Of a stretch of DNA of 64,000 nt, positions 1 to 64,000 are shown in pieces. Each line of letters starts with the position of its first letter. Position 1 is the stretch's first letter. This DNA is from Leptolyngbya boryana PCC 6306 (GTDB taxonomy: Bacteria; Cyanobacteriota; Cyanobacteriia; Leptolyngbyales; Leptolyngbyaceae), in NCBI RefSeq assembly GCF_000353285.1, contig NZ_KB731324.1:762577-826576 (forward strand), given 5' to 3'. Under the pieces are notes generated by a model. It was not told the DNA's origin and did no database searches. It worked only from the letters and a program-made list of their open reading frames with translations. Made by a program: the position numbers and the translations under genes.

Positions 1-360
1 AACCCAACACAGGTTGAAGCTTTGATGCAAACGGTAGGCGGACATCCTTATTTAGTGCGTTTATCTTTGTATTATGTTGCAACTGGGAGAGTGACATTAG
101 AACAATTGTTGCAGGAAGCTGCTACAGAGTCAGGAGTTTATAATGCTCATCTGCGGCATTATTTGGAAGTTCTACAGCAGTTACCGCAACTATTGGAAGC
201 ATTTAAGACGGTTGTTCTCTCGCCGAATGCGGTGGAACTCGCTTCAATGCAAATTTACAAATTGCATAGTATGGGGTTAGTTCAGAGACGAGGCAATTTT
301 GTTACACCTTGGTGCAATTTGTATCGAGATTACTTTGGTCGAGTGTTGGCTGCTGTATAA
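1..360 (+). CDS. AAA-like ATPase, C-terminal fragment (cut by window start)
   Basis: The frame is open from base 1 and ends with TAA at 358-360, so only the last 119 residues are visible and the start lies outside. The motif GGHPYLVRLSLYYV, followed by a helical region and a winged-helix-like end (MGLVQRRGNFVTPWCNLYRDYF), matches the C-terminal half of the AAA-like domain that cyanobacteria place in front of WD40 or TIR modules. The next gene has the equivalent motif [10 protein letters not shown], so the two are tandem relatives. The Walker motifs would lie upstream of the window. The protein ends here without a WD40 extension. The exact role is unknown; signalling or STAND-like sensing is inferred from the family. 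Confidence 0.75.
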   Translation, partial: NPTQVEALMQTVGGHPYLVRLSLYYVATGRVTLEQLLQEAATESGVYNAHLRHYLEVLQQLPQLLEAFKTVVLSPNAVELASMQIYKLHSMGLVQRRGNFVTPWCNLYRDYFGRVLAAV

Positions 361-471
361 AGTCAGGTCATTGAATCAATAGATGGGATAAAGTCGGGTC
401 TTTGCAGAGATCCAACTCAGTGCCAGAAAACTACAGTACATTGATTGAATCAGCATTGGTCTGGTGAGATT

Positions 472-3400
472 ATGGCAGAGCAACTTCGACACTACGCATA
501 CCAGGTTGGTGGAAGTCTTCCAACAACAGCAACAAGCTATGTCACACGCGAAGCAGATGCGGAATTTTATCGCGCGCTAAAAGCTGGAGAGTTTTGCTAT
601 GTGTTGAACTCTCGTCAAATGGGTAAATCTAGCTTGCGAGTTCAAACGATGCAACGACTGCAAGCCGATGGGGTTACTTGTGCTTTTATTGATTTGACTG
701 GAATCGGGACGCAAGGAGTTACGGCTGAAAAGTGGTATGCGGGAATCGTCAATGCGATCGTCAGTAGTTGCCAATTAGGCAATAAAGTAAATTGGCGAAA
801 CTGGTGGCGATCGCAGCAAGATCTCCTTTCTCCCATTCAGCGACTCAATCTATTCATTGATGAAATTTTGCTGACTGAGATTCGCACTGATATTGTGATT
901 TTTATTGATGAAATCGATCGCGTTCTCAGTCAGGATTTCTCACTTGATGACTTCTTTGCGCTGATTCGATACTTTTACAATTGTCGGGTTGATCATCCTA
1001 AATACCATCGGCTCACGTTTGCGCTTTTGGGCGTTGCGACTCCTTCTGATTTGATTGCAGATAAAACGCAAACGCCATTTAATATCGGACGAGCGATCGC
1101 ACTTCATGGCTTCCAGATTCAAGAAGCTCAAACGCTAGCACAAGGACTGTCTCATCTTGAAGATCCTGAAGCTGCACTAGCAGAAATCCTAGCTTGGACA
1201 GGTGGGCAACCTTTTCTCACTCAGAAAATCTGCCAACTTGTGACTCAGCATCCAGAATTTAATTCGATTAGCTGCTTGATTCAAGATCGAATTATTGACA
1301 ACTGGGAAGCACAGGACGAACCAGAACATTTGAGGACAATTCGCGATCGCTTGTTTCGCAATGAACAGCGAGTCAGTCGTCTTTTAGGAATTTATCAACA
1401 AATCTTACAGCAAGGAGAACTCACCGCTGATAGCAGTCCTGAACAAACCGAACTCCAGCTTTCAGGATTAGTTGTTAAACAACACGGCAGATTAAAAGTT
1501 TATAACAAGATTTATGCTCAAGTTTTCAATTTGGCATGGATTGAGAAGCAATTCCAGAAATGCCGTCCTTATGTAGAAGCTTTCAATGCGTGGATTGCTT
1601 CTGAGTGCCAGGATGAATCGCGATTACTTCGAGGACAAGCCTTAAAAGATGCGCTGGAATGGTCAGAATATCAGGATTTAAGCGTTTTAGACTATCGTTT
1701 TCTAGCAGCAAGCCAAGACCTAGAGAAACAAGCAGTTCAACATGCGCTTGCTGTCCAAGCGGAAGAGAGTCAAATTCTCGCGGAAGCAAATCTGACGCTA
1801 AACGCTGCTCAGAAGAAAGCGAAACGTACGATCGCAATTGGTTCAGCAATTTTAAGTCTATCGTTGCTCACGGCTGGTCTGGTTGCTTTTCAAGTTCAGC
1901 AAGCACGACATGAATTGAATGAAGCTGAACTGCGGCAACTCAATCTCTCAGCTCAAAGAGTTTATGAATCCAGCCCTTTTGAGGCGTTGCTCATGGCAAT
2001 TCAAGCAGGGCATAAACTTCAAACTTTAGAGCGATCGCAATCGATCAAACCAGAAATCCGTCAACAGATTACTGCAACACTACATCAAGCAGTCGATGGA
2101 GTTCGAGAATACAATCGCCTAGAAGGACATGCGAATGGCATTTTAGAACTCAATTTCAGCCCAAATGGTCAGATCATTGCTTCAGCGAGTGAAGATGGCA
2201 CAGCGAAACTCTGGGAAGCTCAAACTGGAAAGCTGATACGAACACTAGAACACGCAGATCGCCTCTGGAGTGTTCATTTTAGTTCAGATGGAAAGTTACT
2301 GGCTTCCGCGAGTCGAGATGGCATTGTAAAACTTTGGAACGTTGAAACGGGGGAACTGGTCAAGACCGTAAAGACTGAGCAAGACAATGTAAGAAGTGTG
2401 CGATTTAGTCCTGATGGTCAAATGCTCGCCACGAGTAGTTCTGATAAATTGATCAAGCTATGGCGAGTTTCGGATGGACAATTTTTGCGATCGCTCTCAG
2501 GTCATACGGGTTGGGTAACGAGCATCAACTTTAGTCCCGATGGCACATCTCTCGCTTCAGCCAGTGCCGATCGAACGGTGCGATTATGGAATGTGCAGAC
2601 TGGAGAAGCACGCCTCCAATTGCCGGGTCATCCTGATGTCGTGAGAGCCGTTCATTTCAGCCCAGATGGACAACAGCTTGTTTCAGCGAGTCAAGGCGGA
2701 TCGGTGCGGTTATGGAAAGTCGCAGATGGTTCCCTGATCAAAGAGATTGATAATTCGAGTTCAGTTTGGAATGTGAGATTTAGTCCCGATGGCAAGTCGA
2801 TCGTAACAGCCGATTCTGATGGAGCAATCAAGCAACGGAATTTGGTTGACATTCAAGATGAAACGACTCACCCTCAAATTCTCAAAGGGCACTATGGGCG
2901 AGTATGGGCATTGAGTTGGAGTCCAGACGGACAATTTTTAGCATCGGGAGGTGTCGATGGAGTCGTCAAACTCTGGAAACTACAGGTCAATGAGCCGAAG
3001 TCTTTCGAGGTTTCGCAAAAGAATTTGATTAGCGTAAGTCTGAGTCCAGATAGTAAATTTTTTGCAGCAGGTGGAGGAGACCATTCGATTAAGCTTTGGG
3101 ACGTTGAAACTGGAAGACCGATAAAAGAGTTGAAAGGACATCGAGATGCTGTGAGAAGTGTGCGATTCAGCCCAGATGGAACACAGATTGCTTCTGCGAG
3201 TTCCGATCGCACTGTCAAGATTTGGGATGCTAAAACGGGAACAATCGTTCGCAATCTACAGGATGATCATCGTTTTGGTAGTGTTCGGTTTAGTTCTGAT
3301 GGCAAGCTTTTAGCGACAGGAGGTGGAGACGGTAAGAAGATTAATCTATGGAATGTTGGAACTGGGCAGCTTGTCAGAACGATTCAAGATGATTCTAAAA

Positions 3401-3978
3401 AGCGGTGTGGCATTGGAAGCCTTGGCATGAGTGAAGATGGTAAGCGAATCGTAGCCGCTTGTAATCTTTTAACTGCGAGAATTTGGGATGTTGAAACGGG
3501 GGCAATGCTCAAAACCTTCGATCGACATAGTAATCAGGTTCTCACCGCCGATTTCAGCATGGATGGTCAGCGACTTGCAACGGGAGGCGATGATAGTCTA
3601 ATTAAGATTTGGGATATTCAAACGGAATCCGTAATCAATACAATTCGAGGGCATCGTGGAAGTGTCAGACGACTCAAGTTTAGTCCCGATGGCACGATGC
3701 TTGCATCGGCAAGTAGTGACCACACGATTAATCTCTGGAAAGTATCCGATGGATCGCTTCTGAGAACCTTAGAAGGACATAGTAATCAGATTCTCAGTCT
3801 CAGTTTTAGTGCTGATAGTAAAACATTGGTTTCTGCGGGGTATGACAATACAGTGAAAGTATGGCGCTTAGATTCAGACCTCGATCGCTTAATGAAGTCA
3901 AGCTGTGGCTGGTTCAAAGGATACTTTGCTAACTCTTCAACTCATTTAGAAGCCCGAACTATTTGTCAACGCCTCTAG
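472..3978 (+). CDS. AAA-like ATPase fused to 14 WD40 repeats
   Basis: This is a 1168-residue protein. I chose the ATG at 472, preceded by GGTGAG, over an upstream TTG at 445. Residues 1 to about 370 form an AAA-like ATPase: a P-loop variant NSRQMGKSS near 46-54 and a Walker B FIDEID near 144-149. A hydrophobic stretch near 453-472 may be a membrane anchor. From about residue 549 to 1139 I count 14 WD40 repeats (FSPDG...LASAS...D..KLW pattern), enough for two seven-bladed propellers; repeats 6 and 11 are degenerate. Such proteins are common in filamentous cyanobacteria and are thought to sense and scaffold. The ligand is unknown. It lies 111 bp after the related ATPase fragment. Confidence 0.88.
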
Positions 3979-4051
3979 AGAATTGTTCTCTGAAACCTAT
4001 TGAGCGATGAATGCCAGCAGTATCTCATCACGGTTAATTAAAAAATATAAG

Positions 4052-4495
4052 CTACTGCCGCCTAGTCATTCTCGGTTGCAGCAATTTCTGAGGGATAGGC
4101 TTTTGCGGCAGTTCTCGATCTCGCCACATAATCAGCGGAATGCTTAATCCACCCAACAGAATCACTGCTCCGGTCATAATCCACACCAGCGATCGATCTG
4201 GGCGATAATCACCGCGCTCGATCTGCCAAAAAACTTGGTTATATCGCCAAGCAGCAAGCGCGATCGTCACGATTCCCAAAACCACTAGACTTAGCCCCAA
4301 ATTTTGCGAATTGAACAAGGGATGTGGGGGCGTATTCTGTTGAGTCAAACTCAGGTTCAACTGGGTGAGAAAAAGCCCAAATCGAGCCAGTGCAAACCCG
4401 AAGCCGATCAGTGCAATTGAGGTGCGAAGCCACGCGAGAAAGGTTCGCTCATTCGCTTGATGTTCACGCTGTCGATCGATTTTAGGCTCTTTCAT
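4052..4495 (-). CDS. DUF202 family membrane protein
   Basis: A 147-residue protein beginning at the ATG at 4495; an in-frame GTG at 4507 would add four residues. The N-terminus REHQANERTFLAWLRTSIALIGFGFAL is the DUF202/YidH signature. Three membrane segments are visible, near residues 23-44, 70-90 and 107-127. The family is inner-membrane and its biochemical role is not established. It is convergent with the WD40 gene and has no obvious functional link to either neighbour. Confidence 0.85.
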   Translation of the reverse strand: MKEPKIDRQREHQANERTFLAWLRTSIALIGFGFALARFGLFLTQLNLSLTQQNTPPHPLFNSQNLGLSLVVLGIVTIALAAWRYNQVFWQIERGDYRPDRSLVWIMTGAVILLGGLSIPLIMWRDRELPQKPIPQKLLQPRMTRRQ

Positions 4496-4654
4496 CGCAA
4501 TATTCACATAGCAAGCCGCATAGTCTAAAACTTCCGAAGCTCATTTACATCTTGCCGAAGAGAGAAAGTAGTTTGAAGGCATTTTGAAGCACTGTGACGG
4601 ATTTGAGCAACCATTTGTCTTTGTCTTGGTGAATAGATTGAAACTGCTGAGAAA

Positions 4655-5605
4655 TTAGCGATCGAGAAAGGGCGAAAACTCTGGCTCTGACCAGCGCAAG
4701 GGAAGGCTACCTTCCACCCGATATCCCTGCTCAAGTTTGAAGCGTAACAGTCGCTCTGCTCCTTTATAAGCACGTATCTCAGTCTCTTCCCAAATAACCT
4801 CAGCACTTCCTGTCAAGTACATCAAGTCACCTTGCTCGAAATCTACAAACACCAATCCTGCGCGAGGATTCAGTTCTAGGTTGCCAAGCGTATTAAAGTG
4901 ATTGTTGCCAGCAAAATCAGGAATCGTGAGCGTCCGATCGTCATCAATCCTGACAAACCCCGGTTTACCGCCCCGATGGGAAACATCAACACCACTCGCA
5001 GATCCTGCGGATTTCGCTTGATAAGCAGTTGCAATAAAGAATGTGTCGGACGCTGTGATCATCGATCGTTCTGATGCTCCAAACTGAATGATCGACTGGA
5101 CGGGTTTGAGTGCTGTCGGATCAATCTCAGCAAATTGCGATCGACGAACTTGAATATACTGAGGACAATTCCCAAAGCTCTGTCTAACGTGTACCTCAAA
5201 GCTATCCTTTCCAGTTGCCGTCACAACTCCGTTTAATCGATTCCGGCGACGAGTTGATAAGTCGATGCCTAGTAATCCAATATCGATGCCATTGGTCAGA
5301 GTGGTTGCTAACGGATCGCCAAACAGAGGTTTTGCAGCAATGTGCAAAGTGCGATCGTCGGGAGTGGAGAGAAACCCTGGATTTCCGACCAATATAGAAG
5401 CCCAGGGATTGCCTGCTGTATCGACTGTCCCTACAATCACGTAAGGCAATTGAGCAAAGAACTGGCGATGTTGATCGGGAAGAAATTCTCGAATTATCCG
5501 CCGCCCTTGTTGATCGATCTGTTCCTGGACTCCCAGACGGGCTTGAATTGCTAATTCGCCTGCGTGGAAAGGAGATTCAGTGCGCGTCCAGCCTGAGATT
5601 GCCAT
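4655..5605 (-). CDS. Pyridoxamine 5'-phosphate oxidase-like flavin-binding protein
   Basis: A 316-residue soluble protein with two split-barrel FMN-binding halves typical of the PNPOx-like family. Visible motifs include VGTVDTAGNPWASILVG, PGFLSTPDDRTLHIAAKP and a second half with KPGFVRIDDDRTLTIPDF followed by NPRAGLVFVDFEQGDLMYLTG. Members bind FMN or F420 and reduce small molecules; the substrate is unknown. The start at 5605 lies 33 bp after the glutathione S-transferase stop, so the two are probably one transcript controlled by the divergent TetR protein. That context suggests detoxification of an electrophile or xenobiotic. Confidence 0.85.
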   Translation of the reverse strand: MAISGWTRTESPFHAGELAIQARLGVQEQIDQQGRRIIREFLPDQHRQFFAQLPYVIVGTVDTAGNPWASILVGNPGFLSTPDDRTLHIAAKPLFGDPLATTLTNGIDIGLLGIDLSTRRRNRLNGVVTATGKDSFEVHVRQSFGNCPQYIQVRRSQFAEIDPTALKPVQSIIQFGASERSMITASDTFFIATAYQAKSAGSASGVDVSHRGGKPGFVRIDDDRTLTIPDFAGNNHFNTLGNLELNPRAGLVFVDFEQGDLMYLTGSAEVIWEETEIRAYKGAERLLRFKLEQGYRVEGSLPLRWSEPEFSPFLDR

Positions 5606-5638
5606 CGTGTTCCTCCTGTTTGACTTGAGTTGAGCAGC

Positions 5639-6238
5639 CTATAGCCCAGCCATCGAGATATAACCTGGCAATTGCTTCACCCGATCAATCCAAGCCAGCA
5701 CATGAGGATAGGCATCCAAATCAATTTTTCCATCTCGTGCCAAGGCAACATAAGGAAACACAGCAATATCAGCGATCGTGGGATGTTCAAACTCTAACCA
5801 CGTGCGTGTACTTAAGTGCTGATTCAGTTGAGTCAGGATATAGTCTGATTTTTGCTCAGCGCGTTCAATGTTGATGCTTGTCGTGCCGAACAGATGGTAG
5901 AGCCTCGCATTTTCTGGTCCCTGACGGACTTCTCCAGCAGTTGTAGATAACCACCGAATCACCTGAGCTAACGGCAACGCGTCGAGCGGCAACCATTGTT
6001 CATCACCGTACTTCCGCGCCAAATAAACTAAGATTGCCTGAGCATCTGCGAGTTTGACTTCATGATCAATCAGCAAGGGAACCTGTCCAAAGGAGTTGAG
6101 TGCTAGATACTCTGGTGATTTGTGTTCTGCTTTCATCAGATCTACTTTGATCCATTCATACTCAACACTAAGCAGTTCCAGAAAAAGGCGGACTTTGTAG
6201 CTGTTGCCAGACATTTCGTGCCCATAGAGCTTAATCAT
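5639..6238 (-). CDS. Glutathione S-transferase family protein
   Basis: A 199-residue protein starting at the ATG at 6238, preceded by GAGGATC; the longer frame to 6289 would run through the operator and is less likely. The N-terminal thioredoxin-fold half reads IKLYGHEMSGNSYKVRLFLELL, with a Ser-Gly-Asn near residues 9-11 as the likely glutathione-activating region, and FGQVPLLIDHEVKLADAQAILVYLA gives the cis-Pro and glutathione-binding segment. The C-terminal half is helical (PTIADIAVFPYVALARDGKIDL). It would conjugate glutathione to electrophiles in the cytosol. First gene of a probable two-gene operon with the flavin-binding protein, divergent from tetR. Confidence 0.88.
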   Translation of the reverse strand: MIKLYGHEMSGNSYKVRLFLELLSVEYEWIKVDLMKAEHKSPEYLALNSFGQVPLLIDHEVKLADAQAILVYLARKYGDEQWLPLDALPLAQVIRWLSTTAGEVRQGPENARLYHLFGTTSINIERAEQKSDYILTQLNQHLSTRTWLEFEHPTIADIAVFPYVALARDGKIDLDAYPHVLAWIDRVKQLPGYISMAGL

Positions 6239-6267
6239 GATTGATCCTCGAAGTGAGAAAGATTTGT

Positions 6268-6308
6268 ACCGTTCGTTCGGTCTAGTCAAACTGTACCGTT
6301 CGTTCGGT
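6268..6308. promoter_or_regulatory. Paired TetR-type operators in a divergent promoter
   Basis: The 14-mer ACCGTTCGTTCGGT occurs twice, at 6268-6281 and 6295-6308, with starts 27 bp apart. Each copy has ACCG/CGGT arms, resembling TetR/AcrR operators that autoregulate divergent genes. A perfect TATAAT follows directly at 6308-6313 and is the likely -10 box of tetR, overlapping the second copy by one base. On the minus strand TTTGAC (6285-6290) and TACAAA (6263-6268) could serve the transferase gene. Binding by the adjacent TetR protein is inferred. Confidence 0.75.
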
Positions 6309-6354
6309 ATAATGTCAATAGCATCTTTCTAAAGTTACTTTTCATACCTAAACC

Positions 6355-6909
6355 ATGCCTAAAGACACTTACATCCCCTGCTTGCTGCAACTGTTTCGGC
6401 ATTACGGCTACGATGGAGCGACACTGGCGAGGATTTCTGAAGCGACAGGGTTAGGAAAGGCAAGTTTGTATCACCATTTTCCTGGAGGCAAGGATGAGAT
6501 GGTGCAAGCGGTGATGGATTATTTGGATGCATGGTTGGCAGAGCATGTATTACCAAGCCTACAAGGGGATGATTCTGCTCTGGAAAAACTACAGCGAATG
6601 TGCGATCGCTTGAGCGAACTTTATGAAGCGGGTCGTCAGCCTTGTATAACCGCCACTTTGCTATTAGGGTCAGCGCGCGATCTTTTTCACGATCGTGTTC
6701 AAGCTAGATATTCTGCTTGGATTCGTGCAGTGGCACAGGTTTTAGTAGATGCAGGACTGGATTTGACGACAGCTCAGCAGCGCGGAGAAGATATGGTAAT
6801 TACAATTCAGGGCAGTTTGATTGTGGCGCAAGGATTGGATAATCCTGAAATCTTTCAGCGATCGCTGAAGCAGCTACCACAGCAGCTCTGCCAAAATTTA
6901 GGCACATGA
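6355..6909 (+). CDS. TetR/AcrR family transcriptional regulator
   Basis: A 184-residue DNA-binding protein. The N-terminal helix-turn-helix is clear: YGYDGATLARISEATGLGKASLYHHFPGGKDEMVQAVM at about residues 17-54. The rest is the helical ligand-binding domain (TetR C-terminal type with a conserved Cys in QPCITATLLLGSARD). It lies 116 bp from the divergent transferase gene, with two operator-like repeats and a TATAAT between them, so it most likely represses both directions until a small hydrophobic ligand binds. The ligand is unknown. Confidence 0.9.
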   Translation: MPKDTYIPCLLQLFRHYGYDGATLARISEATGLGKASLYHHFPGGKDEMVQAVMDYLDAWLAEHVLPSLQGDDSALEKLQRMCDRLSELYEAGRQPCITATLLLGSARDLFHDRVQARYSAWIRAVAQVLVDAGLDLTTAQQRGEDMVITIQGSLIVAQGLDNPEIFQRSLKQLPQQLCQNLGT

Positions 6910-6954
6910 AGCCTGATGATGCTAGATGCGAGTTGACGATCCTTGGTGATTCAT

Positions 6955-8898
6955 TTAGCTTGGAGGCTGTCCTTCAACGATTCGATCGAAGGCTAGACCA
7001 CTGGAAGCTTCGCCTCGTCCAGTTTGTTTACGTGCGCCTAGCCAAACCACTACCCGACCATCACGCCAGCGAGTTCGTTGGAAAGATTGGGTCACTCGCA
7101 CTCCCGCTCTTGGAACTGTTTCTTCATGAATATAGTAGGCTTGTTTTTGATCGAGTCCGGGGCGCAGTAGATTGGTTCTAGGGCGGACTTTCAGCGGTGG
7201 GTTGGGATCACCTGCTAAAATTCGCGGCAGGGCAGCCCGTTGTAGTTGAATCTGGCGAGAGTCACCTGATTGATGCACGGGGATGAAAGGAATCCAGTTT
7301 TCGGGGACTGAGGTCATGACCAGATACCGAATGTTCGCTCGATCAAGAGGAGTTGGAACCGGAGCAACCGCGAGTTGTTGATTGAGGAGCCGTTGATAGA
7401 CATTGTGAAGTGCGATCGCAGCTTCATCGCCAGATTGACTGATGCCGCTAGCCGTCGGAATTGTTTTCTCAACTCCCCAAACCATATTTGCCATCTCATC
7501 GCGGACGAGCAAAACTGACTCTAGCGGACTGCTTTCTTGAATTTTGGGTACCGTTGGCAAGAGTAATAATTGATTGCTCGCAGGTTGCTGGTCTGACAAA
7601 GTTTTGCCCACGATCGAGGGCGTGTCGGGAGAATCTTTTTGGCTAATCGTAAAGAGGCTCCAACGCTGCCAGTCATTATCGGCTCCTGCTCCAGAGGGAT
7701 CGATCCAGGTACGTTCTCCAAATACATTCGTGACAACTAGCCCACGTACTTCAGCCAGACTGCCAACTGGTAAAGTATAGGGAATCAAAAACCAGTCATT
7801 GGCATAGACCAAGCCGAACTCCATCACCATCAGTTTGGCAATATCAGTGGTGTCTGGTTTGATATCTCCAAAGTTAGTTTTTTGATCTTCAAAGCTCCAC
7901 CACCGCGTATTGGGCATTCCGGCAAAGCTAATCGGGTTAGGGATCAGTGTTTGGGTATCAGTTTGTAAAACTGAAGGTCGTGCTGGCGGTTCAGTAGACT
8001 CTGGCTTAGGCAGTAGGCTTTCAGCAGCAGGATCAATGTCGAAGTTGTACCAATCGAGATGTCCCTGGTAGTATTCATCAGCAACAAGAACTTGTTCTCT
8101 AGAGGTCGTTTCACTGGTTGCAATAGGTGCAGAGCAGGCAAATTGATATTCTAAGCGTGCAGAATCCCAGGCATCGTTTTCTGAGATCGGCTGATCATAG
8201 AGCTTCTGAAACCATTGCACAAATTTCACCGCTTGTTCTGCGAGGAAAGTCTCGTCTCCCGGAGCAACAGCAATGCCGTCAGAAACTTGAGGCGTTGGCT
8301 CACCCGCAGGAGCAGGCGTTGTTAAATATTGGTACAATTGACCGCCATCTAATCGTCGTCCTGCGACTGCTGCAACCTGTTGCCAAGTGTTGAGGTCGGC
8401 ACAAATCGGGGCATCTGTCCGGCTCATTGGATCGGGTAAGTCGATCGGGTATCGGGTTTGGTAAGCAGAGCGATAGTCAGTGCCAGAAGGCGGAGTGCGG
8501 ATGAGCTTGAGCCATTGTCGCCCCATCAGGAGACGCAAATCTAGAGAAAGGCGTTGTTGTCCTTGGGTTAAAGCGATCGCTCGACGTTCGACCGTGGCTT
8601 CTAGGGGATGTTGATCGGCAAAGTCAGTGGGAGGATGATCTTTGGCTTGATAGCGAGTCAGTCGAGTCGTCGCAACGTGCAGTTTGGCGAAAACGGGTGA
8701 ACCCGCATCGTCTCCTTGAAATTCTCCAAGCTGCCATTGACGAGTCAGCATCCACAAGGCATCGCGAACCTCGGCTTTGAGCGCGCGATCGAAGTTTGCA
8801 GTGCGGGGGCGACCTTCTAACCGATTCCATAGGGTAATCGTGGGAAAGGTGCGACGGCTTAGGGCTTCAGAGAGATTGGCAATGGTGTATTTGTTCAT
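6955..8898 (-). CDS. Large protein of unknown function (giant-gene operon, last gene)
   Basis: A 647-residue protein with no recognisable enzymatic motif, signal peptide or membrane segment. It is rich in Trp and Arg: an N-terminal segment DALWMLTRQWQLGEFQGDDAGSP (near residues 46-68) and a central segment WWSFEDQKTNFG near 330, then ANDWFLIPYTLPVGSLAEVRGL near 364-385, look like conserved blocks. It starts 4 bp inside the preceding 1909-aa gene (ATGA overlap), so the two are translationally coupled, and it is the last gene of the six-gene run. I do not recognise a named family and assign no function. Confidence 0.85.
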   Translation of the reverse strand: MNKYTIANLSEALSRRTFPTITLWNRLEGRPRTANFDRALKAEVRDALWMLTRQWQLGEFQGDDAGSPVFAKLHVATTRLTRYQAKDHPPTDFADQHPLEATVERRAIALTQGQQRLSLDLRLLMGRQWLKLIRTPPSGTDYRSAYQTRYPIDLPDPMSRTDAPICADLNTWQQVAAVAGRRLDGGQLYQYLTTPAPAGEPTPQVSDGIAVAPGDETFLAEQAVKFVQWFQKLYDQPISENDAWDSARLEYQFACSAPIATSETTSREQVLVADEYYQGHLDWYNFDIDPAAESLLPKPESTEPPARPSVLQTDTQTLIPNPISFAGMPNTRWWSFEDQKTNFGDIKPDTTDIAKLMVMEFGLVYANDWFLIPYTLPVGSLAEVRGLVVTNVFGERTWIDPSGAGADNDWQRWSLFTISQKDSPDTPSIVGKTLSDQQPASNQLLLLPTVPKIQESSPLESVLLVRDEMANMVWGVEKTIPTASGISQSGDEAAIALHNVYQRLLNQQLAVAPVPTPLDRANIRYLVMTSVPENWIPFIPVHQSGDSRQIQLQRAALPRILAGDPNPPLKVRPRTNLLRPGLDQKQAYYIHEETVPRAGVRVTQSFQRTRWRDGRVVVWLGARKQTGRGEASSGLAFDRIVEGQPPS

Positions 8899-11800
8899 GA
8901 GTCGCGGTTTAGCAGAAAGTCATGGACTTTGTTGTTGAGAGCAAGGTTGGCGGAAATCGAGATCTGGTAGAGAGTCGCTGCCATGATCGTGGCAGGGAGA
9001 AACCGGGCATAGGCGGTGTCGTCGAGTTGGTCGGGTTCAACGGCTCGTTTTTTCGCCATCTCTAAGGTTTCGATTAAAGCCCCAGTTAGGTCAGACCATT
9101 GCCAATTGCCCGTAGCTCGCGGGGGAGTGACGAATAGCCAGGTTTGCGGCGGTTCACAGTTGGGGCGATCGTAGTGGAAAGCAATCCCGGTGGTTTCTGT
9201 CTCACCCGGAATCACTTCAGTCCATTCATCGAGCAACAGTCCGCATTGGCGCTGATTGGGATTGAATGGCACAGTGTAGTAGGCGCTATAGAGTAAGCGA
9301 TCGCCTTTTAACTGTTCACCGAGTTGGAAATTTTCAGGAAATTGCAAGCCTAACCACGGATCGCCAGAACGATACGGGAGTTGAATCGGCTGAAGTTCGG
9401 GTTCAGGTCTACCAAATGCACCACTCAGCATGACAAGCTGTTCCCAATGGCGCATCTTTTCACGGACACGAGCGATACCATACAGCCAGTCATCAATGGG
9501 GAAGTCAATGCCAGCAGCACTTAGGTGACTGAATAGATCTTGGTTGAGGCTAGCTGTCATTGCGTTTTGCCAACTCGTGCCAGCGTCAGGAGCAAGCGTA
9601 AATTCAGGAATGAGCTTAAAGTCATCGCCGAATAGAGCAGCAGCAACCGCTTGAACAGCAGTTAAGCGAGTTTCAGGATTGGCGCTATTGTCATAGGTCG
9701 TGAATTGGGTCTGAATCGTTTGTAGCCGCAGGACAATATCTTGGGCAACGGCTGTGACAATTCGCAGCAGATCTTCGGTGAGCGCGATGATTTGCTGTTC
9801 TGGAGCGCTGAGATCTAGAGGCAAAACGTCGAAGTCTGCGATCGACACTTGAAGACTACTGAGCAGAGGTGCGAGATTCACTTCGCTCGTGGTTAGAATT
9901 GCCTGGAAGCTACTGAGTTGATTAGCAAAGAGCGTAGACTGATTCACGATCGCGCTTCGATAGTCCGCCAAGCTAGCAGGTGGAGTGGGGGTGGGTGTAC
10001 TGGCAACTAGCCGTTCTAGAGCAATCAGGGCATCGGTGCGATCGCGATCCGAAGTTTCAGGCGGCAGCGCATCATAAGCTGCTAACTGCAAGGTGAACTG
10101 CTGCTGTCGCTCTTGCCAGAGATTCACCCGCGATCGCACTTGCTCAAGGATAGACTCAAAAATCTGGCGTTTCTGATCGTAGGCTAGCCCCCAGCCTGTT
10201 TGCGGTAACCCATAGATGCTGAGTGCAGCCATGCGGGTTACAAAGGTGTTCAAATGGCTATCGATTTGGCTAAGAATTTGCGATCGATTCCCTTCTAAAT
10301 CGGCTAGTAGCCCCTGAAGCAAGTTTCGGAATGGTAGAAGTTGATTCGTGAGTTCATTTTGCAGAGCAGTGACGAGCGGTTCGAGGCGAGGACGCTGATC
10401 AATGACAGTGCTTTGACTTTGAGTGCTGGTCGGAGGAGTCACATCACTGGCTTTGAGAGGTTGCGATCGCAAAATCAGCGATCGCAGATGGTTTAGCAGC
10501 GCAGACACCTCAAAGAAACTAATTTTGTTTTCTATTCGTTCTGTGTAGTGCAGTGTGATAGCTGTATCCGGTCGCAAAGCTCCACTCGGCGGATGATCAA
10601 ACAGCCATCGCCGCAAGCGATCGTCTAACTCGCCCATGCCTGCTTGACTATCAGTTTGATTGAGGTAAAGCAAATCGATCGGCTGCAACCCCAGATCTTG
10701 CTGTGTGACCGTAATCGGCGCGGATACGGCATTTGTGACGGGATGACGGTAGCTAATCCGACAAGCAACTCGCTCTGGTTCGGGTAAGACCTGAGCTAAC
10801 CAATGATTCAAAGCGGGTTCTGCCTGAGCGCGAGGTGTCATCGGCAAACCAGCGATAGGCGAGGTCGTAGAATCCAAACCCGGCTGCAATTGTAGCCCGA
10901 CGCGATGGGTGAGCGTAATACCACTGCGGGGAGTTTGGACAACTTCGGGTTCGGGTGGAAAATTTCCCTTGCTATAGGTGTCGAGCGTTGCGGCGGCTCG
11001 ATCGTAATTGCCCTGTACTGCTTGGTGAACGCCTTCTGCTAAAGCGAGATCTGCAACCGCATCATGGAGATTGAGGAGTCGATCGACTTCGGCATTGATC
11101 GCAGCAGCTTGAGCAGAAGTAGCAGAGGGCAGAGCTTTGCCAAAAGGATAGACTCGTTGAGCAGGATTGGTCTGACGTTTAACGTGATTCACTAAACTCA
11201 GCCCATCTAGGACGTTTCGAGCTTCGATCGCTTCAATGGGCACGTTTGGATCAGTGCGCGTGGGTGAAAGCCGATCGGCTCGAAGCGGAAATGCTTTGCG
11301 TAGTTTGAAAATGAATTGATCGACTTCTGCCATGTTATGTCGATCGTGTAATCCTCGCTCTAGTTGGTAGCCGAGTAGTGCTCCTAAGCTTTGACCCTCG
11401 CGAATCCCTTCTAGAACAGCGAGCGCGACTCGTACTCGTTCAGATGAGAGATTTACTGCTAAAGTTTTGCGATGATCGGGTTGAGCAGTAGACAGATAGC
11501 CATTCCGCAATACTGCTGCGGTCACAGCATGATTGAGAGAAGGTGCATGGATATAGCCAGCATTTTGGTTGTCTTGCAAAATTGTCGATCGAGAAACGAC
11601 CCGCGCGGCTGGCGCTTTCCGCTGAGGAGCCGTTACAGGGGGCTGTTGCACCGGTGCGGGATCAAAGATCTTTGCAAGGTCTGGACTTAGGTTTTTTGGG
11701 GTGAGAACTTTATTTTCAGGTCGAATATTTTCGAGCCAGCCGTAAGCTCCGAGATAAATACCTCGACGATTTGAGGGCTGAGACGCTACAGCTTCTTGTT

Positions 11801-14624
11801 GAAAGCGAGGAATAGGAAGAGGTGCAGGTGTTGGCGTTGGCGTTGGTGCAGACCGACTCCGCATTGCCATCCATTGAAAATTGACTAGACCAAGCTTCCA
11901 GGCATCGAGTCGATAGGTACAACAGTCGATATGTTCAGCAAAGAGGCGCTCTAATCTTGCGGTAGGGACATCTTTTAAGTGTTCTAGTGCGCGAAGTTGG
12001 TCGTTGAGATAGCGAGTTTCAAAGGCGAATTGCGTGAGGGCTTGAGGAATGAAATCTGCGATCGTGCGATCGCCTTCTCCCGTAATCCGAGCCTCGGTCT
12101 TATAGAGCAGTTGCCAGCGACTCTCACTCGTATTTGCCTGAGTCTTGACATGCACAAAATTTGGTTCTCGCCGCAGTTGCTCTAATTCATTCGCTGAAAG
12201 CACTTCTGCGCCGCGATGTAGCCGCCAACTCACATCCCAATAACCCAAGAGCAACGCATGGCGCAAGAACAGATATAAGAGGGCATTCGGAGCTTTGTTG
12301 TCGAGAAATCCTTGCTGTTGGCGCAATGTTTCTAGAGAAGTCGATGCTGCTTCTTGTAGCCACTGAATGTAGTTTTTACGATCGGCGGTATAGCTCCGAA
12401 TCGGATCGACTTCTGATAAAGGGCGATCGTCAATGACTGCACCTTTCATCAGGTTTTGGCTGGAGAGGAAAAATTTCTGTAATACATCCGGTGTCTGCTC
12501 ACCGCGATATCCGAGTTTTCGGAGTAAATCTAGACCGCTTTGGGTATAGCCTGCTGCAATCAGCGCTGCAATAAACTGACCGCCTAGACCGCCTTGCAAA
12601 TTGAGTCGATTGAACAACTGCTGCAAGCTCTCGGCATAGCGCTGGTAGTATTCTACAGAGCTAGCATGAAGTCCAACAATATCTAAAAGCGTCTTGTGAG
12701 CATCTCCCGGTTTGCCAACCCAGGAAACCTTCGCAACCTGCGCTGCCCAATCAGCATCCATAATCTGAAGAATCTCATACAAGCGACTCAAAAACGTGCG
12801 AGAAATTTCGAGCTTCGATGTTCCTAATAGCTTCGGAAGGCGTTCGGGAGACACCCACTGAATTTGAGAAAAAGCAGTAGTGGGCAAGATGCCGTAGGGC
12901 TGTCGTCCAATTCGTAGAGCAGGAATGGAGCCGCGCCCACTGACGAAGCGATTGAAAAACCAGCGAGTATCGTCAACAGCACTATCTGTTAATACGGGAT
13001 GCAGCATAGTTTCCAGGCTATAGCCCAGGGTCGCAGACCACAGTGCGGTATTCATCGCACGAGCTTCTGTTTGATCCGTACGATCGCAATTCGGCACAGT
13101 TCTCAAAATCTGCGGATCAATCCCAAGGGCTTCCGCTAACCACTGACCATCTCGTTTACGAAACATATCGGTTTCAGCAAACGGATCATCAGTAGACGTT
13201 GTGCCAAACACGGAGTCATAGCTTGCATCAGCATCTTCTGCTCGACTAAATCCAGCCCCTATCTGATCAGTATTGTTCGTGGGTGTCCCTTGAGGCAGGA
13301 TACTCAAGCCACTGCGTCCCCAGTGATGATGCTGTAAGAGCGTTTCGAGTTGGGTTTGTCCTGCTTTTTCATCTGCACTGAGTTTTAGCCCCAGTACCAT
13401 TAAGCGATCGAGGCCATTGCGTGCCTGCTCAGCATCTAAGGGCACTTTGAAGCCCATTCCCCACTCGACAGCTCGCTCAAAATCGACCATCCAACGCATT
13501 TCGTCACTGATCAATAGTTCGCCATTTTCCTGGCGCAACTGTTGTTCTGGAGGTGCATTGGGATCGGGGCCGACAACCAAGGGTGAAGGAATCGGACGAC
13601 CAATTTGTTCAAAACGAATATCGCCAGCTTGTCCAATCAGAACGAAACAGTCAGGCAGAATTGTAGTTTTGGGAGCCTGACTCCAGGATAGTTGTTTGAC
13701 TGCAACATCTTCAGCGTTTGGAAAGACTACAAAGTCCACAGTGACCAAAGCATTTTCCTTAGTTAAGGGAAACTGAGGTGTAACAGTTAAGTTATTGGGA
13801 ATGTAGTGTTGAATGAGAACTTCCGCCCGTGCTGCGCCGACTGTTCCATTTAAGGTATTTCGCGTCTGTTCAGTTTCTCCATTGAGCCGCCATACCGATT
13901 CCCAGTAGACCTTCAGTGCGTCTGCTTCTGGAGGCAGATTGTCGGTTGGAATGGTCAAGATGAGAGCCGGCGTGTTTTCAGCGTCGAATGTTGGTTTTTG
14001 ATCCAGATTCATCGGGCGATAGCGATCGAGAATCCAGCGCGATCGCCCTGACCCATGACTGCTGACTAACCCGCGCCAAGCCGCTCGCTCTTGATCTTCG
14101 CGTCCTCCTGCTTGCCAACTTTGAGTCCAATACGTTTGGGCGTTTTTTAATTCGGATTGAGATAGTAAAGGTTCAAACGTGTCGATCGCACAATCATCGG
14201 GATAGACTCGCACCCAGAGTTCTGTGCGGGGCGCATTGTTTGTTGTAATCGTTTTGAAGCGAGTTTCTAAACGCAGGGGCAATAGGAGAATCGGATAGTC
14301 ATCGGAGAGACGTTCTACCTGTTGGCGTGGATCAAGTAATAAGGTTTTGAACCGCTCAAAGCTCGAAGATTCTAGCTCAAAATTGCGATCGTAGCGCTCC
14401 TGATTTGCTTGCACCGTTCCCCTGGCTTGGATTGCAGCCCGATTTAGCCTTTGTTGCCGAGCCACATGCTCCTGATTTTTTGGATCAAAAATCTGGGCGA
14501 GTTGATCCAGTTCAGCCTGGATTTGCTGTTGCCGCTCCTGGCTCTTGAACAGGTCTAAGTGAGCCTGCTGCTTCTGGGTGCGAGCCTGATTCAGAGCGGT
14601 TCTAAAATCTTCAAACTCTGGCAT
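8895..14624 (-). CDS. 1909-residue protein of unknown function
   Basis: The largest gene of the window. AAGGAAG lies just ahead of its ATG at 14624. Residues 1-100 are a Gln/Glu/Arg-rich coiled coil. Conserved-looking blocks follow: YPILLLPLRLETRF and ELWVRVYPDDCAIDTFEP (about residues 134-150), then long mixed alpha/beta stretches, a Pro/Thr linker with APTPTPTPAPLPIP near residue 925, and further helical regions to the end. There is no Sec signal, membrane segment, ATPase loop or recognisable toxin domain. It overlaps the next gene by 4 bp and lies 60 bp after the 1128-aa gene. Size and coiled coil suggest a structural or scaffolding role, which is inference only. Confidence 0.85.
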   Translation of the reverse strand: MPEFEDFRTALNQARTQKQQAHLDLFKSQERQQQIQAELDQLAQIFDPKNQEHVARQQRLNRAAIQARGTVQANQERYDRNFELESSSFERFKTLLLDPRQQVERLSDDYPILLLPLRLETRFKTITTNNAPRTELWVRVYPDDCAIDTFEPLLSQSELKNAQTYWTQSWQAGGREDQERAAWRGLVSSHGSGRSRWILDRYRPMNLDQKPTFDAENTPALILTIPTDNLPPEADALKVYWESVWRLNGETEQTRNTLNGTVGAARAEVLIQHYIPNNLTVTPQFPLTKENALVTVDFVVFPNAEDVAVKQLSWSQAPKTTILPDCFVLIGQAGDIRFEQIGRPIPSPLVVGPDPNAPPEQQLRQENGELLISDEMRWMVDFERAVEWGMGFKVPLDAEQARNGLDRLMVLGLKLSADEKAGQTQLETLLQHHHWGRSGLSILPQGTPTNNTDQIGAGFSRAEDADASYDSVFGTTSTDDPFAETDMFRKRDGQWLAEALGIDPQILRTVPNCDRTDQTEARAMNTALWSATLGYSLETMLHPVLTDSAVDDTRWFFNRFVSGRGSIPALRIGRQPYGILPTTAFSQIQWVSPERLPKLLGTSKLEISRTFLSRLYEILQIMDADWAAQVAKVSWVGKPGDAHKTLLDIVGLHASSVEYYQRYAESLQQLFNRLNLQGGLGGQFIAALIAAGYTQSGLDLLRKLGYRGEQTPDVLQKFFLSSQNLMKGAVIDDRPLSEVDPIRSYTADRKNYIQWLQEAASTSLETLRQQQGFLDNKAPNALLYLFLRHALLLGYWDVSWRLHRGAEVLSANELEQLRREPNFVHVKTQANTSESRWQLLYKTEARITGEGDRTIADFIPQALTQFAFETRYLNDQLRALEHLKDVPTARLERLFAEHIDCCTYRLDAWKLGLVNFQWMAMRSRSAPTPTPTPAPLPIPRFQQEAVASQPSNRRGIYLGAYGWLENIRPENKVLTPKNLSPDLAKIFDPAPVQQPPVTAPQRKAPAARVVSRSTILQDNQNAGYIHAPSLNHAVTAAVLRNGYLSTAQPDHRKTLAVNLSSERVRVALAVLEGIREGQSLGALLGYQLERGLHDRHNMAEVDQFIFKLRKAFPLRADRLSPTRTDPNVPIEAIEARNVLDGLSLVNHVKRQTNPAQRVYPFGKALPSATSAQAAAINAEVDRLLNLHDAVADLALAEGVHQAVQGNYDRAAATLDTYSKGNFPPEPEVVQTPRSGITLTHRVGLQLQPGLDSTTSPIAGLPMTPRAQAEPALNHWLAQVLPEPERVACRISYRHPVTNAVSAPITVTQQDLGLQPIDLLYLNQTDSQAGMGELDDRLRRWLFDHPPSGALRPDTAITLHYTERIENKISFFEVSALLNHLRSLILRSQPLKASDVTPPTSTQSQSTVIDQRPRLEPLVTALQNELTNQLLPFRNLLQGLLADLEGNRSQILSQIDSHLNTFVTRMAALSIYGLPQTGWGLAYDQKRQIFESILEQVRSRVNLWQERQQQFTLQLAAYDALPPETSDRDRTDALIALERLVASTPTPTPPASLADYRSAIVNQSTLFANQLSSFQAILTTSEVNLAPLLSSLQVSIADFDVLPLDLSAPEQQIIALTEDLLRIVTAVAQDIVLRLQTIQTQFTTYDNSANPETRLTAVQAVAAALFGDDFKLIPEFTLAPDAGTSWQNAMTASLNQDLFSHLSAAGIDFPIDDWLYGIARVREKMRHWEQLVMLSGAFGRPEPELQPIQLPYRSGDPWLGLQFPENFQLGEQLKGDRLLYSAYYTVPFNPNQRQCGLLLDEWTEVIPGETETTGIAFHYDRPNCEPPQTWLFVTPPRATGNWQWSDLTGALIETLEMAKKRAVEPDQLDDTAYARFLPATIMAATLYQISISANLALNNKVHDFLLNRDS

Positions 14625-14684
14625 AGGGGCTTCCTTGAGTGATTGTTAAAAGAGACGATTCTGAAGGGTTGAATGGGTTCACAG

Positions 14685-17600
14685 TTAAGGGGCTGACAAC
14701 ATTTCTGCTGCATGAACTGCAACTAAAACCGGAACTTGATAGAGGATGTAAGCCAGATCGGCAGCATTCGTATCTATATCCCATCGAATGTCGCGATCTT
14801 CATTGTGCTGAGTGAGTCGGGCAGCTCCTTCGGCATCTGCACCGGGGTTAGGAGCCGTCAGCGTAAAACTACGGTTAATCTCCAGAAATGAGCCAGGAGG
14901 AGCGGGTTGCACATCTTCCCAGGCGAGGTCATTCCAGAGATTCCAAACATTGGGCGCGCCAGAATGGTCAATGTCTAGACCAAAGCGTGGTTCTCCAGGT
15001 CGCTCTTTGATCACAAAAAACCAGCCTGCTTTGTTCTGATCGCCCGGCTCAGTTCCCGAACCCCCTCGCGCCTCTAGAGCCGTAAGGTCAAAGCCAAAGA
15101 AATAAATATCAGGCGATACTTGTGCCTGGTATAGCGGCGTTTTCACCTTAGTGCGGGGTGGATTGGCAAGTTCGGCATCGCTAAGAGAAACAAGGCGACG
15201 TTCTTTGGTGAGATCGATCGTGCCATCGTCTTTCAACGCCCATTCTGCTTTGTGAGCATAGATCACAGCCGTAGGATATTTCTTGAGGAGTTCGCCCCGA
15301 ATTACTAGGACAACCTCTTCTTCCTTGTCACCCTGAGCTTCTCGGTGATCGTGATCGCCCAATTTAGAAGCCTGTGACCAACGGTGTAATGGAGGAATGT
15401 CACGGAGCTTTTCTTTGAGTGCTGCATCATTGAGATTGCCAGGATTCAAGAAACTACTCACATCCCAAAACTGACGGAAATAGCTCCCGCGCTGATCGGT
15501 GGGATATTCTCGCCACAAGAGTTCGCGAGCAAACTCATGGTTCAGTCCCACCATGTAAGCTTCGATAAACTTTTGGTTGGTTTCGAGCAGCGTGATACTA
15601 TTTTGTTCAATTTTGTTGATGTTGGGCAAGAACAGTTCTGAGGAAATGCTGACTAAAGGTTTGTACATGGGCAAATCGATCTCCGGATATGCCATTGCCT
15701 CGATAAAGGTTTCAGCGAGTTGCGGTAGGAGATCTTTGAGCCGTTCTGGAAAGAAGATTGTGGATTCTATACGGCGTGGAATCGTAACTTCGGGATTAAT
15801 TTTCTCGAAAGTCGTGGTTCCTAAGTTCGGCAAATTAACCGATCCTCGGTAGGGCGTTTGACCGACTTCGCGACTGGCTTCGATCAGTTCGTAACTGTCT
15901 TTGAGTGCGGCTTTAAATGTGATGGCTTCTGGGCTATCTGTATCACCGAGTTTTGGTCGAATCTCTGATCCGGGTTCTGCGATTTCAAAATTAGGACTGC
16001 GGGGAATCTCATCAACTGAGGCAGGGGTTTGATCCACTTCGCGAATCGCAACTGACTGTTGGACTCCTTGCGCCCAGCGTTGTAAGCGATCGTAGTACCG
16101 GAACAGCACCCCAAACGCGATCGCAGCAACCAGCACTAAAGGTCCACTCAGCCCCAAGACGAGGATTGCGAGCAACAAGAGCAACAAGAGCACCACCAAA
16201 GGCAACCAAGGAAAGCGACGCAGCAAATCTTTGATCGGGGTTGGAATATCATCCGGTTCAACAATGTCCGCGACTTCATCGACTGTGAGAACTCCACCAG
16301 GCGTTTGTTTGGGTGGAGCAGAGCTAACTTCTCCTGTGTTTACACGATCGAGCAATGTTGTCGGTTGAATCGTTCCAGAGAAAGGCAGTGATTTCATGAT
16401 CCGACCGCGCGATCGCAACACTCTTCTCATTGGCGTTGACATCAGTGCAGGCACGACTCGACTTGTCTGCAACTGGTGATGAACCGTCAAGCCTTGCTCT
16501 GGATCGACGACTCGACGATGCAACGGGGCTGTAAACACAAGCACAGAGTTCAAACTCACCTGTCGCCAAGGGCGCAAATGTCGGTCATACCAGACCCAAG
16601 ATACTTCTTTTGCTAATTGCGCCCAGCGAATCCGTCGGTTTGCTTCTAGCACATCGCCGACTTGCTCCCAAGCAGCATTCATGTAGTCTTCTTGATTGGT
16701 TCGCACAACATCTGTTCCAAAGCCAGCCGCGACTCGATGACGCGGATCGAGGTTTAACTCATGCACCCAGTTCTCTGAGTTCGGGAGCGGGTTTGATGCT
16801 CGATCGCTCAACAATCGTTGAGTCAGCGCGTGCCAGCGACCGTAGATGGGTGGGGTAATCAGCGGATCGGCATCTGTTTCCGTCTCCAGCACAGGTTCAG
16901 ACGATGGCTCTAGCTCGATCGGAGTTGTGGGAGGGACGGGCAACTGTTGATTTGCATCCAGCGCGGATTGAACAGTATAGTCATCCGCCAAGTTAATCAA
17001 AGAAGCTAACGCCGACTGAAACGGGTGAGGATAAGGCTGTGCCCAGTTTTCATAGGTCAACACTTCTCCTTGTTCTTCGGGGTTCAAACTCTCCAAGGGC
17101 ACTCGTAACGCTCCACCGAGTTTGAGAATGCCATCTAAATCGAGAATTCCGGGGAGGTTCACACCGGGTCTCTGCACATCTAAGTCTCGCCGACCAACGC
17201 TTTTATCCACAGGTTTCGGCTGCAAGAGCCGAACTAAGTATTCAAAATCTCCCTGACTCCCCGTCTGAAAATACCAGCGATGATAGTACGGGTAAGCGGT
17301 GGGATCGAGCCGCCCGCTATAGTTTGCTCCGGCAAAGGCTGTGACTGAAGGTGTTTTTGCTGGATCTAGCCCTAGCCCTGCAAGCCGACCGGACTCAAAG
17401 ACGGGCATCAAGAAGGCATGATATGCCGTATTCGCAGCAAGCTTGCGTGGGCAGAGAATCCGCGAATAGCCAAAGTCTGGATTCTCATTGAGCGCCGTTT
17501 GTAACTTGGCTAAGAAGGCATCGGTTTGGGTCGATGACATTCCTTCACCCGTCGCTCCTAGATCTCGATTGACATGAACATGCGCCCACGCCCAGAGTTG

Positions 17601-18071
17601 ATCAAACCGAGGAAGGACTGTCTCTGCTTGAGCAATCTCAATGTAAGAGAGCGGTCGATTTTGAATGTTCTTCCCCGATTCAAATTCTGATTCTGTCAAC
17701 ACAACAAGCATGATCCAGGGCGTGAGGCGATGTTTGGCAAGATCAGGAGCCGCTGGAGTGTAGCGCCAGGGAAAATCTTCGTCGTAGAACTCAATATAAG
17801 GCAGATAGTTCGGCTCAAAATTCGTAATCCAGTGACGTGGTTCGACTTTAACGATCGCTCGTTTCTCAATTCCGACGACATCCCCAGGCCCATAAACTTG
17901 AATCGACTTGTTAATAGAATCACTCAAAGGGGATGGACTAATCCCTTCGCCTTTGAGGGTCAACTGCACGGGGATTTCTGCTCGCAGTTTGGAACTGCCC
18001 GACTGGATATTGTTTGCAATACCCTGCCGTAACCAGGGCAAAAAGGAATAGGTAGAAAGGGCATCACTCAT
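14685..18071 (-). CDS. 1128-residue protein with a central membrane segment, unknown function
   Basis: The N-terminal part has a block FEPNYLPYIEFYDEDFPWRY at about residues 84-103, followed by RLTPWIMLVVL. Midway, residues about 617-655, is a strongly hydrophobic Leu-rich stretch (VVLLLLLLLAILVLGL and a second hydrophobic run), the only clear membrane segment in the six-gene operon. The second half is soluble and ends with HAAEMLSAP. No signal peptide is seen. It starts by a 4-bp ATGA overlap with the DUF6603-like gene and lies 60 bp before the 1909-aa gene. The membrane segment could be one hairpin or two passes, which may tether the product of the cluster. Function unknown. Confidence 0.85.
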   Translation of the reverse strand: MSDALSTYSFLPWLRQGIANNIQSGSSKLRAEIPVQLTLKGEGISPSPLSDSINKSIQVYGPGDVVGIEKRAIVKVEPRHWITNFEPNYLPYIEFYDEDFPWRYTPAAPDLAKHRLTPWIMLVVLTESEFESGKNIQNRPLSYIEIAQAETVLPRFDQLWAWAHVHVNRDLGATGEGMSSTQTDAFLAKLQTALNENPDFGYSRILCPRKLAANTAYHAFLMPVFESGRLAGLGLDPAKTPSVTAFAGANYSGRLDPTAYPYYHRWYFQTGSQGDFEYLVRLLQPKPVDKSVGRRDLDVQRPGVNLPGILDLDGILKLGGALRVPLESLNPEEQGEVLTYENWAQPYPHPFQSALASLINLADDYTVQSALDANQQLPVPPTTPIELEPSSEPVLETETDADPLITPPIYGRWHALTQRLLSDRASNPLPNSENWVHELNLDPRHRVAAGFGTDVVRTNQEDYMNAAWEQVGDVLEANRRIRWAQLAKEVSWVWYDRHLRPWRQVSLNSVLVFTAPLHRRVVDPEQGLTVHHQLQTSRVVPALMSTPMRRVLRSRGRIMKSLPFSGTIQPTTLLDRVNTGEVSSAPPKQTPGGVLTVDEVADIVEPDDIPTPIKDLLRRFPWLPLVVLLLLLLLAILVLGLSGPLVLVAAIAFGVLFRYYDRLQRWAQGVQQSVAIREVDQTPASVDEIPRSPNFEIAEPGSEIRPKLGDTDSPEAITFKAALKDSYELIEASREVGQTPYRGSVNLPNLGTTTFEKINPEVTIPRRIESTIFFPERLKDLLPQLAETFIEAMAYPEIDLPMYKPLVSISSELFLPNINKIEQNSITLLETNQKFIEAYMVGLNHEFARELLWREYPTDQRGSYFRQFWDVSSFLNPGNLNDAALKEKLRDIPPLHRWSQASKLGDHDHREAQGDKEEEVVLVIRGELLKKYPTAVIYAHKAEWALKDDGTIDLTKERRLVSLSDAELANPPRTKVKTPLYQAQVSPDIYFFGFDLTALEARGGSGTEPGDQNKAGWFFVIKERPGEPRFGLDIDHSGAPNVWNLWNDLAWEDVQPAPPGSFLEINRSFTLTAPNPGADAEGAARLTQHNEDRDIRWDIDTNAADLAYILYQVPVLVAVHAAEMLSAP

Positions 18072-21000
18072 CGGTTCACCTCGTGCTGCGGAATCACATG
18101 TAAGCGATCGTATAAATCAGGGTTTTGGTTGACCTGCCGTTGCAGATAAGCCAGTGCTTGGGTCTGACTGTTGAATTGAGCCGTACTTTGAAAGGCTTGA
18201 TTGTTCGCTTGAAATGCCACAACAAACGCTTCTTCTCGAACAGCAACTTTTTCCTTAAAAGGCTGTAGTTTGGTACGGTAAGCCTTTGATAGTACGGATT
18301 GGCTGATGCTATTGCTGCCGAGGAAATGTATAAACAACACTCCGTTAAAAATCCGGAAGCGGCGGATGAATCGTTTGTAGTTACTATCAATGATGATTTC
18401 TTCGTAGCGCACTCGTCGTCGAACCAGTTTACTAGAGCGCAGTGCTTTTCCAGGAGCAGAGAGATCGAGTCCGCCCGTCAGTGGATCGTAGGCGCGGCGA
18501 GACAGTTTACTTGCATCGTCTAGATTTTGGAATTGTGCGATCGCAAATTGCTCTGTGACATCTGCCGTCTTTGCTAATCCCCCGCTTGCAACTTCAACCG
18601 AGAAGCGTTTCGCATCGCTCACTTTTTGAGTGCCGACTTTATCGATCGCGATATCCAACGGCACTGCTTTCTGGCTAATCCGAAGCATACCGACTGGATG
18701 TAAAACGAGTTCTACAGACGGATCGAGCTTGCGGAGAGAAACGAACAAATTGTTTTCGGGCGGTAAGATCGCGCGCCAATTTTGCAGTTTTTCAAACTCT
18801 GCCTTGAGAATCGGCATCGCAGGCACAGGGGGCAGCGTTGTATCCTTTTTCTCACCCCAGGTAATATCAAAGTCTGCCGAGATCTCAAAGAACAGAATCG
18901 AGAGATAGCCCGTTCCTCTAGCTCGCCAAGGCGTTGGACCTTCGAGAGAAAACTGCAATCGAATCGTGAATACGCCCGCCCCAAATACCTTCAGCGATAC
19001 CGAAGCCGAGATTTCGATAATGAAGTAAAAAGGTGAAAACTGAATCAGCGCATCATAGCCAATGTGACCTTCTATGCTAAAGGCACTAAAGCCGAAGAAC
19101 AATTCCGCACGCGCCCCAAACTGCACCGTGTTGCTGGTCACTGCGAAATAGTTCATCACCCGAATCCGGGCATTCGATTCGTTTAAGATATTGACCGAGA
19201 TCCGATTCGGACTGGGGAACGGCAAGGGGGGTGGATTAAACCGAGGATGGAACCCGCCCACACTGACGACAAAGTTGGGATCATCGCCATAGGCGACGAG
19301 TAGCCCCATTTCCCCTTCAAGCGTCAGGAACAGAATCCGCGACTCAAACAGAGTGGCAAAGAAGTAAATCCGCTTTTTATCAAACTCGATCGCACCAATA
19401 AAACTAACCTGCAACACCAGCAACGCGGCTTCTTCCGTCGGCAGTGCGACTCGCAACACCCCCAAAATCGCAATGTTGCCCGGAATCTCGATAATGATGC
19501 CCAAGGACAGAGAAATCAGCGTCGGCGTTCCCCAACCGAGCTTCGCCATCGGTCCAATCAAAAACTTGCCTTGCTGTGGTGGGAAAAACGTTCGTAAGTC
19601 ACTGAGAATACGCGGTGCATTGGCAATCACATCTCGCGGGAACAAAATGCTATTCAGTGCTCCAGTCCGAACACCTTCGACGAGCGGCTGCAACTGCATC
19701 GTGCGATTGAGTCCCAACAATCCACCGACCCCGAGCAACGTAAAGCCAAAGCCCAGTTGTAATCCTGTCCCAAATTCCGCTGTGATGATAATCAAGAGCG
19801 AGAATCCCTTTGAGCCGTCAGGCATCTTAGTCGTGATTAGTCCGATCGCCTTTAGCGTCAGAAATCCACTAAACACTAATTCCAATGCGCCAGCGTATTC
19901 CTCTCGATCGAAGTCAAAGAACAAATATCCGCCACCCTTCACCACGCCAGCATCAACGGACAATCCGACACCATTGGGAGGCTTAAAGTCGATCGCTAAA
20001 TCCGTCGATCCTAAATTCCCTTGCCGGAACACCAGCGCCGCCTGCACCCCAATATTCTCAACCACTGCCTGCAAGGGTCCCAAGCTGAGCTTCAGTACTG
20101 CTCCCGCTTCCACCTTAAAGCGATCGGCTGCTGGTTCTAATGCCAAACGTAATCCCTGAATCTGCAAGAAACCGAGATCCAAATGCACGGCTAATTCTAG
20201 AGCGAGTTTCGCGCCTCCCTGGAAGGTAAACCCTGAAAGTAACGTGATGCCCAGTGCTAGACTCGCTTCCGCCTGCACATTCAAGCTCGACAAAATCTGC
20301 TGGAGAAATCCATCTCCTTCGCCTCCAGCCACCACCAATCGCAAAGCACCAATCTCGGCTGCCATGCCCAAATCCAACTCTCCACGAGGATTCTGAGCAA
20401 ACCAAGACACCCCTAATCCTTGTACTGCTAATCGCGTGCCTCCCGGCGAACCGATTAAAACGATTTCATCTGCACGACTCGTCTTCTCTCGAATCGTAAC
20501 GGCGGCGCGAAAAGCTCCAACCAGATTGAGAATCCCTTCAACACTCAGCGGCGGACGAACAATCAATCCCACGCCCTGGATATCGGCTGTAGACTCAAAC
20601 ACTAATTCACCGCGATCGCACACCCCAAACTCAAACGCTGCTCCTCCGAGTAAATAGGGTAACAGTGCCACGCCTTTTGGCTTCCCTGCCTGCGCCTGCA
20701 CGGGTGCGATCGTAATTCCAAACTGGCTGTATGTCTCTGCTGTAAATCCTTTCTGCAACAGTGGAAACCGCAAATCCTGCAAGGTTGTTGAACTATTGCC
20801 CAACACTGTTCGCGTGGTATCAGATTGAGTGTATCGTCCTCCCGGTAGCGATGCCGATCGCATCAATCGCTCCAACCGAGCTAAAAACTTATCTGAATCA
20901 AAGTCGCTCTCCCAAGCGTAGACTGCATTCGCGATCTGAATGGGGTCAGTAAAAAACGTTCCCAGCCTATCCCAGTTAATCCGCCGCATGGTTTGTCCAG

Positions 21001-21457
21001 CAGCAGGCGTTGGTTCATGCTCAATTAGCCCCAACAATAACAGTGCCTCATGGACTTGCGTCTTCTGCTGCATCAGATAGTCTAAGAGCAAAAAATCTGT
21101 CAGCCGCCGAGGCAAATCATCAATATTAGGAATCGATGCCCCCCCTGATGATTGCACCTGATTTTTGAACTGAGCGATCGCATCAACAGTCGTCCCGAGT
21201 CTGGCAAAAACAGTCGCGATCGCACTAGCGACTGCTCCTTCTCCACTCGCAGAGAGTAACTGTCGAATTGCCTCGACCAATTCTCCCGCCTGAGTCGCTA
21301 ATGCGGTGAGTGAACTGCCTCCCGCCCCGGCTGGAAGTTCAAATCCGAGTTGCCGAAAAAACGCGATCGCTTGGTCTGGCGTTCGGATTGAGCGCAGGGG
21401 CGCGATCGCTAAACTGGTCTCGGTCAGAATCGATTGCAGGGCATCCTGTTGGGGCAT
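18068..21457 (-). CDS. DUF6603-like giant protein, unknown function
   Basis: A 1129-residue protein. I place the start at the ATG at 21457 rather than the TTG at 21475. The central region is rich in Gly and alternating hydrophobic residues and contains LGFGFTLLGVGGLLGLNRT near residues 565-584, which I recognise as typical of DUF6603 proteins. The following segments (GWGTPTLISLSLGIIIEIPG, and repeated amphipathic beta strands around LDLGFLQIQGLRLALEP) suggest a long beta-rich, possibly solenoid or barrel-like fold. There is no signal peptide. It is coupled to the next gene by a 4-bp overlap. No biochemical role is established for the domain as far as I know. Confidence 0.85.
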   Translation of the reverse strand: MPQQDALQSILTETSLAIAPLRSIRTPDQAIAFFRQLGFELPAGAGGSSLTALATQAGELVEAIRQLLSASGEGAVASAIATVFARLGTTVDAIAQFKNQVQSSGGASIPNIDDLPRRLTDFLLLDYLMQQKTQVHEALLLLGLIEHEPTPAAGQTMRRINWDRLGTFFTDPIQIANAVYAWESDFDSDKFLARLERLMRSASLPGGRYTQSDTTRTVLGNSSTTLQDLRFPLLQKGFTAETYSQFGITIAPVQAQAGKPKGVALLPYLLGGAAFEFGVCDRGELVFESTADIQGVGLIVRPPLSVEGILNLVGAFRAAVTIREKTSRADEIVLIGSPGGTRLAVQGLGVSWFAQNPRGELDLGMAAEIGALRLVVAGGEGDGFLQQILSSLNVQAEASLALGITLLSGFTFQGGAKLALELAVHLDLGFLQIQGLRLALEPAADRFKVEAGAVLKLSLGPLQAVVENIGVQAALVFRQGNLGSTDLAIDFKPPNGVGLSVDAGVVKGGGYLFFDFDREEYAGALELVFSGFLTLKAIGLITTKMPDGSKGFSLLIIITAEFGTGLQLGFGFTLLGVGGLLGLNRTMQLQPLVEGVRTGALNSILFPRDVIANAPRILSDLRTFFPPQQGKFLIGPMAKLGWGTPTLISLSLGIIIEIPGNIAILGVLRVALPTEEAALLVLQVSFIGAIEFDKKRIYFFATLFESRILFLTLEGEMGLLVAYGDDPNFVVSVGGFHPRFNPPPLPFPSPNRISVNILNESNARIRVMNYFAVTSNTVQFGARAELFFGFSAFSIEGHIGYDALIQFSPFYFIIEISASVSLKVFGAGVFTIRLQFSLEGPTPWRARGTGYLSILFFEISADFDITWGEKKDTTLPPVPAMPILKAEFEKLQNWRAILPPENNLFVSLRKLDPSVELVLHPVGMLRISQKAVPLDIAIDKVGTQKVSDAKRFSVEVASGGLAKTADVTEQFAIAQFQNLDDASKLSRRAYDPLTGGLDLSAPGKALRSSKLVRRRVRYEEIIIDSNYKRFIRRFRIFNGVLFIHFLGSNSISQSVLSKAYRTKLQPFKEKVAVREEAFVVAFQANNQAFQSTAQFNSQTQALAYLQRQVNQNPDLYDRLHVIPQHEVNR

Positions 21458-21495
21458 CTCAGTTCTCACTTTCAAACAATCATGGGAGCAATCTT

Positions 21496-23586
21496 TTAGG
21501 CAGGAACAATAACAATCTTGTCGTGATATTCGGGCGTAGGGCTAACCACAAAAGGCGGAGTTGAGAGTCCGGTCGTCGCCTGTCGATTTTCGACAAGCCA
21601 AGGGGTGTGACGAGACTGGGCAAAGGTTGCCGTTGCCCCTAAGCCGCTTGGAATATTGCCTTGCCATTGAGCGCGAATCCAATATTTAATCGCGTCATTC
21701 TGTCGTCGATTTGCCGCTGCACCAGATGTATCGGTTAAGGCAATTAAGAGATTGTGATTCGCATTCGTTGCCGCAGGGTTATACAGCAGAAAGGGTAATC
21801 CCAGCCCCAAGTAATACCGCATCTTGGCTGGATTGCCCTGAACTTGAGCGATCGCAGTTGTGAGATAGCGCTGTACAGGTTGGAACTTAGAATTTGTGTT
21901 GCTATCAATAAAGGTCTTTAACTGGGTTTGATAGCCACTGAGTATTGCTACCGTCAACGGAGATGGCGCAGTCGCCGGAATCACTCGTTGGGCTGCACTG
22001 ACTCCACCACCACTGCCAAAGCGCCGATCGACTGCTTCATAGATCGTCTTGAATTCCGTGAATCGCGTTGCGAGTTGAGCCGGAGTCGCCGTACCAGGAA
22101 TCGCTGTATCGAGTTGGCTGATCCAAGCTGCAAGATTCGGTAACAGAGCATTCATCGCACTGATCTGCGCAGTACTCGGCAGATTCGTGTTGAATAACAA
22201 GACATTCGCGATCGCAGCAAATACATCTGTAAATCCAGCAGACCGAATTCGATTGAGGCGATGGATGGGAATTCGAGCTTCAGGGATATTAGCTTGCCAC
22301 TGTAAACGACAGAACGCTAATGCTCCTAATGCTAGAGTCGTTTGCCAAAATGTCAGATGAGCTTGTGTAATGCCAAATGCAGTTGCCCAATTTTCAAACT
22401 GTTGACGAACTTGTGTTGCGCTGTAAGGCGAAAACCCTGAGTTGTAGAGTCCGACGACTCCGGCATTGTTCGTGAGTCCGGTAATGTGACCAATTTCATT
22501 AAAATGTTGAAACCAGCGCGGCCCTGAGACAGTCGGTCGAACAGTGCCACTTGTGCCAAAAAACTGTTGAATTGCCCGTAAAAAATCTTGATCTCGACCG
22601 ACCTGACAGCCGCGAATATCGATTTTGCTATTGCGATTAAACCGCTGCCTCGCTTGAATCAGCTTGGTCTGAAAGGCATTTCCATTCGTCGATACTAAGG
22701 TTGCGGTCACATTCGTCGCGTAGTCAGCAGGTCGGGCAGGTAGAGCAGAATTCAGAGTCACACTATTGCCTAATCCCACGATCGCAGTTTTTAAGGTCGT
22801 TAACTGACCTTGGTTCAGAGGATTGTTCTGCAATCGACTCGTCACATCTGCGAGTAACACGTCATAGCCATTATTTGCGGCTGTAACTGCTGCTGCGTTG
22901 TTCAGGACATTTTGTTGCAGTGCCCATTGACTCGCTGCAATCTTGATAAAGTCCAGAAAATCTCCGCTCGGTTCTCCGGAGGCATCAGTCGGGATTTGAT
23001 TGATAATCGTTGCCTGACTCGACCTTAAATGATTGAGAATCGGAGCAACTGCTCCTCGATGAATATAGTAAGTCGTCTCAACAAGAGGGACTGCTACCTC
23101 AAAGCTCATCATGGCTTTTAGCGCAGCAATCCGATTGCGAGCAAATCCCTCAAAATGACGTTTTAGAGAGAGCCGAGTTCCATTCTCTACAAATGGAATC
23201 AGCAGATTCGTGGGCTGGATCAGATTTTGGCTATCTACAAAGATATGGGACACAATTCTGATCCGGTTAATGATTCCCGTTCCCGTTTCACTGGGATTAT
23301 TCAACAAATCTAAGAGATGTTCGATCGAAGTAACGGTTTTAGGTGCGAGTCCGGCGTTTTCATGGTAGCGATTCGCCAGTTCGATAAACCCATTGTCTTG
23401 GGGCGAAGCTTGAGCAATGAAGGTGTACTGAGGAACATAGTCAGGCATACCAAAGAGGGGAGCGGGCGCACTGGCTTCTGGATCGGGTGGACTACTGCCG
23501 CCCGATCCGCCTGGAGAGCTACCTCGTTCGATCGTGCGATATCGATCTTGGGTTGCCGTTTGTGTTCCTGTTGTAGTCTTGCACAT
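21496..23586 (-). CDS. 696-residue protein with a possible caspase-like His/Cys pair
   Basis: The N-terminal 50 residues are low complexity (Gly, Ser, Pro). Two hydrophobic strands end in residues that form a dyad in clan CD peptidases and in DUF4347: RIRIVSH, with His114, and KIDIRGC, with Cys327. The Gly that normally follows the His is Ile here, and the spacing is wide, so activity is uncertain. After Cys327, the sequence GRDQDFLRAIQQFFGTSG resembles the helix that follows the equivalent GC in DUF4347. The C-terminal half is helical and Ala-rich. It lies 20 bp upstream of the TTG start option of the DUF6603-like gene. Function unknown; a peptidase or a degenerate relative is possible. Confidence 0.8.
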   Translation of the reverse strand: MCKTTTGTQTATQDRYRTIERGSSPGGSGGSSPPDPEASAPAPLFGMPDYVPQYTFIAQASPQDNGFIELANRYHENAGLAPKTVTSIEHLLDLLNNPSETGTGIINRIRIVSHIFVDSQNLIQPTNLLIPFVENGTRLSLKRHFEGFARNRIAALKAMMSFEVAVPLVETTYYIHRGAVAPILNHLRSSQATIINQIPTDASGEPSGDFLDFIKIAASQWALQQNVLNNAAAVTAANNGYDVLLADVTSRLQNNPLNQGQLTTLKTAIVGLGNSVTLNSALPARPADYATNVTATLVSTNGNAFQTKLIQARQRFNRNSKIDIRGCQVGRDQDFLRAIQQFFGTSGTVRPTVSGPRWFQHFNEIGHITGLTNNAGVVGLYNSGFSPYSATQVRQQFENWATAFGITQAHLTFWQTTLALGALAFCRLQWQANIPEARIPIHRLNRIRSAGFTDVFAAIANVLLFNTNLPSTAQISAMNALLPNLAAWISQLDTAIPGTATPAQLATRFTEFKTIYEAVDRRFGSGGGVSAAQRVIPATAPSPLTVAILSGYQTQLKTFIDSNTNSKFQPVQRYLTTAIAQVQGNPAKMRYYLGLGLPFLLYNPAATNANHNLLIALTDTSGAAANRRQNDAIKYWIRAQWQGNIPSGLGATATFAQSRHTPWLVENRQATTGLSTPPFVVSPTPEYHDKIVIVPA

Positions 23587-23632
23587 ACATTCTGCTACTC
23601 ATTGTGTCGAACTGCGTCAGATGGTGAAGTTA

Positions 23633-24634
23633 TCAGGATCTCACGAGTGGTCCTTCTCGGTAGTGGCGCGTGATCCAGTGGGCACGGGTTCCAGACAGAC
23701 CCGTTAGAACGTCGTTGAAGTTTGTGCCGCTAAAATAGCGATCGCGCAATGTCTCCAAAATCCGACCACAAAGCATGATATTGCTCTTGGGAAACCGAGC
23801 CAAGTTAAACAAATCAATCCGCCGATTTTCTTCTAAGTTTGCTAATGCTTGCCGTAATTGCTCATCTGCTAGCACCCGTTGATTCGGCACGTCAGGCAAC
23901 TCTGTCCAGGGTAAGATCGGAGTCGAGCCTCCCGGTGTTTGAGGTAAGACCATTGCTAAGAGGGCTAAGCGAATCCCACACACTCCAACTCCCGACGCTG
24001 CTAGCGTTACAAAATCCCCAGTTCCATTCAAAGCAGCAGCTAACTGATTTAACTGCTGTTGTCGCGCTAAGCTTGGACGCTGCAACGCGCCATCATGAAC
24101 TAAGCTAAAGACGAACTTCTCAAAGCCCTCCCCGCTTTCAGAGGTTGTTAAAGTTACTGCCTGATAGTAAGGACTTAAATCATTAATTAATTCCCGCAAC
24201 ACCTCTGGATTCGATGCACCTGCTCCAGGCTGATTCTGTGCTTCTGCAATCAGGGTTTCGAGTTCAGCATTCAAGACAATGACGGTCTGATTTAAGCTCA
24301 AACTGCCTTGCTCTGTATTGCCTGCGCCGAGCAATCGGACTGTCACAACTAGCGTTCCGACAGTCTGTGGGCGATAGTTGACTTCACCGATCGTGGTAGT
24401 TTGAGTTTGAGGCGTGCCTCCGTTTTCGATAAAGCTCCATTCAAAGGATTGCACTGCACTGGCTAGCCCTGCATCAGTGACCAAGACAATATACCTGTTC
24501 TCCCGATCGACAGCTAAGGGCGCAGTCACAAATGATACAAGAACGGATCGTCCATCGATCGCGACAGCGGACTCCCCTAAATCACTTGCTTGAAAGTTAG
24601 TGGGCAAGCGGCTTTCAGTCTTACGAACAGTCAT
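23633..24634 (-). CDS. 333-residue protein with an Ig/PKD-like N-terminus, first gene of the giant operon
   Basis: Residues about 30-125 look like an immunoglobulin or PKD-type beta sandwich (VSFVTAPLAVDRENRYIVLV, FEWSFIENGG, VGTLVVTVRLLG). The remainder is helical, with a Gly-rich strand VTLAASGVGVCGIRLALLAMVLPQ near residues 205-228 and a basic end. No signal peptide. It starts at 24634 and lies 46 bp before the 696-aa gene, making it the first gene of the six-gene operon. Function unknown; an adhesion-like or structural role is only a guess from the fold. Confidence 0.8.
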   Translation of the reverse strand: MTVRKTESRLPTNFQASDLGESAVAIDGRSVLVSFVTAPLAVDRENRYIVLVTDAGLASAVQSFEWSFIENGGTPQTQTTTIGEVNYRPQTVGTLVVTVRLLGAGNTEQGSLSLNQTVIVLNAELETLIAEAQNQPGAGASNPEVLRELINDLSPYYQAVTLTTSESGEGFEKFVFSLVHDGALQRPSLARQQQLNQLAAALNGTGDFVTLAASGVGVCGIRLALLAMVLPQTPGGSTPILPWTELPDVPNQRVLADEQLRQALANLEENRRIDLFNLARFPKSNIMLCGRILETLRDRYFSGTNFNDVLTGLSGTRAHWITRHYREGPLVRS

Positions 24635-24817
24635 GCTAGAAACCCTATCAGACGTGCTGTATTGAAAAACTCATCCCTGTAGAATGAGTCTCTTATAACA
24701 CTAATCAACACACTGACTGAGAACTTTAATGTTATTTTTTACATATTAGGGCTGACTATTCTGGATCTGCCGTACCATCAAGCAACTTGTGACATGATCA
24801 TCAAGCAGAATCCTAAA

Positions 24818-24889
24818 ATGAGACAAAGTGCGATCGCCTTAACAATGTCATCTTCACTCATTGCTACCGCCTGTTCTGTAATCCTGTGA
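24818..24889 (+). other. 23-codon frame resembling a lipoprotein signal peptide
   Basis: ATG at 24818 opens a short frame reading MRQSAIALTMSSSLIATAC followed by four residues and TGA. It has a basic start, a hydrophobic core and a lipobox-like IATAC, so it looks like the signal peptide of a lipoprotein without the mature part. It may be a remnant of a binding protein once placed upstream of the FecCD genes, or chance. No clear ribosome-binding site is seen. Confidence 0.2.
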
Positions 24890-25057
24890 TGACTGGAAGT
24901 ATGCGTAAGTCCAGTCGATTTATCATCCAATTTGGCGTTCTGGAAGTAGTCCATTCCAAGAGAATGGATTTCTCTCTTAATGTCATGAATTCAACATCTC
25001 TAGAATTGCAAAATTGAGACTCTAAGCGCCCTTGCTTTTTGCCCATAACCAGATACA

Positions 25058-25077
25058 ATTAGGATTTATTCGCATTA
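25058..25077. promoter_or_regulatory. Weak Fur-like box before the first FecCD gene
   Basis: ATTAGGATTTATTCGCATTA; the reverse strand reads GCGAATAAATCCTAAT, a degraded version of the GAGAATAAATTGCAT element seen elsewhere in the island. It lies 17 bp from the ATG at 25094. Assignment rests only on this similarity and the position. Confidence 0.35.
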
Positions 25078-25093
25078 AGAGTCCTCTTTTACG

Positions 25094-26113
25094 ATGACTG
25101 CTACTCTCCCTAAAGCTTCTAAATCCCCCATTTCGCTGTTATTGGGACTCGGTTTAGGCTCAATTGTTCTGCTCATTGTTTTGATTTACAGCGTCACACT
25201 GGGTGCAAGAGACATTCCACTGCCGACGATTTTGGCATCGTTCACGACCTTTGATAACTCCTTTGATCATCTGGTAATCCAGACGGTGCGATTGCCACGA
25301 TCGCTGATTGCGCTCTCGGTCGGTGCTGCTCTGGCGGTCTCCGGTGCATTGATGCAAGGTCTAACCCGCAACCCACTCGCCGAAACCGGAATCCTGGGGA
25401 TTGAAGCAGGCGGTGCTTTAGCGGTTGTGATGAGTTTGTTTCTGTTTGGTAGCTCATCGTTAACGGTTTATGCGGGGGTAGCATTTTTAGGAGCCGCGAT
25501 CGCGGCGATACTTGTTTATCTGTTAGGAACCTTGGGACGCGGCGGTGCAACTCCTTTAAATTTGACGGTCGCTGGAGCCGCGTTGTCTGCCTTGATCTCT
25601 TCCATCACGACTGCCATTTTGATTGTGAGTCAGCGCACGTTTGAAGAGATTCGATTTTGGCTAGCAGGATCACTCGCAGGACGGGATTTTGACCTGTTTT
25701 TACAGGTCTTGCCATTCTTAGGTGCTGGATTGCTGATTGCATTCTTACTGGGTCGGCAGATCACAACAATTAGTTTAGGAGAGGAAGTCGCAACGAGCTT
25801 GGGTCAACAGACGCTTTGGATTAAAGGATTGACCGCAATAAGCATTGTTCTCTTGGCTGGAAGTTCAGTTGCGATCGCAGGTCCAATTGGCTTTGTTGGC
25901 TTAGTTGTACCTCACATGGTTCGATTCTTTATCAAAACAGATTATCGCTGGATTTTGCCTTACTCAGCCGTACTCGGTGCGATTCTGCTATTAGTCTCGG
26001 ATATTGCAGCACGAGTATTACTGAAGCCTCAAGAGCTTCCGGTGGGTGTGATGACTGCTATTGTAGGCGCACCATTTTTTGTCTATCTCGCAAAAACGAA
26101 GGTGAAAAAATGA
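25094..26113 (+). CDS. fecC-like: FecCD-type iron-siderophore ABC permease
   Basis: A 339-residue inner-membrane protein with 9-10 hydrophobic segments. Family hallmarks are LRLPRS-type VRLPRSLIALSVGAALAVSGALMQGLTRNPLAE near residues 62-95 and GPIGFVGLVVPHMVR near 264-278, the loop that contacts the ATPase. It forms the channel that takes a ferric chelate from a binding lipoprotein to the cytosol. It overlaps the second permease by 4 bp (ATGA), so the two are coupled and probably form a FecC/FecD heterodimer. No ATPase gene follows directly; the candidate is the FecE-type gene at 43412. Confidence 0.93.
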   Translation: MTATLPKASKSPISLLLGLGLGSIVLLIVLIYSVTLGARDIPLPTILASFTTFDNSFDHLVIQTVRLPRSLIALSVGAALAVSGALMQGLTRNPLAETGILGIEAGGALAVVMSLFLFGSSSLTVYAGVAFLGAAIAAILVYLLGTLGRGGATPLNLTVAGAALSALISSITTAILIVSQRTFEEIRFWLAGSLAGRDFDLFLQVLPFLGAGLLIAFLLGRQITTISLGEEVATSLGQQTLWIKGLTAISIVLLAGSSVAIAGPIGFVGLVVPHMVRFFIKTDYRWILPYSAVLGAILLLVSDIAARVLLKPQELPVGVMTAIVGAPFFVYLAKTKVKK

Positions 26114-27138
26114 ATGAGTGGCGTTCTCCCGTACTATCTTTTCGCCTCGATCGACGAGTGCCTGCAATCGGGCTTCTGCTTGCTGTCATTGGATTTGCAG
26201 CGATTATCCTCAATGTCGGGCAAGGAGAATACCCGATCGCAGGATTCGACATTGTAAGAACCTTGTTTGGTATTGATACAGGCAACCCGGATCATGCGTT
26301 TGTGATTCACACTTTGCGCTTACCTCGAACGCTGGTTGCTTTCATGGTTGGGGTGGCGCTTGCTCTTTCAGGTGCTATTTTTCAAGGCTTAACCCGTAAT
26401 CCACTCGCTGACCCTAGCATGATTGGAATCAATACTGGGGCAAGTCTAGCCGCTGTTTCGGTGATTGTCTTGTTTCCAGATGCGCCGATCTACGCGCTCC
26501 CATTCTCTGCATTTGTAGGTGCGGCAGTGATGGCAGCATTGATCTATGGGCTGGCTTGGAACAAAGGAAGTTCGCCGATTTTATTGATTTTGATGGGAAT
26601 TGGACTGTCTGCGATCGCCAGTGCCTTCACCAGTTTACTCATCACCTTTGGCTCGATTTACGATGTTAGTCAAGCTTTAGTGTGGCTTGCCGGAAGTGTC
26701 TACGGTCGCACTTGGGAGCAAGTTTTTTCACTCTTGCCTTGGATCATTGTATTTGTTCCAGCGGCATTTGGATTAGCAAGACATCTCAATGTGTTGAACT
26801 TAGGAGAAGACATTGCGAAAGGATTAGGCAGTCGAGTTGAATGGCAGCGGGGTTTACTTGTCATTGTAGCGGTGGGATTAGCGGGGGCATCAGTGGCAAC
26901 TGCGGGAACAATCGGATTTGTGGGGTTGATTGCTCCTCATGTAGGACGGCAGATTGTCGGCAATCGACATGAAGAATTACTTCCAATTTCTGCACTGCTT
27001 GGGGGGGTGTTAGTGGTGTTGGCTGATTTTGTGGGGAGAACACTGTTCGCCCCGATCGAGCTTCCCTGTGGAGTCGTGACAGCCGCGATCGGTGCGCCCT
27101 TTTTCCTCTATCTGCTGATTCGCGATCGCAAGAAATAA
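26110..27138 (+). CDS. fecD-like: FecCD-type iron-siderophore ABC permease, second subunit
   Basis: A 342-residue membrane protein paralogous to its neighbour. LRLPRTLVAFMVGVALALSGAIFQGLTRNPLAD near residues 64-96 and GTIGFVGLIAPHVGRQIVG near 269-287 are the FecCD signatures. It starts inside the previous gene (ATGA). It is convergent with, and only 10 bp from, the binding-lipoprotein gene at 27149, which is the likely substrate donor for the pair. Confidence 0.93.
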   Translation: MNEWRSPVLSFRLDRRVPAIGLLLAVIGFAAIILNVGQGEYPIAGFDIVRTLFGIDTGNPDHAFVIHTLRLPRTLVAFMVGVALALSGAIFQGLTRNPLADPSMIGINTGASLAAVSVIVLFPDAPIYALPFSAFVGAAVMAALIYGLAWNKGSSPILLILMGIGLSAIASAFTSLLITFGSIYDVSQALVWLAGSVYGRTWEQVFSLLPWIIVFVPAAFGLARHLNVLNLGEDIAKGLGSRVEWQRGLLVIVAVGLAGASVATAGTIGFVGLIAPHVGRQIVGNRHEELLPISALLGGVLVVLADFVGRTLFAPIELPCGVVTAAIGAPFFLYLLIRDRKK

Positions 27139-27148
27139 CCTGAGATTG

Positions 27149-28159
27149 TCAAGAATTCGGTGCTAACTGTTGAAGCAAGTCATTGAGAATCTGTGCTTCT
27201 GCAAGGGAACCCCGCAGCATTGTTAAGTGGGCATCCATAAAATAGACTCGCCCAGATTGGGAGATCGGCATTGCTTTTAACAGTGGAATTTGGTTCCATT
27301 GTTGTTGAAGCTGTCGCCAGTTTAAGGGGCGATTGTCCACATCATTTTTATTCCATCCTAGAACAATCAGAATATCAGGGTCTAGCTGCGGTAATACTTC
27401 AGCAGGAAGCTGAAATGCATCTTTTGTTGCTAGCAACGATTCATCTAAGCGAACTATCTTAAATCCCAATGTTTCTAGCAAATCGGAATAGATGCTGCGC
27501 TCTTGCCCAAACGCATAAAAGTTACTTGTTAGATCACCAGAACTTAAGAGTAATACACGGGGATGAGCATTGGCAATCTCAGCTAATTTCTGGCGAGCTT
27601 GGGTGATTCGCTCGTTTCGGGCAGCCATGATTTGCGGAATCATATTGGAGCGATCGAGAATGCTTGCAAGTTGTTGAAGGCTTGCCTGCCAACCTCCTTG
27701 TTGATCATCGAGCAAGAGAGTCGGTGCAATTTGAGAAAACAATTTGGCTCTTCCTTGGCTTCCTTGCCACGTTTCACCCACAATCAGATCTGGCTTGAGT
27801 AAAGCGAGTGCTTCTAGAGCAGGAGAAGCACGATCGCCCAAATTGATTGGCTGAGTCGTCACATACCGACCGAGATAAGGAACTTGCTCAATGGGATGAT
27901 TGAACGGCCGCCGACTTGCAGAAACGCCTGCATAGGCAGCAGGCTGTTCTCCCAGAGACAACAGCAGATCTAATCCATAGGGACTAAGTACAGCAATTTT
28001 GCGAGGTCGATCGCAGTCTGTACTTGGTGCTGTCGGTTGGCAATGGATTGAGGGCAATGTGAGAGGCAGGGTGGTGAGAATAGTTCTGCTACAGCCCCAT
28101 GTGAGCAAAGCGGTGAGGGCAAAGAGCAGTAGGGAGCGAACCCAGCGATCGAATTTCAT
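27149..28159 (-). CDS. Iron-siderophore ABC transporter substrate-binding lipoprotein
   Basis: A 336-residue lipoprotein. I chose the ATG at 28159, which gives a clean signal MKFDRWVRSLLLFALTALLT with a lipobox LTWGC; the longer frame adds an unlikely N-terminus. The mature part follows the class III binding-protein pattern: RKIAVLSPYGLDLLLSLGEQPAAYAG, ALLKPDLIVGETWQGSQ, then PQLDPDILIVLGWNKND near the end. It would capture a ferric siderophore in the periplasm for the adjacent FecCD pair. A related protein is encoded at 36394: both have a conserved YAGxxVTxQPINLG segment, suggesting similar ligands. Confidence 0.92.
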   Translation of the reverse strand: MKFDRWVRSLLLFALTALLTWGCSRTILTTLPLTLPSIHCQPTAPSTDCDRPRKIAVLSPYGLDLLLSLGEQPAAYAGVSASRRPFNHPIEQVPYLGRYVTTQPINLGDRASPALEALALLKPDLIVGETWQGSQGRAKLFSQIAPTLLLDDQQGGWQASLQQLASILDRSNMIPQIMAARNERITQARQKLAEIANAHPRVLLLSSGDLTSNFYAFGQERSIYSDLLETLGFKIVRLDESLLATKDAFQLPAEVLPQLDPDILIVLGWNKNDVDNRPLNWRQLQQQWNQIPLLKAMPISQSGRVYFMDAHLTMLRGSLAEAQILNDLLQQLAPNS

Positions 28160-28320
28160 CGTCTGCTGTTGACTCAAAACACTCAATTTGTAAATCCTGA
28201 TGAAACGTTTTTGGCACGATGAACAGGGCGATGGTTGGAGCACTGTGAAGTTCTCTGGTCGTGATGATGCGTTGCAAGCAGTTTCTCCTAGCCAGCGATC
28301 GTAGTCCTCTGCTTGTGCAA

Positions 28321-28737
28321 TTAGCTCAAGTCATCCTCTTCATCTGCATTTTGCTCGGTTGCCGATAGAGCAGGAATACAGGCAAACATCGCAGATTCTA
28401 ACTGCTCTGGGAGTTTATCCCAGATGAATGCACCTTTGCGATTGCTGATATACATCTGAGTGAACTGGAGTAATGCGGAAGCATATTCTTCGTCGGGTGG
28501 TAGATCGATGAGTAAGTAAGTTTGTTTTTCCGGATGAGCAAAAGCAGTAACGCAACCGCGACTACAAGCCCACAAACACCCAACGGATTTGATTTCCAGG
28601 TCTTCTGGCGCGAACTGTTGAGCTGCTAAATTTGTCAAAGTATCTAGCAAGATTTTGCCATCACAAGCTTGATCTTCTGCAAGTTCTTCTTCAGAACGAT
28701 GGCAGGATTTGCACACAAAGAGAGTATGTTTTGTCAT
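28321..28737 (-). CDS. DUF1636 ferredoxin-like metal-binding protein
   Basis: A 138-residue protein; the ATG at 28737 gives the start MTKHTLFVCKSCHRSEEE, better than the upstream frame to 28794. Cys residues sit in CKSC near residues 9-12, DQACDG, and GCLWACSRGC near 53-62, a thioredoxin-like 2Fe-2S or metal-binding arrangement typical of DUF1636. The family often neighbours cobalt, B12 or iron uptake genes; the biochemical role is not settled. It is divergent from the ABC exporter at 28829, with a Fur-like box between them. Confidence 0.85.
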   Translation of the reverse strand: MTKHTLFVCKSCHRSEEELAEDQACDGKILLDTLTNLAAQQFAPEDLEIKSVGCLWACSRGCVTAFAHPEKQTYLLIDLPPDEEYASALLQFTQMYISNRKGAFIWDKLPEQLESAMFACIPALSATEQNADEEDDLS

Positions 28738-28776
28738 AAACTTTGGCAATAGACTTCGCAGCAACAAGCTGAAATT

Positions 28777-28796
28777 GATGCAACTTATTCTCATTT
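28777..28796. promoter_or_regulatory. Fur-like box shared by DUF1636 and the ABC exporter
   Basis: The reverse strand reads AATGAGAATAAGTTGCATC (28778-28796), nearly identical to the box at 30687. It lies between divergent starts at 28737 and 28829, so a single repressor could control both. Fur is inferred from the TGAGAAT half-site and from the genes served. Confidence 0.6.
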
Positions 28797-28828
28797 AAAG
28801 TGGAACGATCGTCAAGAGGAGGAAATTC

Positions 28829-30622
28829 ATGACAACACTTCGTCGCGCATCTATTGGGTTGCTCCTCTGGAAACTGATCCGCTATGCTCCAAGGCTGTAC
28901 TGGACTGACACTTTGCTCTGGCTCTGCATTGCAGGACTCCCCGTGCTGCCGGGACTCGTCATTCGAGAGTTTTTTAATCAACTCACCCAGCAATCTCCTT
29001 CGGTGTTTTCTGCTCAAGGTTGGATTGCGCTATTTTTAGCGATCGGGGTTGCGCAAATTGTTGCGATCATTCTCGGACGCATCACCAAAACACAACATCG
29101 CTTCACGATGAACAGTCTGATCCAGCACAATCTTCTCAGGAAATTGCTAGAACATCCGGGTGCTGAGAGTTTAACGATGGCTCGGGCGGAAACGATTTCA
29201 CCTGGGGAAGTGATGAGCTTCTTTCGGGAGGATGCTAGCCAGATTGAAGATAATGTGGTGGGCACGAATGAGGTTTTAGGGGAAGGAGTTTTTGCGATCG
29301 GTGCCTTGCTGTTGCTCTTAAGTGTGAATGCAACCATTACGCTATTTGTCTTTCTGCCTTTGGTGTTGATTGCTGTGATTCTACATCGGGTCAGCGATCG
29401 CATTAAACGCTACCGCCGCGCGAGTCGTCAGGCAACCCAACAAGTAACAGGCATGGTTGGTGAAATGTTTACCGCAGTGCAAGCGATTCAGGTAGCTGGA
29501 GCCGAAAAAAGTGTGTTGGCTCACTTTCGGCAACTCTGCGATCAGCGCCGACAATCGATCGTCAAAGATCAACTGCTTACGGCGATCTTAGATTCTAGTT
29601 TTGATAATCTCATTAGTTTAGGCACAGGTGCGATTTTATTCTTTGCTGCCCAATCGATGCGGAGTAGCCAAACACTCAGCGTTGGGGACTTTGCGCTATT
29701 TGTCTACTACTTAGCCTACGTCACTTATTTTCTAGGGTTTTTAGGCGGATTTGTGGCGCTCTCAAAACAAAGCGAAGTGTCGTTTGAACGGATGCAAGCT
29801 TTAGTCAATGCAGAGGCTCAGACGCTCGTCGAGCCTCATCCTCTCTACCTGCCAACGCTGACCGGACGAAAATCTCAGTTACCTGTTCCTCGTCAGGACG
29901 AAACCTGCGATCGCTTAGAAGCACTACGAGCGATTAATTTGAGCTATCACTATCCGAATAGCAAGGTGGGTATTACTAACATCTCTTTGGAGCTTCAACG
30001 CGGCAGTTTTACAGTGATCACGGGATCGATTGGGTCGGGCAAGACAACGCTATTGCAGGTGCTATTGGGATTGTTACCGATGCAATCAGGGGAGATTTTG
30101 TGGAATGGTCAGACGATCTCTGATCCGGCTCAGTTTTTTGTCCCGCCTCGCAGTGCTTACACCTCCCAAGTGCCGCAACTCTTTAGCACCAGCTTACGAG
30201 AGAATATTTTGCTGGGGCTACAGAAAGATGATACAGAAGTGTTAGCCGCGATCGCGCTTGCGATGTTCGATCGAGATTTAGCAATGATGCCCGATGGACT
30301 CGATACCCAAATTGGCTCTAGAGGAATGCGGCTGTCTGGGGGACAGATTCAGCGCGTTGCTGCGGCGCGAATGCTGATTCGGCAACCTGAGTTACTTGTC
30401 TTTGATGATCTATCCAGTGCTCTAGATGTAGAAACGGAACAAAAACTTTGGTCAAAGCTATTTCAGCTCAGTTCACCAACGTGGAACCCTACTATTCTGG
30501 TTGTATCTCATCGCCGCTCAGTGATGGAACGTGCCGATCGCATTATTTTACTCCACGAGAGCAGGATCGAATTAGAGGGAACCTTTGCAGATTTGCCCTC
30601 AGCCTATACCAAGCCCCTCTAA
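28829..30622 (+). CDS. Exporter-type ABC half-transporter (permease-ATPase fusion)
   Basis: A 597-residue protein preceded by AGGAGG. Residues 1 to about 330 form the six-helix membrane domain. The nucleotide-binding domain has Walker A TGSIGSGKTTL near 391-401, signature LSGGQIQRVAAARML near 503-517 and Walker B LLVFDDLSSALD near 524-535. The residue after the Walker B Asp is Asp, not the usual catalytic Glu. This looks like an iron-island transporter of the YbtP/IrtA or siderophore-export kind; direction is uncertain. It may pair with the half-transporter at 41426. The Fur-like box upstream ties it to iron. Confidence 0.88.
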   Translation: MTTLRRASIGLLLWKLIRYAPRLYWTDTLLWLCIAGLPVLPGLVIREFFNQLTQQSPSVFSAQGWIALFLAIGVAQIVAIILGRITKTQHRFTMNSLIQHNLLRKLLEHPGAESLTMARAETISPGEVMSFFREDASQIEDNVVGTNEVLGEGVFAIGALLLLLSVNATITLFVFLPLVLIAVILHRVSDRIKRYRRASRQATQQVTGMVGEMFTAVQAIQVAGAEKSVLAHFRQLCDQRRQSIVKDQLLTAILDSSFDNLISLGTGAILFFAAQSMRSSQTLSVGDFALFVYYLAYVTYFLGFLGGFVALSKQSEVSFERMQALVNAEAQTLVEPHPLYLPTLTGRKSQLPVPRQDETCDRLEALRAINLSYHYPNSKVGITNISLELQRGSFTVITGSIGSGKTTLLQVLLGLLPMQSGEILWNGQTISDPAQFFVPPRSAYTSQVPQLFSTSLRENILLGLQKDDTEVLAAIALAMFDRDLAMMPDGLDTQIGSRGMRLSGGQIQRVAAARMLIRQPELLVFDDLSSALDVETEQKLWSKLFQLSSPTWNPTILVVSHRRSVMERADRIILLHESRIELEGTFADLPSAYTKPL

Positions 30623-30686
30623 ATTAGGCAAGCACAATGACAATTCATCTGGCCTCCGGGAAGCCGCTCAAGTTCTAGAATAGCAA

Positions 30687-30705
30687 TTGAGAATAAATTG
30701 CATTT
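30687..30705. promoter_or_regulatory. Fur-like box before the first AraC regulator
   Basis: TTGAGAATAAATTGCATTT lies 44 bp from the ATG at 30749. It is the clearest copy of the recurring island element and approximates a 7-1-7 Fur box, TGAGAAT-A-AATTGCA. Confidence 0.65.
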
Positions 30706-30748
30706 GTGGTAAGATGCCTTCAAATTTTGCGATCGCGAATTGCAGCTT

Positions 30749-31756
30749 ATGACTGTTACCCTTTCACAGCAAGACTATTGGGAACTTATCTGTCCTGAAA
30801 TCTCCCAGACTGATGACTTAGAAGCGTCTCAATCGCGAGAGATAGATCGGACTTGGCAGTACTGTAGTGCTGTTGGAGAGGGATATTATCGAGAAATTCA
30901 GGTTCGCGATGGCGTTGAACTCGCGATCGCAGAAGACTGCTTCCACGAAGACTTGAGAATCATCACTTGCGATCGCGAGCATCCTTTAGAACTCAACTAT
31001 ACGCTGATTGGAACCGCAGCATCGAATTCAGACTGTGCGAATGCAGGACAGTACCTCTTTTGTGGAAGTGGCATGGCTCCAGGTGAAGTGCTAGATATTC
31101 AAGCAAAGCAACGCAATCTGAAGGTGATTATTCACATTGATCCTTCTGTTTTTTGCCAGCGGATGTCGGGACTGCCCAAGCAGACTCCAGACGAAATTAG
31201 AAATTGGTTGCGACCGATCGAACAACCTTACTACAGCCAAATCAGCCGGACGACAGCCGCGATGCAGTCTACCCTTCAGCAGATTTTGCAGTGTCCGTTT
31301 CAGGGATTGACTCAGCAGATGTATTTAGAAGGCAAGGTGTGGGAACTCATTGCGTTGCACCTTGCTCAGACAGTCGAGATTAGTCCAGAGCGCGAGACTA
31401 AGTTGTTAAAATCAGCCGACATTGAGCAAATTCACTATGCCAAAGAACTGCTCATTGCTCGATTAGAGAATCCGCCCTCGCTGATTGAGTTAGCTCGGCT
31501 AGTTGGGATCAATGACTGTAAGCTGAAAGTCGGTTTTCGACAGGTGTTTGGGACGACAGTCTTTGGCTATTTGCAAGACTATCGAATGGAGCGATCTCGC
31601 CAGTTACTAGAGTCAGGCGATCTCAGTATTACAGAAGCAGCAAAAGCAGTTGGACTGAGCAATCGCAGCCATTTCGCGATCGCGTTTCGCAAAAAGTTTG
31701 GCGTAAATCCTAGAGACTATCGGCAATCCATCATGAACCGATGCAGTGCTAGCTAA
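30749..31756 (+). CDS. AraC family regulator (PchR-like), receptor-linked copy 1
   Basis: A 335-residue protein starting at the ATG at 30749 (an in-frame TTG at 30740 is less likely). The N-terminal part is a variable sensor domain. The C-terminal 100 residues hold two helix-turn-helix motifs: SLIELARLVGINDCKLKVGF and SITEAAKAVGLSNRSHFAIAF, ending FGVNPRDYR. PchR-type proteins activate siderophore receptor genes when the ferric siderophore is present. It lies 128 bp upstream of the receptor at 31885, and a strong direct repeat begins at its stop codon. Related copies are at 40113 and 47062. Confidence 0.9.
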   Translation: MTVTLSQQDYWELICPEISQTDDLEASQSREIDRTWQYCSAVGEGYYREIQVRDGVELAIAEDCFHEDLRIITCDREHPLELNYTLIGTAASNSDCANAGQYLFCGSGMAPGEVLDIQAKQRNLKVIIHIDPSVFCQRMSGLPKQTPDEIRNWLRPIEQPYYSQISRTTAAMQSTLQQILQCPFQGLTQQMYLEGKVWELIALHLAQTVEISPERETKLLKSADIEQIHYAKELLIARLENPPSLIELARLVGINDCKLKVGFRQVFGTTVFGYLQDYRMERSRQLLESGDLSITEAAKAVGLSNRSHFAIAFRKKFGVNPRDYRQSIMNRCSAS

Positions 31757-31795
31757 ACTCCGTCCACCATTCAAAAAAACTCCGTTCACCATTCA
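31755..31795 (+). promoter_or_regulatory. Tandem 19-bp direct repeat, likely AraC operator 1
   Basis: AAACTCCGTCCACCATTCA (31755-31773) and AAACTCCGTTCACCATTCA (31777-31795) differ at one base and are spaced 22 bp, two helical turns, as AraC-type activators require. The first copy begins in the stop codon of the upstream AraC gene and both precede the receptor gene at 31885. Confidence 0.75.
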
Positions 31796-31833
31796 TCAGG
31801 GTTACAAAACAACCCCGATCGTCCGATATGCTG

Positions 31834-31852
31834 TTGAGAATAGTTCTTAGTT
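31834..31852. promoter_or_regulatory. Fur-like box before receptor 1
   Basis: TTGAGAATAGTTCTTAGTT lies 32 bp from the ATG at 31885, downstream of the AraC-type repeats. This order, activator sites then repressor site, would allow both iron repression and siderophore induction. Confidence 0.6.
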
Positions 31853-31884
31853 AATAGCTATCAATATTGTGTGGTGGCAGAGTT

Positions 31885-34089
31885 ATGGCAAACTATCGAT
31901 CAATTCTTTTGGCTGGAAGTATAGTTCTACTCGCAACTCCTGGAATTGCAGTCGAGCCAGAGGTTAAAACGTTATCGGAATGGCAGCAACCTGCCACTAC
32001 AGTTCAGGAATGGCGATCACAGATTCAAGCACAGCAACCAGAGTCTGAACAAGAGCTAGAAGAAGAAATCGTGATTACAGGAGATCAGCAGCCGAGCGGC
32101 TATCGCGCTCCGAATGCGTCAACTGCGACTAAAACAGACACCCCGATTCGCGATATTCCGCAATCGATTCAGGTCATTCCGCAAGAAATCCTGAGAGATC
32201 AGGGGTTAAATGCAACGAGCAACTCTTTAGGAAATGCAGTTCAAAACGTGAGTGGGGTCAATAATTTAGGGCTTTATCAGGGGTTTGAAAATAGTTTAAA
32301 GATTCGAGGATTTAGAGTTTCGGCTTTTGATGGTAATTACTTTCGAGATGGAATTCGATACTTTACCTTTGGTGCTTTAGAAACGGCTGATTTAGAGCGC
32401 GTCGAAGTGTTGAAAGGTCCGGCTTCAATCTTGTTTGGAGAAGCAGAACCGGGCGGAATCATCAATCTCGTTTCCAAGCAACCCCTCCGCAATCCCTACT
32501 ATTCGCTAGAGGGATCAGCAGGGAGCTATCGCGCTGTTCGAGTTGGGGCTGATTTTTCGGGTGCGCTAAACTCAGACAAAACAGCTCTTTACCGATTCAA
32601 TGGCTATTACAAAGATGCAGGAAGCTTCCGTGATTTTGTGTCGAGTGAAGGGGCGTTTCTCTCTCCTGTCGTACAGTTAGCATTCGGGAAAAACACAACG
32701 CTAACGCTGAACGCAACCTATCGGAATGAACGTCGCACTGCGGATGATGGCTTTTTAGCAATCGGGACTGGGATCACAGATTTACCACGCAGTCGATTTC
32801 TGGGCGAACCTTTTCAGGAGTTTAGTGTCAATGATTTTAGTGTTGGCTACCTGCTGACCCACCAGTTTAATGAACAATTGACTTTAAGAAACGCATTTCG
32901 TGCTCAATGGGTCAATCCAGAGCGCTATTTTCCGCTCCGCAATTCATTCGATGAAGCAACGGGTGATCTAGAACTTGCAACCTATTTTGCTGCAGGGGAA
33001 TATCAGACAATCACGACTCAGACGGATTTGATTGCTAGGTTTTCGACAGGTTCAGTCAATCATCAACTGCTTGTTGGCGTAGACTACGGACGACAGAGGG
33101 ATAAACCAAAATTCGCGATCGGTGATCCTTACCGCACAATCAATATTTTTGATCCCACTTACGATGGTGTGGAATATCCCAAAGAGGAACTTTATAACTT
33201 CTTCCGCGATGACACAATCAACAAACTAGGAATTTATGTCCAAGATCAAGTTGAACTTGCTTCTAATTTGAAACTGCTCATCGGTGGGCGCTATGATAGC
33301 TACACTCAAAACCGAAGTACCGAAGGCTTTGGAGAACCAAGACAAGAGTTTGAGCAGCGTGACAGTCGATTGAGTCCTCGATTTGGGATCGTCTATCAAC
33401 CGGTTCCAGCGATTTCACTTTATGCCTCTTACACGACTGCATTCAAAGCAAACTCTGGAACAAATCGCAATGGAGACGGCTCTCCATTTAAACCGGAAAT
33501 AGGTCAACAGTTAGAAGCTGGCATCAAAGCTGATTTAGCTCGTAATTTGACAGCGACCTTAGCATTTTATGATTTGCGTAAAAAAAATGTGACTACCGAT
33601 GATCCCACCTCTAGCGATCCGAACGACCAGCTACAGACTGGGGAACAGCGCAGCCGAGGAATTGAATTTGACCTAGTTGGGGAGATTGTCCCAGGCTGGA
33701 AGGTGATTGCTTCCTACGCGCATACTAATGCGTTTGTGAGCGAGGACGAGTCAGGCTTCCAGGATAAACGCTTGGACAATACGCCCAGAAATGCAGCGAA
33801 TTTATGGACGACCTATGAACTTCAGCGCGGCAGTTTGAAGGGATTAGGGGTTGGTTTTGGGATGAATTTTGTGGGCGATCGCTTTGGTGATTTGTCGAAT
33901 ACTTACGAAATTCCAAGCTATGTTCGCACAGATGCTGCTATCTTCTACAACCAAGATAAATGGCGTGCGGCAATTAACTTCCGCAACCTGTTCAACACAA
34001 AATACTTCACAGGTTCAGATGAGAGTCGTCTAGGTGTGTATGTTGGCGAGCCGTTCACAGTCACAGGCTCATTGTCTGTTGTATTCTAG
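31885..34089 (+). CDS. TonB-dependent siderophore receptor 1
   Basis: A 734-residue outer-membrane protein. The ATG at 31885 gives a signal peptide MANYRSILLAGSIVLLATPGIA. A TonB-box-like EEEIVITG lies near residues 57-64, then the plug (RDIPQSIQVIPQEILRDQG, RVEVLKGPASILFGEAEPGG) and a 22-strand barrel ending GSLSVVF with a terminal Phe. The PxSIQVIP and FGEAEPGG motifs are those of FhuA/FpvA-type ferric siderophore receptors. Unlike the receptors at 37407 and 44342 it has no AMIN domain. It is followed after 9 bp by its binding lipoprotein. Confidence 0.94.
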   Translation: MANYRSILLAGSIVLLATPGIAVEPEVKTLSEWQQPATTVQEWRSQIQAQQPESEQELEEEIVITGDQQPSGYRAPNASTATKTDTPIRDIPQSIQVIPQEILRDQGLNATSNSLGNAVQNVSGVNNLGLYQGFENSLKIRGFRVSAFDGNYFRDGIRYFTFGALETADLERVEVLKGPASILFGEAEPGGIINLVSKQPLRNPYYSLEGSAGSYRAVRVGADFSGALNSDKTALYRFNGYYKDAGSFRDFVSSEGAFLSPVVQLAFGKNTTLTLNATYRNERRTADDGFLAIGTGITDLPRSRFLGEPFQEFSVNDFSVGYLLTHQFNEQLTLRNAFRAQWVNPERYFPLRNSFDEATGDLELATYFAAGEYQTITTQTDLIARFSTGSVNHQLLVGVDYGRQRDKPKFAIGDPYRTINIFDPTYDGVEYPKEELYNFFRDDTINKLGIYVQDQVELASNLKLLIGGRYDSYTQNRSTEGFGEPRQEFEQRDSRLSPRFGIVYQPVPAISLYASYTTAFKANSGTNRNGDGSPFKPEIGQQLEAGIKADLARNLTATLAFYDLRKKNVTTDDPTSSDPNDQLQTGEQRSRGIEFDLVGEIVPGWKVIASYAHTNAFVSEDESGFQDKRLDNTPRNAANLWTTYELQRGSLKGLGVGFGMNFVGDRFGDLSNTYEIPSYVRTDAAIFYNQDKWRAAINFRNLFNTKYFTGSDESRLGVYVGEPFTVTGSLSVVF

Positions 34090-34098
34090 GAGAATTGG

Positions 34099-35112
34099 AT
34101 GAACCGCGTTGCGAAGCATTTTCCTCAGGGTAACTGTATCTTTTACTTATGCTTGGGGTTAGTTATAAGCGTATTAGCTGTAGCTTGCAATTCCGATCGC
34201 TTTGCGATACAGTCACAGGCTCGCGGCTCCTTGGCGGCTTCTCAACCTGCATCAGAGTGCCGTCTAATCCAACATAGTGCAGGGGAAACCTGTGTCCCGC
34301 TCCATCCTCAGCGAGTGATTACGCTCGGTTCGCTGAGTTTGGAGAGTGCGATCGCGTTAGGGATTCAACCGATTGCTACTGTAGATGTTGATTTAACATC
34401 CCCTCAGCTCAAACGACAAGCAGGCTCAATTCTCAGTGTAGGAAGCAATGGTGAACCGAATCTAGAAAAGATTTTGGCGTTGAAACCTGATTTAATTCTG
34501 GGGTATGATTACCAATCTTCCATTTACCGCCAAGCTTCTTACATTGCACCAACAGTATTAACCAAATTCAACCATAGCGGTGAGTGGAAAGATATGTTCA
34601 CCTTCGTTGCTAGAACGTTGGGGCGATCGCAGCAAGCTGAACAAGTCATGGCGACCTACTATCAGCGTTTAGCAGAATTCAAAGCGAAAATGGGCGATCA
34701 CGCGCAACCGCCTAAAGTCTCGATCGTCTACCTCTATCCTGAAATGATTACGGTCTATACGACTTCAGGCTTTAATGGCAGCATTCTCAAAGACGCAGCC
34801 CTCGCTCGTCCTGCCTCACAGGATATTGATACAGAAGCAACACAGCGTAAAGGCGGGATCAGTCCCATCCAATACGGAATTTCTAACGAACAATTCGATG
34901 CAGCCGATGGAGATGCAATTTTTGTGATTGTTGACCCGACTGATTCTAAAATTGGTAAAACCCGCCAGCGCCTGTTGTCTGATCCGCTCTGGTCAAAGCT
35001 GCATGCCGTACAGCAGGGAAAGGTCTATGAGGTTCTAGATTACTGGATTGGCAGCGGTCCTTTAGCGGCAAATGCGGTGATCGACGATCTGTTCAAGTAT
35101 CTTCTTCCTTGA
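34099..35112 (+). CDS. Iron-siderophore substrate-binding lipoprotein, partner of receptor 1
   Basis: A 337-residue protein with a signal ending VLAVAC (lipobox Cys near residue 30). The mature part shows the class III fold pattern: CVPLHPQRVITLGSLSLESAIALG, LALKPDLILGYDYQ, then a long helix. It lies 9 bp after receptor 1, so they form one operon. Its 3' end overlaps the convergent MFS gene by 20 bp. It is distinct from the pair at 27149 and 36394, which resemble each other. Confidence 0.93.
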   Translation: MNRVAKHFPQGNCIFYLCLGLVISVLAVACNSDRFAIQSQARGSLAASQPASECRLIQHSAGETCVPLHPQRVITLGSLSLESAIALGIQPIATVDVDLTSPQLKRQAGSILSVGSNGEPNLEKILALKPDLILGYDYQSSIYRQASYIAPTVLTKFNHSGEWKDMFTFVARTLGRSQQAEQVMATYYQRLAEFKAKMGDHAQPPKVSIVYLYPEMITVYTTSGFNGSILKDAALARPASQDIDTEATQRKGGISPIQYGISNEQFDAADGDAIFVIVDPTDSKIGKTRQRLLSDPLWSKLHAVQQGKVYEVLDYWIGSGPLAANAVIDDLFKYLLP

Positions 35113-36337
35113 ACTGGGTGTGCAAGCCGTAAAGTGCGATCGCAATCATACTTAGTGAACAACTTGTGTAAATCAAGGCAAATCCTGATCCAGGGCTAGA
35201 ACCAAACATCCACCGAACTAGACCTGTTGAAGAAGTCATTGCAGGTTCGACAATCTGATCGCCGAGTGGTCCTGCAATCAGTGCCGCGATCGCGGATAAA
35301 CACTGCCCTAACAATGAATTTGCAGCAAACACTCTACCTTGCTCTCCTGGTTTCACATTGGTCATCCAAATCGCTGTTTCGGAACTTTCCATCAGTGGAA
35401 AGTTACTAGACGAGCAGAACTGAGCCGGGAGCCAAACCTGTGCCGATCGCCCTAGCCCGACGGTCATTTTGCTCAATCCTGCGCCTAGCATCGAAACGAG
35501 AACGCCTCGTATCGGTTGCCGGAAGCCCCCCCAAAGTGTGACTGCGATCGCACCTGTAACTCCGCCAATTCCTGCTGAAATCCCAATTTGTCCTAAAACT
35601 GCTGCACTCCCGCTTGTTCTCGCTAGCACCATTGGTGTATAGAGATTTTCCCCTAAGTCATGCACAAATCCAAACGGCAACGTCAGCAGTAGTAAATTCC
35701 TTAAAGGAGAATGACTCAAGAGAAGCCGAAAGCCCACACTCAGATCCTGCCAAAGATCAACCGGAGTCTCAGCTTGCTCGGGTTGGGGAATTCGGCGCGG
35801 CAGTAGGGTTGCGATCGCAATCAAAAACGTGAAGCAATCTATTCCTAAAATGCCATTTATGCCGATGATTGGATAAAGACTAGCTGCGATCGCGGGTGCA
35901 ATAATCAAGGAACCATAGTGTAATGCGGAACCCATACTACTGACGCGAGCATACTGCTGCACTGGCACAAGTAAGCTAATGGATGCAGAGTACGAAAGTT
36001 CTTGTAGTTGGCTGAAAATACTCACGATCACTGTTGTGAAATATAAATGCCACAGTTGCAACGTGTGAGTGAGCGATAGTAAAAGTAGAAACATGCTAGA
36101 GAGAACAGCGATCGTATCTCCGAGCAGCATGAGGTGTTTCCGATTAAAGCGATCGACAATTACGCCAGAAACCAAGTTAATCAGAATGCGAGGAGCTTGG
36201 AAAAAGAAGCCCATCAAAGCGAGAGGAGTTGCAGAACCAGTGAGTTCCCAAGTCCACAGTTCGAGAGCAAATCCGGTCATGTAAGTCCCGATCGTTGAGA
36301 CAAGTTGACCCAACCAGAGAATAATAAAAGTACGCAC
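35093..36337 (-). CDS. MFS transporter, probable siderophore exporter
   Basis: A 414-residue, 12-helix membrane protein beginning with GTG at 36337 (RTFIILWLGQLVSTIGTYMTGFALELWTW). The loop VSGVIVDRFNRKHLMLLGD near residues 56-74 carries the MFS motif between helices 2 and 3. It resembles the EntS-like MFS_3 exporters linked to siderophore export. It lies 56 bp after the binding-lipoprotein gene at 36394 and is the last gene of a receptor-lipoprotein-MFS operon. The substrate is inferred from context only. Confidence 0.87.
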   Translation of the reverse strand: MRTFIILWLGQLVSTIGTYMTGFALELWTWELTGSATPLALMGFFFQAPRILINLVSGVIVDRFNRKHLMLLGDTIAVLSSMFLLLLSLTHTLQLWHLYFTTVIVSIFSQLQELSYSASISLLVPVQQYARVSSMGSALHYGSLIIAPAIAASLYPIIGINGILGIDCFTFLIAIATLLPRRIPQPEQAETPVDLWQDLSVGFRLLLSHSPLRNLLLLTLPFGFVHDLGENLYTPMVLARTSGSAAVLGQIGISAGIGGVTGAIAVTLWGGFRQPIRGVLVSMLGAGLSKMTVGLGRSAQVWLPAQFCSSSNFPLMESSETAIWMTNVKPGEQGRVFAANSLLGQCLSAIAALIAGPLGDQIVEPAMTSSTGLVRWMFGSSPGSGFALIYTSCSLSMIAIALYGLHTQFKEEDT

Positions 36338-36393
36338 AGAGAAGTCGTTAGTGAATCAAATTGTCGGCTTTGCAGAAGAAAAAGAGCGTTAAT

Positions 36394-37407
36394 TCATAGA
36401 CTTGGATTCGGGGTGAGCAAAAGAGATGGCAGTTGTTCCAAAATCAGAAAGTTAGCGATGGGTGGCATTGTTGTACCAATCCAGAGGTAATAGTCTACGA
36501 AGTAAATGCGCTTTTCTTTCCAGGCTTGCGAAGCGTGGAGTAGAGGTTGATTTGCCCACCTGCGCTGGAGATTTTGGAAAGAGACGTTATAGGTCGATCG
36601 ACCATCCCAAGGTAGCCAACTATTGACAAAAATGATATCCGCATCAATTTGAGCGAGGGTTTCTAAATCAATTTGGCTCCGTTCTGCCGATGAGGGATCA
36701 ATCGTGGAGGGAGCCACAGGTCGAAAGCCGATTTCTTGTAGCAACTGGATCGCGTTACCTTCGTAATCCAGACTGATGTGATCCATCGTCGGACTGGTGA
36801 TCACACTCAAAACCTTGGGATGAGTTTCAACCAATGAAGACAATTGAGTTCGGACTCGATCGAGGGCTTGCTGATGGGAAGTTAAAACAGCTTCAACGTT
36901 TTTCTCGCGATCGAGCGCTTGAGCGACGATTTTGAGATTACTTTGCCAAGTCTTTTCGATGTCGATCGAAATGGTTGGCGCGATCGTTGACAGCAATGGA
37001 TTTTTCCGCCAACTGACATCCAAAATCAAGTCCGGTTTGAGTAACTTCAGAAGTTCTAGAGAAGGCGTATCGCGATTGCCTAGGTTGATCGGTTGACTGG
37101 TCACAAATTGACCCGCATAGGGGATTTGCTGGCTCGGATTATCGAACCGGGGCGATCGCACAAGATAGTAATCAGCATAAGCAACAGGCTGAACGCCGAG
37201 TGCCAATGCCATACTCAGTAATTTGGGTTCAAGAATGGCGACCTTCTGAGGTTTACCACAGATTCGAGTCCGACCACCCTCATGTTCGACGTTACGACAA
37301 TCGGCTGAAATTACTGACTGCGGTGTATTTTGAACAATACGAGGCTGGCAGGCAATCAGGATTGCGACCAGAAAAAACAACCCTAGCGATCGCAGAATAT
37401 GACGCAT
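36394..37407 (-). CDS. Iron-siderophore substrate-binding lipoprotein, partner of receptor 2
   Basis: A 337-residue lipoprotein. The ATG at 37407 shares one base with the TAA of the receptor gene (TAATG), so the two are coupled; a TTG two codons earlier is less likely. Signal MRHILRSLGLFFLVAILIAC has a lipobox at residue 20. The mature pattern is KVAILEPKLLSMALALGVQPVAYAD, LLKPDLILDVSW, then AQIDADIIFVNSWLPWDG. It would receive the chelate brought in by receptor 2. The same segment ...AGQFVTSQPINLG as in the 27149 protein suggests related ligands. Confidence 0.93.
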   Translation of the reverse strand: MRHILRSLGLFFLVAILIACQPRIVQNTPQSVISADCRNVEHEGGRTRICGKPQKVAILEPKLLSMALALGVQPVAYADYYLVRSPRFDNPSQQIPYAGQFVTSQPINLGNRDTPSLELLKLLKPDLILDVSWRKNPLLSTIAPTISIDIEKTWQSNLKIVAQALDREKNVEAVLTSHQQALDRVRTQLSSLVETHPKVLSVITSPTMDHISLDYEGNAIQLLQEIGFRPVAPSTIDPSSAERSQIDLETLAQIDADIIFVNSWLPWDGRSTYNVSFQNLQRRWANQPLLHASQAWKEKRIYFVDYYLWIGTTMPPIANFLILEQLPSLLLTPNPSL

Positions 37408-39968
37408 TACCAACTCCAGCGATAGGTTAGCGTATACACTCGTCCTCTAGAAGCAGCCCCAAAAGAATCATCAAACCCTGCACTGAGTTGATTTCCAATA
37501 TTGAGATATTGATTGTTGAGGAGGTTTTTCACCCCCAAACTCAGCGTTCCATTGCCTAATTTGAGGCTGCTGATCAGATCAACGACTAGATAGCTCTCGA
37601 TCCCAACTGGATCAATGCCTGCATTAAAGGCGCGGTTACGGCGACCGATATAGACTGCCTGAAGTCGATTGTTCCAGCCGGGTAAAGTTTCATTCTCAAG
37701 ATAAGCAGAGAGCTTTAGCGGCGAGACTTCGTATCCTGTAATGGCGAGGAATTCCTGTGTTTCTGGATCTTCGCGTTCTCCTTCGCTCCAGGTCAACGTG
37801 CCGCCCAGTTTCCAGCGATCGCTAGGCTGCCAATCCACCGCGAGTTCTACCCCATAGTTGCGCTGAGGAGAACGAATCACTCGAAACTCATCACCAATAT
37901 CTGTAAATTCGACGGTCGTCCCTAAACTCGAATAGCTATAAAATCCAGCCAGAGAGGCTTGAACATTCCTCCACCGACCGCGAATTCCTAGTTCATAGCT
38001 ATCGACTTTTTGCGGTGCAGATAACGTTACATCTTCAGCAAAATTAAACCCTGCTGCGGGTTGCTGTAAAATTCGGGACAGATTTGGAAGAGAAAACCCT
38101 TGAGCAAAGTTCGTAAATAAACTCACTTGCGGAGTGAGCTTATAGACAATCCCTGCATTAAACACAACATCGCTGAGTGTCTTGTCTCCACCTTGGGCTG
38201 CAAACCCAGTTTCGCCATCAATCCAATTATCGACGACAGAAACATTAAAGTTGTCGTAGCGCACGCCACCGCTGAGAGAAAGCTTTTCGCTCACATCCCA
38301 TTGAAGTTGAGAAAAGAATCCCAAATTCTTAATTGTAAAGGGGGCAATCCGAATCGCTGAGCCAATTCTCCGCGCTCTTCTCCCGCCACTGCTATCAAAC
38401 TCATCGACATCAAAGACATCGTAATTTCCTTCGCTATCTTCGCTAGAGTAGTCTGCACCCCAAAGCAGACTCAGATTAGAAGCTAAGGGCGTTTCTAGCT
38501 GCAATCGTCCGCCAAATCGCTCTGATGTGACCACCGATCGCCCAAGTACTAATGGACTATCTACATCAAAGACGCGGTTATCAAACAGAGAGGCTGCGGT
38601 TTTGGTTTCTCGATAGTAGACTTGCGCCTGCAATTTACTATTCAGCACTCGATCGTGGCGATAGTCAAATTGAAAGAGGGTTCCCCGATTAAACGGATCG
38701 CTGCTATCAATAAATTCAACGGGTCTATCCAAAAACCGTGCTTTCTGAATCCCAGGGATCGCGCCTACAGTTAGATCGTAGTCTCCATTCTGGCTTTGTG
38801 CATCGTTGAAGTAGTTCGCCGTAATCTGGAATCGCTGTTGTGGATCGAGCTGAACTCCTAATTTTCCGAATAGATTCACCGAAGTACTATTCGCTTCGGA
38901 GTCTGCAAAGATTGGTGGGCGATCGCCTTCTGCATCAAATGGTGTCCCAAAACTATCGCGAGTAATCGAAGCTGCAAAATCGACATTACCCTGTTGTCCA
39001 GAAAATCCGTACTGAAGCAGGTTGCCAAAACTCCCCGATCGCAGATTGCCGACAGAACGCACTCCAATTTCCGCAGTCGAGACAATCTGATTCTGACCCG
39101 CGCGTCGAGTAATAATGTTGATTACACCACCGGCTGCGCCATCTCCATAGATTGCGCTAGGTCCGCGCACAACTTCTACTCGATCGATTGAGGCAATGTC
39201 AATCCGGCGGAGGTTCGCAACGGAAGTATCGTTATCAATGTTCGAGCTAATCGGCACACCATCAATCAAAACGAGCGGCGGGCGACCTCGCAGCGTTTGC
39301 GTAAAGCTTTGCTGAGCTTCGGAGCTTGCCCCTAAGCCTGGAACTAAGGTGCCAAGAATCGAAGTCAAATCTCGATTGACGTTAGACTGTGCCTGAATTT
39401 GTTCACGAGTGACCACTGTGACCGATCGCGGAACATTCTGCACCCCTTCCTCTGTCCGAGTGGCGGTCACGACCACTTCTTCTTCTTCGGATTCTTCTTC
39501 TTCGTTCAGGGCATAGCTCTGCTGTCCTGTTCTCAAAGTAACGAGCGTTTGAGGCAGAGCATTCTTACCGATGACGAACACTCGAATTTGATTACTCTCT
39601 TGGATAACCTGAACCAAGGCAATATCTGCTGTTGGGTTTTCTGCTTGAAAGCTCTGTCCTTCTGGTAATGCCAAGATTGCATTCGGAATTTCAGCAATTA
39701 AGCGATCGCGCTCTGCACGAATCGCACCGATTTGAAGCGGCTCTCCCTCTACGGTTTCGAGGATAATATCAAGTTCATTCTCACTGCGCTCTAGTTTTAC
39801 CGCATTCACCTGCACCGTCGCCGCTTCAATTTGAGCCATCCACTCCATCACACTTTGTGCAGGTTGACGTGGATTCGGATCGATTTTCTCGGATGCACGA
39901 ACAAACTGAGGTGTTGCCAAGATTGAAACAACACTCCACCCAGCGATCGCCAATAACTGTAACTTCAT
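37407..39968 (-). CDS. AMIN-domain TonB-dependent receptor 2
   Basis: An 853-residue outer-membrane protein with signal peptide MKLQLLAIAGWSVVSILATP. Residues about 50-160 form an AMIN domain (VQVNAVKLERSENELDIILE), a periplasmic module common on cyanobacterial receptors that may bind peptidoglycan. An acidic stretch EEESEEEEVVVTATRTEEG carries the TonB box, followed by the plug (RIDIASIDRVEVVRGPSAIYG) and barrel to the terminal LTYRWSW. First gene of an operon with a binding lipoprotein and an MFS exporter. It is closely related in architecture to the receptor at 44342. Confidence 0.94.
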   Translation of the reverse strand: MKLQLLAIAGWSVVSILATPQFVRASEKIDPNPRQPAQSVMEWMAQIEAATVQVNAVKLERSENELDIILETVEGEPLQIGAIRAERDRLIAEIPNAILALPEGQSFQAENPTADIALVQVIQESNQIRVFVIGKNALPQTLVTLRTGQQSYALNEEEESEEEEVVVTATRTEEGVQNVPRSVTVVTREQIQAQSNVNRDLTSILGTLVPGLGASSEAQQSFTQTLRGRPPLVLIDGVPISSNIDNDTSVANLRRIDIASIDRVEVVRGPSAIYGDGAAGGVINIITRRAGQNQIVSTAEIGVRSVGNLRSGSFGNLLQYGFSGQQGNVDFAASITRDSFGTPFDAEGDRPPIFADSEANSTSVNLFGKLGVQLDPQQRFQITANYFNDAQSQNGDYDLTVGAIPGIQKARFLDRPVEFIDSSDPFNRGTLFQFDYRHDRVLNSKLQAQVYYRETKTAASLFDNRVFDVDSPLVLGRSVVTSERFGGRLQLETPLASNLSLLWGADYSSEDSEGNYDVFDVDEFDSSGGRRARRIGSAIRIAPFTIKNLGFFSQLQWDVSEKLSLSGGVRYDNFNVSVVDNWIDGETGFAAQGGDKTLSDVVFNAGIVYKLTPQVSLFTNFAQGFSLPNLSRILQQPAAGFNFAEDVTLSAPQKVDSYELGIRGRWRNVQASLAGFYSYSSLGTTVEFTDIGDEFRVIRSPQRNYGVELAVDWQPSDRWKLGGTLTWSEGEREDPETQEFLAITGYEVSPLKLSAYLENETLPGWNNRLQAVYIGRRNRAFNAGIDPVGIESYLVVDLISSLKLGNGTLSLGVKNLLNNQYLNIGNQLSAGFDDSFGAASRGRVYTLTYRWSW

Positions 39969-40020
39969 AACTCACACCATAAGAACATGTCAGATCGCTG
40001 CTGCACCTGAACTCGTTTTA

Positions 40021-40037
40021 GCAGGAATCACTCTCAA
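40021..40037. promoter_or_regulatory. Fur-like box before receptor 2
   Basis: The reverse strand reads TTGAGAGTGATTCCTGC, similar to the first half of the recurring element with one change. It lies 53 bp upstream of the receptor start at 39968. Confidence 0.45.
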
Positions 40038-40078
40038 TAACATACCGAAGTAGGAGTTTATGCCGAAAGCAAAAAACT

Positions 40079-40113
40079 CCCAAATTCGGATTATTTTCGA
40101 CCCAAATCCGGAT
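40079..40113 (-). promoter_or_regulatory. Tandem direct repeat, likely AraC operator 2
   Basis: CCCAAATTCGGAT (40079-40091) and CCCAAATCCGGAT (40101-40113) differ at one base and are spaced exactly 22 bp. The distal copy reaches into the stop codon of the AraC gene at 40113, the same arrangement as operator 1, although the sequence is different. Both precede the receptor start at 39968. Confidence 0.7.
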
Positions 40114-41084
40114 CAGCGAGCTAGGCTGACGACTCCACACTGCTGCTGATACACTTTGGGAGTGCTGCCAAAATGCCGTTTGAACACGTCTGAAAACTGA
40201 CTTGCTTTGCAATATCCCAGAACCTCTGCGACATCCTTCACCCGCATCGCAGAATCAATCAACAGCGATCGCGCTAATTTCATCCGCTCCGCTTGCAAAT
40301 AGCCCAAGACCGTCGTACCAAAACAACTCCGGAATCCAGACTTCAATTTATAGTCATTCAGCCCAACTTGACGAGCTAACTCCAGCAGCGAAGGAGGATC
40401 ACTCAGTTGTTCTAGCAGAATATCTCTTGCCCAATAGATTCGGTCAATCTCGTCTGATTTGAGGGGAGCTTGGGGGATCGGCTTCAATGGCTCACCTAGT
40501 GTTGCGAGACGCATTGCAATCAGTTCGATCGCTTTGGCTTCCAAATACATTTTGCGCGTTACGCCCTGATACGGACAATCCAGAATTTGCCGCAGTGTCG
40601 TCTGCATTTCAGGAGTCGTCTTCCCCATCTGCCAAAACTCGCGATCGCTCGGTTCTTGCAAGACTTGGACTAAATCGATCGGCAGCAAGCCAAAGTCTTC
40701 TTCTACCAAACGCTGCAAGAATGTCAAACTAAAATGCAGGTCAAACTTGAGAATGCGATCGCCCCCTTTCCACCGCATCATGCTGCCATCAAAGACATCC
40801 CAGGAGATACTCAAAAAATTTTGTCCAGCCCGAATTCCTTCATTTCGATTCATTCCCAGTAAGCAAAAGCTCAATTCCAACTCCGGTTCAGCACTGCGAT
40901 CGCTGGCGGAATACTCTACAACCAAATCCTCGACCAGTTGATAGTCATCTACTAACAGATTGAGTCCTTCGCATAAATTACTATCCCATCGGTAAACCCT
41001 GCCACATTCAGGATTGTCAAGGCTTAATTCGCGGGTCGTTGGACTAATGAGAGGTACATCATCAGCAGAAATGAGCAGAGGCAT
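40113..41084 (-). CDS. AraC family regulator (PchR-like), receptor-linked copy 2
   Basis: A 323-residue protein. The C-terminal DNA-binding region has SLLELARQVGLNDYKLKSGFRSCFGTTVLGYL and a second helix-turn-helix RVKDVAEVLGYCKASQFSDVF, ending with HFGSTPKVY. The N-terminal sensor part is divergent from the other copies. It lies 144 bp upstream of receptor 2 on the same strand, with its own direct repeat between. A Fur-like box lies 72 bp upstream of its start. Confidence 0.9.
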   Translation of the reverse strand: MPLLISADDVPLISPTTRELSLDNPECGRVYRWDSNLCEGLNLLVDDYQLVEDLVVEYSASDRSAEPELELSFCLLGMNRNEGIRAGQNFLSISWDVFDGSMMRWKGGDRILKFDLHFSLTFLQRLVEEDFGLLPIDLVQVLQEPSDREFWQMGKTTPEMQTTLRQILDCPYQGVTRKMYLEAKAIELIAMRLATLGEPLKPIPQAPLKSDEIDRIYWARDILLEQLSDPPSLLELARQVGLNDYKLKSGFRSCFGTTVLGYLQAERMKLARSLLIDSAMRVKDVAEVLGYCKASQFSDVFKRHFGSTPKVYQQQCGVVSLAR

Positions 41085-41155
41085 GAATCTAAACCGCAGT
41101 GAACGTCTGTAGGTTTGAAACAGTCAGCAGAATTTGTATAGGTTAGTGTAGAGTT

Positions 41156-41174
41156 AAATGCAAATTATTGTCAA
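41156..41174. promoter_or_regulatory. Fur-like box before AraC copy 2
   Basis: The reverse strand reads TTGACAATAATTTGCATTT, a close match to the element at 30687 and 52806. It lies 72 bp from the AraC start at 41084. Confidence 0.6.
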
Positions 41175-41316
41175 ATAGTTTGTCGGAAAAAGACTGCAAA
41201 GTAGCGGCGATTGCAGTCGAAAAAATCTGAGGGAGAAATAGACACAAAGCCCAAGTGCGATCATACTCAATGCATAACTCGTATAAGGTAGTTCTCCTAA
41301 ATCTGGTTTAGAAAAT

Positions 41317-41354
41317 CCGTTTAGGAGCCAAAAAACTCCCGTTAGCAGTCAAAA
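41317..41354 (+). promoter_or_regulatory. Imperfect tandem repeat before the ABC exporter
   Basis: CCGTTTAGGAGCCAAAA (41317-41333) and CCGTTAGCAGTCAAAA (41339-41354) are spaced 21-22 bp, differing by a one-base gap and two changes. The core CCGTT and the flanking AAAAAACTCC also occur in operator 1. A third type of AraC site, or one served by copy 1 or 2, is likely. Confidence 0.5.
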
Positions 41355-41425
41355 TCATCTTTCTGTCGCGATCTCAACACGGTAGACTATGCTGTGTTCT
41401 TTTTGGCTGTTCCGTTAGTGCGACG

Positions 41426-43159
41426 ATGCAGAATGCTCTTCAACAATACAAACTCCTGCTCGCTGACTATCTCACGCCTCAATGGAAGCGCGTTTTGGGA
41501 TTAGCGATCGCACTGCTCACCAGTATTGCACTCCAAATCATCAATCCTCAAATTCTGGGTTACTTTATTGATACTGCTGTGCAAGGCGGATCGCAGCAAG
41601 CTTTACTGACTGCAACGATCGCGTTTATTGCGATCGCGCTTCTCACGCAAGGCACTGAGATCGCGGCAACCTTTCTCAGCGAAATTGTCGCATGGACGGC
41701 AACAAATGCACTTCGAGTGGATTTAGCAGAACATTGTCTGCGATTGGATCTATCTTTTCACAAAGCACACACGCCCGGAGAAATGCTTGAAAGAATTGAT
41801 GGGGATGTGAATCTACTTTCTAAATTCTTTTCTGAGCTAGTAATTCATGTACTCGGTAACAGTCTACTTCTGTTTGGAATTCTCATTGTTTTGTGTTTTG
41901 AGAATCAGCTAGCAGGAATGAGCTTGACGGCTTTTGCGATCGTGGCTCTGATTGCGCTATTGGCACAAAGATCAATCGCGATCGCGCCCTGGGCAGAGTA
42001 TCGCCAAATTAGTGCTGAGTACTATGGCACGATTGGAGAACACATTGCTGGACGAGAAGACATTCGCGCAAATGGGGCTGTGAATTATGTGATGTTTCGC
42101 TTTTATGAACTGCTGCAACGCTGGCTTCCGGTTTATCAAAAAGCGAGATTTGCTAGCACAGTCCTATGGTTTACCAGCGTGGGATTATTTACGATTGGCA
42201 ATGCGATCGCGCTATTTCTCTCTGCTTATCTTTGGTCGAGAAATGCGATTACGATCGGAACAGCTTATCTCATTTTTCACTATACAAACCTTCTCGCAAA
42301 GCCAATCGAACGAATTCGAGAAGAACTTGAGCAACTCCAACAGGTTGAAGCAAGTATTCAGCGGATTCATCAGTTGCTCAACATAGAGGCAGTGTTAAAA
42401 CATTGTGGGCAGGCTGTTTTAAGTTCCGGTGCTTGTGCGATTTCTTTTAAGCAAGTCTACTTTCGATATGAGTCTGAGAATTGGACATTGCACAATCTAT
42501 CATTTCACCTTCCAGCCGGGAAAATCCTTGGAATATTAGGGCATACAGGCAGCGGTAAAAGTACGATCGCTCGGTTGCTGCTAAGACTATATGACATTCA
42601 ATCCGGTGAGATTCGTTTGGGAGATTGTGTGATCGCTGATCTCTCACTTTCAGACCTGCGATCGCGAGTCGGATTAGTAACACAAGATGTGCAGATCTTT
42701 CAAGCGAGTGTACGGGATAATCTTACTTTTTTCAATGATCAAATCTCAGATGCCTACATTTTAGAAACGCTTGAATTATTAGGATTAACACCATGGTTAC
42801 GATCGCTGCCGGATGGGCTAAACACTCAATTGGGAGCAGATAGCACAGGTCTATCCGCAGGACAGGCGCAGTTACTTGCATTAGTGCGTGTTTTTCTGAA
42901 GAATCCTAGTCTCGTAATTCTAGATGAAGCGTCTTCTCGGCTAGATCCGCAGACTGAAAAAATGATTGAAGGAGCAATGGATCGACTGCTTGAACATCGG
43001 ACAGGAATCATTATTGCGCATCGCTTACCCACACTCCAACGCGTAGATCAGATTTTGATGCTGGAACAAGGAAAAATTGTCGAATATGGCGATCGCGAAA
43101 CGTTAACCCAGCAAGCGCACTCACGATTTGCTCGCTTGCTGAGGATGAGCGCGAATTAG
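41426..43159 (+). CDS. Exporter-type ABC half-transporter, second copy
   Basis: A 577-residue permease-ATPase fusion starting at the ATG at 41426; no good ribosome-binding site is visible. The membrane domain spans residues 1 to about 310. The ATPase part has Walker A LGHTGSGKSTIARLL near 371-385, a variant signature LSAGQAQLLALVRVFL (Ala for the second Gly) near 476-491 and Walker B LVILDEASSRLD near 496-507 with an intact catalytic Glu. Together with the copy at 28829, which lacks that Glu, it might form an asymmetric heterodimer. Role in siderophore export, or import as in YbtPQ and IrtAB, is inferred from context. Confidence 0.88.
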   Translation: MQNALQQYKLLLADYLTPQWKRVLGLAIALLTSIALQIINPQILGYFIDTAVQGGSQQALLTATIAFIAIALLTQGTEIAATFLSEIVAWTATNALRVDLAEHCLRLDLSFHKAHTPGEMLERIDGDVNLLSKFFSELVIHVLGNSLLLFGILIVLCFENQLAGMSLTAFAIVALIALLAQRSIAIAPWAEYRQISAEYYGTIGEHIAGREDIRANGAVNYVMFRFYELLQRWLPVYQKARFASTVLWFTSVGLFTIGNAIALFLSAYLWSRNAITIGTAYLIFHYTNLLAKPIERIREELEQLQQVEASIQRIHQLLNIEAVLKHCGQAVLSSGACAISFKQVYFRYESENWTLHNLSFHLPAGKILGILGHTGSGKSTIARLLLRLYDIQSGEIRLGDCVIADLSLSDLRSRVGLVTQDVQIFQASVRDNLTFFNDQISDAYILETLELLGLTPWLRSLPDGLNTQLGADSTGLSAGQAQLLALVRVFLKNPSLVILDEASSRLDPQTEKMIEGAMDRLLEHRTGIIIAHRLPTLQRVDQILMLEQGKIVEYGDRETLTQQAHSRFARLLRMSAN

Positions 43160-43382
43160 AACGATTCAGCATGAAGTCGATGAATTTGCCGCAGACTCTT
43201 ACAACCCACATCAAACAATATATCTATGTCAAACAGGACAGGCTCTATTCTTGAGCTTTTGTGATAACTCGACACATGCGCGCTGCCATAGCTAAGAATT
43301 AATGGCAAGTATACAGGGGTAAAATTATAATCAGGCGCTCCGAGCACTTGCCTGATTGACCGGGTTCACAAAAGAGCAAAAT

Positions 43383-43397
43383 TCTGATTAAATCAGA
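43383..43397. promoter_or_regulatory. Perfect 7-1-7 palindrome before the FecE gene
   Basis: TCTGATTAAATCAGA is a perfect 15-bp palindrome ending 14 bp before the ATG at 43412. It differs from the Fur-like elements but has the same 7-1-7 geometry. It may be an operator overlapping the promoter or start region of the ATPase gene. Confidence 0.45.
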
Positions 43398-43411
43398 CTT
43401 AGTTCAATTTA

Positions 43412-44239
43412 ATGACAATTTTTCTCATGTCAAATCCTGCGACACTGATAGCTCGCGATCTTTCTCTTGCTTATGACGGAACAGTGATTGTCCAGGATTT
43501 AACTCTTGCGATTCCTACTGGCAAGATCACCGCTTTAATTGGCGCAAACGGATGTGGTAAATCCACGCTTCTACGTGGATTAGCCAGGTTGTTGAAGCCT
43601 GTGAGCGGGGCAGTGTACTTAGATAGCAAGTCAATTTTTCAACGACCTACAAAAGAAGTCGCGCAACAGCTAGGATTACTGCCGCAAAATCCGGTTGCTC
43701 CTGAAGGACTCACGGTCAAAGATCTGGTGGCTCAAGGACGCTATCCGTATCAAAATTGGCTGCAACAGTGGTCTCCTCAGGATGAAAAGATTGTTCAGCG
43801 TGCATTAGAGATTACGGATTTAACCCAATTTGCCGATCGTGCATTAGATACGCTTTCCGGTGGACAACGCCAACGGGCTTGGATTGCAATGGCACTCGCG
43901 CAAGATACTGAGATTTTGCTGCTAGATGAGCCAACAACATTTTTAGACTTAGCCCATCAGATTGAAATTTTAGATTTGCTGTATGACCTAAATCAGCGGG
44001 AAGGAAGAACGATCGTGATGGTACTTCATGATCTCAATCAAGCTTGTCGGTATGCAGATTACCTCGTCGCAGTTCAAGCAGGGCGAATTTTTGCAGCCGG
44101 AGATCCTGAATCTGTGATGACCGCAGAGATTGTACGGGCGGTATTTGATTTAGACTGCCAGATCTTTAGCGATCCGATCGCAGGAACGCCCATGTGTGTT
44201 CCAATTAGCCAGAAAGCAAAAAATATTGCGCGATCGTAA
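43412..44239 (+). CDS. fecE-like: FecE-type iron-siderophore ABC ATPase
   Basis: A 275-residue cytoplasmic ATPase; a second in-frame ATG at 43427 could be the real start and neither has a clear ribosome-binding site. Walker [14 protein letters not shown] near residues 43-55, signature [17 protein letters not shown] near 149-165, Walker [14 protein letters not shown] near 169-181 and the switch His in VMVLHDLNQ are all intact. It is the only stand-alone import ATPase between 25 and 57 kb, so it probably serves both the FecCD pair at 25094-27138 and the fused permease at 49278. It is isolated from any permease and ends at a strong hairpin. Confidence 0.93.
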
Positions 44240-44290
44240 GCTCTAGCGCGATCGCACATGTTTTTCGTAATAATCCTGCATCACTTCGTC

Positions 44291-44330
44291 GCTAGAACGA
44301 CTGAGCGTTCAATGACTCAATCGTTCTAGC
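44291..44330. terminator. Bidirectional hairpin terminator
   Basis: Arms GCTAGAACGACTGAG (44291-44305) and CTCAATCGTTCTAGC (44316-44330) pair over 15 positions with one mismatch and a 10-base loop. It sits between two convergent stops, 44239 and 44342. A short T-rich stretch follows on the plus side (AAAATTTG), so terminator function in both directions is plausible. Confidence 0.7.
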
Positions 44331-44341
44331 ATCAAAATTTG

Positions 44342-46885
44342 CTACCAGGTGAAACCATAGCGCACACTGAGCGATCGCCCGCGCCCTGCTAAGTATTGGG
44401 TATCGTTCGTTTGCAATTGAGAAACGACTGGGAAGTAATCTGCATTCAATAGGTTCTCGATCGCAACCTGTAGAGTGCCGCTTCCGACTTTGATCTGACT
44501 GACAAAATCTACAGTGATGTAATCGTTGACTGCCTGACGACCAAACGCATTACTATTGTTGAACTGGTTGCGAGTACCAGAGTACAGCAGTTGTAAACGA
44601 TTGCGCCAGCCTGGAAGCGTTTCATTTTCTACATAAGCTGTGAGCTTCAAAGGTGGAATGCGAAAACCATCTAGGAAGTTTTCGTAATCCCCATCATTGT
44701 TCGCATCAATCCGACCTTCTGCTAAACTTGCAGTTAGTCCTAGATTCCAGTTTCGGCTGGGCTGCACATCTAAGGTTGCTTCTACGCCATAAATTTGTTC
44801 AGGAGCACGGATGATGTCAACAAAACTGGCAGCGAATGTAGTCCCTAGGTTTGAGGTACTATAGAAGCCCGAAATCGAGGCTTGAACGTTGCTCCATTCT
44901 CCACGCAGACCAATTTCATAGTTATTCACTTTTTGGGGTTCAGGTCGCACTCGCTCGAACTGGAAATTGTTGGGTGCGGCTCTTAAAACTCGTCCAATGT
45001 CGGCAAGTGAGAAGCCTTGAGAAAAACTAGCAAATGCACTGAGTTCTGGCGTAATTCGATAAACGGTACCCAGATTAAATAAGGTTTCATCATAGTTCAC
45101 CTTGCCGCCTGTGACCGAATTATTTGCAATCGTTGCAAAGTCATCGACACTCACCGCAGCCCGTTCATGTCTGATTCCTCCCCGCACAAGGAGACGATCG
45201 TTGAGTCGCGCTTCGAGTTGTCCGAATAATCCTAAGCTATTCGTTGTAATTGGTGGTGTCCAAGTGCGATCGCCTAACTTCCGAAATGCTAAGCCATTGC
45301 TATTGTCGAAGGTGGCGGGATCAAAAAACGATACAGGCTGCCGAGAATTTTCATGACTAAAATCCAGCCCCCAGAGTAAGTTTACGGCTTTGTTTGCTGT
45401 GAGTGGAGTTTCAACATCAAAACGAGTTCCGAATCGTTGAGATTCAACTCTTGACTGAAAAATCAAACGCCCTAAGCTTGCAGTGTTGCGAGCATCGAAG
45501 GGAAAGAAGCGCGCTAGAACATCCCGATAGTAGATTTGTCCACGTACTCGACTCCCCAAAACATTTTGATGAGTGTATTCCAAATTGAAAATCGAGTTTT
45601 TAGTTCCGGGTTCATCTTCAAGATTAAGCCCCTCTAGAACTCGCGCTCGTTGACGACCTGCTAGGCGAGCGACGATCGGATCACTTGTAAATGCGGGATC
45701 TTGTTGATATTCAAAACGACTGGCTGACAGCACTAAGCGTTGATTTTGGTCTGGCGTGTAAACGAACTTGCCAAATAAATTGATCGAATCTGCATCGGAT
45801 AGTCCTCCTTGTCCAGTCGGATCGAGTGCAATACGATCGCCATTGGCATCAAGAAAGCTACCAATGTTAGCGATTCCAGCACTGAGCACATAGCCAACAT
45901 TCCCTTCTGTTCCGGAGAAGGTTTGCTGCACGGTTTGACCCCAAGCATTTTCTGATCCCGTCAGCGATGTATTGACTCCAATTTCGGTCGTAGCTGTGAG
46001 CCGATTCTGGGCAGGAGTGCGAGTAATGAGATTGATCACACCTCCGGTTGCACCATCTCCATAAAGAGCCGTTGCACCGCGCAGCACTTCGATCCGTTCG
46101 ATGATACTCGGATCGATCGTTTGCAAATCCCGAAAAACATTAGGGGTCGTTGCTTGAGGAATCCCATCAATTAAAACAGTAACGTTCCGTCCTCGTAACG
46201 TTTGCCCAAAAATATTGTTTCGCTCGTTGGGTGGCGCAAGTCCCGGAACGAGTTTGCTCAACGCATCAGAAACATCACGAGAGACTGCAAACTGTTGCTG
46301 AAGTTGATTCCGATCGATCGTTGTAATCGATTGGGGAACATCGCGACGGGTTTCCTGAGTTCGAGTGGCTGTCACGACAACTTCTTCTTCGTCTTCTGCT
46401 GTTTCGGTTGGTGCGACGATCGCCAGTGTAATTCCAGCTTGGCTTGCTCGGATTGTTGCGGTCGGAGTCTCGTTTGTGCTCGTGATGCTTACTTGTACCC
46501 GATTCGGGGCGATCGATTGAACAGTGACTCGCTGAATGCCTTCTGCTGGAGCGTCTACCTGATAGGTTTGACCTTGAGGAAGTGCTAAAACTGCATTCTC
46601 AAACTCAGCAATGAGAGTCCGATCGCTTGTTGTTAACACAGGTTGGGCTAGGGGTTTTACAGCCTCCAGAACAACATCAACCCCGGTTGCAGTGGGCACG
46701 AATCGTACATCTGTAATCTGAATCCTATCGGTTTGGAGTTCTTCAGAAGACTGCGATAGTAGTGTTGCCGATCGAGAAACCTGCTCAAATTCTTGAAGCC
46801 GTTTCACTGGAGATTCTGCGATCGCAGTTGACTGAAACACTAACCAAAACAGCGGAAAACTAGAGTACCACAACGCCCGATTCAT
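44342..46885 (-). CDS. AMIN-domain TonB-dependent receptor 3
   Basis: An 847-residue outer-membrane protein with signal peptide MNRALWYSSFPLFWLVFQSTAIA. An AMIN domain lies at about residues 50-155 (RIQITDVRFVPTATGVDVVLE), then the TonB-box region EEEVVVTATRTQETRRDVPQ, the plug (IIERIEVLRGATALYGDGATGG) and the barrel to LSVRYGFTW. It is the sister of receptor 2 and likely sees a related ferric chelate. Its regulator is probably the AraC protein encoded just upstream at 47062; its import partners are probably the lipoprotein and fused permease at 48364-51299. Confidence 0.94.
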   Translation of the reverse strand: MNRALWYSSFPLFWLVFQSTAIAESPVKRLQEFEQVSRSATLLSQSSEELQTDRIQITDVRFVPTATGVDVVLEAVKPLAQPVLTTSDRTLIAEFENAVLALPQGQTYQVDAPAEGIQRVTVQSIAPNRVQVSITSTNETPTATIRASQAGITLAIVAPTETAEDEEEVVVTATRTQETRRDVPQSITTIDRNQLQQQFAVSRDVSDALSKLVPGLAPPNERNNIFGQTLRGRNVTVLIDGIPQATTPNVFRDLQTIDPSIIERIEVLRGATALYGDGATGGVINLITRTPAQNRLTATTEIGVNTSLTGSENAWGQTVQQTFSGTEGNVGYVLSAGIANIGSFLDANGDRIALDPTGQGGLSDADSINLFGKFVYTPDQNQRLVLSASRFEYQQDPAFTSDPIVARLAGRQRARVLEGLNLEDEPGTKNSIFNLEYTHQNVLGSRVRGQIYYRDVLARFFPFDARNTASLGRLIFQSRVESQRFGTRFDVETPLTANKAVNLLWGLDFSHENSRQPVSFFDPATFDNSNGLAFRKLGDRTWTPPITTNSLGLFGQLEARLNDRLLVRGGIRHERAAVSVDDFATIANNSVTGGKVNYDETLFNLGTVYRITPELSAFASFSQGFSLADIGRVLRAAPNNFQFERVRPEPQKVNNYEIGLRGEWSNVQASISGFYSTSNLGTTFAASFVDIIRAPEQIYGVEATLDVQPSRNWNLGLTASLAEGRIDANNDGDYENFLDGFRIPPLKLTAYVENETLPGWRNRLQLLYSGTRNQFNNSNAFGRQAVNDYITVDFVSQIKVGSGTLQVAIENLLNADYFPVVSQLQTNDTQYLAGRGRSLSVRYGFTW

Positions 46886-46915
46886 ACCGCCTCACACAAA
46901 ACTTTAGTGCGCTCT

Positions 46916-46936
46916 TATTAGGATTTAGTTCTAATA
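46916..46936. promoter_or_regulatory. Inverted repeat before receptor 3
   Basis: TATTAG and CTAATA arms enclose nine bases, 31 bp upstream of the receptor start at 46885. It resembles the weak site before the first FecCD gene (shared ATTAGGATTTA) more than the main Fur-like element. Confidence 0.4.
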
Positions 46937-46974
46937 GTGAGCTAAAAGTTAGCTTATCAAAGTCGATAGAAAAA

Positions 46975-47013
46975 GTCTTACGCAATCGGGAGCTGACTTA
47001 ATCAAAACGGAGC
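46975..47013 (-). promoter_or_regulatory. Tandem direct repeat, likely AraC operator 3
   Basis: GTCTTACGCAATCGGGAGC (46975-46993) and GACTTAATCAAAACGGAGC (46995-47013) match at 13 of 19 positions with 20-bp spacing. They lie between the AraC gene at 47062 and receptor 3, like operators 1 and 2 but with a third sequence. Confidence 0.55.
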
Positions 47014-47061
47014 AATATTTGCAATAAATAGTGATTGAATCTCGATTAAATAAACTGCGAT

Positions 47062-48054
47062 TCAACTGCGTCGGAATTTGTGTGGACTCATTCCAACTTG
47101 TCTGTAGAATGCGTTACTGAAAGCAGGTAAGCTGCTGTAACCAACCTTGGCAGCAATGTCCGTAATATAAAGATCACTTTCTCTCAACAATTGTTTGGCT
47201 CGTTCCATCTGGCAAGCTCTCAGATAGCCAAACACTGTCGTTCCGAAGAGCTGACGAAAGCCCTGTTTGAGTTTGCAGTCATTTAATCCAACCTGTTGCG
47301 CTAAATCGACCAGTGAAGGAGGATATTCGATCGAGCATTGTAGAATCTCTTTTGCCCGCTCAAGCTTTTCCAAATCCTGAGATTTCCAGGCTGTTGATGG
47401 TATGGGTTGTTGTTCATCTTTTGCCCAACGTGCAAGCTGTAAGGTTAGCAGTTCCAGAGATTTACTTTCTAAAAACATCTGCCGCAATGCACCTTGATAG
47501 GAACAAGACAAAATCTGCTGAATAATGGGCTGAATGGTACGAGCCGCGATCCCAAAGGTTTGGTGAAAGGGGTCAATCGGCTGTCCGTCTAAGAGTCGCC
47601 GAATCAGGAGGGGAAATGTTTGATCGAGAGCGTACGATCGTAAAAATTCAAGACCGACACTCAATGTTAGGCGTTGTAGCGGTTGTTGGGCTGGATAATA
47701 TTCGATCGATCGAACATCAGGAAGATAGCAGATACAGCTTTCTCCATTCTCTTCAGAGCGATCTTCCTCTTTCGCTAAACCAGGATTCACAATCCGAAAA
47801 TCACCGGATAGATAAAACGTTAGCGTGAGTTGAGGAAGTTGATACACATAATCTAGATGAATGGGTCGATCGTAGATCACGTTATCTAACCAAAGCTGAA
47901 ATCCTTCTCGGAAAACCGTTAATCGTCTTTGCCCTTGCCCCAATGCTTGCGGTAATTGGCGCAGTCCTTCGTGACCTTGCCACGTCCAAACTTGATCTGC
48001 TTCTAGTGCAGCTTGCCACAGATCATTGAATTCGCCTTGCGTCACGATGTCCAT
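47062..48054 (-). CDS. AraC family regulator (PchR-like), receptor-linked copy 3
   Basis: A 330-residue protein; the ATG at 48054 (MDIVTQGEFNDLWQAAL) is favoured over the TTG at 48105. The C-terminal region has SLVDLAQQVGLNDCKLKQGFRQLFGTTVFGYL and YITDIAAKVGYSSLPAFSNAF, ending VGMSPHKFRRS. The same GLNDxKLKxGFRxxFGTTVxGYL block in all three copies shows recent common descent, with diverged sensor domains. It lies 176 bp upstream of receptor 3. Confidence 0.9.
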   Translation of the reverse strand: MDIVTQGEFNDLWQAALEADQVWTWQGHEGLRQLPQALGQGQRRLTVFREGFQLWLDNVIYDRPIHLDYVYQLPQLTLTFYLSGDFRIVNPGLAKEEDRSEENGESCICYLPDVRSIEYYPAQQPLQRLTLSVGLEFLRSYALDQTFPLLIRRLLDGQPIDPFHQTFGIAARTIQPIIQQILSCSYQGALRQMFLESKSLELLTLQLARWAKDEQQPIPSTAWKSQDLEKLERAKEILQCSIEYPPSLVDLAQQVGLNDCKLKQGFRQLFGTTVFGYLRACQMERAKQLLRESDLYITDIAAKVGYSSLPAFSNAFYRQVGMSPHKFRRS

Positions 48055-48152
48055 TTTGATCGCCACAAACTTTGATAGAAACTTAGACGGTAGGAACTTC
48101 AACAAATTTGGTTGTTTAGTCTCTCGAAGATTTTAGCTTGTTTTGAGATACT

Positions 48153-48170
48153 ATTCATATTAATTCTCAA
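48153..48170. promoter_or_regulatory. Fur-like box before AraC copy 3
   Basis: The reverse strand reads TTGAGAATTAATATGAAT, close to the recurring element. It lies about 100 bp from the regulator start at 48054, which it probably serves. Confidence 0.55.
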
Positions 48171-48274
48171 TAATTATGAAGTCTCAGCCGATTATTACAT
48201 GTTCCAAGATTGTTTTTATGCCATTTTTGCTCGTTAAACTAACGAAGTGAGTGATTTAGAGTGAGATCAGAATA

Positions 48275-48292
48275 GATCACATTAATTCTCAA
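48275..48292. promoter_or_regulatory. Fur-like box before the lipoprotein-permease operon
   Basis: The reverse strand reads TTGAGAATTAATGTGATC, nearly identical to the site 122 bp away that faces the divergent AraC gene. It lies 71 bp from the ATG at 48364. Confidence 0.55.
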
Positions 48293-48363
48293 GAAAAGAG
48301 AGGAATGACGTGTTTAATCCATCACGTAGCAGAGTAGTTTGACTAGCATTCAGGGAGAAGTCC

Positions 48364-49281
48364 ATGTCTCAGTTTAGTAGGCGGCAGTTTCTTGTTACAG
48401 CGCTAGCTTCTGCCGCCGTAGCTTCTTGTACACGCCAAAATCAATCTCGCTCCAACATCTCAACAACTGCAAGCCGTATTGTCGCGCTCGAATGGGTGTA
48501 TGTCGAAAATCTCTTGGCATTAGGAATTCAACCGATCGGAGTCGCAGACATTCGAGGCTACAAAACCTTTGTAGATATAGAACCAAAGCTAGCAGAATCC
48601 GTGGTAGATGTGGGTACTCGTCAAGAACCGAGTTTAGAAGCGATCGCTCAACTCCAACCCGATCTGATCATCGGCACTCAACTCCGGCATGAGACGATCT
48701 ACGATGCTTTATCCGCGATCGCGCCAACGCAGCTTTTTAACCCTTATCCAGACTCTAATACTCTGTCCCAGTTTGATGAGATGCAACAGACGTTTAGAGC
48801 GATCGCACAACGAGTCGATCGGCGGGAAGCTGGTGAAACGGTGTTACGTCAAATGCAAGATACTTTTCAGGCAGCCAGCGATCGTCTGCGTTCTTCAAAG
48901 CAAAACACGCGCTCTTTTATTCTAGGGCAGTTCAACGAAGCCACTCCCCAGATTCGGCTATTCACAGATGATGCAATGGCAGTACAAATCCTCAACCAGA
49001 TTGGATTAAAAAATGCGTGGAAAGGACAACTCGATCGCTTCGGGTTCAATACTGTCGGAATTGAAGCATTCCCCAAAATTGAGCAAGCAAGCTTTCTCTA
49101 CATTGCTGGAGAGAATAACACTCACCTCAAGCAATTACGGGAGAATCCAGTCTGGAAAGGATTAAAGTTTGTCCAAGAGCAACGGTTGTACCCTATTGGC
49201 GCAGAAACTTGGGTGTTTGGCGGCCCTAAAAGCGCTCAATTATTGGTTGAAAAAGTGACTGCTACACTCACTGAAAAATGA
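48364..49281 (+). CDS. Iron-siderophore substrate-binding lipoprotein with twin-arginine signal
   Basis: A 305-residue protein preceded by GGGAGAAG. The N-terminus SRRQFLVTALASAAVASC combines a twin-arginine motif with a lipobox Cys at residue 22, so it may use the Tat route; the other binding proteins in the island have ordinary Sec signals. The mature part follows the FhuD pattern: RIVALEWVYVENLLALGIQPIGVAD and IAQLQPDLIIGTQLRHE. It overlaps the fused permease gene by 4 bp (ATGA), as fhuD and fhuB often do. Probable role is hydroxamate-type ferric siderophore binding. Confidence 0.93.
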   Translation: MSQFSRRQFLVTALASAAVASCTRQNQSRSNISTTASRIVALEWVYVENLLALGIQPIGVADIRGYKTFVDIEPKLAESVVDVGTRQEPSLEAIAQLQPDLIIGTQLRHETIYDALSAIAPTQLFNPYPDSNTLSQFDEMQQTFRAIAQRVDRREAGETVLRQMQDTFQAASDRLRSSKQNTRSFILGQFNEATPQIRLFTDDAMAVQILNQIGLKNAWKGQLDRFGFNTVGIEAFPKIEQASFLYIAGENNTHLKQLRENPVWKGLKFVQEQRLYPIGAETWVFGGPKSAQLLVEKVTATLTEK

Positions 49282-51299
49282 AGATTCAAATCGTTTCACC
49301 TCTTAAGGTCTTTGGTTTAGGAACCATGCTGTTGCTGGTGCTATTCATGGTTCACATCACCCAAGGACAAGCAAACTTAGATCTTGCTACCGTGATCGAG
49401 GCTATTTTTTCACCCAATGATACGCCCGAACACAACATTGTTCGCTATCTTCGGTTGCCTCGCGCCACACTTGGCATTCTTGCAGGAGCCGCTTTGGGAA
49501 TGGCAGGCACTGTTTTACAAACGATGACTCGTAATCCTTTAGCTTCACCTGCGACTCTCGGAATTAATGCAGGTGCTTATCTTGCTGTTACGCTGGCTGT
49601 CATCTTTTCACCTGGATTATTTTCAATCTCACCCACACTGATCGCTTTAGCTGGGGGATTATTTGCCGCAATTTTAGCTTATGCGATCGCAGGAGCAGTC
49701 AGAGCCACTCCCATCCGCCTAACACTTGCAGGAGTAGCAGTCTCTCTCGCATTGTCCGCCTTCACTGCTACTCTACAACTCATCTACGAAAATGAAACCA
49801 GTGATTTATTCTTCTGGGGAGCGGGTTCTTTAGTTCAAATTGACTGGAGTAAAGTTCAGTATGCTGCTCCTAGAGTCACAATTGCCGCAATTTTATTACT
49901 GGGAATGGCAAGATCCTTAGATGTGTTGTCTCTTGGGGAAGAAGTCGCCCGATCGCTCGGTAACACAGTCCAACTCACCCGTATCTTCAGTACCTTGCTA
50001 GCTGTATTCTTAGCCGCGATCGTCGTCAGTATATCCGGCCCGATTGGCTTCGTGGGGCTTGTTGCTCCACATATGGTCAAACTCATGGGATGTCGAAAAC
50101 ACAAATTATTACTGCTCGGTGCGGCATTATGGGGCGCAATTATGTTAGTCGGATCGGACATTATTGCTCAAAGTTTGACCACCAACTTGAACGATCTCCC
50201 AACCGGAAGTATTACCGCGCTCATCGGTGCTCCTTTCCTCATTTGGCTAGCTTCTACGTCAAAACAATTAGGAGGTGATACGCCTTCTATCTCTACTCAG
50301 CAGCAAACTTCTTCCCGTCGATTCTCCTATCCGGTGTTGCTATCGGGTTTGATGGGGCTACTGTTCATTATTGCGATCGCAGGACTCCTACTCGGCAATC
50401 GCACGATCGGTGTTGATCAACTCATCGATCTGGTATCCGGTCAAGGCACTGCCTTATCTCAAACTGTGATTCTAAATCTTCGGTTACCTCGATTGTTAGT
50501 TGCGATGGTTGCAGGTGCAACATTAGCGGTAAGTGGATTGCTGCTTCAAGGAGTCGTGCGAAATCCGTTAGCCGGGCCTGAAATCGTTGGCGTAACATCA
50601 GGGGCAGGATTAGGAGCAATGATTGTTCTGGTTTTCGTTCCCAATGCGACTCCTGAGAGTCTTTCATTGGCTGCAATCGTTGGGGCTGTCAGTGCTTTTA
50701 GCTTGGTCTACTTACTATCTTGGAAAAAAGGAGTACTGCCAGCGAGGTTAGCACTTGTTGGGGTCGCCGTTTCTGCATTTTGTTCTTCTGGGATCAACGT
50801 GCTAATAGTCCTAGCAAAATTACGAGTTGCACAAGCGATCGTGTGGCTGTCAGGGAGTACTTACGCTCGCCAGTGGGATGAACTGTGGCGATTGATCGTC
50901 TTACCTGTTTTACTCTTGCCGATCGTATGGTTGTTTGCGCGCCGATTAGATGTTTTGGCGCTAGGAGAAGATGTGCCTCGAACTCTAGGAATGTCTCTGC
51001 AACGAGTTCGTGCAGCCATGATTGCGATCGCAGTGGTTCTGTCAGCCGTTGCCGTTTCCACAGTTGGCACAATTAGCTTTGTGGGATTGATTGCACCTCA
51101 TGCAGGTCGGCTGTTAGTTGGAGGTCGTTACCGTCAACTTGTCCCTTTAGTTGCAATTTTAGGCGCACTTCTAGTCAGCCTTGCCGATGTAATCGGAAGA
51201 ACTGCGATCGCGCCTAGAGAGATTCCTTCAGGGCTAGTAACCGCCATGATTGGAACACCTTATTTTTTGTGGTTGATTCTAGTCAAGCGAACAAAGTAG
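49278..51299 (+). CDS. fhuB-like: FhuB-like double FecCD permease
   Basis: A 673-residue protein made of two FecCD domains in tandem. The first has LRLPRATLGILAGAALGMAG and GPIGFVGLVAPHMVK near residues 252-266; the second has LRLPRLLVAMVAGATLAVSG and GTISFVGLIAPHAGR near 596-610. About 18-20 membrane segments are expected. Such fusions form the whole channel in one chain, as in FhuB of the ferrichrome system. It is coupled to the FhuD-like lipoprotein by ATGA. No ATPase follows; the FecE-type protein at 43412 is the likely partner. Confidence 0.93.
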   Translation: MKIQIVSPLKVFGLGTMLLLVLFMVHITQGQANLDLATVIEAIFSPNDTPEHNIVRYLRLPRATLGILAGAALGMAGTVLQTMTRNPLASPATLGINAGAYLAVTLAVIFSPGLFSISPTLIALAGGLFAAILAYAIAGAVRATPIRLTLAGVAVSLALSAFTATLQLIYENETSDLFFWGAGSLVQIDWSKVQYAAPRVTIAAILLLGMARSLDVLSLGEEVARSLGNTVQLTRIFSTLLAVFLAAIVVSISGPIGFVGLVAPHMVKLMGCRKHKLLLLGAALWGAIMLVGSDIIAQSLTTNLNDLPTGSITALIGAPFLIWLASTSKQLGGDTPSISTQQQTSSRRFSYPVLLSGLMGLLFIIAIAGLLLGNRTIGVDQLIDLVSGQGTALSQTVILNLRLPRLLVAMVAGATLAVSGLLLQGVVRNPLAGPEIVGVTSGAGLGAMIVLVFVPNATPESLSLAAIVGAVSAFSLVYLLSWKKGVLPARLALVGVAVSAFCSSGINVLIVLAKLRVAQAIVWLSGSTYARQWDELWRLIVLPVLLLPIVWLFARRLDVLALGEDVPRTLGMSLQRVRAAMIAIAVVLSAVAVSTVGTISFVGLIAPHAGRLLVGGRYRQLVPLVAILGALLVSLADVIGRTAIAPREIPSGLVTAMIGTPYFLWLILVKRTK

Positions 51300-51320
51300 T
51301 CCCATAACTTATCTCATCAA

Positions 51321-52799
51321 TTATGGTGTGGACGGCTCCGCAGGCGGTTGCGCAGGCGGGGCTTCTGCGGGAGCAGGTTCGGGGGGTGGAGCTTCTACGG
51401 GCGGGGCTTCTGGAACAGGTTCGGGGGGTGGAGCCTCTACAGGCGGGGCTTCTGCGGGAGCGGGTTCGGGGGGTGGAACTTCTACAGGTGGAGCCTCTAC
51501 AGGTGCGGGTTCAGGGGATGGAGCAGCAGGAGTCGGAGAGGGTGAAGTCGTTGGGGGTGGTTGGATGGGTTCAGTTGCAGAAGCAGGGGGTTGTTGCTGT
51601 TGGGCTTCGCGTTGAATACGCTCTCGCTCTAAGCGTTCTTGTGCCGCGCGTTCTGCTTCTTGTGCTGCGCGCTCTTGTTCTTCTTGGCGACGACGACTAG
51701 CATTTTGCCGCTGGAAATCGGAGCCTTCTTGTTCAGAGGTGACGCGAATGCGTTGACCTTGAAAACCACTTTCTGAAGCTTCATATCTGCGCCGACGAAT
51801 GGCTTCTTCCGCTTTACGATCGACTTCTGCATTCCCGCTCGATTGTCTCAAGCGGACATTGGTCACATTGCCATCTTTATCAACATCAAAATCAAATCGG
51901 GCTGAACCTTCTGCCCCAAGATATTCATCTAAGCCGCAGTTGTTTTTGCACTTTGGACGATTGCGGCGAGAACGAGCGGACGGGTCAGAGTCTTCACGCG
52001 GCGGAGCTTGGCGAATCGCAACAGGTTGAGGTGAAGGACTCGGGCGACCTTGCTGTCCGGAGCCTGTACTGTTGCCAGTTCCGTTACCCGTGCCATTGCC
52101 GATCCCGTTACCCGTACCCCGATTTCCGATCCCGTTACCCGTGCCATTGCCAGTTCCATTGCCAGTTCCATTGCCGATTCCGGTGCTAGTTCCAGGCGTT
52201 TGCTTGCTTGCTTGTGTGGTGGGTGAGGTCGTTGGACTCGATGCAGGGCTTGCAGAGGTGCTCGGAGCCGGGGTTGAACTCGGCGTTGGACTCGGACTGG
52301 GTGCAGGGGTCGGAGTTGGACTGGGTACAGGAGTCGGTGTTGGGCTTGGTGTTGGGCTTGGCGTTGGACTTGGCGTTGGACTCGGTACAGGAGTCGGAGT
52401 TGGATCAGGAACGGGAGTCGGTTCTATAATTTCTGGCTCTACGGTCGGAGCAGGCACAAGAACAGGTTCGGGGATCACTTGTGCAATTTCATTCGGTGGA
52501 GGGGTACTAGGATTTGGGTTAAAGAGTGAGAACTGTTCTGAACCACCTCCACTCCCTCCTGCTTCTACATCAGTAGAAGCATCTGTTTCAGGGGGAGCTT
52601 CATCAGGTTGATCCTCAGCAATGATTTCAATTTCTTGTTCTGCAATCGTCGCTTCTAAATTTGGTTTCCAAAACATCACCAACAACGGGATCAAGATAAG
52701 ATGCAATGCGATCGCGCCCGTAAAACTAAAGGGCAAAAACCGCTTCAGTCCTAGTGCTTCTTTCTGACGCTGCTCGGCGATTTCTGGAACAATGCTCAT
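51321..52799 (-). CDS. tonB-like: TonB family energy transducer with an internal C-terminal domain
   Basis: A 492-residue protein starting at the ATG at 52799. Layout: cytoplasmic residues 1-20, one membrane anchor at about 21-45, an acidic stretch, a Pro/Ser/Thr-rich spacer (98-190), a Gly-Asn repeat block (207-246), a TonB_C-like fold at about 283-357 ([23 protein letters not shown]), a charged Gln/Arg/Glu helix (358-402) and a second Pro-rich tail (404-492). In most TonB proteins the receptor-binding domain is at the very C-terminus; here 135 more residues follow. It is divergent from exbBD with Fur-like boxes on both sides of the gap. Confidence 0.9.
51336..51518. repeat. Pro-Glu-Ala repeat in the TonB tail
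   Basis: In-frame repeats of a unit like [13 protein letters not shown] encode residues 428-488 of the TonB protein. The DNA repeats about 30-39 bases with small changes, so the length probably varies between strains. Confidence 0.75.
52062..52181. repeat. Gly-Asn tandem repeat in TonB
   Basis: The DNA repeats hexamer-based units that encode GTGNGTGN and GIGN variants (residues 207-246). It is protein-coding low complexity, not a CRISPR or regulatory repeat, and may give a flexible spacer. Confidence 0.75.
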
Positions 52800-52805
52800 A
52801 AAATA

Positions 52806-52824
52806 TTGACAATAAATTGCATCA
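52806..52824. promoter_or_regulatory. Fur-like box just before tonB
   Basis: TTGACAATAAATTGCATCA ends 7 bp from the tonB ATG (6 bases between), so it must overlap the leader. It matches the element at 41156 and 30687. Confidence 0.55.
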
Positions 52825-52960
52825 GATGATTTTTCTGATCTCAGGCTAGTAGCTCGCCTAACATCTGTCAATGGTTGATCAAGAATGAAATCATACTCTA
52901 AGAATGCCTGTTTTCAAATAAAATTTGGCGGTTTTCAGATCCGCAAGCAGGTAAAAATAC

Positions 52961-52979
52961 TTGACAATTAGTTTCATTT
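52961..52979. promoter_or_regulatory. Fur-like box and possible -35 before exbB
   Basis: TTGACAATTAGTTTCATTT lies 96 bp from the exbB start at 53076. Its first six bases are a consensus -35 hexamer. It is nearly identical to the site before the receptor at 59995. Confidence 0.6.
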
Positions 52980-53075
52980 GGTTCTACGCTGCTCTATGAA
53001 TATTTTGCCGCTTCAGCACAGTTTTTCGCATTCACAAGCCTTTGAACAGTTATCAGAGTAGGTTGGAGTTTAGGA

Positions 53076-53717
53076 ATGAGTAACGCGATCGAGATTCTGA
53101 AAGCAGGCGGGGTTGTTATGATCCCCTTGCTATTGTTTTCCATTACGGCGATTGGCTTGATCATTGAGCGATCGCGCTATTGGAGTCGCATTATCAAACG
53201 TCAACCGAAGATGATGCAGCGCGTGTTGATGCTCTATCAGGAAAATGATGTGGCAGAAGCGATCGCGGTTTTGAAAAAGAACCTTGATCTGCCTGCGGCT
53301 CGGATTTTGCTATCGGCACTCTCGCTTGATCGTCCTACTCCAGAACAGTTTAGTTTGGCGATGAAAGCAGAAGCACAGGCAGAAGTGCCAGGAATGAAGC
53401 GATTTACCAACATCTTCGATACGATTGTGGGCTTATCTCCATTGTTTGGATTGCTAGGCACAGTCACGGGATTAATCGTTTCCTTCTCGTCGCTGAACAT
53501 CGGCAATGTTGGCGGAAGCCAAACCGCAGGCGTAACGGGTGGGATCAGTGAAGCTCTAGTTTCGACTGCATCAGGACTGATTGTCGCGATCTTTAACTTG
53601 TTTGCAGTTAGCATCTTTCGCGGGTTCTTTACTCGCCAGACAGCGCTGATTGAGGAATACGCCAATCGATTTGAACTCATCTACGATCGCCGCTACGAAA
53701 CCCGCCGAGTCTCCTAA
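53076..53717 (+). CDS. exbB: ExbB, TonB-complex proton-channel subunit
   Basis: A 213-residue inner-membrane protein of the MotA/TolQ/ExbB family. Three membrane segments: near residues 11-31 (GVVMIPLLLFSITAIGLIIE), 118-140 (LSPLFGLLGTVTGLIVSFSSL) and 156-178 (ALVSTASGLIVAIFNLFAVS). The TAxGL and GLLGTVxGLI motifs are intact. Together with ExbD it turns the proton gradient into TonB movement for all four receptors. ExbD follows after 14 bp. Confidence 0.95.
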   Translation: MSNAIEILKAGGVVMIPLLLFSITAIGLIIERSRYWSRIIKRQPKMMQRVLMLYQENDVAEAIAVLKKNLDLPAARILLSALSLDRPTPEQFSLAMKAEAQAEVPGMKRFTNIFDTIVGLSPLFGLLGTVTGLIVSFSSLNIGNVGGSQTAGVTGGISEALVSTASGLIVAIFNLFAVSIFRGFFTRQTALIEEYANRFELIYDRRYETRRVS

Positions 53718-53731
53718 CTGAATGAAGTCTT

Positions 53732-54133
53732 ATGCTATTTCCTGAAGAAAACGATCAACCGCCTCAGATCAATATTGTGCCGATGATTGATGTGGTGTTT
53801 GCACTGCTCACTTTTTTCATTGTTTCGACTTTGTTTTTAACCCGATCAGAAGGCTTACCGGTGAATCTTCCCCAAGCAGCAACCGCTAAGATTCAGCAGC
53901 AAACAAGAATTGCTGTCAGCATTCAGCCGGATGGAGAGATTGCGTTAAATAAGCGCCCTGTTCAGATTTCAGACCTCCAAGTCGGGGTAAAAACTTTGGT
54001 GCAAGCGAATCAGCAAGCGGTGGTCGTGATCAATGCCGATGAAAAAGTGCAGCATGGTCAACTTGTGGCAGTCATGGACGAAATTCGCAAAATTGATGGG
54101 GTAAAAATGGCGATCGCAACGAAGAAGAAGTGA
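53732..54133 (+). CDS. exbD: ExbD, TonB-complex subunit
   Basis: A 133-residue protein with one membrane segment near residues 18-37 (MIDVVFALLTFFIVSTLF) that carries the conserved proton-path Asp (D18). The periplasmic part has the ExbD/TolR fold ending VKMAIATKKK. It lies 14 bp after exbB. Confidence 0.95.
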   Translation: MLFPEENDQPPQINIVPMIDVVFALLTFFIVSTLFLTRSEGLPVNLPQAATAKIQQQTRIAVSIQPDGEIALNKRPVQISDLQVGVKTLVQANQQAVVVINADEKVQHGQLVAVMDEIRKIDGVKMAIATKKK

Positions 54134-54486
54134 ACTTGATCACAGATTGTGAATCTACTACGCTGCGTCGTTTGACAGTCAGTATGCTCATCCTCTATAT
54201 AGACAATAGTTTTCGATTGACTGACGTTAAAACTTAATTTTTAGGTACGGCGATCACAGATTCAATCACGAGCATCAGGCGATAGTCCGTCGATTCAAAC
54301 ATACTGATGCTGTCTTGTCTCACCAGTTCTAAGATGCAAAATAGAGCAAGCCTCGCAGTTATAGTTTTCTAGCGTTCTAGGATTTCACACAATTGCTGCA
54401 CAATTAGCAGATTCGCCAATTGTGCGATCGCTAATTGTGCAGACCACCTTACGTACAGATCTACTTGAGGGTTGTTTTCATGAATT
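54134..54486. other. Intergenic region with two inverted repeats
   Basis: These 353 bp between convergent exbD and the Crp-type gene hold no convincing gene. An 8-bp inverted pair AGCATCAG (54271-54278) and CTGATGCT (54304-54311) may end exbD transcription. A second group near 54387-54440 is listed separately. Confidence 0.5.
54387..54440. repeat. Nested CACAATTRGC inverted repeats
   Basis: GCACAATTAGC (54398-54408) pairs with GCTAATTGTGC (54430-54440), 11 bp each and 21 bases apart. A second pair CACAATTG (54387-54394) and CAATTGTG (54417-54424) is interleaved. It may be a terminator for the Crp-type gene read on the minus strand, though it lies 47 bp beyond that stop, or an operator cluster. 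Confidence 0.5.
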
Positions 54487-55098
54487 TCAGACCGCTCTGA
54501 AATTCTGTAAAAGAATTCGGTGCTGGCAGAGTTGCTGAATTTTTCCGGCTCGTCTTAACTCGCTTAAAGACCGGGTCACAGTTACCCTCGTCGCGCCAAT
54601 TAACTCGGAAATACATTGGTGGGTAAGCGGAATATCAATGAGATATCCCTGCTCATCCAATCTGCCAAATCGTTGTGCTAACCATTCTAAAAGCTTGACC
54701 AATCGAACCATCGTCTGCTTGATGCTCGTCACATTCAGCAAGGTCTCTACCTGGTGGAGGTGAGAGAGAAGCAAGTGAGTGCAATCATCCGACAAGGGAA
54801 TTTCTCTGACTAGCACTGGAGTCAAACATTCAATCTGGTAAGGAGTAATCGTCGAGAGCTGATGCCCGACAACCTCTCCAGTTCCCCAGATCCCTAAAGC
54901 AGAGATCGTCCCTTCATCATCCCAAGTAATCGTTCGGACATAGCCTGATTCAATTCTCCACAAACCATCCCGAGTAAAGGGCAAGTGTTCTCGATACCGA
55001 AACGATCGCGCTTGAGTGACATCACAGGGAGGGATCAAGGAGAGATACCGTTCTTCAGAATGGGTCTTAGCGGTAGCGGTTGAAAGAGTAAAGAGCAT
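54487..55098 (-). CDS. Crp/Fnr family transcriptional regulator
   Basis: A 203-residue protein. The N-terminal part is a shortened cyclic-nucleotide-binding-like beta roll; the usual phosphate-binding Arg-Ser pair of Crp is not visible. The C-terminal winged helix is clear: IPLTHQCISELIGATRVTVTRSLSELRRAGKI near residues 157-188, as in NtcA and Fnr relatives. Its start lies 32 bp inside the end of the Cys-rich protein gene, so they may be co-transcribed. Position next to isiA suggests a link to iron or redox state, which is inference. Confidence 0.88.
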   Translation of the reverse strand: MLFTLSTATAKTHSEERYLSLIPPCDVTQARSFRYREHLPFTRDGLWRIESGYVRTITWDDEGTISALGIWGTGEVVGHQLSTITPYQIECLTPVLVREIPLSDDCTHLLLSHLHQVETLLNVTSIKQTMVRLVKLLEWLAQRFGRLDEQGYLIDIPLTHQCISELIGATRVTVTRSLSELRRAGKIQQLCQHRILLQNFRAV

Positions 55099-55378
55099 GT
55101 TTCTTAGGTCTGGAAATAGCTGGACTCACAGAGCAGGGTTCAAAATCTCGACACTGGATAGCAGCCTCAGTCAGAGCTTCACAGGGTCGAACTGTGCATT
55201 TCAGGTTGTAATCTCCGGTGAAGTAAGCACAGCGACTACAAGGAATTCGATGCAGCCTCCTCAATCGCCTCATTCCGTCTTGTCCTGCCCAACTAAGACT
55301 AAAAAGGAAACCCGTTAACAGTGCAAAAATGCAAAAGCAGCAGAAGAAAACCTGGCAAAGTTGAACGAGATAGTTCAT
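55067..55378 (-). CDS. Small Cys-rich membrane protein
   Basis: A 103-residue protein starting at the ATG at 55378. A membrane segment near residues 6-30 (QLCQVFFCCFCIFALLTGFLF) is followed by a soluble part with a Cys pattern IPCSRCAYFTGDYNLKCTVRP, then CEAL and CRDFEPC. Small proteins with the RCxYFTGD...LKC pattern are widespread in cyanobacteria but have no assigned role that I know. Seven or more Cys suggest metal or iron-sulphur binding. It lies between isiA (132 bp away) and the Crp-type gene, which overlaps its 3' end by 32 bp. Confidence 0.75.
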   Translation of the reverse strand: MNYLVQLCQVFFCCFCIFALLTGFLFSLSWAGQDGMRRLRRLHRIPCSRCAYFTGDYNLKCTVRPCEALTEAAIQCRDFEPCSVSPAISRPKKHALYSFNRYR

Positions 55379-55509
55379 GATGGCTGTGTTCCTGACTAGC
55401 ATTCACCCACTCAATTTTCGGTCTATGGTTCATCGGGTCTTCCTAAATCATGGCTGAAGTGCGATCGACGGAAGAGGAACAATCCTCCTCCATCATCAGA
55501 AATCAAAGT

Positions 55510-56538
55510 CTAGACTTGCACTGAATTCAATGCTTTCTCAATTCGCTTGAAGTCGAAGCCCATGGCTCGAAGGGCGTGCCAGAGATGCCCTTGTAAGAAG
55601 AAGAACGCCAAGAAGAAATGAGCATTTGCCAACCAAGAGCGGGGAGTATGAGCGCCCATGGGTAACTGAACGGTATCCGCAAAGTAAGGCGTGATTCCGA
55701 GCTTAACTTCGAGTGCAGGTCCGTAGAACTCAACCGGATAAGCAAGTGTATTCACTGCACAGAAGTAAGCCGCAACAAATCCAGCGAGCGCAATTCCACC
55801 CAAAGAATACGAGAGAATCGCCTCACCCGAAAAGATCAACAGATTTCTTGCCCACTTTAATGGTGGAACAAGAATATGCCAGATTCCACCCCCGATGAGC
55901 AGCAATCCAACATAGACATGTCCTCCGACCAAATCTTCCAAGTTATTTACACTAGCAAAATGCGTTTGATATCCATAGATGATTGCTGGATTCAGCGTTG
56001 GCTCAGTCACGACACGAACATCTTGAATCGTCGCATCATAGATTCCACCGAAGAACATTGCTTTGGTAACGAGCAACAATGCGCCGATCCCTAACAACAA
56101 GAGATGATGACCTAAGATAAATCCGAGGGTTTCAGGCTTTTCCCACTCAAAGTGGAACTTCCGTGCTTGTCCTGTTGCTTTTTTGAGATCTTGCGGCGCT
56201 CTGAAGGTGTGGAACAATGCTCCTGCTCCCAATACCGCAGAAGAAATCAAATGAACTGCACCCACAACAAAGTAAGGATAGGTATCGACGATTTGTCCCC
56301 CTTTACCGACTCCTAACCCCAAAGTTGCAAGGTGCGGCAGTAAGATCAATCCTTGTACACCCATGGGAAGCTCTGGCGAATAGCGCGAGATTTCAAATAG
56401 CGTAAACGCTCCAGCCCAAAACGTAATGAGGGCAGCTTGAGCAACGTGAGCTGCAATGAATAAGCCCGATAGATTGGCAAACCGGGCATTTCCTGCCCAC
56501 CAATCATATTGAACTTCCGAATTTCCGTAACTTTGCAT
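55510..56538 (-). CDS. isiA: IsiA, iron-stress chlorophyll-binding protein (CP43')
   Basis: A 342-residue thylakoid membrane protein preceded by AGGAG. The start [25 protein letters not shown] and the segment [21 protein letters not shown] are IsiA hallmarks. Six membrane helices carry His ligands for chlorophyll, and the large lumenal loop of CP43 is absent, matching the usual length of about 340-350. IsiA forms rings round photosystem I when iron is scarce. Upstream on the same strand is only an isiB remnant, whereas the usual order is isiA then isiB. Confidence 0.96.
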
Positions 56539-56565
56539 GATTTATTTTTCTCCTAAGTTAGAGTG

Positions 56566-56582
56566 TGCTGAGATCTTCAGCA
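56566..56582. other. Hairpin in the isiA leader
   Basis: TGCTGA and TCAGCA arms enclose five bases (GATCT), between the isiB remnant stop at 56602 and the isiA ATG at 56538. It may be the old isiB terminator or a leader structure of isiA. Confidence 0.45.
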
Positions 56583-56601
56583 TGAACAACGGATCACTCG
56601 A

Positions 56602-56810
56602 CTAAATGCCAAAGTCTGTTTTCAGTTGAGTGACCCAAGCTTGAACGCGATCGTCTGTGAGATCGGATGGGTTATCTTCATCGATTGCGAGTCCGCAGAA
56701 CGGATTCCCTCTCACCGCTTTCGATTGACTATGCTCATAGCCTGCGTTAGAAATATCCAAATCCACAACTGAATCGCCGCCAAATTTCTTTGAACTGTGA
56801 TGCTAGTCAT
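56602..56810 (-). pseudogene. isiB: Internally deleted flavodoxin (isiB remnant)
   Basis: Read on the minus strand, the frame gives KKFGGDSVVDLDISNA followed directly by GYEHSQSKAVRGNPFCGLA and then IDEDNPSDLTDDRVQAWVTQ, ending LKTDFGI and TAG at 56602-56604. In flavodoxin the FGGDSVVDL block is near residue 30 and the GY...SKAV block near residue 128, so about 90 residues, including most of the FMN site, are missing from the middle. An in-frame TAG at 56803-56805 and a probable frameshift remove the N-terminal FMN loop as well. A full flavodoxin is not encoded here. Confidence 0.8.
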
Positions 56811-56849
56811 TCCATCTACCTCATTGAGGAGAGTCAAAAAATGTCGATT

Positions 56850-56870
56850 TATTGACTATAAGTCTCAATA
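56850..56870. promoter_or_regulatory. Inverted repeat upstream of the isiB remnant and isiA
   Basis: The minus strand reads TATTGAGACT, three bases, then AGTCAATA, an imperfect palindrome about 310 bp from the isiA ATG. Position and AT-rich symmetry suggest a Fur-type site for the original isi promoter. Confidence 0.4.
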
Positions 56871-56966
56871 AGTTCAAAACAGAGTTTAGCATTTTTACTG
56901 CGATAAATCCTCAATAGTTAATCATTAAATAATATTAAGATGGGTAGTATAGCAGCGAATAAATAC

Positions 56967-57035
56967 AAAAAAGCTCCGGTTGTAGCGTGAGGGAGGAGAG
57001 TACCCTACAACCGAAGTGAAATTAGATTGAGCTGA
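56967..57035 (-). ncRNA. Candidate iron-stress small RNA (IsaR1-like?)
   Basis: On the minus strand CGGTTGTAG (57013-57005) and CTACAACCG (56985-56977) form a perfect 9-bp stem, followed by GAGC and TTTTTT (56972-56967), a Rho-independent terminator. The 19-base loop contains CTCTCCTCCCTCAC, which can pair with AGGAG-type ribosome-binding sites. A short transcript of about 65-70 bases would start near 57030-57035, downstream of a palindrome at 57066-57088. This is the form of the Fur-controlled cyanobacterial sRNA IsaR1, but I cannot confirm homology. Confidence 0.4.
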
Positions 57036-57170
57036 ATATGCTCATCTACGGTCAAATCAGTTGGGTTGGATTCTTGTTTCAGAATCAATAGAAATTTGCG
57101 TCTGTGCCTTTTCTCCTCAAATAACGAATTGCGAATGAACGATCGTCCGCACAAATTCAATAGCAAGCTA

Positions 57171-57190
57171 TTGAGAATTAATTTCAGATT
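57171..57190. promoter_or_regulatory. Fur-like box before the heme-type operon
   Basis: TTGAGAATTAATTTCAGATT lies 103 bp from the permease start at 57293 and matches the boxes at 48153 and 48275. Confidence 0.6.
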
Positions 57191-57292
57191 AAATGAGAGG
57201 CTGTAGAATGACAAGTATTGAGTGTGACAATTTCAGTTAGATGTTGCAGTCAGAGTCAAAATTGAAGATTAAAAGTTGGAGATGGACTGTTT

Positions 57293-58345
57293 ATGGTTAA
57301 AAAGGACTTGCGAAAAGGGGAGCCGAATTCTGCTAATTCGCGAGCTTTGCAGCACCATTCTGCTACGTTTAGAGCGCTCTTGCTCACCCTTGGACTGATC
57401 ATCGCATTAGTTCTCACCATGATTCTTGCCCTGTCCCAAGGCGCTATCAAACTGAATGTTATTGAACTATGGCAGGCTTTATTCCGACAAGGTGAGGCAA
57501 CACAGCAAACAATCATCTGGGATTTGAGAATTCCTAGGATTATGTCAGGCGTGTTAGTTGGTGCTTCACTGGGTATGTCGGGAGCGATGCTACAAGGAAT
57601 GCTCCGAAATAGTTTGGCAGACTCCTTTGTGTTAGGCATTTCATCTGGTGCTGGTCTGATTGCTGTTATTCTGATTACAGTCTTAAAAGCGCAGGCACTC
57701 GTTCCCATTGGTGCTTGGATAGGTGCGCTCATTTCAGTGACGATCGTGTTTGCCCTGGGCTATCAAGGAGGACGAATTGTGAGTGAGCGATTGATTCTGG
57801 GCGGAATCGCGATCGCGACTCTATCCGGTTCTGCTCAAACGTTGCTGCTGCTATTCGCAGATGAAGGACAGGTACAAGGCGTTCTGAATTGGTTAATCGG
57901 AAGCTTGAATGGGCGCGGCTGGGCAGAACTTCATCTGGTTGCGCCCTACGTTGTGATCGCGCTGATCAGTGGATGTTTACTGGGTAAGACGATTAACTTA
58001 CTCAATTTAGGGAACGAGATGGCAGTGAGTTTGGGTGTGTCATTAGTTCGATCGAGAATTTTAATTGGAGCCACTGCAAGTCTACTAGCAGCAAGCGCAG
58101 TGAGTATTTCGGGATTGATTGGATTTGTCGGATTAGTTGTGCCGCATGGGGTGCGATTGATCATTGGCAATGATTATCGTTGGGTGTTGCCAACGAGCGC
58201 AATCGCGGGTGCATTAGTTCTGACATTGGCAGATTTACTTTGTCGAATTGGCTCGATTGAATTTCCAGTCGGTGCTGTGACTGCCTTGCTCGGCTCCCCG
58301 TTGTTCATTTGGTTACTTTACCGCCGTCGCCAAGGAGTATTTTGA
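57293..58345 (+). CDS. FecCD-type permease, possibly for heme
   Basis: A 350-residue membrane protein. IWDLRIPRIMSGVLVGASLGMSGAMLQGMLRNSLAD near residues 73-108 and GLIGFVGLVVPHGVRLIIG near 273-291 are the FecCD signatures. The TGA at 58343-58345 shares a base with the ATG of the ATPase gene (TGATG), so translation is coupled. A single permease gene implies a homodimer, as in HmuUV or BtuCD. It faces a lipoprotein and a heme-type receptor, so heme or another macrocycle is a plausible substrate. Confidence 0.92.
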   Translation: MVKKDLRKGEPNSANSRALQHHSATFRALLLTLGLIIALVLTMILALSQGAIKLNVIELWQALFRQGEATQQTIIWDLRIPRIMSGVLVGASLGMSGAMLQGMLRNSLADSFVLGISSGAGLIAVILITVLKAQALVPIGAWIGALISVTIVFALGYQGGRIVSERLILGGIAIATLSGSAQTLLLLFADEGQVQGVLNWLIGSLNGRGWAELHLVAPYVVIALISGCLLGKTINLLNLGNEMAVSLGVSLVRSRILIGATASLLAASAVSISGLIGFVGLVVPHGVRLIIGNDYRWVLPTSAIAGALVLTLADLLCRIGSIEFPVGAVTALLGSPLFIWLLYRRRQGVF

Positions 58346-59151
58346 TGCAGATTCCACTTTTAGAAACTCAGCAACTGACCGGGGGATATGGTGATCGCAC
58401 GATCGTACAGGATATTCACCTGTCTCTGATTGCGGGAGAATGGTTAAGCTTAGTCGGTGCAAATGGTTCAGGTAAATCTACTCTATTACGGCTGCTCAGT
58501 CGAATTCTTACACCGACGCATGGAGCCGTTTTGCTTGATGGTAAAGCAATTCATCAGCAACCACCGCGTATCGTTGCTCAACGGCTTTCTCTCTTGCCTC
58601 AACAACAAACCATTCCCGAAGGACTGACCGTAGAACAATTAGTCGCACTAGGACGTGCTCCCCATCAGGCTTGGTGGCAGTGGGAGCTAAACGCTTTAGA
58701 CCAGCAAAAAGTAAGAACTGCGATCGAGCAAACTCAGCTTCAAGGTTTTATCGATCGTCCCGTCGAAGAACTTTCAGGTGGAGAACGACAACGCGCTTTT
58801 TTAGCCTTAGCATTGGCACAAGAACCTAAGATTTTACTGCTAGATGAACCAACCACTTATCTCGATGTCCACTATCAGTTAGAGCTATTAGAACTTTTAC
58901 GCAGGTTGAACCGTGATCATCAAATTACAATCATCACGGTTCTGCATGAGTTGAATCTTGCAGCGAGATATAGCGATCGTATTGGTTTGCTGAAAGAAGG
59001 TTATTTGAATGCAATGGGTCAGCCGAATCAAGTGTTCACTGTCGATCGGTTAGCAGAAGTGTTTGGGATTCAAGCTCTGATTTTAGACACTCCTGTAGGA
59101 CTGCAAATCTGCCCATTGCATTCTCTATCACCGGAAAACAGTCTCTTTTAG
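58345..59151 (+). CDS. FecE/HmuV-type ABC ATPase
   Basis: A 268-residue ATPase starting at the ATG at 58345. Walker A GANGSGKSTLLRL near residues 36-48, signature LSGGERQRAFLALALAQ near 142-158 and Walker [13 protein letters not shown] near 162-173 are complete. It is coupled to the permease. Its last 24 bp overlap the convergent lipoprotein gene. Confidence 0.93.
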   Translation: MQIPLLETQQLTGGYGDRTIVQDIHLSLIAGEWLSLVGANGSGKSTLLRLLSRILTPTHGAVLLDGKAIHQQPPRIVAQRLSLLPQQQTIPEGLTVEQLVALGRAPHQAWWQWELNALDQQKVRTAIEQTQLQGFIDRPVEELSGGERQRAFLALALAQEPKILLLDEPTTYLDVHYQLELLELLRRLNRDHQITIITVLHELNLAARYSDRIGLLKEGYLNAMGQPNQVFTVDRLAEVFGIQALILDTPVGLQICPLHSLSPENSLF

Positions 59152-59991
59152 TTTTTTGCAAGCTTCTTCGATCTCGCGAATACTTCCAGGATTGACTAAT
59201 CCAAAGTAATCCATTGTATAAACCTGCTGCTGCTGGACTGCTTTTAACTGACTCCAAAACGATTGCGATTTGAGTTGATTGATCTCACCTTCTCCCGTAT
59301 CGATGAGGATGATTTTCTCTGGATTGATCTGAAGCAGCTTCTCCGGTGAGAGCGTCACATAACCATTAAATTCAGATGACCCCTGCAACTCTGCGGCTAC
59401 GTTTTTAACAGCAAACTGATTGAGTAGATCGCCTGCCCAGCTTGACTTATTGGGCGAAAGGATCGGTTGCCGACTCGCTAAAACTAACACAGATGAAGTT
59501 TGAGCAGGCTTAGGCTCTAGCAAGGCTTGATAGCTTTGAATTAAGGGGTCGGGATTCGCATTCAGCGCTGTTGCGATCGTGCGAGTGAGTTCAGAAAGCG
59601 ATCGCCAACTATTCACTTCAGTTGCTAAGGTTTGAATCCCAGATTCTTGTAGCTTTGCTAACGCTTGATCGTGAAATCCTTTTGCGCCAATTACTAGATC
59701 CGGTTTGAGGGCGACAATCTTTTCTAAGTTCGGTGGCGTCCGTCCTTCACTGACTCGCGGCAATTGAGCAAAGTCAGGGTTTTGATTGACCAATCGGCTC
59801 CCAGAAATCGCAACTAGCTTTGTTTTATCCAACCGATTTACAATATCTGCGGATAAGGAAGTTAGAGCAACCACCTTAGAAGCCGTTTTGATCTCAGGCT
59901 GAGTTTGAGACGTTGGAGCCTGGCTGACAGGCGGCGCGGGTGTTTGACAAGCCGCTAGCAGCAGGACTAGGAGCAAGGGAGTAAATTTCAT
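59128..59991 (-). CDS. Substrate-binding lipoprotein of the heme-type locus
   Basis: A 287-residue lipoprotein with signal MKFTPLLLVLLLAAC (lipobox Cys at 15). It follows the short class III pattern of BtuF and HmuT: KVVALTSLSADIVNRLDKTKLVAISG, LPRVSEGRTPPNLEKIVALKPDLVIG, ending with SIREIEEACKKLKE. It lies 3 bp after the receptor gene, so the two are one operon, convergent with permease and ATPase. Confidence 0.92.
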   Translation of the reverse strand: MKFTPLLLVLLLAACQTPAPPVSQAPTSQTQPEIKTASKVVALTSLSADIVNRLDKTKLVAISGSRLVNQNPDFAQLPRVSEGRTPPNLEKIVALKPDLVIGAKGFHDQALAKLQESGIQTLATEVNSWRSLSELTRTIATALNANPDPLIQSYQALLEPKPAQTSSVLVLASRQPILSPNKSSWAGDLLNQFAVKNVAAELQGSSEFNGYVTLSPEKLLQINPEKIILIDTGEGEINQLKSQSFWSQLKAVQQQQVYTMDYFGLVNPGSIREIEEACKKLKETVFR

Positions 59992-59994
59992 AGG

Positions 59995-62361
59995 TTAAAA
60001 CCGATAAGTAAAGCCTGCACGAACACTTGTACCGGGTTGAGCGAATCGATCGAGATCTCTCGGTGCAGCAGCATTGATTAAGGTTCTCACATCCTGATAT
60101 TCAAAATATTCTGCATTGAATAGATTGAACACTCCAACATTAAAGCTAATTAACGGCGTGATATTGTAGAACCCCGTCAAATCGACTACCGTATAAGCAG
60201 AAGGTGTAAATGAGCTAGCAGGACGACTATCACTGAGTCTTGGCTTTGCGACAAAGCTCCCAATCAACTCTGCTCCCCATCGATCCTCTGGCGCACGATA
60301 GCGCAATCCAACAACCGCTTTAAAAGGCTCTACACTGTCTAAGGGTTGATCCGTGGTTAAATTATCTCCCACAGTCCATCCTAAACTCGCGAGTAAGCTT
60401 AATCCGTGAGGTTTCGGGCTGAAGCGATACTGTCCACTGAGTTCAACCCCGTAGATTCTAGCTTTTGCTATATTGCGAGACTGAAACAGAGCAACAGGTA
60501 ATCCCGGTACGATCGTCAAACTTTGCCCCACATTTGCTAATCGCTCAATGAAATTGTCATAGCGGTTGTAGAAGCCTGTCAAACTAAAGTTAAACTGCGA
60601 AAATCCACCCCGCAAGCCGAGTTCAAACCCATTACTTGTCTCTGGTTCTAGATCAGGATTTGAGAGCGTTTTATAGCGAAATGTTGGGCTAGTGAGATTC
60701 GTGAATCCAGCATTAATCTCACTGTAGAGCGGAGCACGAAATCCTCGCGCGTATCGACCCACGATCGCAAGTTGAGGAGTGGTCTGCCAAACAAATCCTA
60801 AGCTTGGCGAAACCGAAGACGAGGAGAGATCCGCAGAGACAGCACCCGGATTCCGGGCATAGAGCGCATCTGGGCGAGTCTCTAATCGATAAGCATCAAA
60901 TCTTACACCCGGAATCAGGGTAAAAGCCTTACCAAATTCAACTTCGTTCTGAAGATACGCTCCAAATCGAAAAGTATCGGAATCGGGAAAATCCTTAACC
61001 GGAAAGTTATCCGCACCAATCACATTCGTCGTTGCGATCGCAGTTCCAACTGCATTAAATCGCTGCTCAATCCCGTCACGAGTCCGCTCATTTCGAGTCG
61101 TTGAAACATCAATCCCATAGGTTAACCGATTTGCAACAGTGCCAAGATTGAACTGGCTCTGAAGCCGCACACCGCCACCCAACACTCGATCGACAAATAA
61201 ATTCTCTAAGTTCCGCAATCGTCGTCGATCGACTCCCGCGCCTGTGCGTACAAAGTCCTGAACACGCTCCTCTTCAATTTTCACATTCTGATAGTAAAGC
61301 TGGAGCTTTGCTCCACTTAAAAAGCTACGACTGTTCGGATCATCAAAGTTGTAAGCTAAGCTGAAGCGCGATCGCGATGTCGTATAAGCGATCGTCTCAT
61401 CCTGCCCCCGAAATCCGGTTGGGCTGATCAAATCTCGAACCGTCAACGAACTGACATTAAAGTCATCGAAGTTCAGAAATCGCTCTACAGTAAAGTCAAG
61501 GCTACTCGTCTCACTCAAACGATAAACTAGCTTACCCAGATAGTTATTTCGCCCCACTCCTCGATCGTCTACAAAGTCGTTATTTCCTGGAACTCTTGCT
61601 TCTTGACTATCGCGACGAGTATACCCGAGCAAAAGCTCTAAGTTTCCGATCCGATTCGCAGTCAAACCATTAAAGACAAAACCGCGATCGGCACTATCAA
61701 AGCTCGTTGATAAAACAGACAGCGAGTCCCGCTTACCAAACTGATTCAGCAAATCTGAAGGCTCGATCGTTCTAAACGTCACGACTCCACCCAATGCATC
61801 ACTGCCATACAGCGCCGAAGCCGCTCCCCGAATCACTTCTGCTCTTTGCAAAGTTTCAAGCTCAACATAGTCCCGTCCAACTGAAGTTGTCCCAAAAGTA
61901 AACTGGCTCGGAGCGCGAATCCCATCAGTCTGAATCAGAACTCGATTGCCACCTAGCCCCCGAATCGTAATATCCTGAATCCCATAGCGCCGATTGCTTC
62001 CGACTCCAACATTTGGCTCATAGCGAAACAAATCTCGCAAGTCTTGAACTAAGTTTTGATCAATTTCCTGATTCGTAATCACATTCACCGTTGACGGAGA
62101 GAGCCCTACAGAACGAGGGGTTCGGGTTCCTGTCACTGTAATCTCTTCTTCAGGGACTTCTGAAGAATTAGCTTCAAGCTCGATCGAGCTTTGAGAAAGT
62201 TGCTGCGCTTCGGTAATTGGGCGATCGAACTCTGATAGCTGCGTCGGAATTTTTCCCTTCTCAAGAGCTTCCTGATGCTGATTCTCATCTAGAGCAAGTA
62301 CAGGGGCAGCAAGAAGCGCACTCAGAAGCAGCCCGTTCAACCCGATTAGATTGAATTTCAT
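59995..62361 (-). CDS. TonB-dependent receptor 4, hemoglobin/heme type
   Basis: A 788-residue outer-membrane protein with signal peptide MKFNLIGLNGLLLSALLAAPVLA and no AMIN domain. The TonB region EEITVTGTRTPRSVGLSPSTVNVI is followed by the plug: DLRDLFRYEPNVGVGSNRRYG, DITIRGLGGNRVLIQTDGIR and ASALYGSDALGGVVTF, the pattern of the hemoglobin/transferrin/lactoferrin receptor family. The barrel ends VRAGFTYRF. A conserved heme-ligating FRAP-type motif appears as RGFRAPLYSEINAGF near residue 536. Heme is therefore the best guess, but other chelates cannot be excluded. Confidence 0.92.
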   Translation of the reverse strand: MKFNLIGLNGLLLSALLAAPVLALDENQHQEALEKGKIPTQLSEFDRPITEAQQLSQSSIELEANSSEVPEEEITVTGTRTPRSVGLSPSTVNVITNQEIDQNLVQDLRDLFRYEPNVGVGSNRRYGIQDITIRGLGGNRVLIQTDGIRAPSQFTFGTTSVGRDYVELETLQRAEVIRGAASALYGSDALGGVVTFRTIEPSDLLNQFGKRDSLSVLSTSFDSADRGFVFNGLTANRIGNLELLLGYTRRDSQEARVPGNNDFVDDRGVGRNNYLGKLVYRLSETSSLDFTVERFLNFDDFNVSSLTVRDLISPTGFRGQDETIAYTTSRSRFSLAYNFDDPNSRSFLSGAKLQLYYQNVKIEEERVQDFVRTGAGVDRRRLRNLENLFVDRVLGGGVRLQSQFNLGTVANRLTYGIDVSTTRNERTRDGIEQRFNAVGTAIATTNVIGADNFPVKDFPDSDTFRFGAYLQNEVEFGKAFTLIPGVRFDAYRLETRPDALYARNPGAVSADLSSSSVSPSLGFVWQTTPQLAIVGRYARGFRAPLYSEINAGFTNLTSPTFRYKTLSNPDLEPETSNGFELGLRGGFSQFNFSLTGFYNRYDNFIERLANVGQSLTIVPGLPVALFQSRNIAKARIYGVELSGQYRFSPKPHGLSLLASLGWTVGDNLTTDQPLDSVEPFKAVVGLRYRAPEDRWGAELIGSFVAKPRLSDSRPASSFTPSAYTVVDLTGFYNITPLISFNVGVFNLFNAEYFEYQDVRTLINAAAPRDLDRFAQPGTSVRAGFTYRF

Positions 62362-62671
62362 GGAGTAATTAAGTTCAGAAACGACTGTAAGACAAGCATC
62401 TGAGGAAATTGAATAGCGCAGTGTGGAGAAGCACGATTCTTGCAGATCGGCTCCTCTTCCCTCCTTAATAAATGAGAAGAATTTTTATTAACTTAAACAC
62501 AGAATTTCACAAATGAAACTAAATGTCAATAAGCTGTATCGTATTCGCTTCACTGACATGAATTATTCGAGTGTCCGATGGTCTGTATGCATATCCTCAT
62601 CAGCTGTAAACGTAAACCTAACAAAGTTCTCTGCCCTACGATCATTACCCTAATCAAGGTTGAGTTATCCT
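62362..62671. other. Divergent intergenic region, receptor 4 and secreted protein
   Basis: The 310 bp hold a Fur-like box at 62510 and an AT-rich stretch near 62468-62500 (AATGAGAAGAATTTTTATT), which could be a second weak site. I see no gene here. Confidence 0.5.
62510..62529. promoter_or_regulatory. Fur-like box before receptor 4
   Basis: The reverse strand reads TTGACATTTAGTTTCATTTG, nearly the same as the exbB site at 52961. It lies 148 bp from the receptor start at 62361; the first six bases are a consensus -35 hexamer. Confidence 0.55.
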
Positions 62672-63172
62672 ATGGTATTTAAAGTATTCGCGCCTGTACT
62701 TTTAGCTGGATTGGTAGCAGGTGCAGTTTTGCCTGCAACGGCTCAAGTCTTACCCAAACCCATGACTTGCGAAGCCACGATTCTGCTCGATCAAGGCAGT
62801 AGTTTAATCTATCGACTCAATGGCATCGTGCCAAATCCCACGTCTGATCGCCCTCAAAATCCGATCGGAACCTCGATCAATATGACGGTGCAGCGTCGTG
62901 ATCGCGCAGGAAACCTCCAAACTCTCTTGAATCGCGTCCGAGTCAATAATCTGGAGGACATTGCTCCAGATGCGGACTATTCTAAGTTCCCCTTTACAGG
63001 TGTGTTTCGCGGTCAATCTAACAATGGGTTTCGGCTTTATTCTGTTAGCAGTTCTACACATGGACTCTACGCCAGCTTGCGTCCTACTCGTGGACAGCCC
63101 CAGCAAATGCAAATCGTTCACTATTTGAGCCGGGGAAATTTTGTACGATCGACTGCAGGCACTTGTCGTTGA
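62672..63172 (+). CDS. Small secreted protein of unknown function
   Basis: A 166-residue protein starting at the ATG at 62672. The signal peptide MVFKVFAPVLLAGLVAGAVLPATAQ ends at a typical ATA-Q site. The mature part has one Cys near its start (MTCEATILLDQ) and one at its end (AGTCR), likely joined by a disulfide. It is beta-rich, with no recognised domain. No clear tie to the iron genes apart from sharing the divergent region with receptor 4. Confidence 0.75.
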   Translation: MVFKVFAPVLLAGLVAGAVLPATAQVLPKPMTCEATILLDQGSSLIYRLNGIVPNPTSDRPQNPIGTSINMTVQRRDRAGNLQTLLNRVRVNNLEDIAPDADYSKFPFTGVFRGQSNNGFRLYSVSSSTHGLYASLRPTRGQPQQMQIVHYLSRGNFVRSTAGTCR

Positions 63173-63207
63173 TCAGATGTTGCGTAATCTATCACTGAGG
63201 TCAATTT

Positions 63208-64000
63208 ATGAAAGCGATCGTTCAGACCCAATATGGTTCATCCGATACCCTGAGCTTACAGGAGGTCGATTCACCGACGATGACGGATCAGAGTGTACTC
63301 GTTAGAGTTCATGCGACATCCGTCAATTCGGGCGATTGGCATCTGATGCGGGGTAGTCCTTTTCTAGTTCGTTTTATCTATGGATCGCTACTCAAGCCCA
63401 AGCTCAAGATTCTCGGTTTTGATGTTGCAGGACGCGTAGAAGCCGTAGGCAAAGCAGTTACTCAGTTCAATCCGGGAGATGAAGTGTTTGGGGATTTGTC
63501 GGAGTGTGGATTTGGGGCATTTGCTGAGTATGTCTGTTGTCCTGAAACGGCATTAGTGCATAAGCCGATCACGGCAAGCTTTGAAGAGGCTGCGACTGTG
63601 CCCGGAGCTGCGTTAACCGCTTTGCAAGGATTGCGGGATGTGGGACAGCTTCAGCTAGGGCAGCGAGTGTTAATTAATGGTGCGTCTGGTGGGGTTGGAT
63701 CGTTTGCGGTTCAGATTGCAAAAATTCTGGGGGCTGAAGTGACGGCGGTTTGCAATTCGCAGAAACTAGAAAAAGTGCGATCGCTTGGGGCTGATCACGT
63801 CATTGACTATACGCAAATCGACATTACTCAAGCGAGACAGCAATACGACTTGATGCTAGATGCTGCGGGTTTCCGCTCTGTTTTCGACTATTTACCAACA
63901 TTAGTTCCTCAAGGGACTTATGTAATGGTCGGTGGCTCAACAGTTCGACTGTTCCAGGTGCTATTGTTTGGATCTATCATTTCCAGCATCAGCCGTCGAA
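63208..64000 (+). CDS. Medium-chain NAD(P)-dependent dehydrogenase, partial
   Basis: The frame opens at the ATG at 63208 (MKAIVQTQYGSSDTL) and is still open at the window end, giving 264 residues. It is a zinc-free quinone-oxidoreductase type MDR protein: ILGFDVAGRVEAVG near residues 69-82, NGASGGVGSFAVQIAKILGA as the NADPH-binding loop, and LGADHVIDY. Ligands of the structural and catalytic zinc are absent. It would reduce quinones or enones in the cytosol. It lies 35 bp after the secreted protein gene. Confidence 0.9.
   Translation, partial: MKAIVQTQYGSSDTLSLQEVDSPTMTDQSVLVRVHATSVNSGDWHLMRGSPFLVRFIYGSLLKPKLKILGFDVAGRVEAVGKAVTQFNPGDEVFGDLSECGFGAFAEYVCCPETALVHKPITASFEEAATVPGAALTALQGLRDVGQLQLGQRVLINGASGGVGSFAVQIAKILGAEVTAVCNSQKLEKVRSLGADHVIDYTQIDITQARQQYDLMLDAAGFRSVFDYLPTLVPQGTYVMVGGSTVRLFQVLLFGSIISSISRR

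Follow-up and report, generated by a model that had tools for sequence, protein, structure and literature searches.

A candidate Fur-controlled small RNA gene ahead of isiA in Leptolyngbya boryana and its relatives

IsaR1 is reported to act on photosynthesis mRNAs in Synechocystis and to pair with transcripts for iron proteins (petF, petJ, suf, sodB, pet, acnB, hemA, chlN); PsrR1, another small RNA, has a CU-rich pairing region. PMC6202907 describes IsaR1 as an iron-stress RNA of Synechocystis, 68 nt long and conserved in cyanobacteria; its induction by iron starvation and its action on mRNAs are described there and elsewhere (PMC6202907, PMC6753628, PMC8136909). NC-181, an RNA of about 70 nt that increases alongside isiA in low iron according to PMC3516471, is, we infer, probably the same RNA. 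A separate short RNA, derived from the isiA 5′UTR in Synechocystis under low iron, is placed by PMC5386190 among the actuatons, units that combine an sRNA with an mRNA. Literature searches combining L. boryana with isiA, or with small RNA, transcription start site and iron, gave no title on such an RNA among the matches listed (10 of 612 for the second).

The locus considered here lies in a 64,000-nt stretch of the genome of L. boryana PCC 6306 (the window, in which all unprefixed coordinates are given), a member of a cultured species. A 5-kb piece of this genome's second contig is identical to plasmids from four L. boryana strains, and a piece of genome G003 is identical to a plasmid from Leptolyngbya sp. 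NIES-3755. A terminator-like hairpin occupies 57016-56974 on the minus strand. Its perfect arms, CGGTTGTAG (57013-57005) and CTACAACCG (56985-56977), form nine pairs around the 19-base loop GGTACTCTCCTCCCTCACG (57004-56986), and a further three, including a G-U, lengthen the stem to 12 (57016-57005 with 56985-56974). Six T follow on its 3′ side (56967-56972, minus strand). This is the make-up of an intrinsic terminator, a stable GC-containing stem and then a T run, with a loop longer than usual. An earlier note on this DNA had described the 9-bp perfect stem, the 19-base loop, the six T and the minus-strand location correctly, and had rightly placed them between isiA and iron transport genes. 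Its 5′ end for the candidate RNA, 57035, coincides with no detectable feature, and the module described below starts near 57184.

The hairpin stands out from its surroundings. Folded as a 50-nt RNA it reaches -19.7 kcal/mol (z -4.3), and none of 200 shuffled sequences does as well. One stem of at least 9 Watson-Crick pairs before a T run occurs in the window, against 0.05 expected per 64 kb (mean of 20 first-order Markov sequences, loops up to 25 allowed); a simple terminator scan had missed it because that scan's loop limit was 8. The loop has a run of 12 pyrimidines, CTCTCCTCCCTC, which resembles an anti-Shine-Dalgarno sequence. Over 113.6 kb of the window and same-genus DNA, a scan with zero mismatches and loops of at most 20, which is blind to the other family members, gave 40 terminator-like loops; this run is the longest in any of them, and the runner-up has 7. 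Each of the three covariance models introduced below (R1, E 0.01; R2, E 1; R3, E 0.05) finds one place in the window's genome, so the hairpin is not a repeated element.

Upstream of the hairpin on the same strand lies a FurA-like box, AAATTAATTCTCAATAGCT (57166-57184), that matches 16 of the 19 positions of the Anabaena FurA consensus given in PMC4005646, AAATAAATTCTCAATAAAT; all box scores here count matches to that consensus. In simulated 230-nt stretches the best box scores at least 13 in 16%, 14 in 3.4%, 15 in 0.5% and 16 in 0.02%. A promoter-like TATTGA (57157-57162, minus strand) begins 22 bases past the start of the box, and the sigma-70 consensus promoter finds no match at the module in the window. 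The order is thus box, promoter-like stretch, short non-coding stretch and terminator hairpin, with the isi promoter region next. Together the box, the promoter-like element and the terminator predict a small RNA of about 185 nt (56967-57150, minus strand), its 5′ end being placed by assumption some 34 bases past the start of the box. Aligned with its counterpart in the related genome G004, the module stretch has gaps of 4, 6 and 1 bases, which argues against a protein.

Downstream on the minus strand, the isi promoter region holds a stretch (56874-56901) that is kept in G004 and in NIES-3755, and on the plus strand a weak FurA-like box (56901-56919) of 14/19, a score expected by chance about 2.5 times per 64 kb. 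Between this promoter region and isiA lies a remnant of isiB, the flavodoxin gene, which the earlier note lacked: a 54-aa ORF (56602-56766, minus strand) that by eye resembles the C-terminal part of the intact G004 isiB and has no match in a Pfam search. isiA itself (55510-56538, minus strand) belongs to the Pfam PSII family and is 94% identical to a NIES-3755 protein. On the other side of the module, a divergent FecCD iron-transport permease gene, identified by Pfam (57293-58345, plus strand), is followed by genes for an ABC ATPase, a periplasmic binding protein and a TonB receptor. Since the upstream gene is divergent, there is no neighbouring minus-strand gene in the window for the hairpin to terminate. 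The box could additionally serve the FecCD gene.

FurA-like boxes also occur elsewhere in the window. Two, of 16/19 and 15/19, lie on the plus strand at 48157-48297, ahead of a periplasmic-binding-protein gene (48364-49281) that probably serves iron uptake. The one at 48157 is, with the module box, one of the window's two boxes of 16/19, and its locus is a rough positive control; the 15/19 box is at 48279. Further boxes of 15 and 14 are present as well.

Five copies of the module are found in four of the eight genomes of the genus examined: one each in the window, G004 and G002, and two in NIES-3755. A DNA search of 58 genomes returned one relative besides the window's own genome, G004, and reading isiA loci across the genus added the NIES-3755 isiA copy. 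A covariance model of these three hairpins (R1) then revealed the second NIES-3755 copy, ahead of isiB, and a four-sequence model (R2) revealed the copy in G002. All five carry AATCTGA ahead of the box, then a TATTGT-like element (in four), a stretch of variable length, and the hairpin with its T run, with isi-promoter-like sequence downstream. Box scores are 16 (window), 14 (G004), 15 (NIES-3755 isiA copy), 13 (NIES-3755 isiB copy) and 15 (G002). Where the promoter-like element is present it always begins 22 bases after the box start, as TATTGA, TATTAT, TATTGT and TATTGT. The distance from box to hairpin runs from 45 to 168 bases, and with the same assumed start the predicted RNAs measure about 184 nt in the window, 172 in G004, 126 and 84 in the NIES-3755 isiA and isiB copies, and 62 in G002.

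The stem is kept in all five copies and a pyrimidine loop in four, with the runs CTCTCCTCCCTC in the window, CTCTTCCTT in G004 and TTCCTCCTT in G002 as well as before NIES-3755 isiB; the copy at NIES-3755 isiA has lost its pyrimidine loop. The hairpins of the window, of G004 and of the NIES-3755 isiB copy fold better than all of 200 shuffles, whereas 2 shuffles equal that of G002 and 11 that of the NIES-3755 isiA copy. Pair changes on both sides of the stem number 2, 4 and 3 in three alignments; out of 500 shuffles, 52, 12 and 42 respectively do as well. With few related sequences, this covariation is suggestive of a conserved stem and is not proof of one.

In NIES-3755, isiA (L047) and isiB (L120) stand at separate loci, each with a module copy of its own. 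In G002, the contig end after the isi-promoter-like sequence corresponds to the DNA just 3′ of NIES-3755 isiB (62 of 74 positions identical): isiB has been lost altogether from this locus and the module kept. isiA is detected at E 1e-100 in three of the eight genus genomes, and all three have the module; G002 has the module and no isiA match at that threshold, and the other four genomes have neither at these thresholds.

The reading we favour, with a little less than even confidence, is a small RNA gene under Fur repression that would end at the hairpin. It is suggested by the recurrence of box, promoter-like element at fixed spacing (four of five copies), non-coding stretch and terminator as a unit, in five copies from four genomes. 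Its main rival, doubtful in our view and still to be taken seriously, is a plain insulating terminator that stops read-through into the isi promoter; the Fur box would then serve isi as a distal operator, or in the window the divergent FecCD gene, and the loop would be accidental. The hairpin does invariably stand ahead of the isi promoter region. Four of the five copies also have an ORF of the same direction upstream of the module, whose transcript the hairpin might end or insulate, and these ORFs slightly lower our confidence in a small RNA. The loops vary among copies, one being without pyrimidines, and at the second isiBA locus of G004 an unrelated hairpin terminator stands in the module's place, after an upstream gene. 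Insulation, however, does not predict that a box lies upstream of the hairpin in every copy, even where no FecCD gene is adjacent, nor that pyrimidine loops recur in most of them. Nor does it predict that the same apical hairpin, GCAATTCCTCCTTATTGC, stands exactly preserved in G002 and the NIES-3755 isiB copy within different outer stems, or that the module outlasted isiB in G002. Ahead of the NIES-3755 isiB copy, the ABC gene ends at L120:1345 and by eye is followed by an apparent terminator of its own.

Several observations weigh against the small RNA itself. The promoter-like element is no sigma-70 consensus, and the NIES-3755 isiB box scores just 13, a value reached in 16% of the simulations. 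The NIES-3755 isiA copy has neither the pyrimidine loop nor as distinct a fold, the covariation is weaker in two of the three alignment sets, and in the window the loop does not favour start regions.

That last point concerns the role the earlier note had given the loop, which was to pair with AGGAG-type start regions, that of isiA included. We scored it against the starts of 39 predicted ORFs in the window (at least 120 codons, ATG start). The median pairing energy at these starts is -7.7, against -7.4 inside genes (p = 0.5). Just over half of shuffled loops (53%) do as well at gene starts by their median, which lends the general claim no support in the window. A match of six pairs at the isiA start does exist; it ranks 13 of 39, is equalled by 8.5% of shuffled loops, and does not support isiA as a special target. 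Repression of isiA under iron starvation would also run counter to the induction of isiA. The window, G004 and the copy at NIES-3755 isiA, taken by themselves, would fit a loop that is a pure accident. That idea is weakened by the NIES-3755 isiB copy and G002, whose loops contain UCCUCCUU, a sequence that resembles the 3′ end of 16S rRNA.

A regulated leader is a further alternative. Here the Fur-box promoter would also feed isi by read-through, and the short RNA would have its 5′ end in common with a longer isi mRNA, much as in an actuaton. The tandem arrangement of module and isi promoter fits such a leader, as does the short isiA 5′UTR RNA that PMC5386190 lists for Synechocystis in low iron. 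We consider it very unlikely, as isi has a promoter region of its own past the hairpin, the module persists in G002 without isiB, and by eye one Synechocystis genome has no counterpart of the module upstream of isiA.

The earlier note had pointed to IsaR1, and conservation in relatives had been named beforehand as a test; the module passes it within the genus and not beyond. A search of 388 genomes of the class with the third model (R3) gave strong matches (62.7-74.1 bits) in four, all of this genus, under strict filters that lose some weak matches. A further 31 weak matches scored 22.2-31.9 bits, and 26 of their loci were inspected. None of the 26 has a box of at least 14 within 220 bases upstream. 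The best boxes, at two loci, score 13, equal to the weakest family member, and one locus has no upstream sequence; 22 of the 26 show a run of at least five T on reading, like ordinary terminators. Of six weak R1 matches outside the genus one was read, and ten R2 loci were checked for boxes, the strong G002 match among them. Five one-mismatch matches to the apical hairpin outside the genus were set aside, with boxes of at most 13 and no visible terminator. At locus L060 of genome G010, a Fur-like TCTCAATAGG stretch, a long hairpin and then an isi-type promoter precede an isiA-like gene; that hairpin is perhaps an unrelated counterpart of the module.

That the module is simply the local IsaR1 gene is quite unlikely. 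Its Fur-like box and iron-gene surroundings are those such a gene might have, and the roughly 60 nt predicted in G002 come close to the 68 nt of IsaR1, but about 185 nt are predicted in the window. No Rfam match in the window is named IsaR1, and an RNA described as cyanobacteria-wide (PMC6202907) sits poorly with strong matches confined to 4 of 388 genomes in one genus. Five Synechocystis genomes searched with R2 contain no credible match (top score 22.3 bits), in a comparison where models of 3 or 4 sequences and strict filters could miss a distant relative. A search for IsaR1 itself by box pattern in one Synechocystis genome was abandoned: the first pattern matched 78 times per strand (32 in its control), without a short RNA at the loci examined, and the second 31 and 38 times (32 and 34 in the control). 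Among 30 loci of the second scan, the sole notable hairpin sits after an aldolase-like ORF. IsaR1 was not found in a guessed Synechocystis neighbourhood either. Palindromes of the TGATAATNATTATCA type before several ORFs (L095-L103, Synechocystis genome G388) are probably Zur boxes, and those inspected among the first-pattern matches seemed to be of the Zur type.

The comparison as a whole thus upholds part of the earlier proposal: it supports a short RNA, probably Fur-controlled, with a pyrimidine, anti-Shine-Dalgarno-like loop in four of five copies, and does not support IsaR1 identity or isiA as a special target. In the small RNA reading, Fur would block the module promoter when iron is sufficient. 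In iron starvation the RNA would be made and would terminate at the hairpin, ahead of the isi promoter. Its loop might then pair with the ribosome-binding sites of some mRNAs and lower their translation, in the way reported for IsaR1. A bolder version, which we regard as speculative and on balance unlikely, is a genus-specific Fur-repressed small RNA distinct from IsaR1, carried as a cassette before isiB or isiA, whose terminator loop copies the ribosomal anti-Shine-Dalgarno sequence (UCCUCCUU) and damps translation of several mRNAs in iron starvation. If true, there would be a second, lineage-specific Fur-controlled RNA beside isiA/isiB, and regulators could arise anew next to genes of the same response; an anti-Shine-Dalgarno loop could also persist while the sequence around it changes.

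Among the RNAs described in other systems, RyhB of enterobacteria shares the logic of a Fur-repressed small RNA (PMC3516471) and is absent among the window's Rfam matches. PsrR1 is alike in pairing of anti-Shine-Dalgarno type; it differs in its high-light regulation and psa/cpc targets, as described in PMC6202907, and has no Rfam match in the window. IsrR (RF01419) is likewise an RNA of the isiA locus. It is antisense inside isiA, whereas the candidate lies outside isiA and on its coding strand, and the IsrR match (55968-56145, plus strand), the window's only Rfam match at gathering scores, is not at the candidate. Of 145 cyanobacterial genomes, 143 have a match to the IsrR model, with scores often close to 170 bits; the window's genome has two, the other at G000:C1:3581838-3582024. 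What the model detects is probably conserved psbC/isiA coding DNA, and by itself a match is therefore no proof of an antisense RNA.

The isiA 5′UTR actuaton shares with our prediction a short RNA at the isiA locus in low iron. It comes from the isiA leader, whereas the module, as its sequence reads, has a box of its own, precedes the isi promoter region and does not start at the isiA promoter. IsaR1, compared by description, differs in that the module is restricted to one genus, is tied to isi loci and predicts a longer RNA in the window. Over the five copies the predicted lengths range from about 62 to 185 nt, counted from the assumed start. The two RNAs are alike in their proposed logic, a Fur-controlled promoter (judged here from boxes of 13 to 16 of 19), induction in iron starvation and action on mRNAs.
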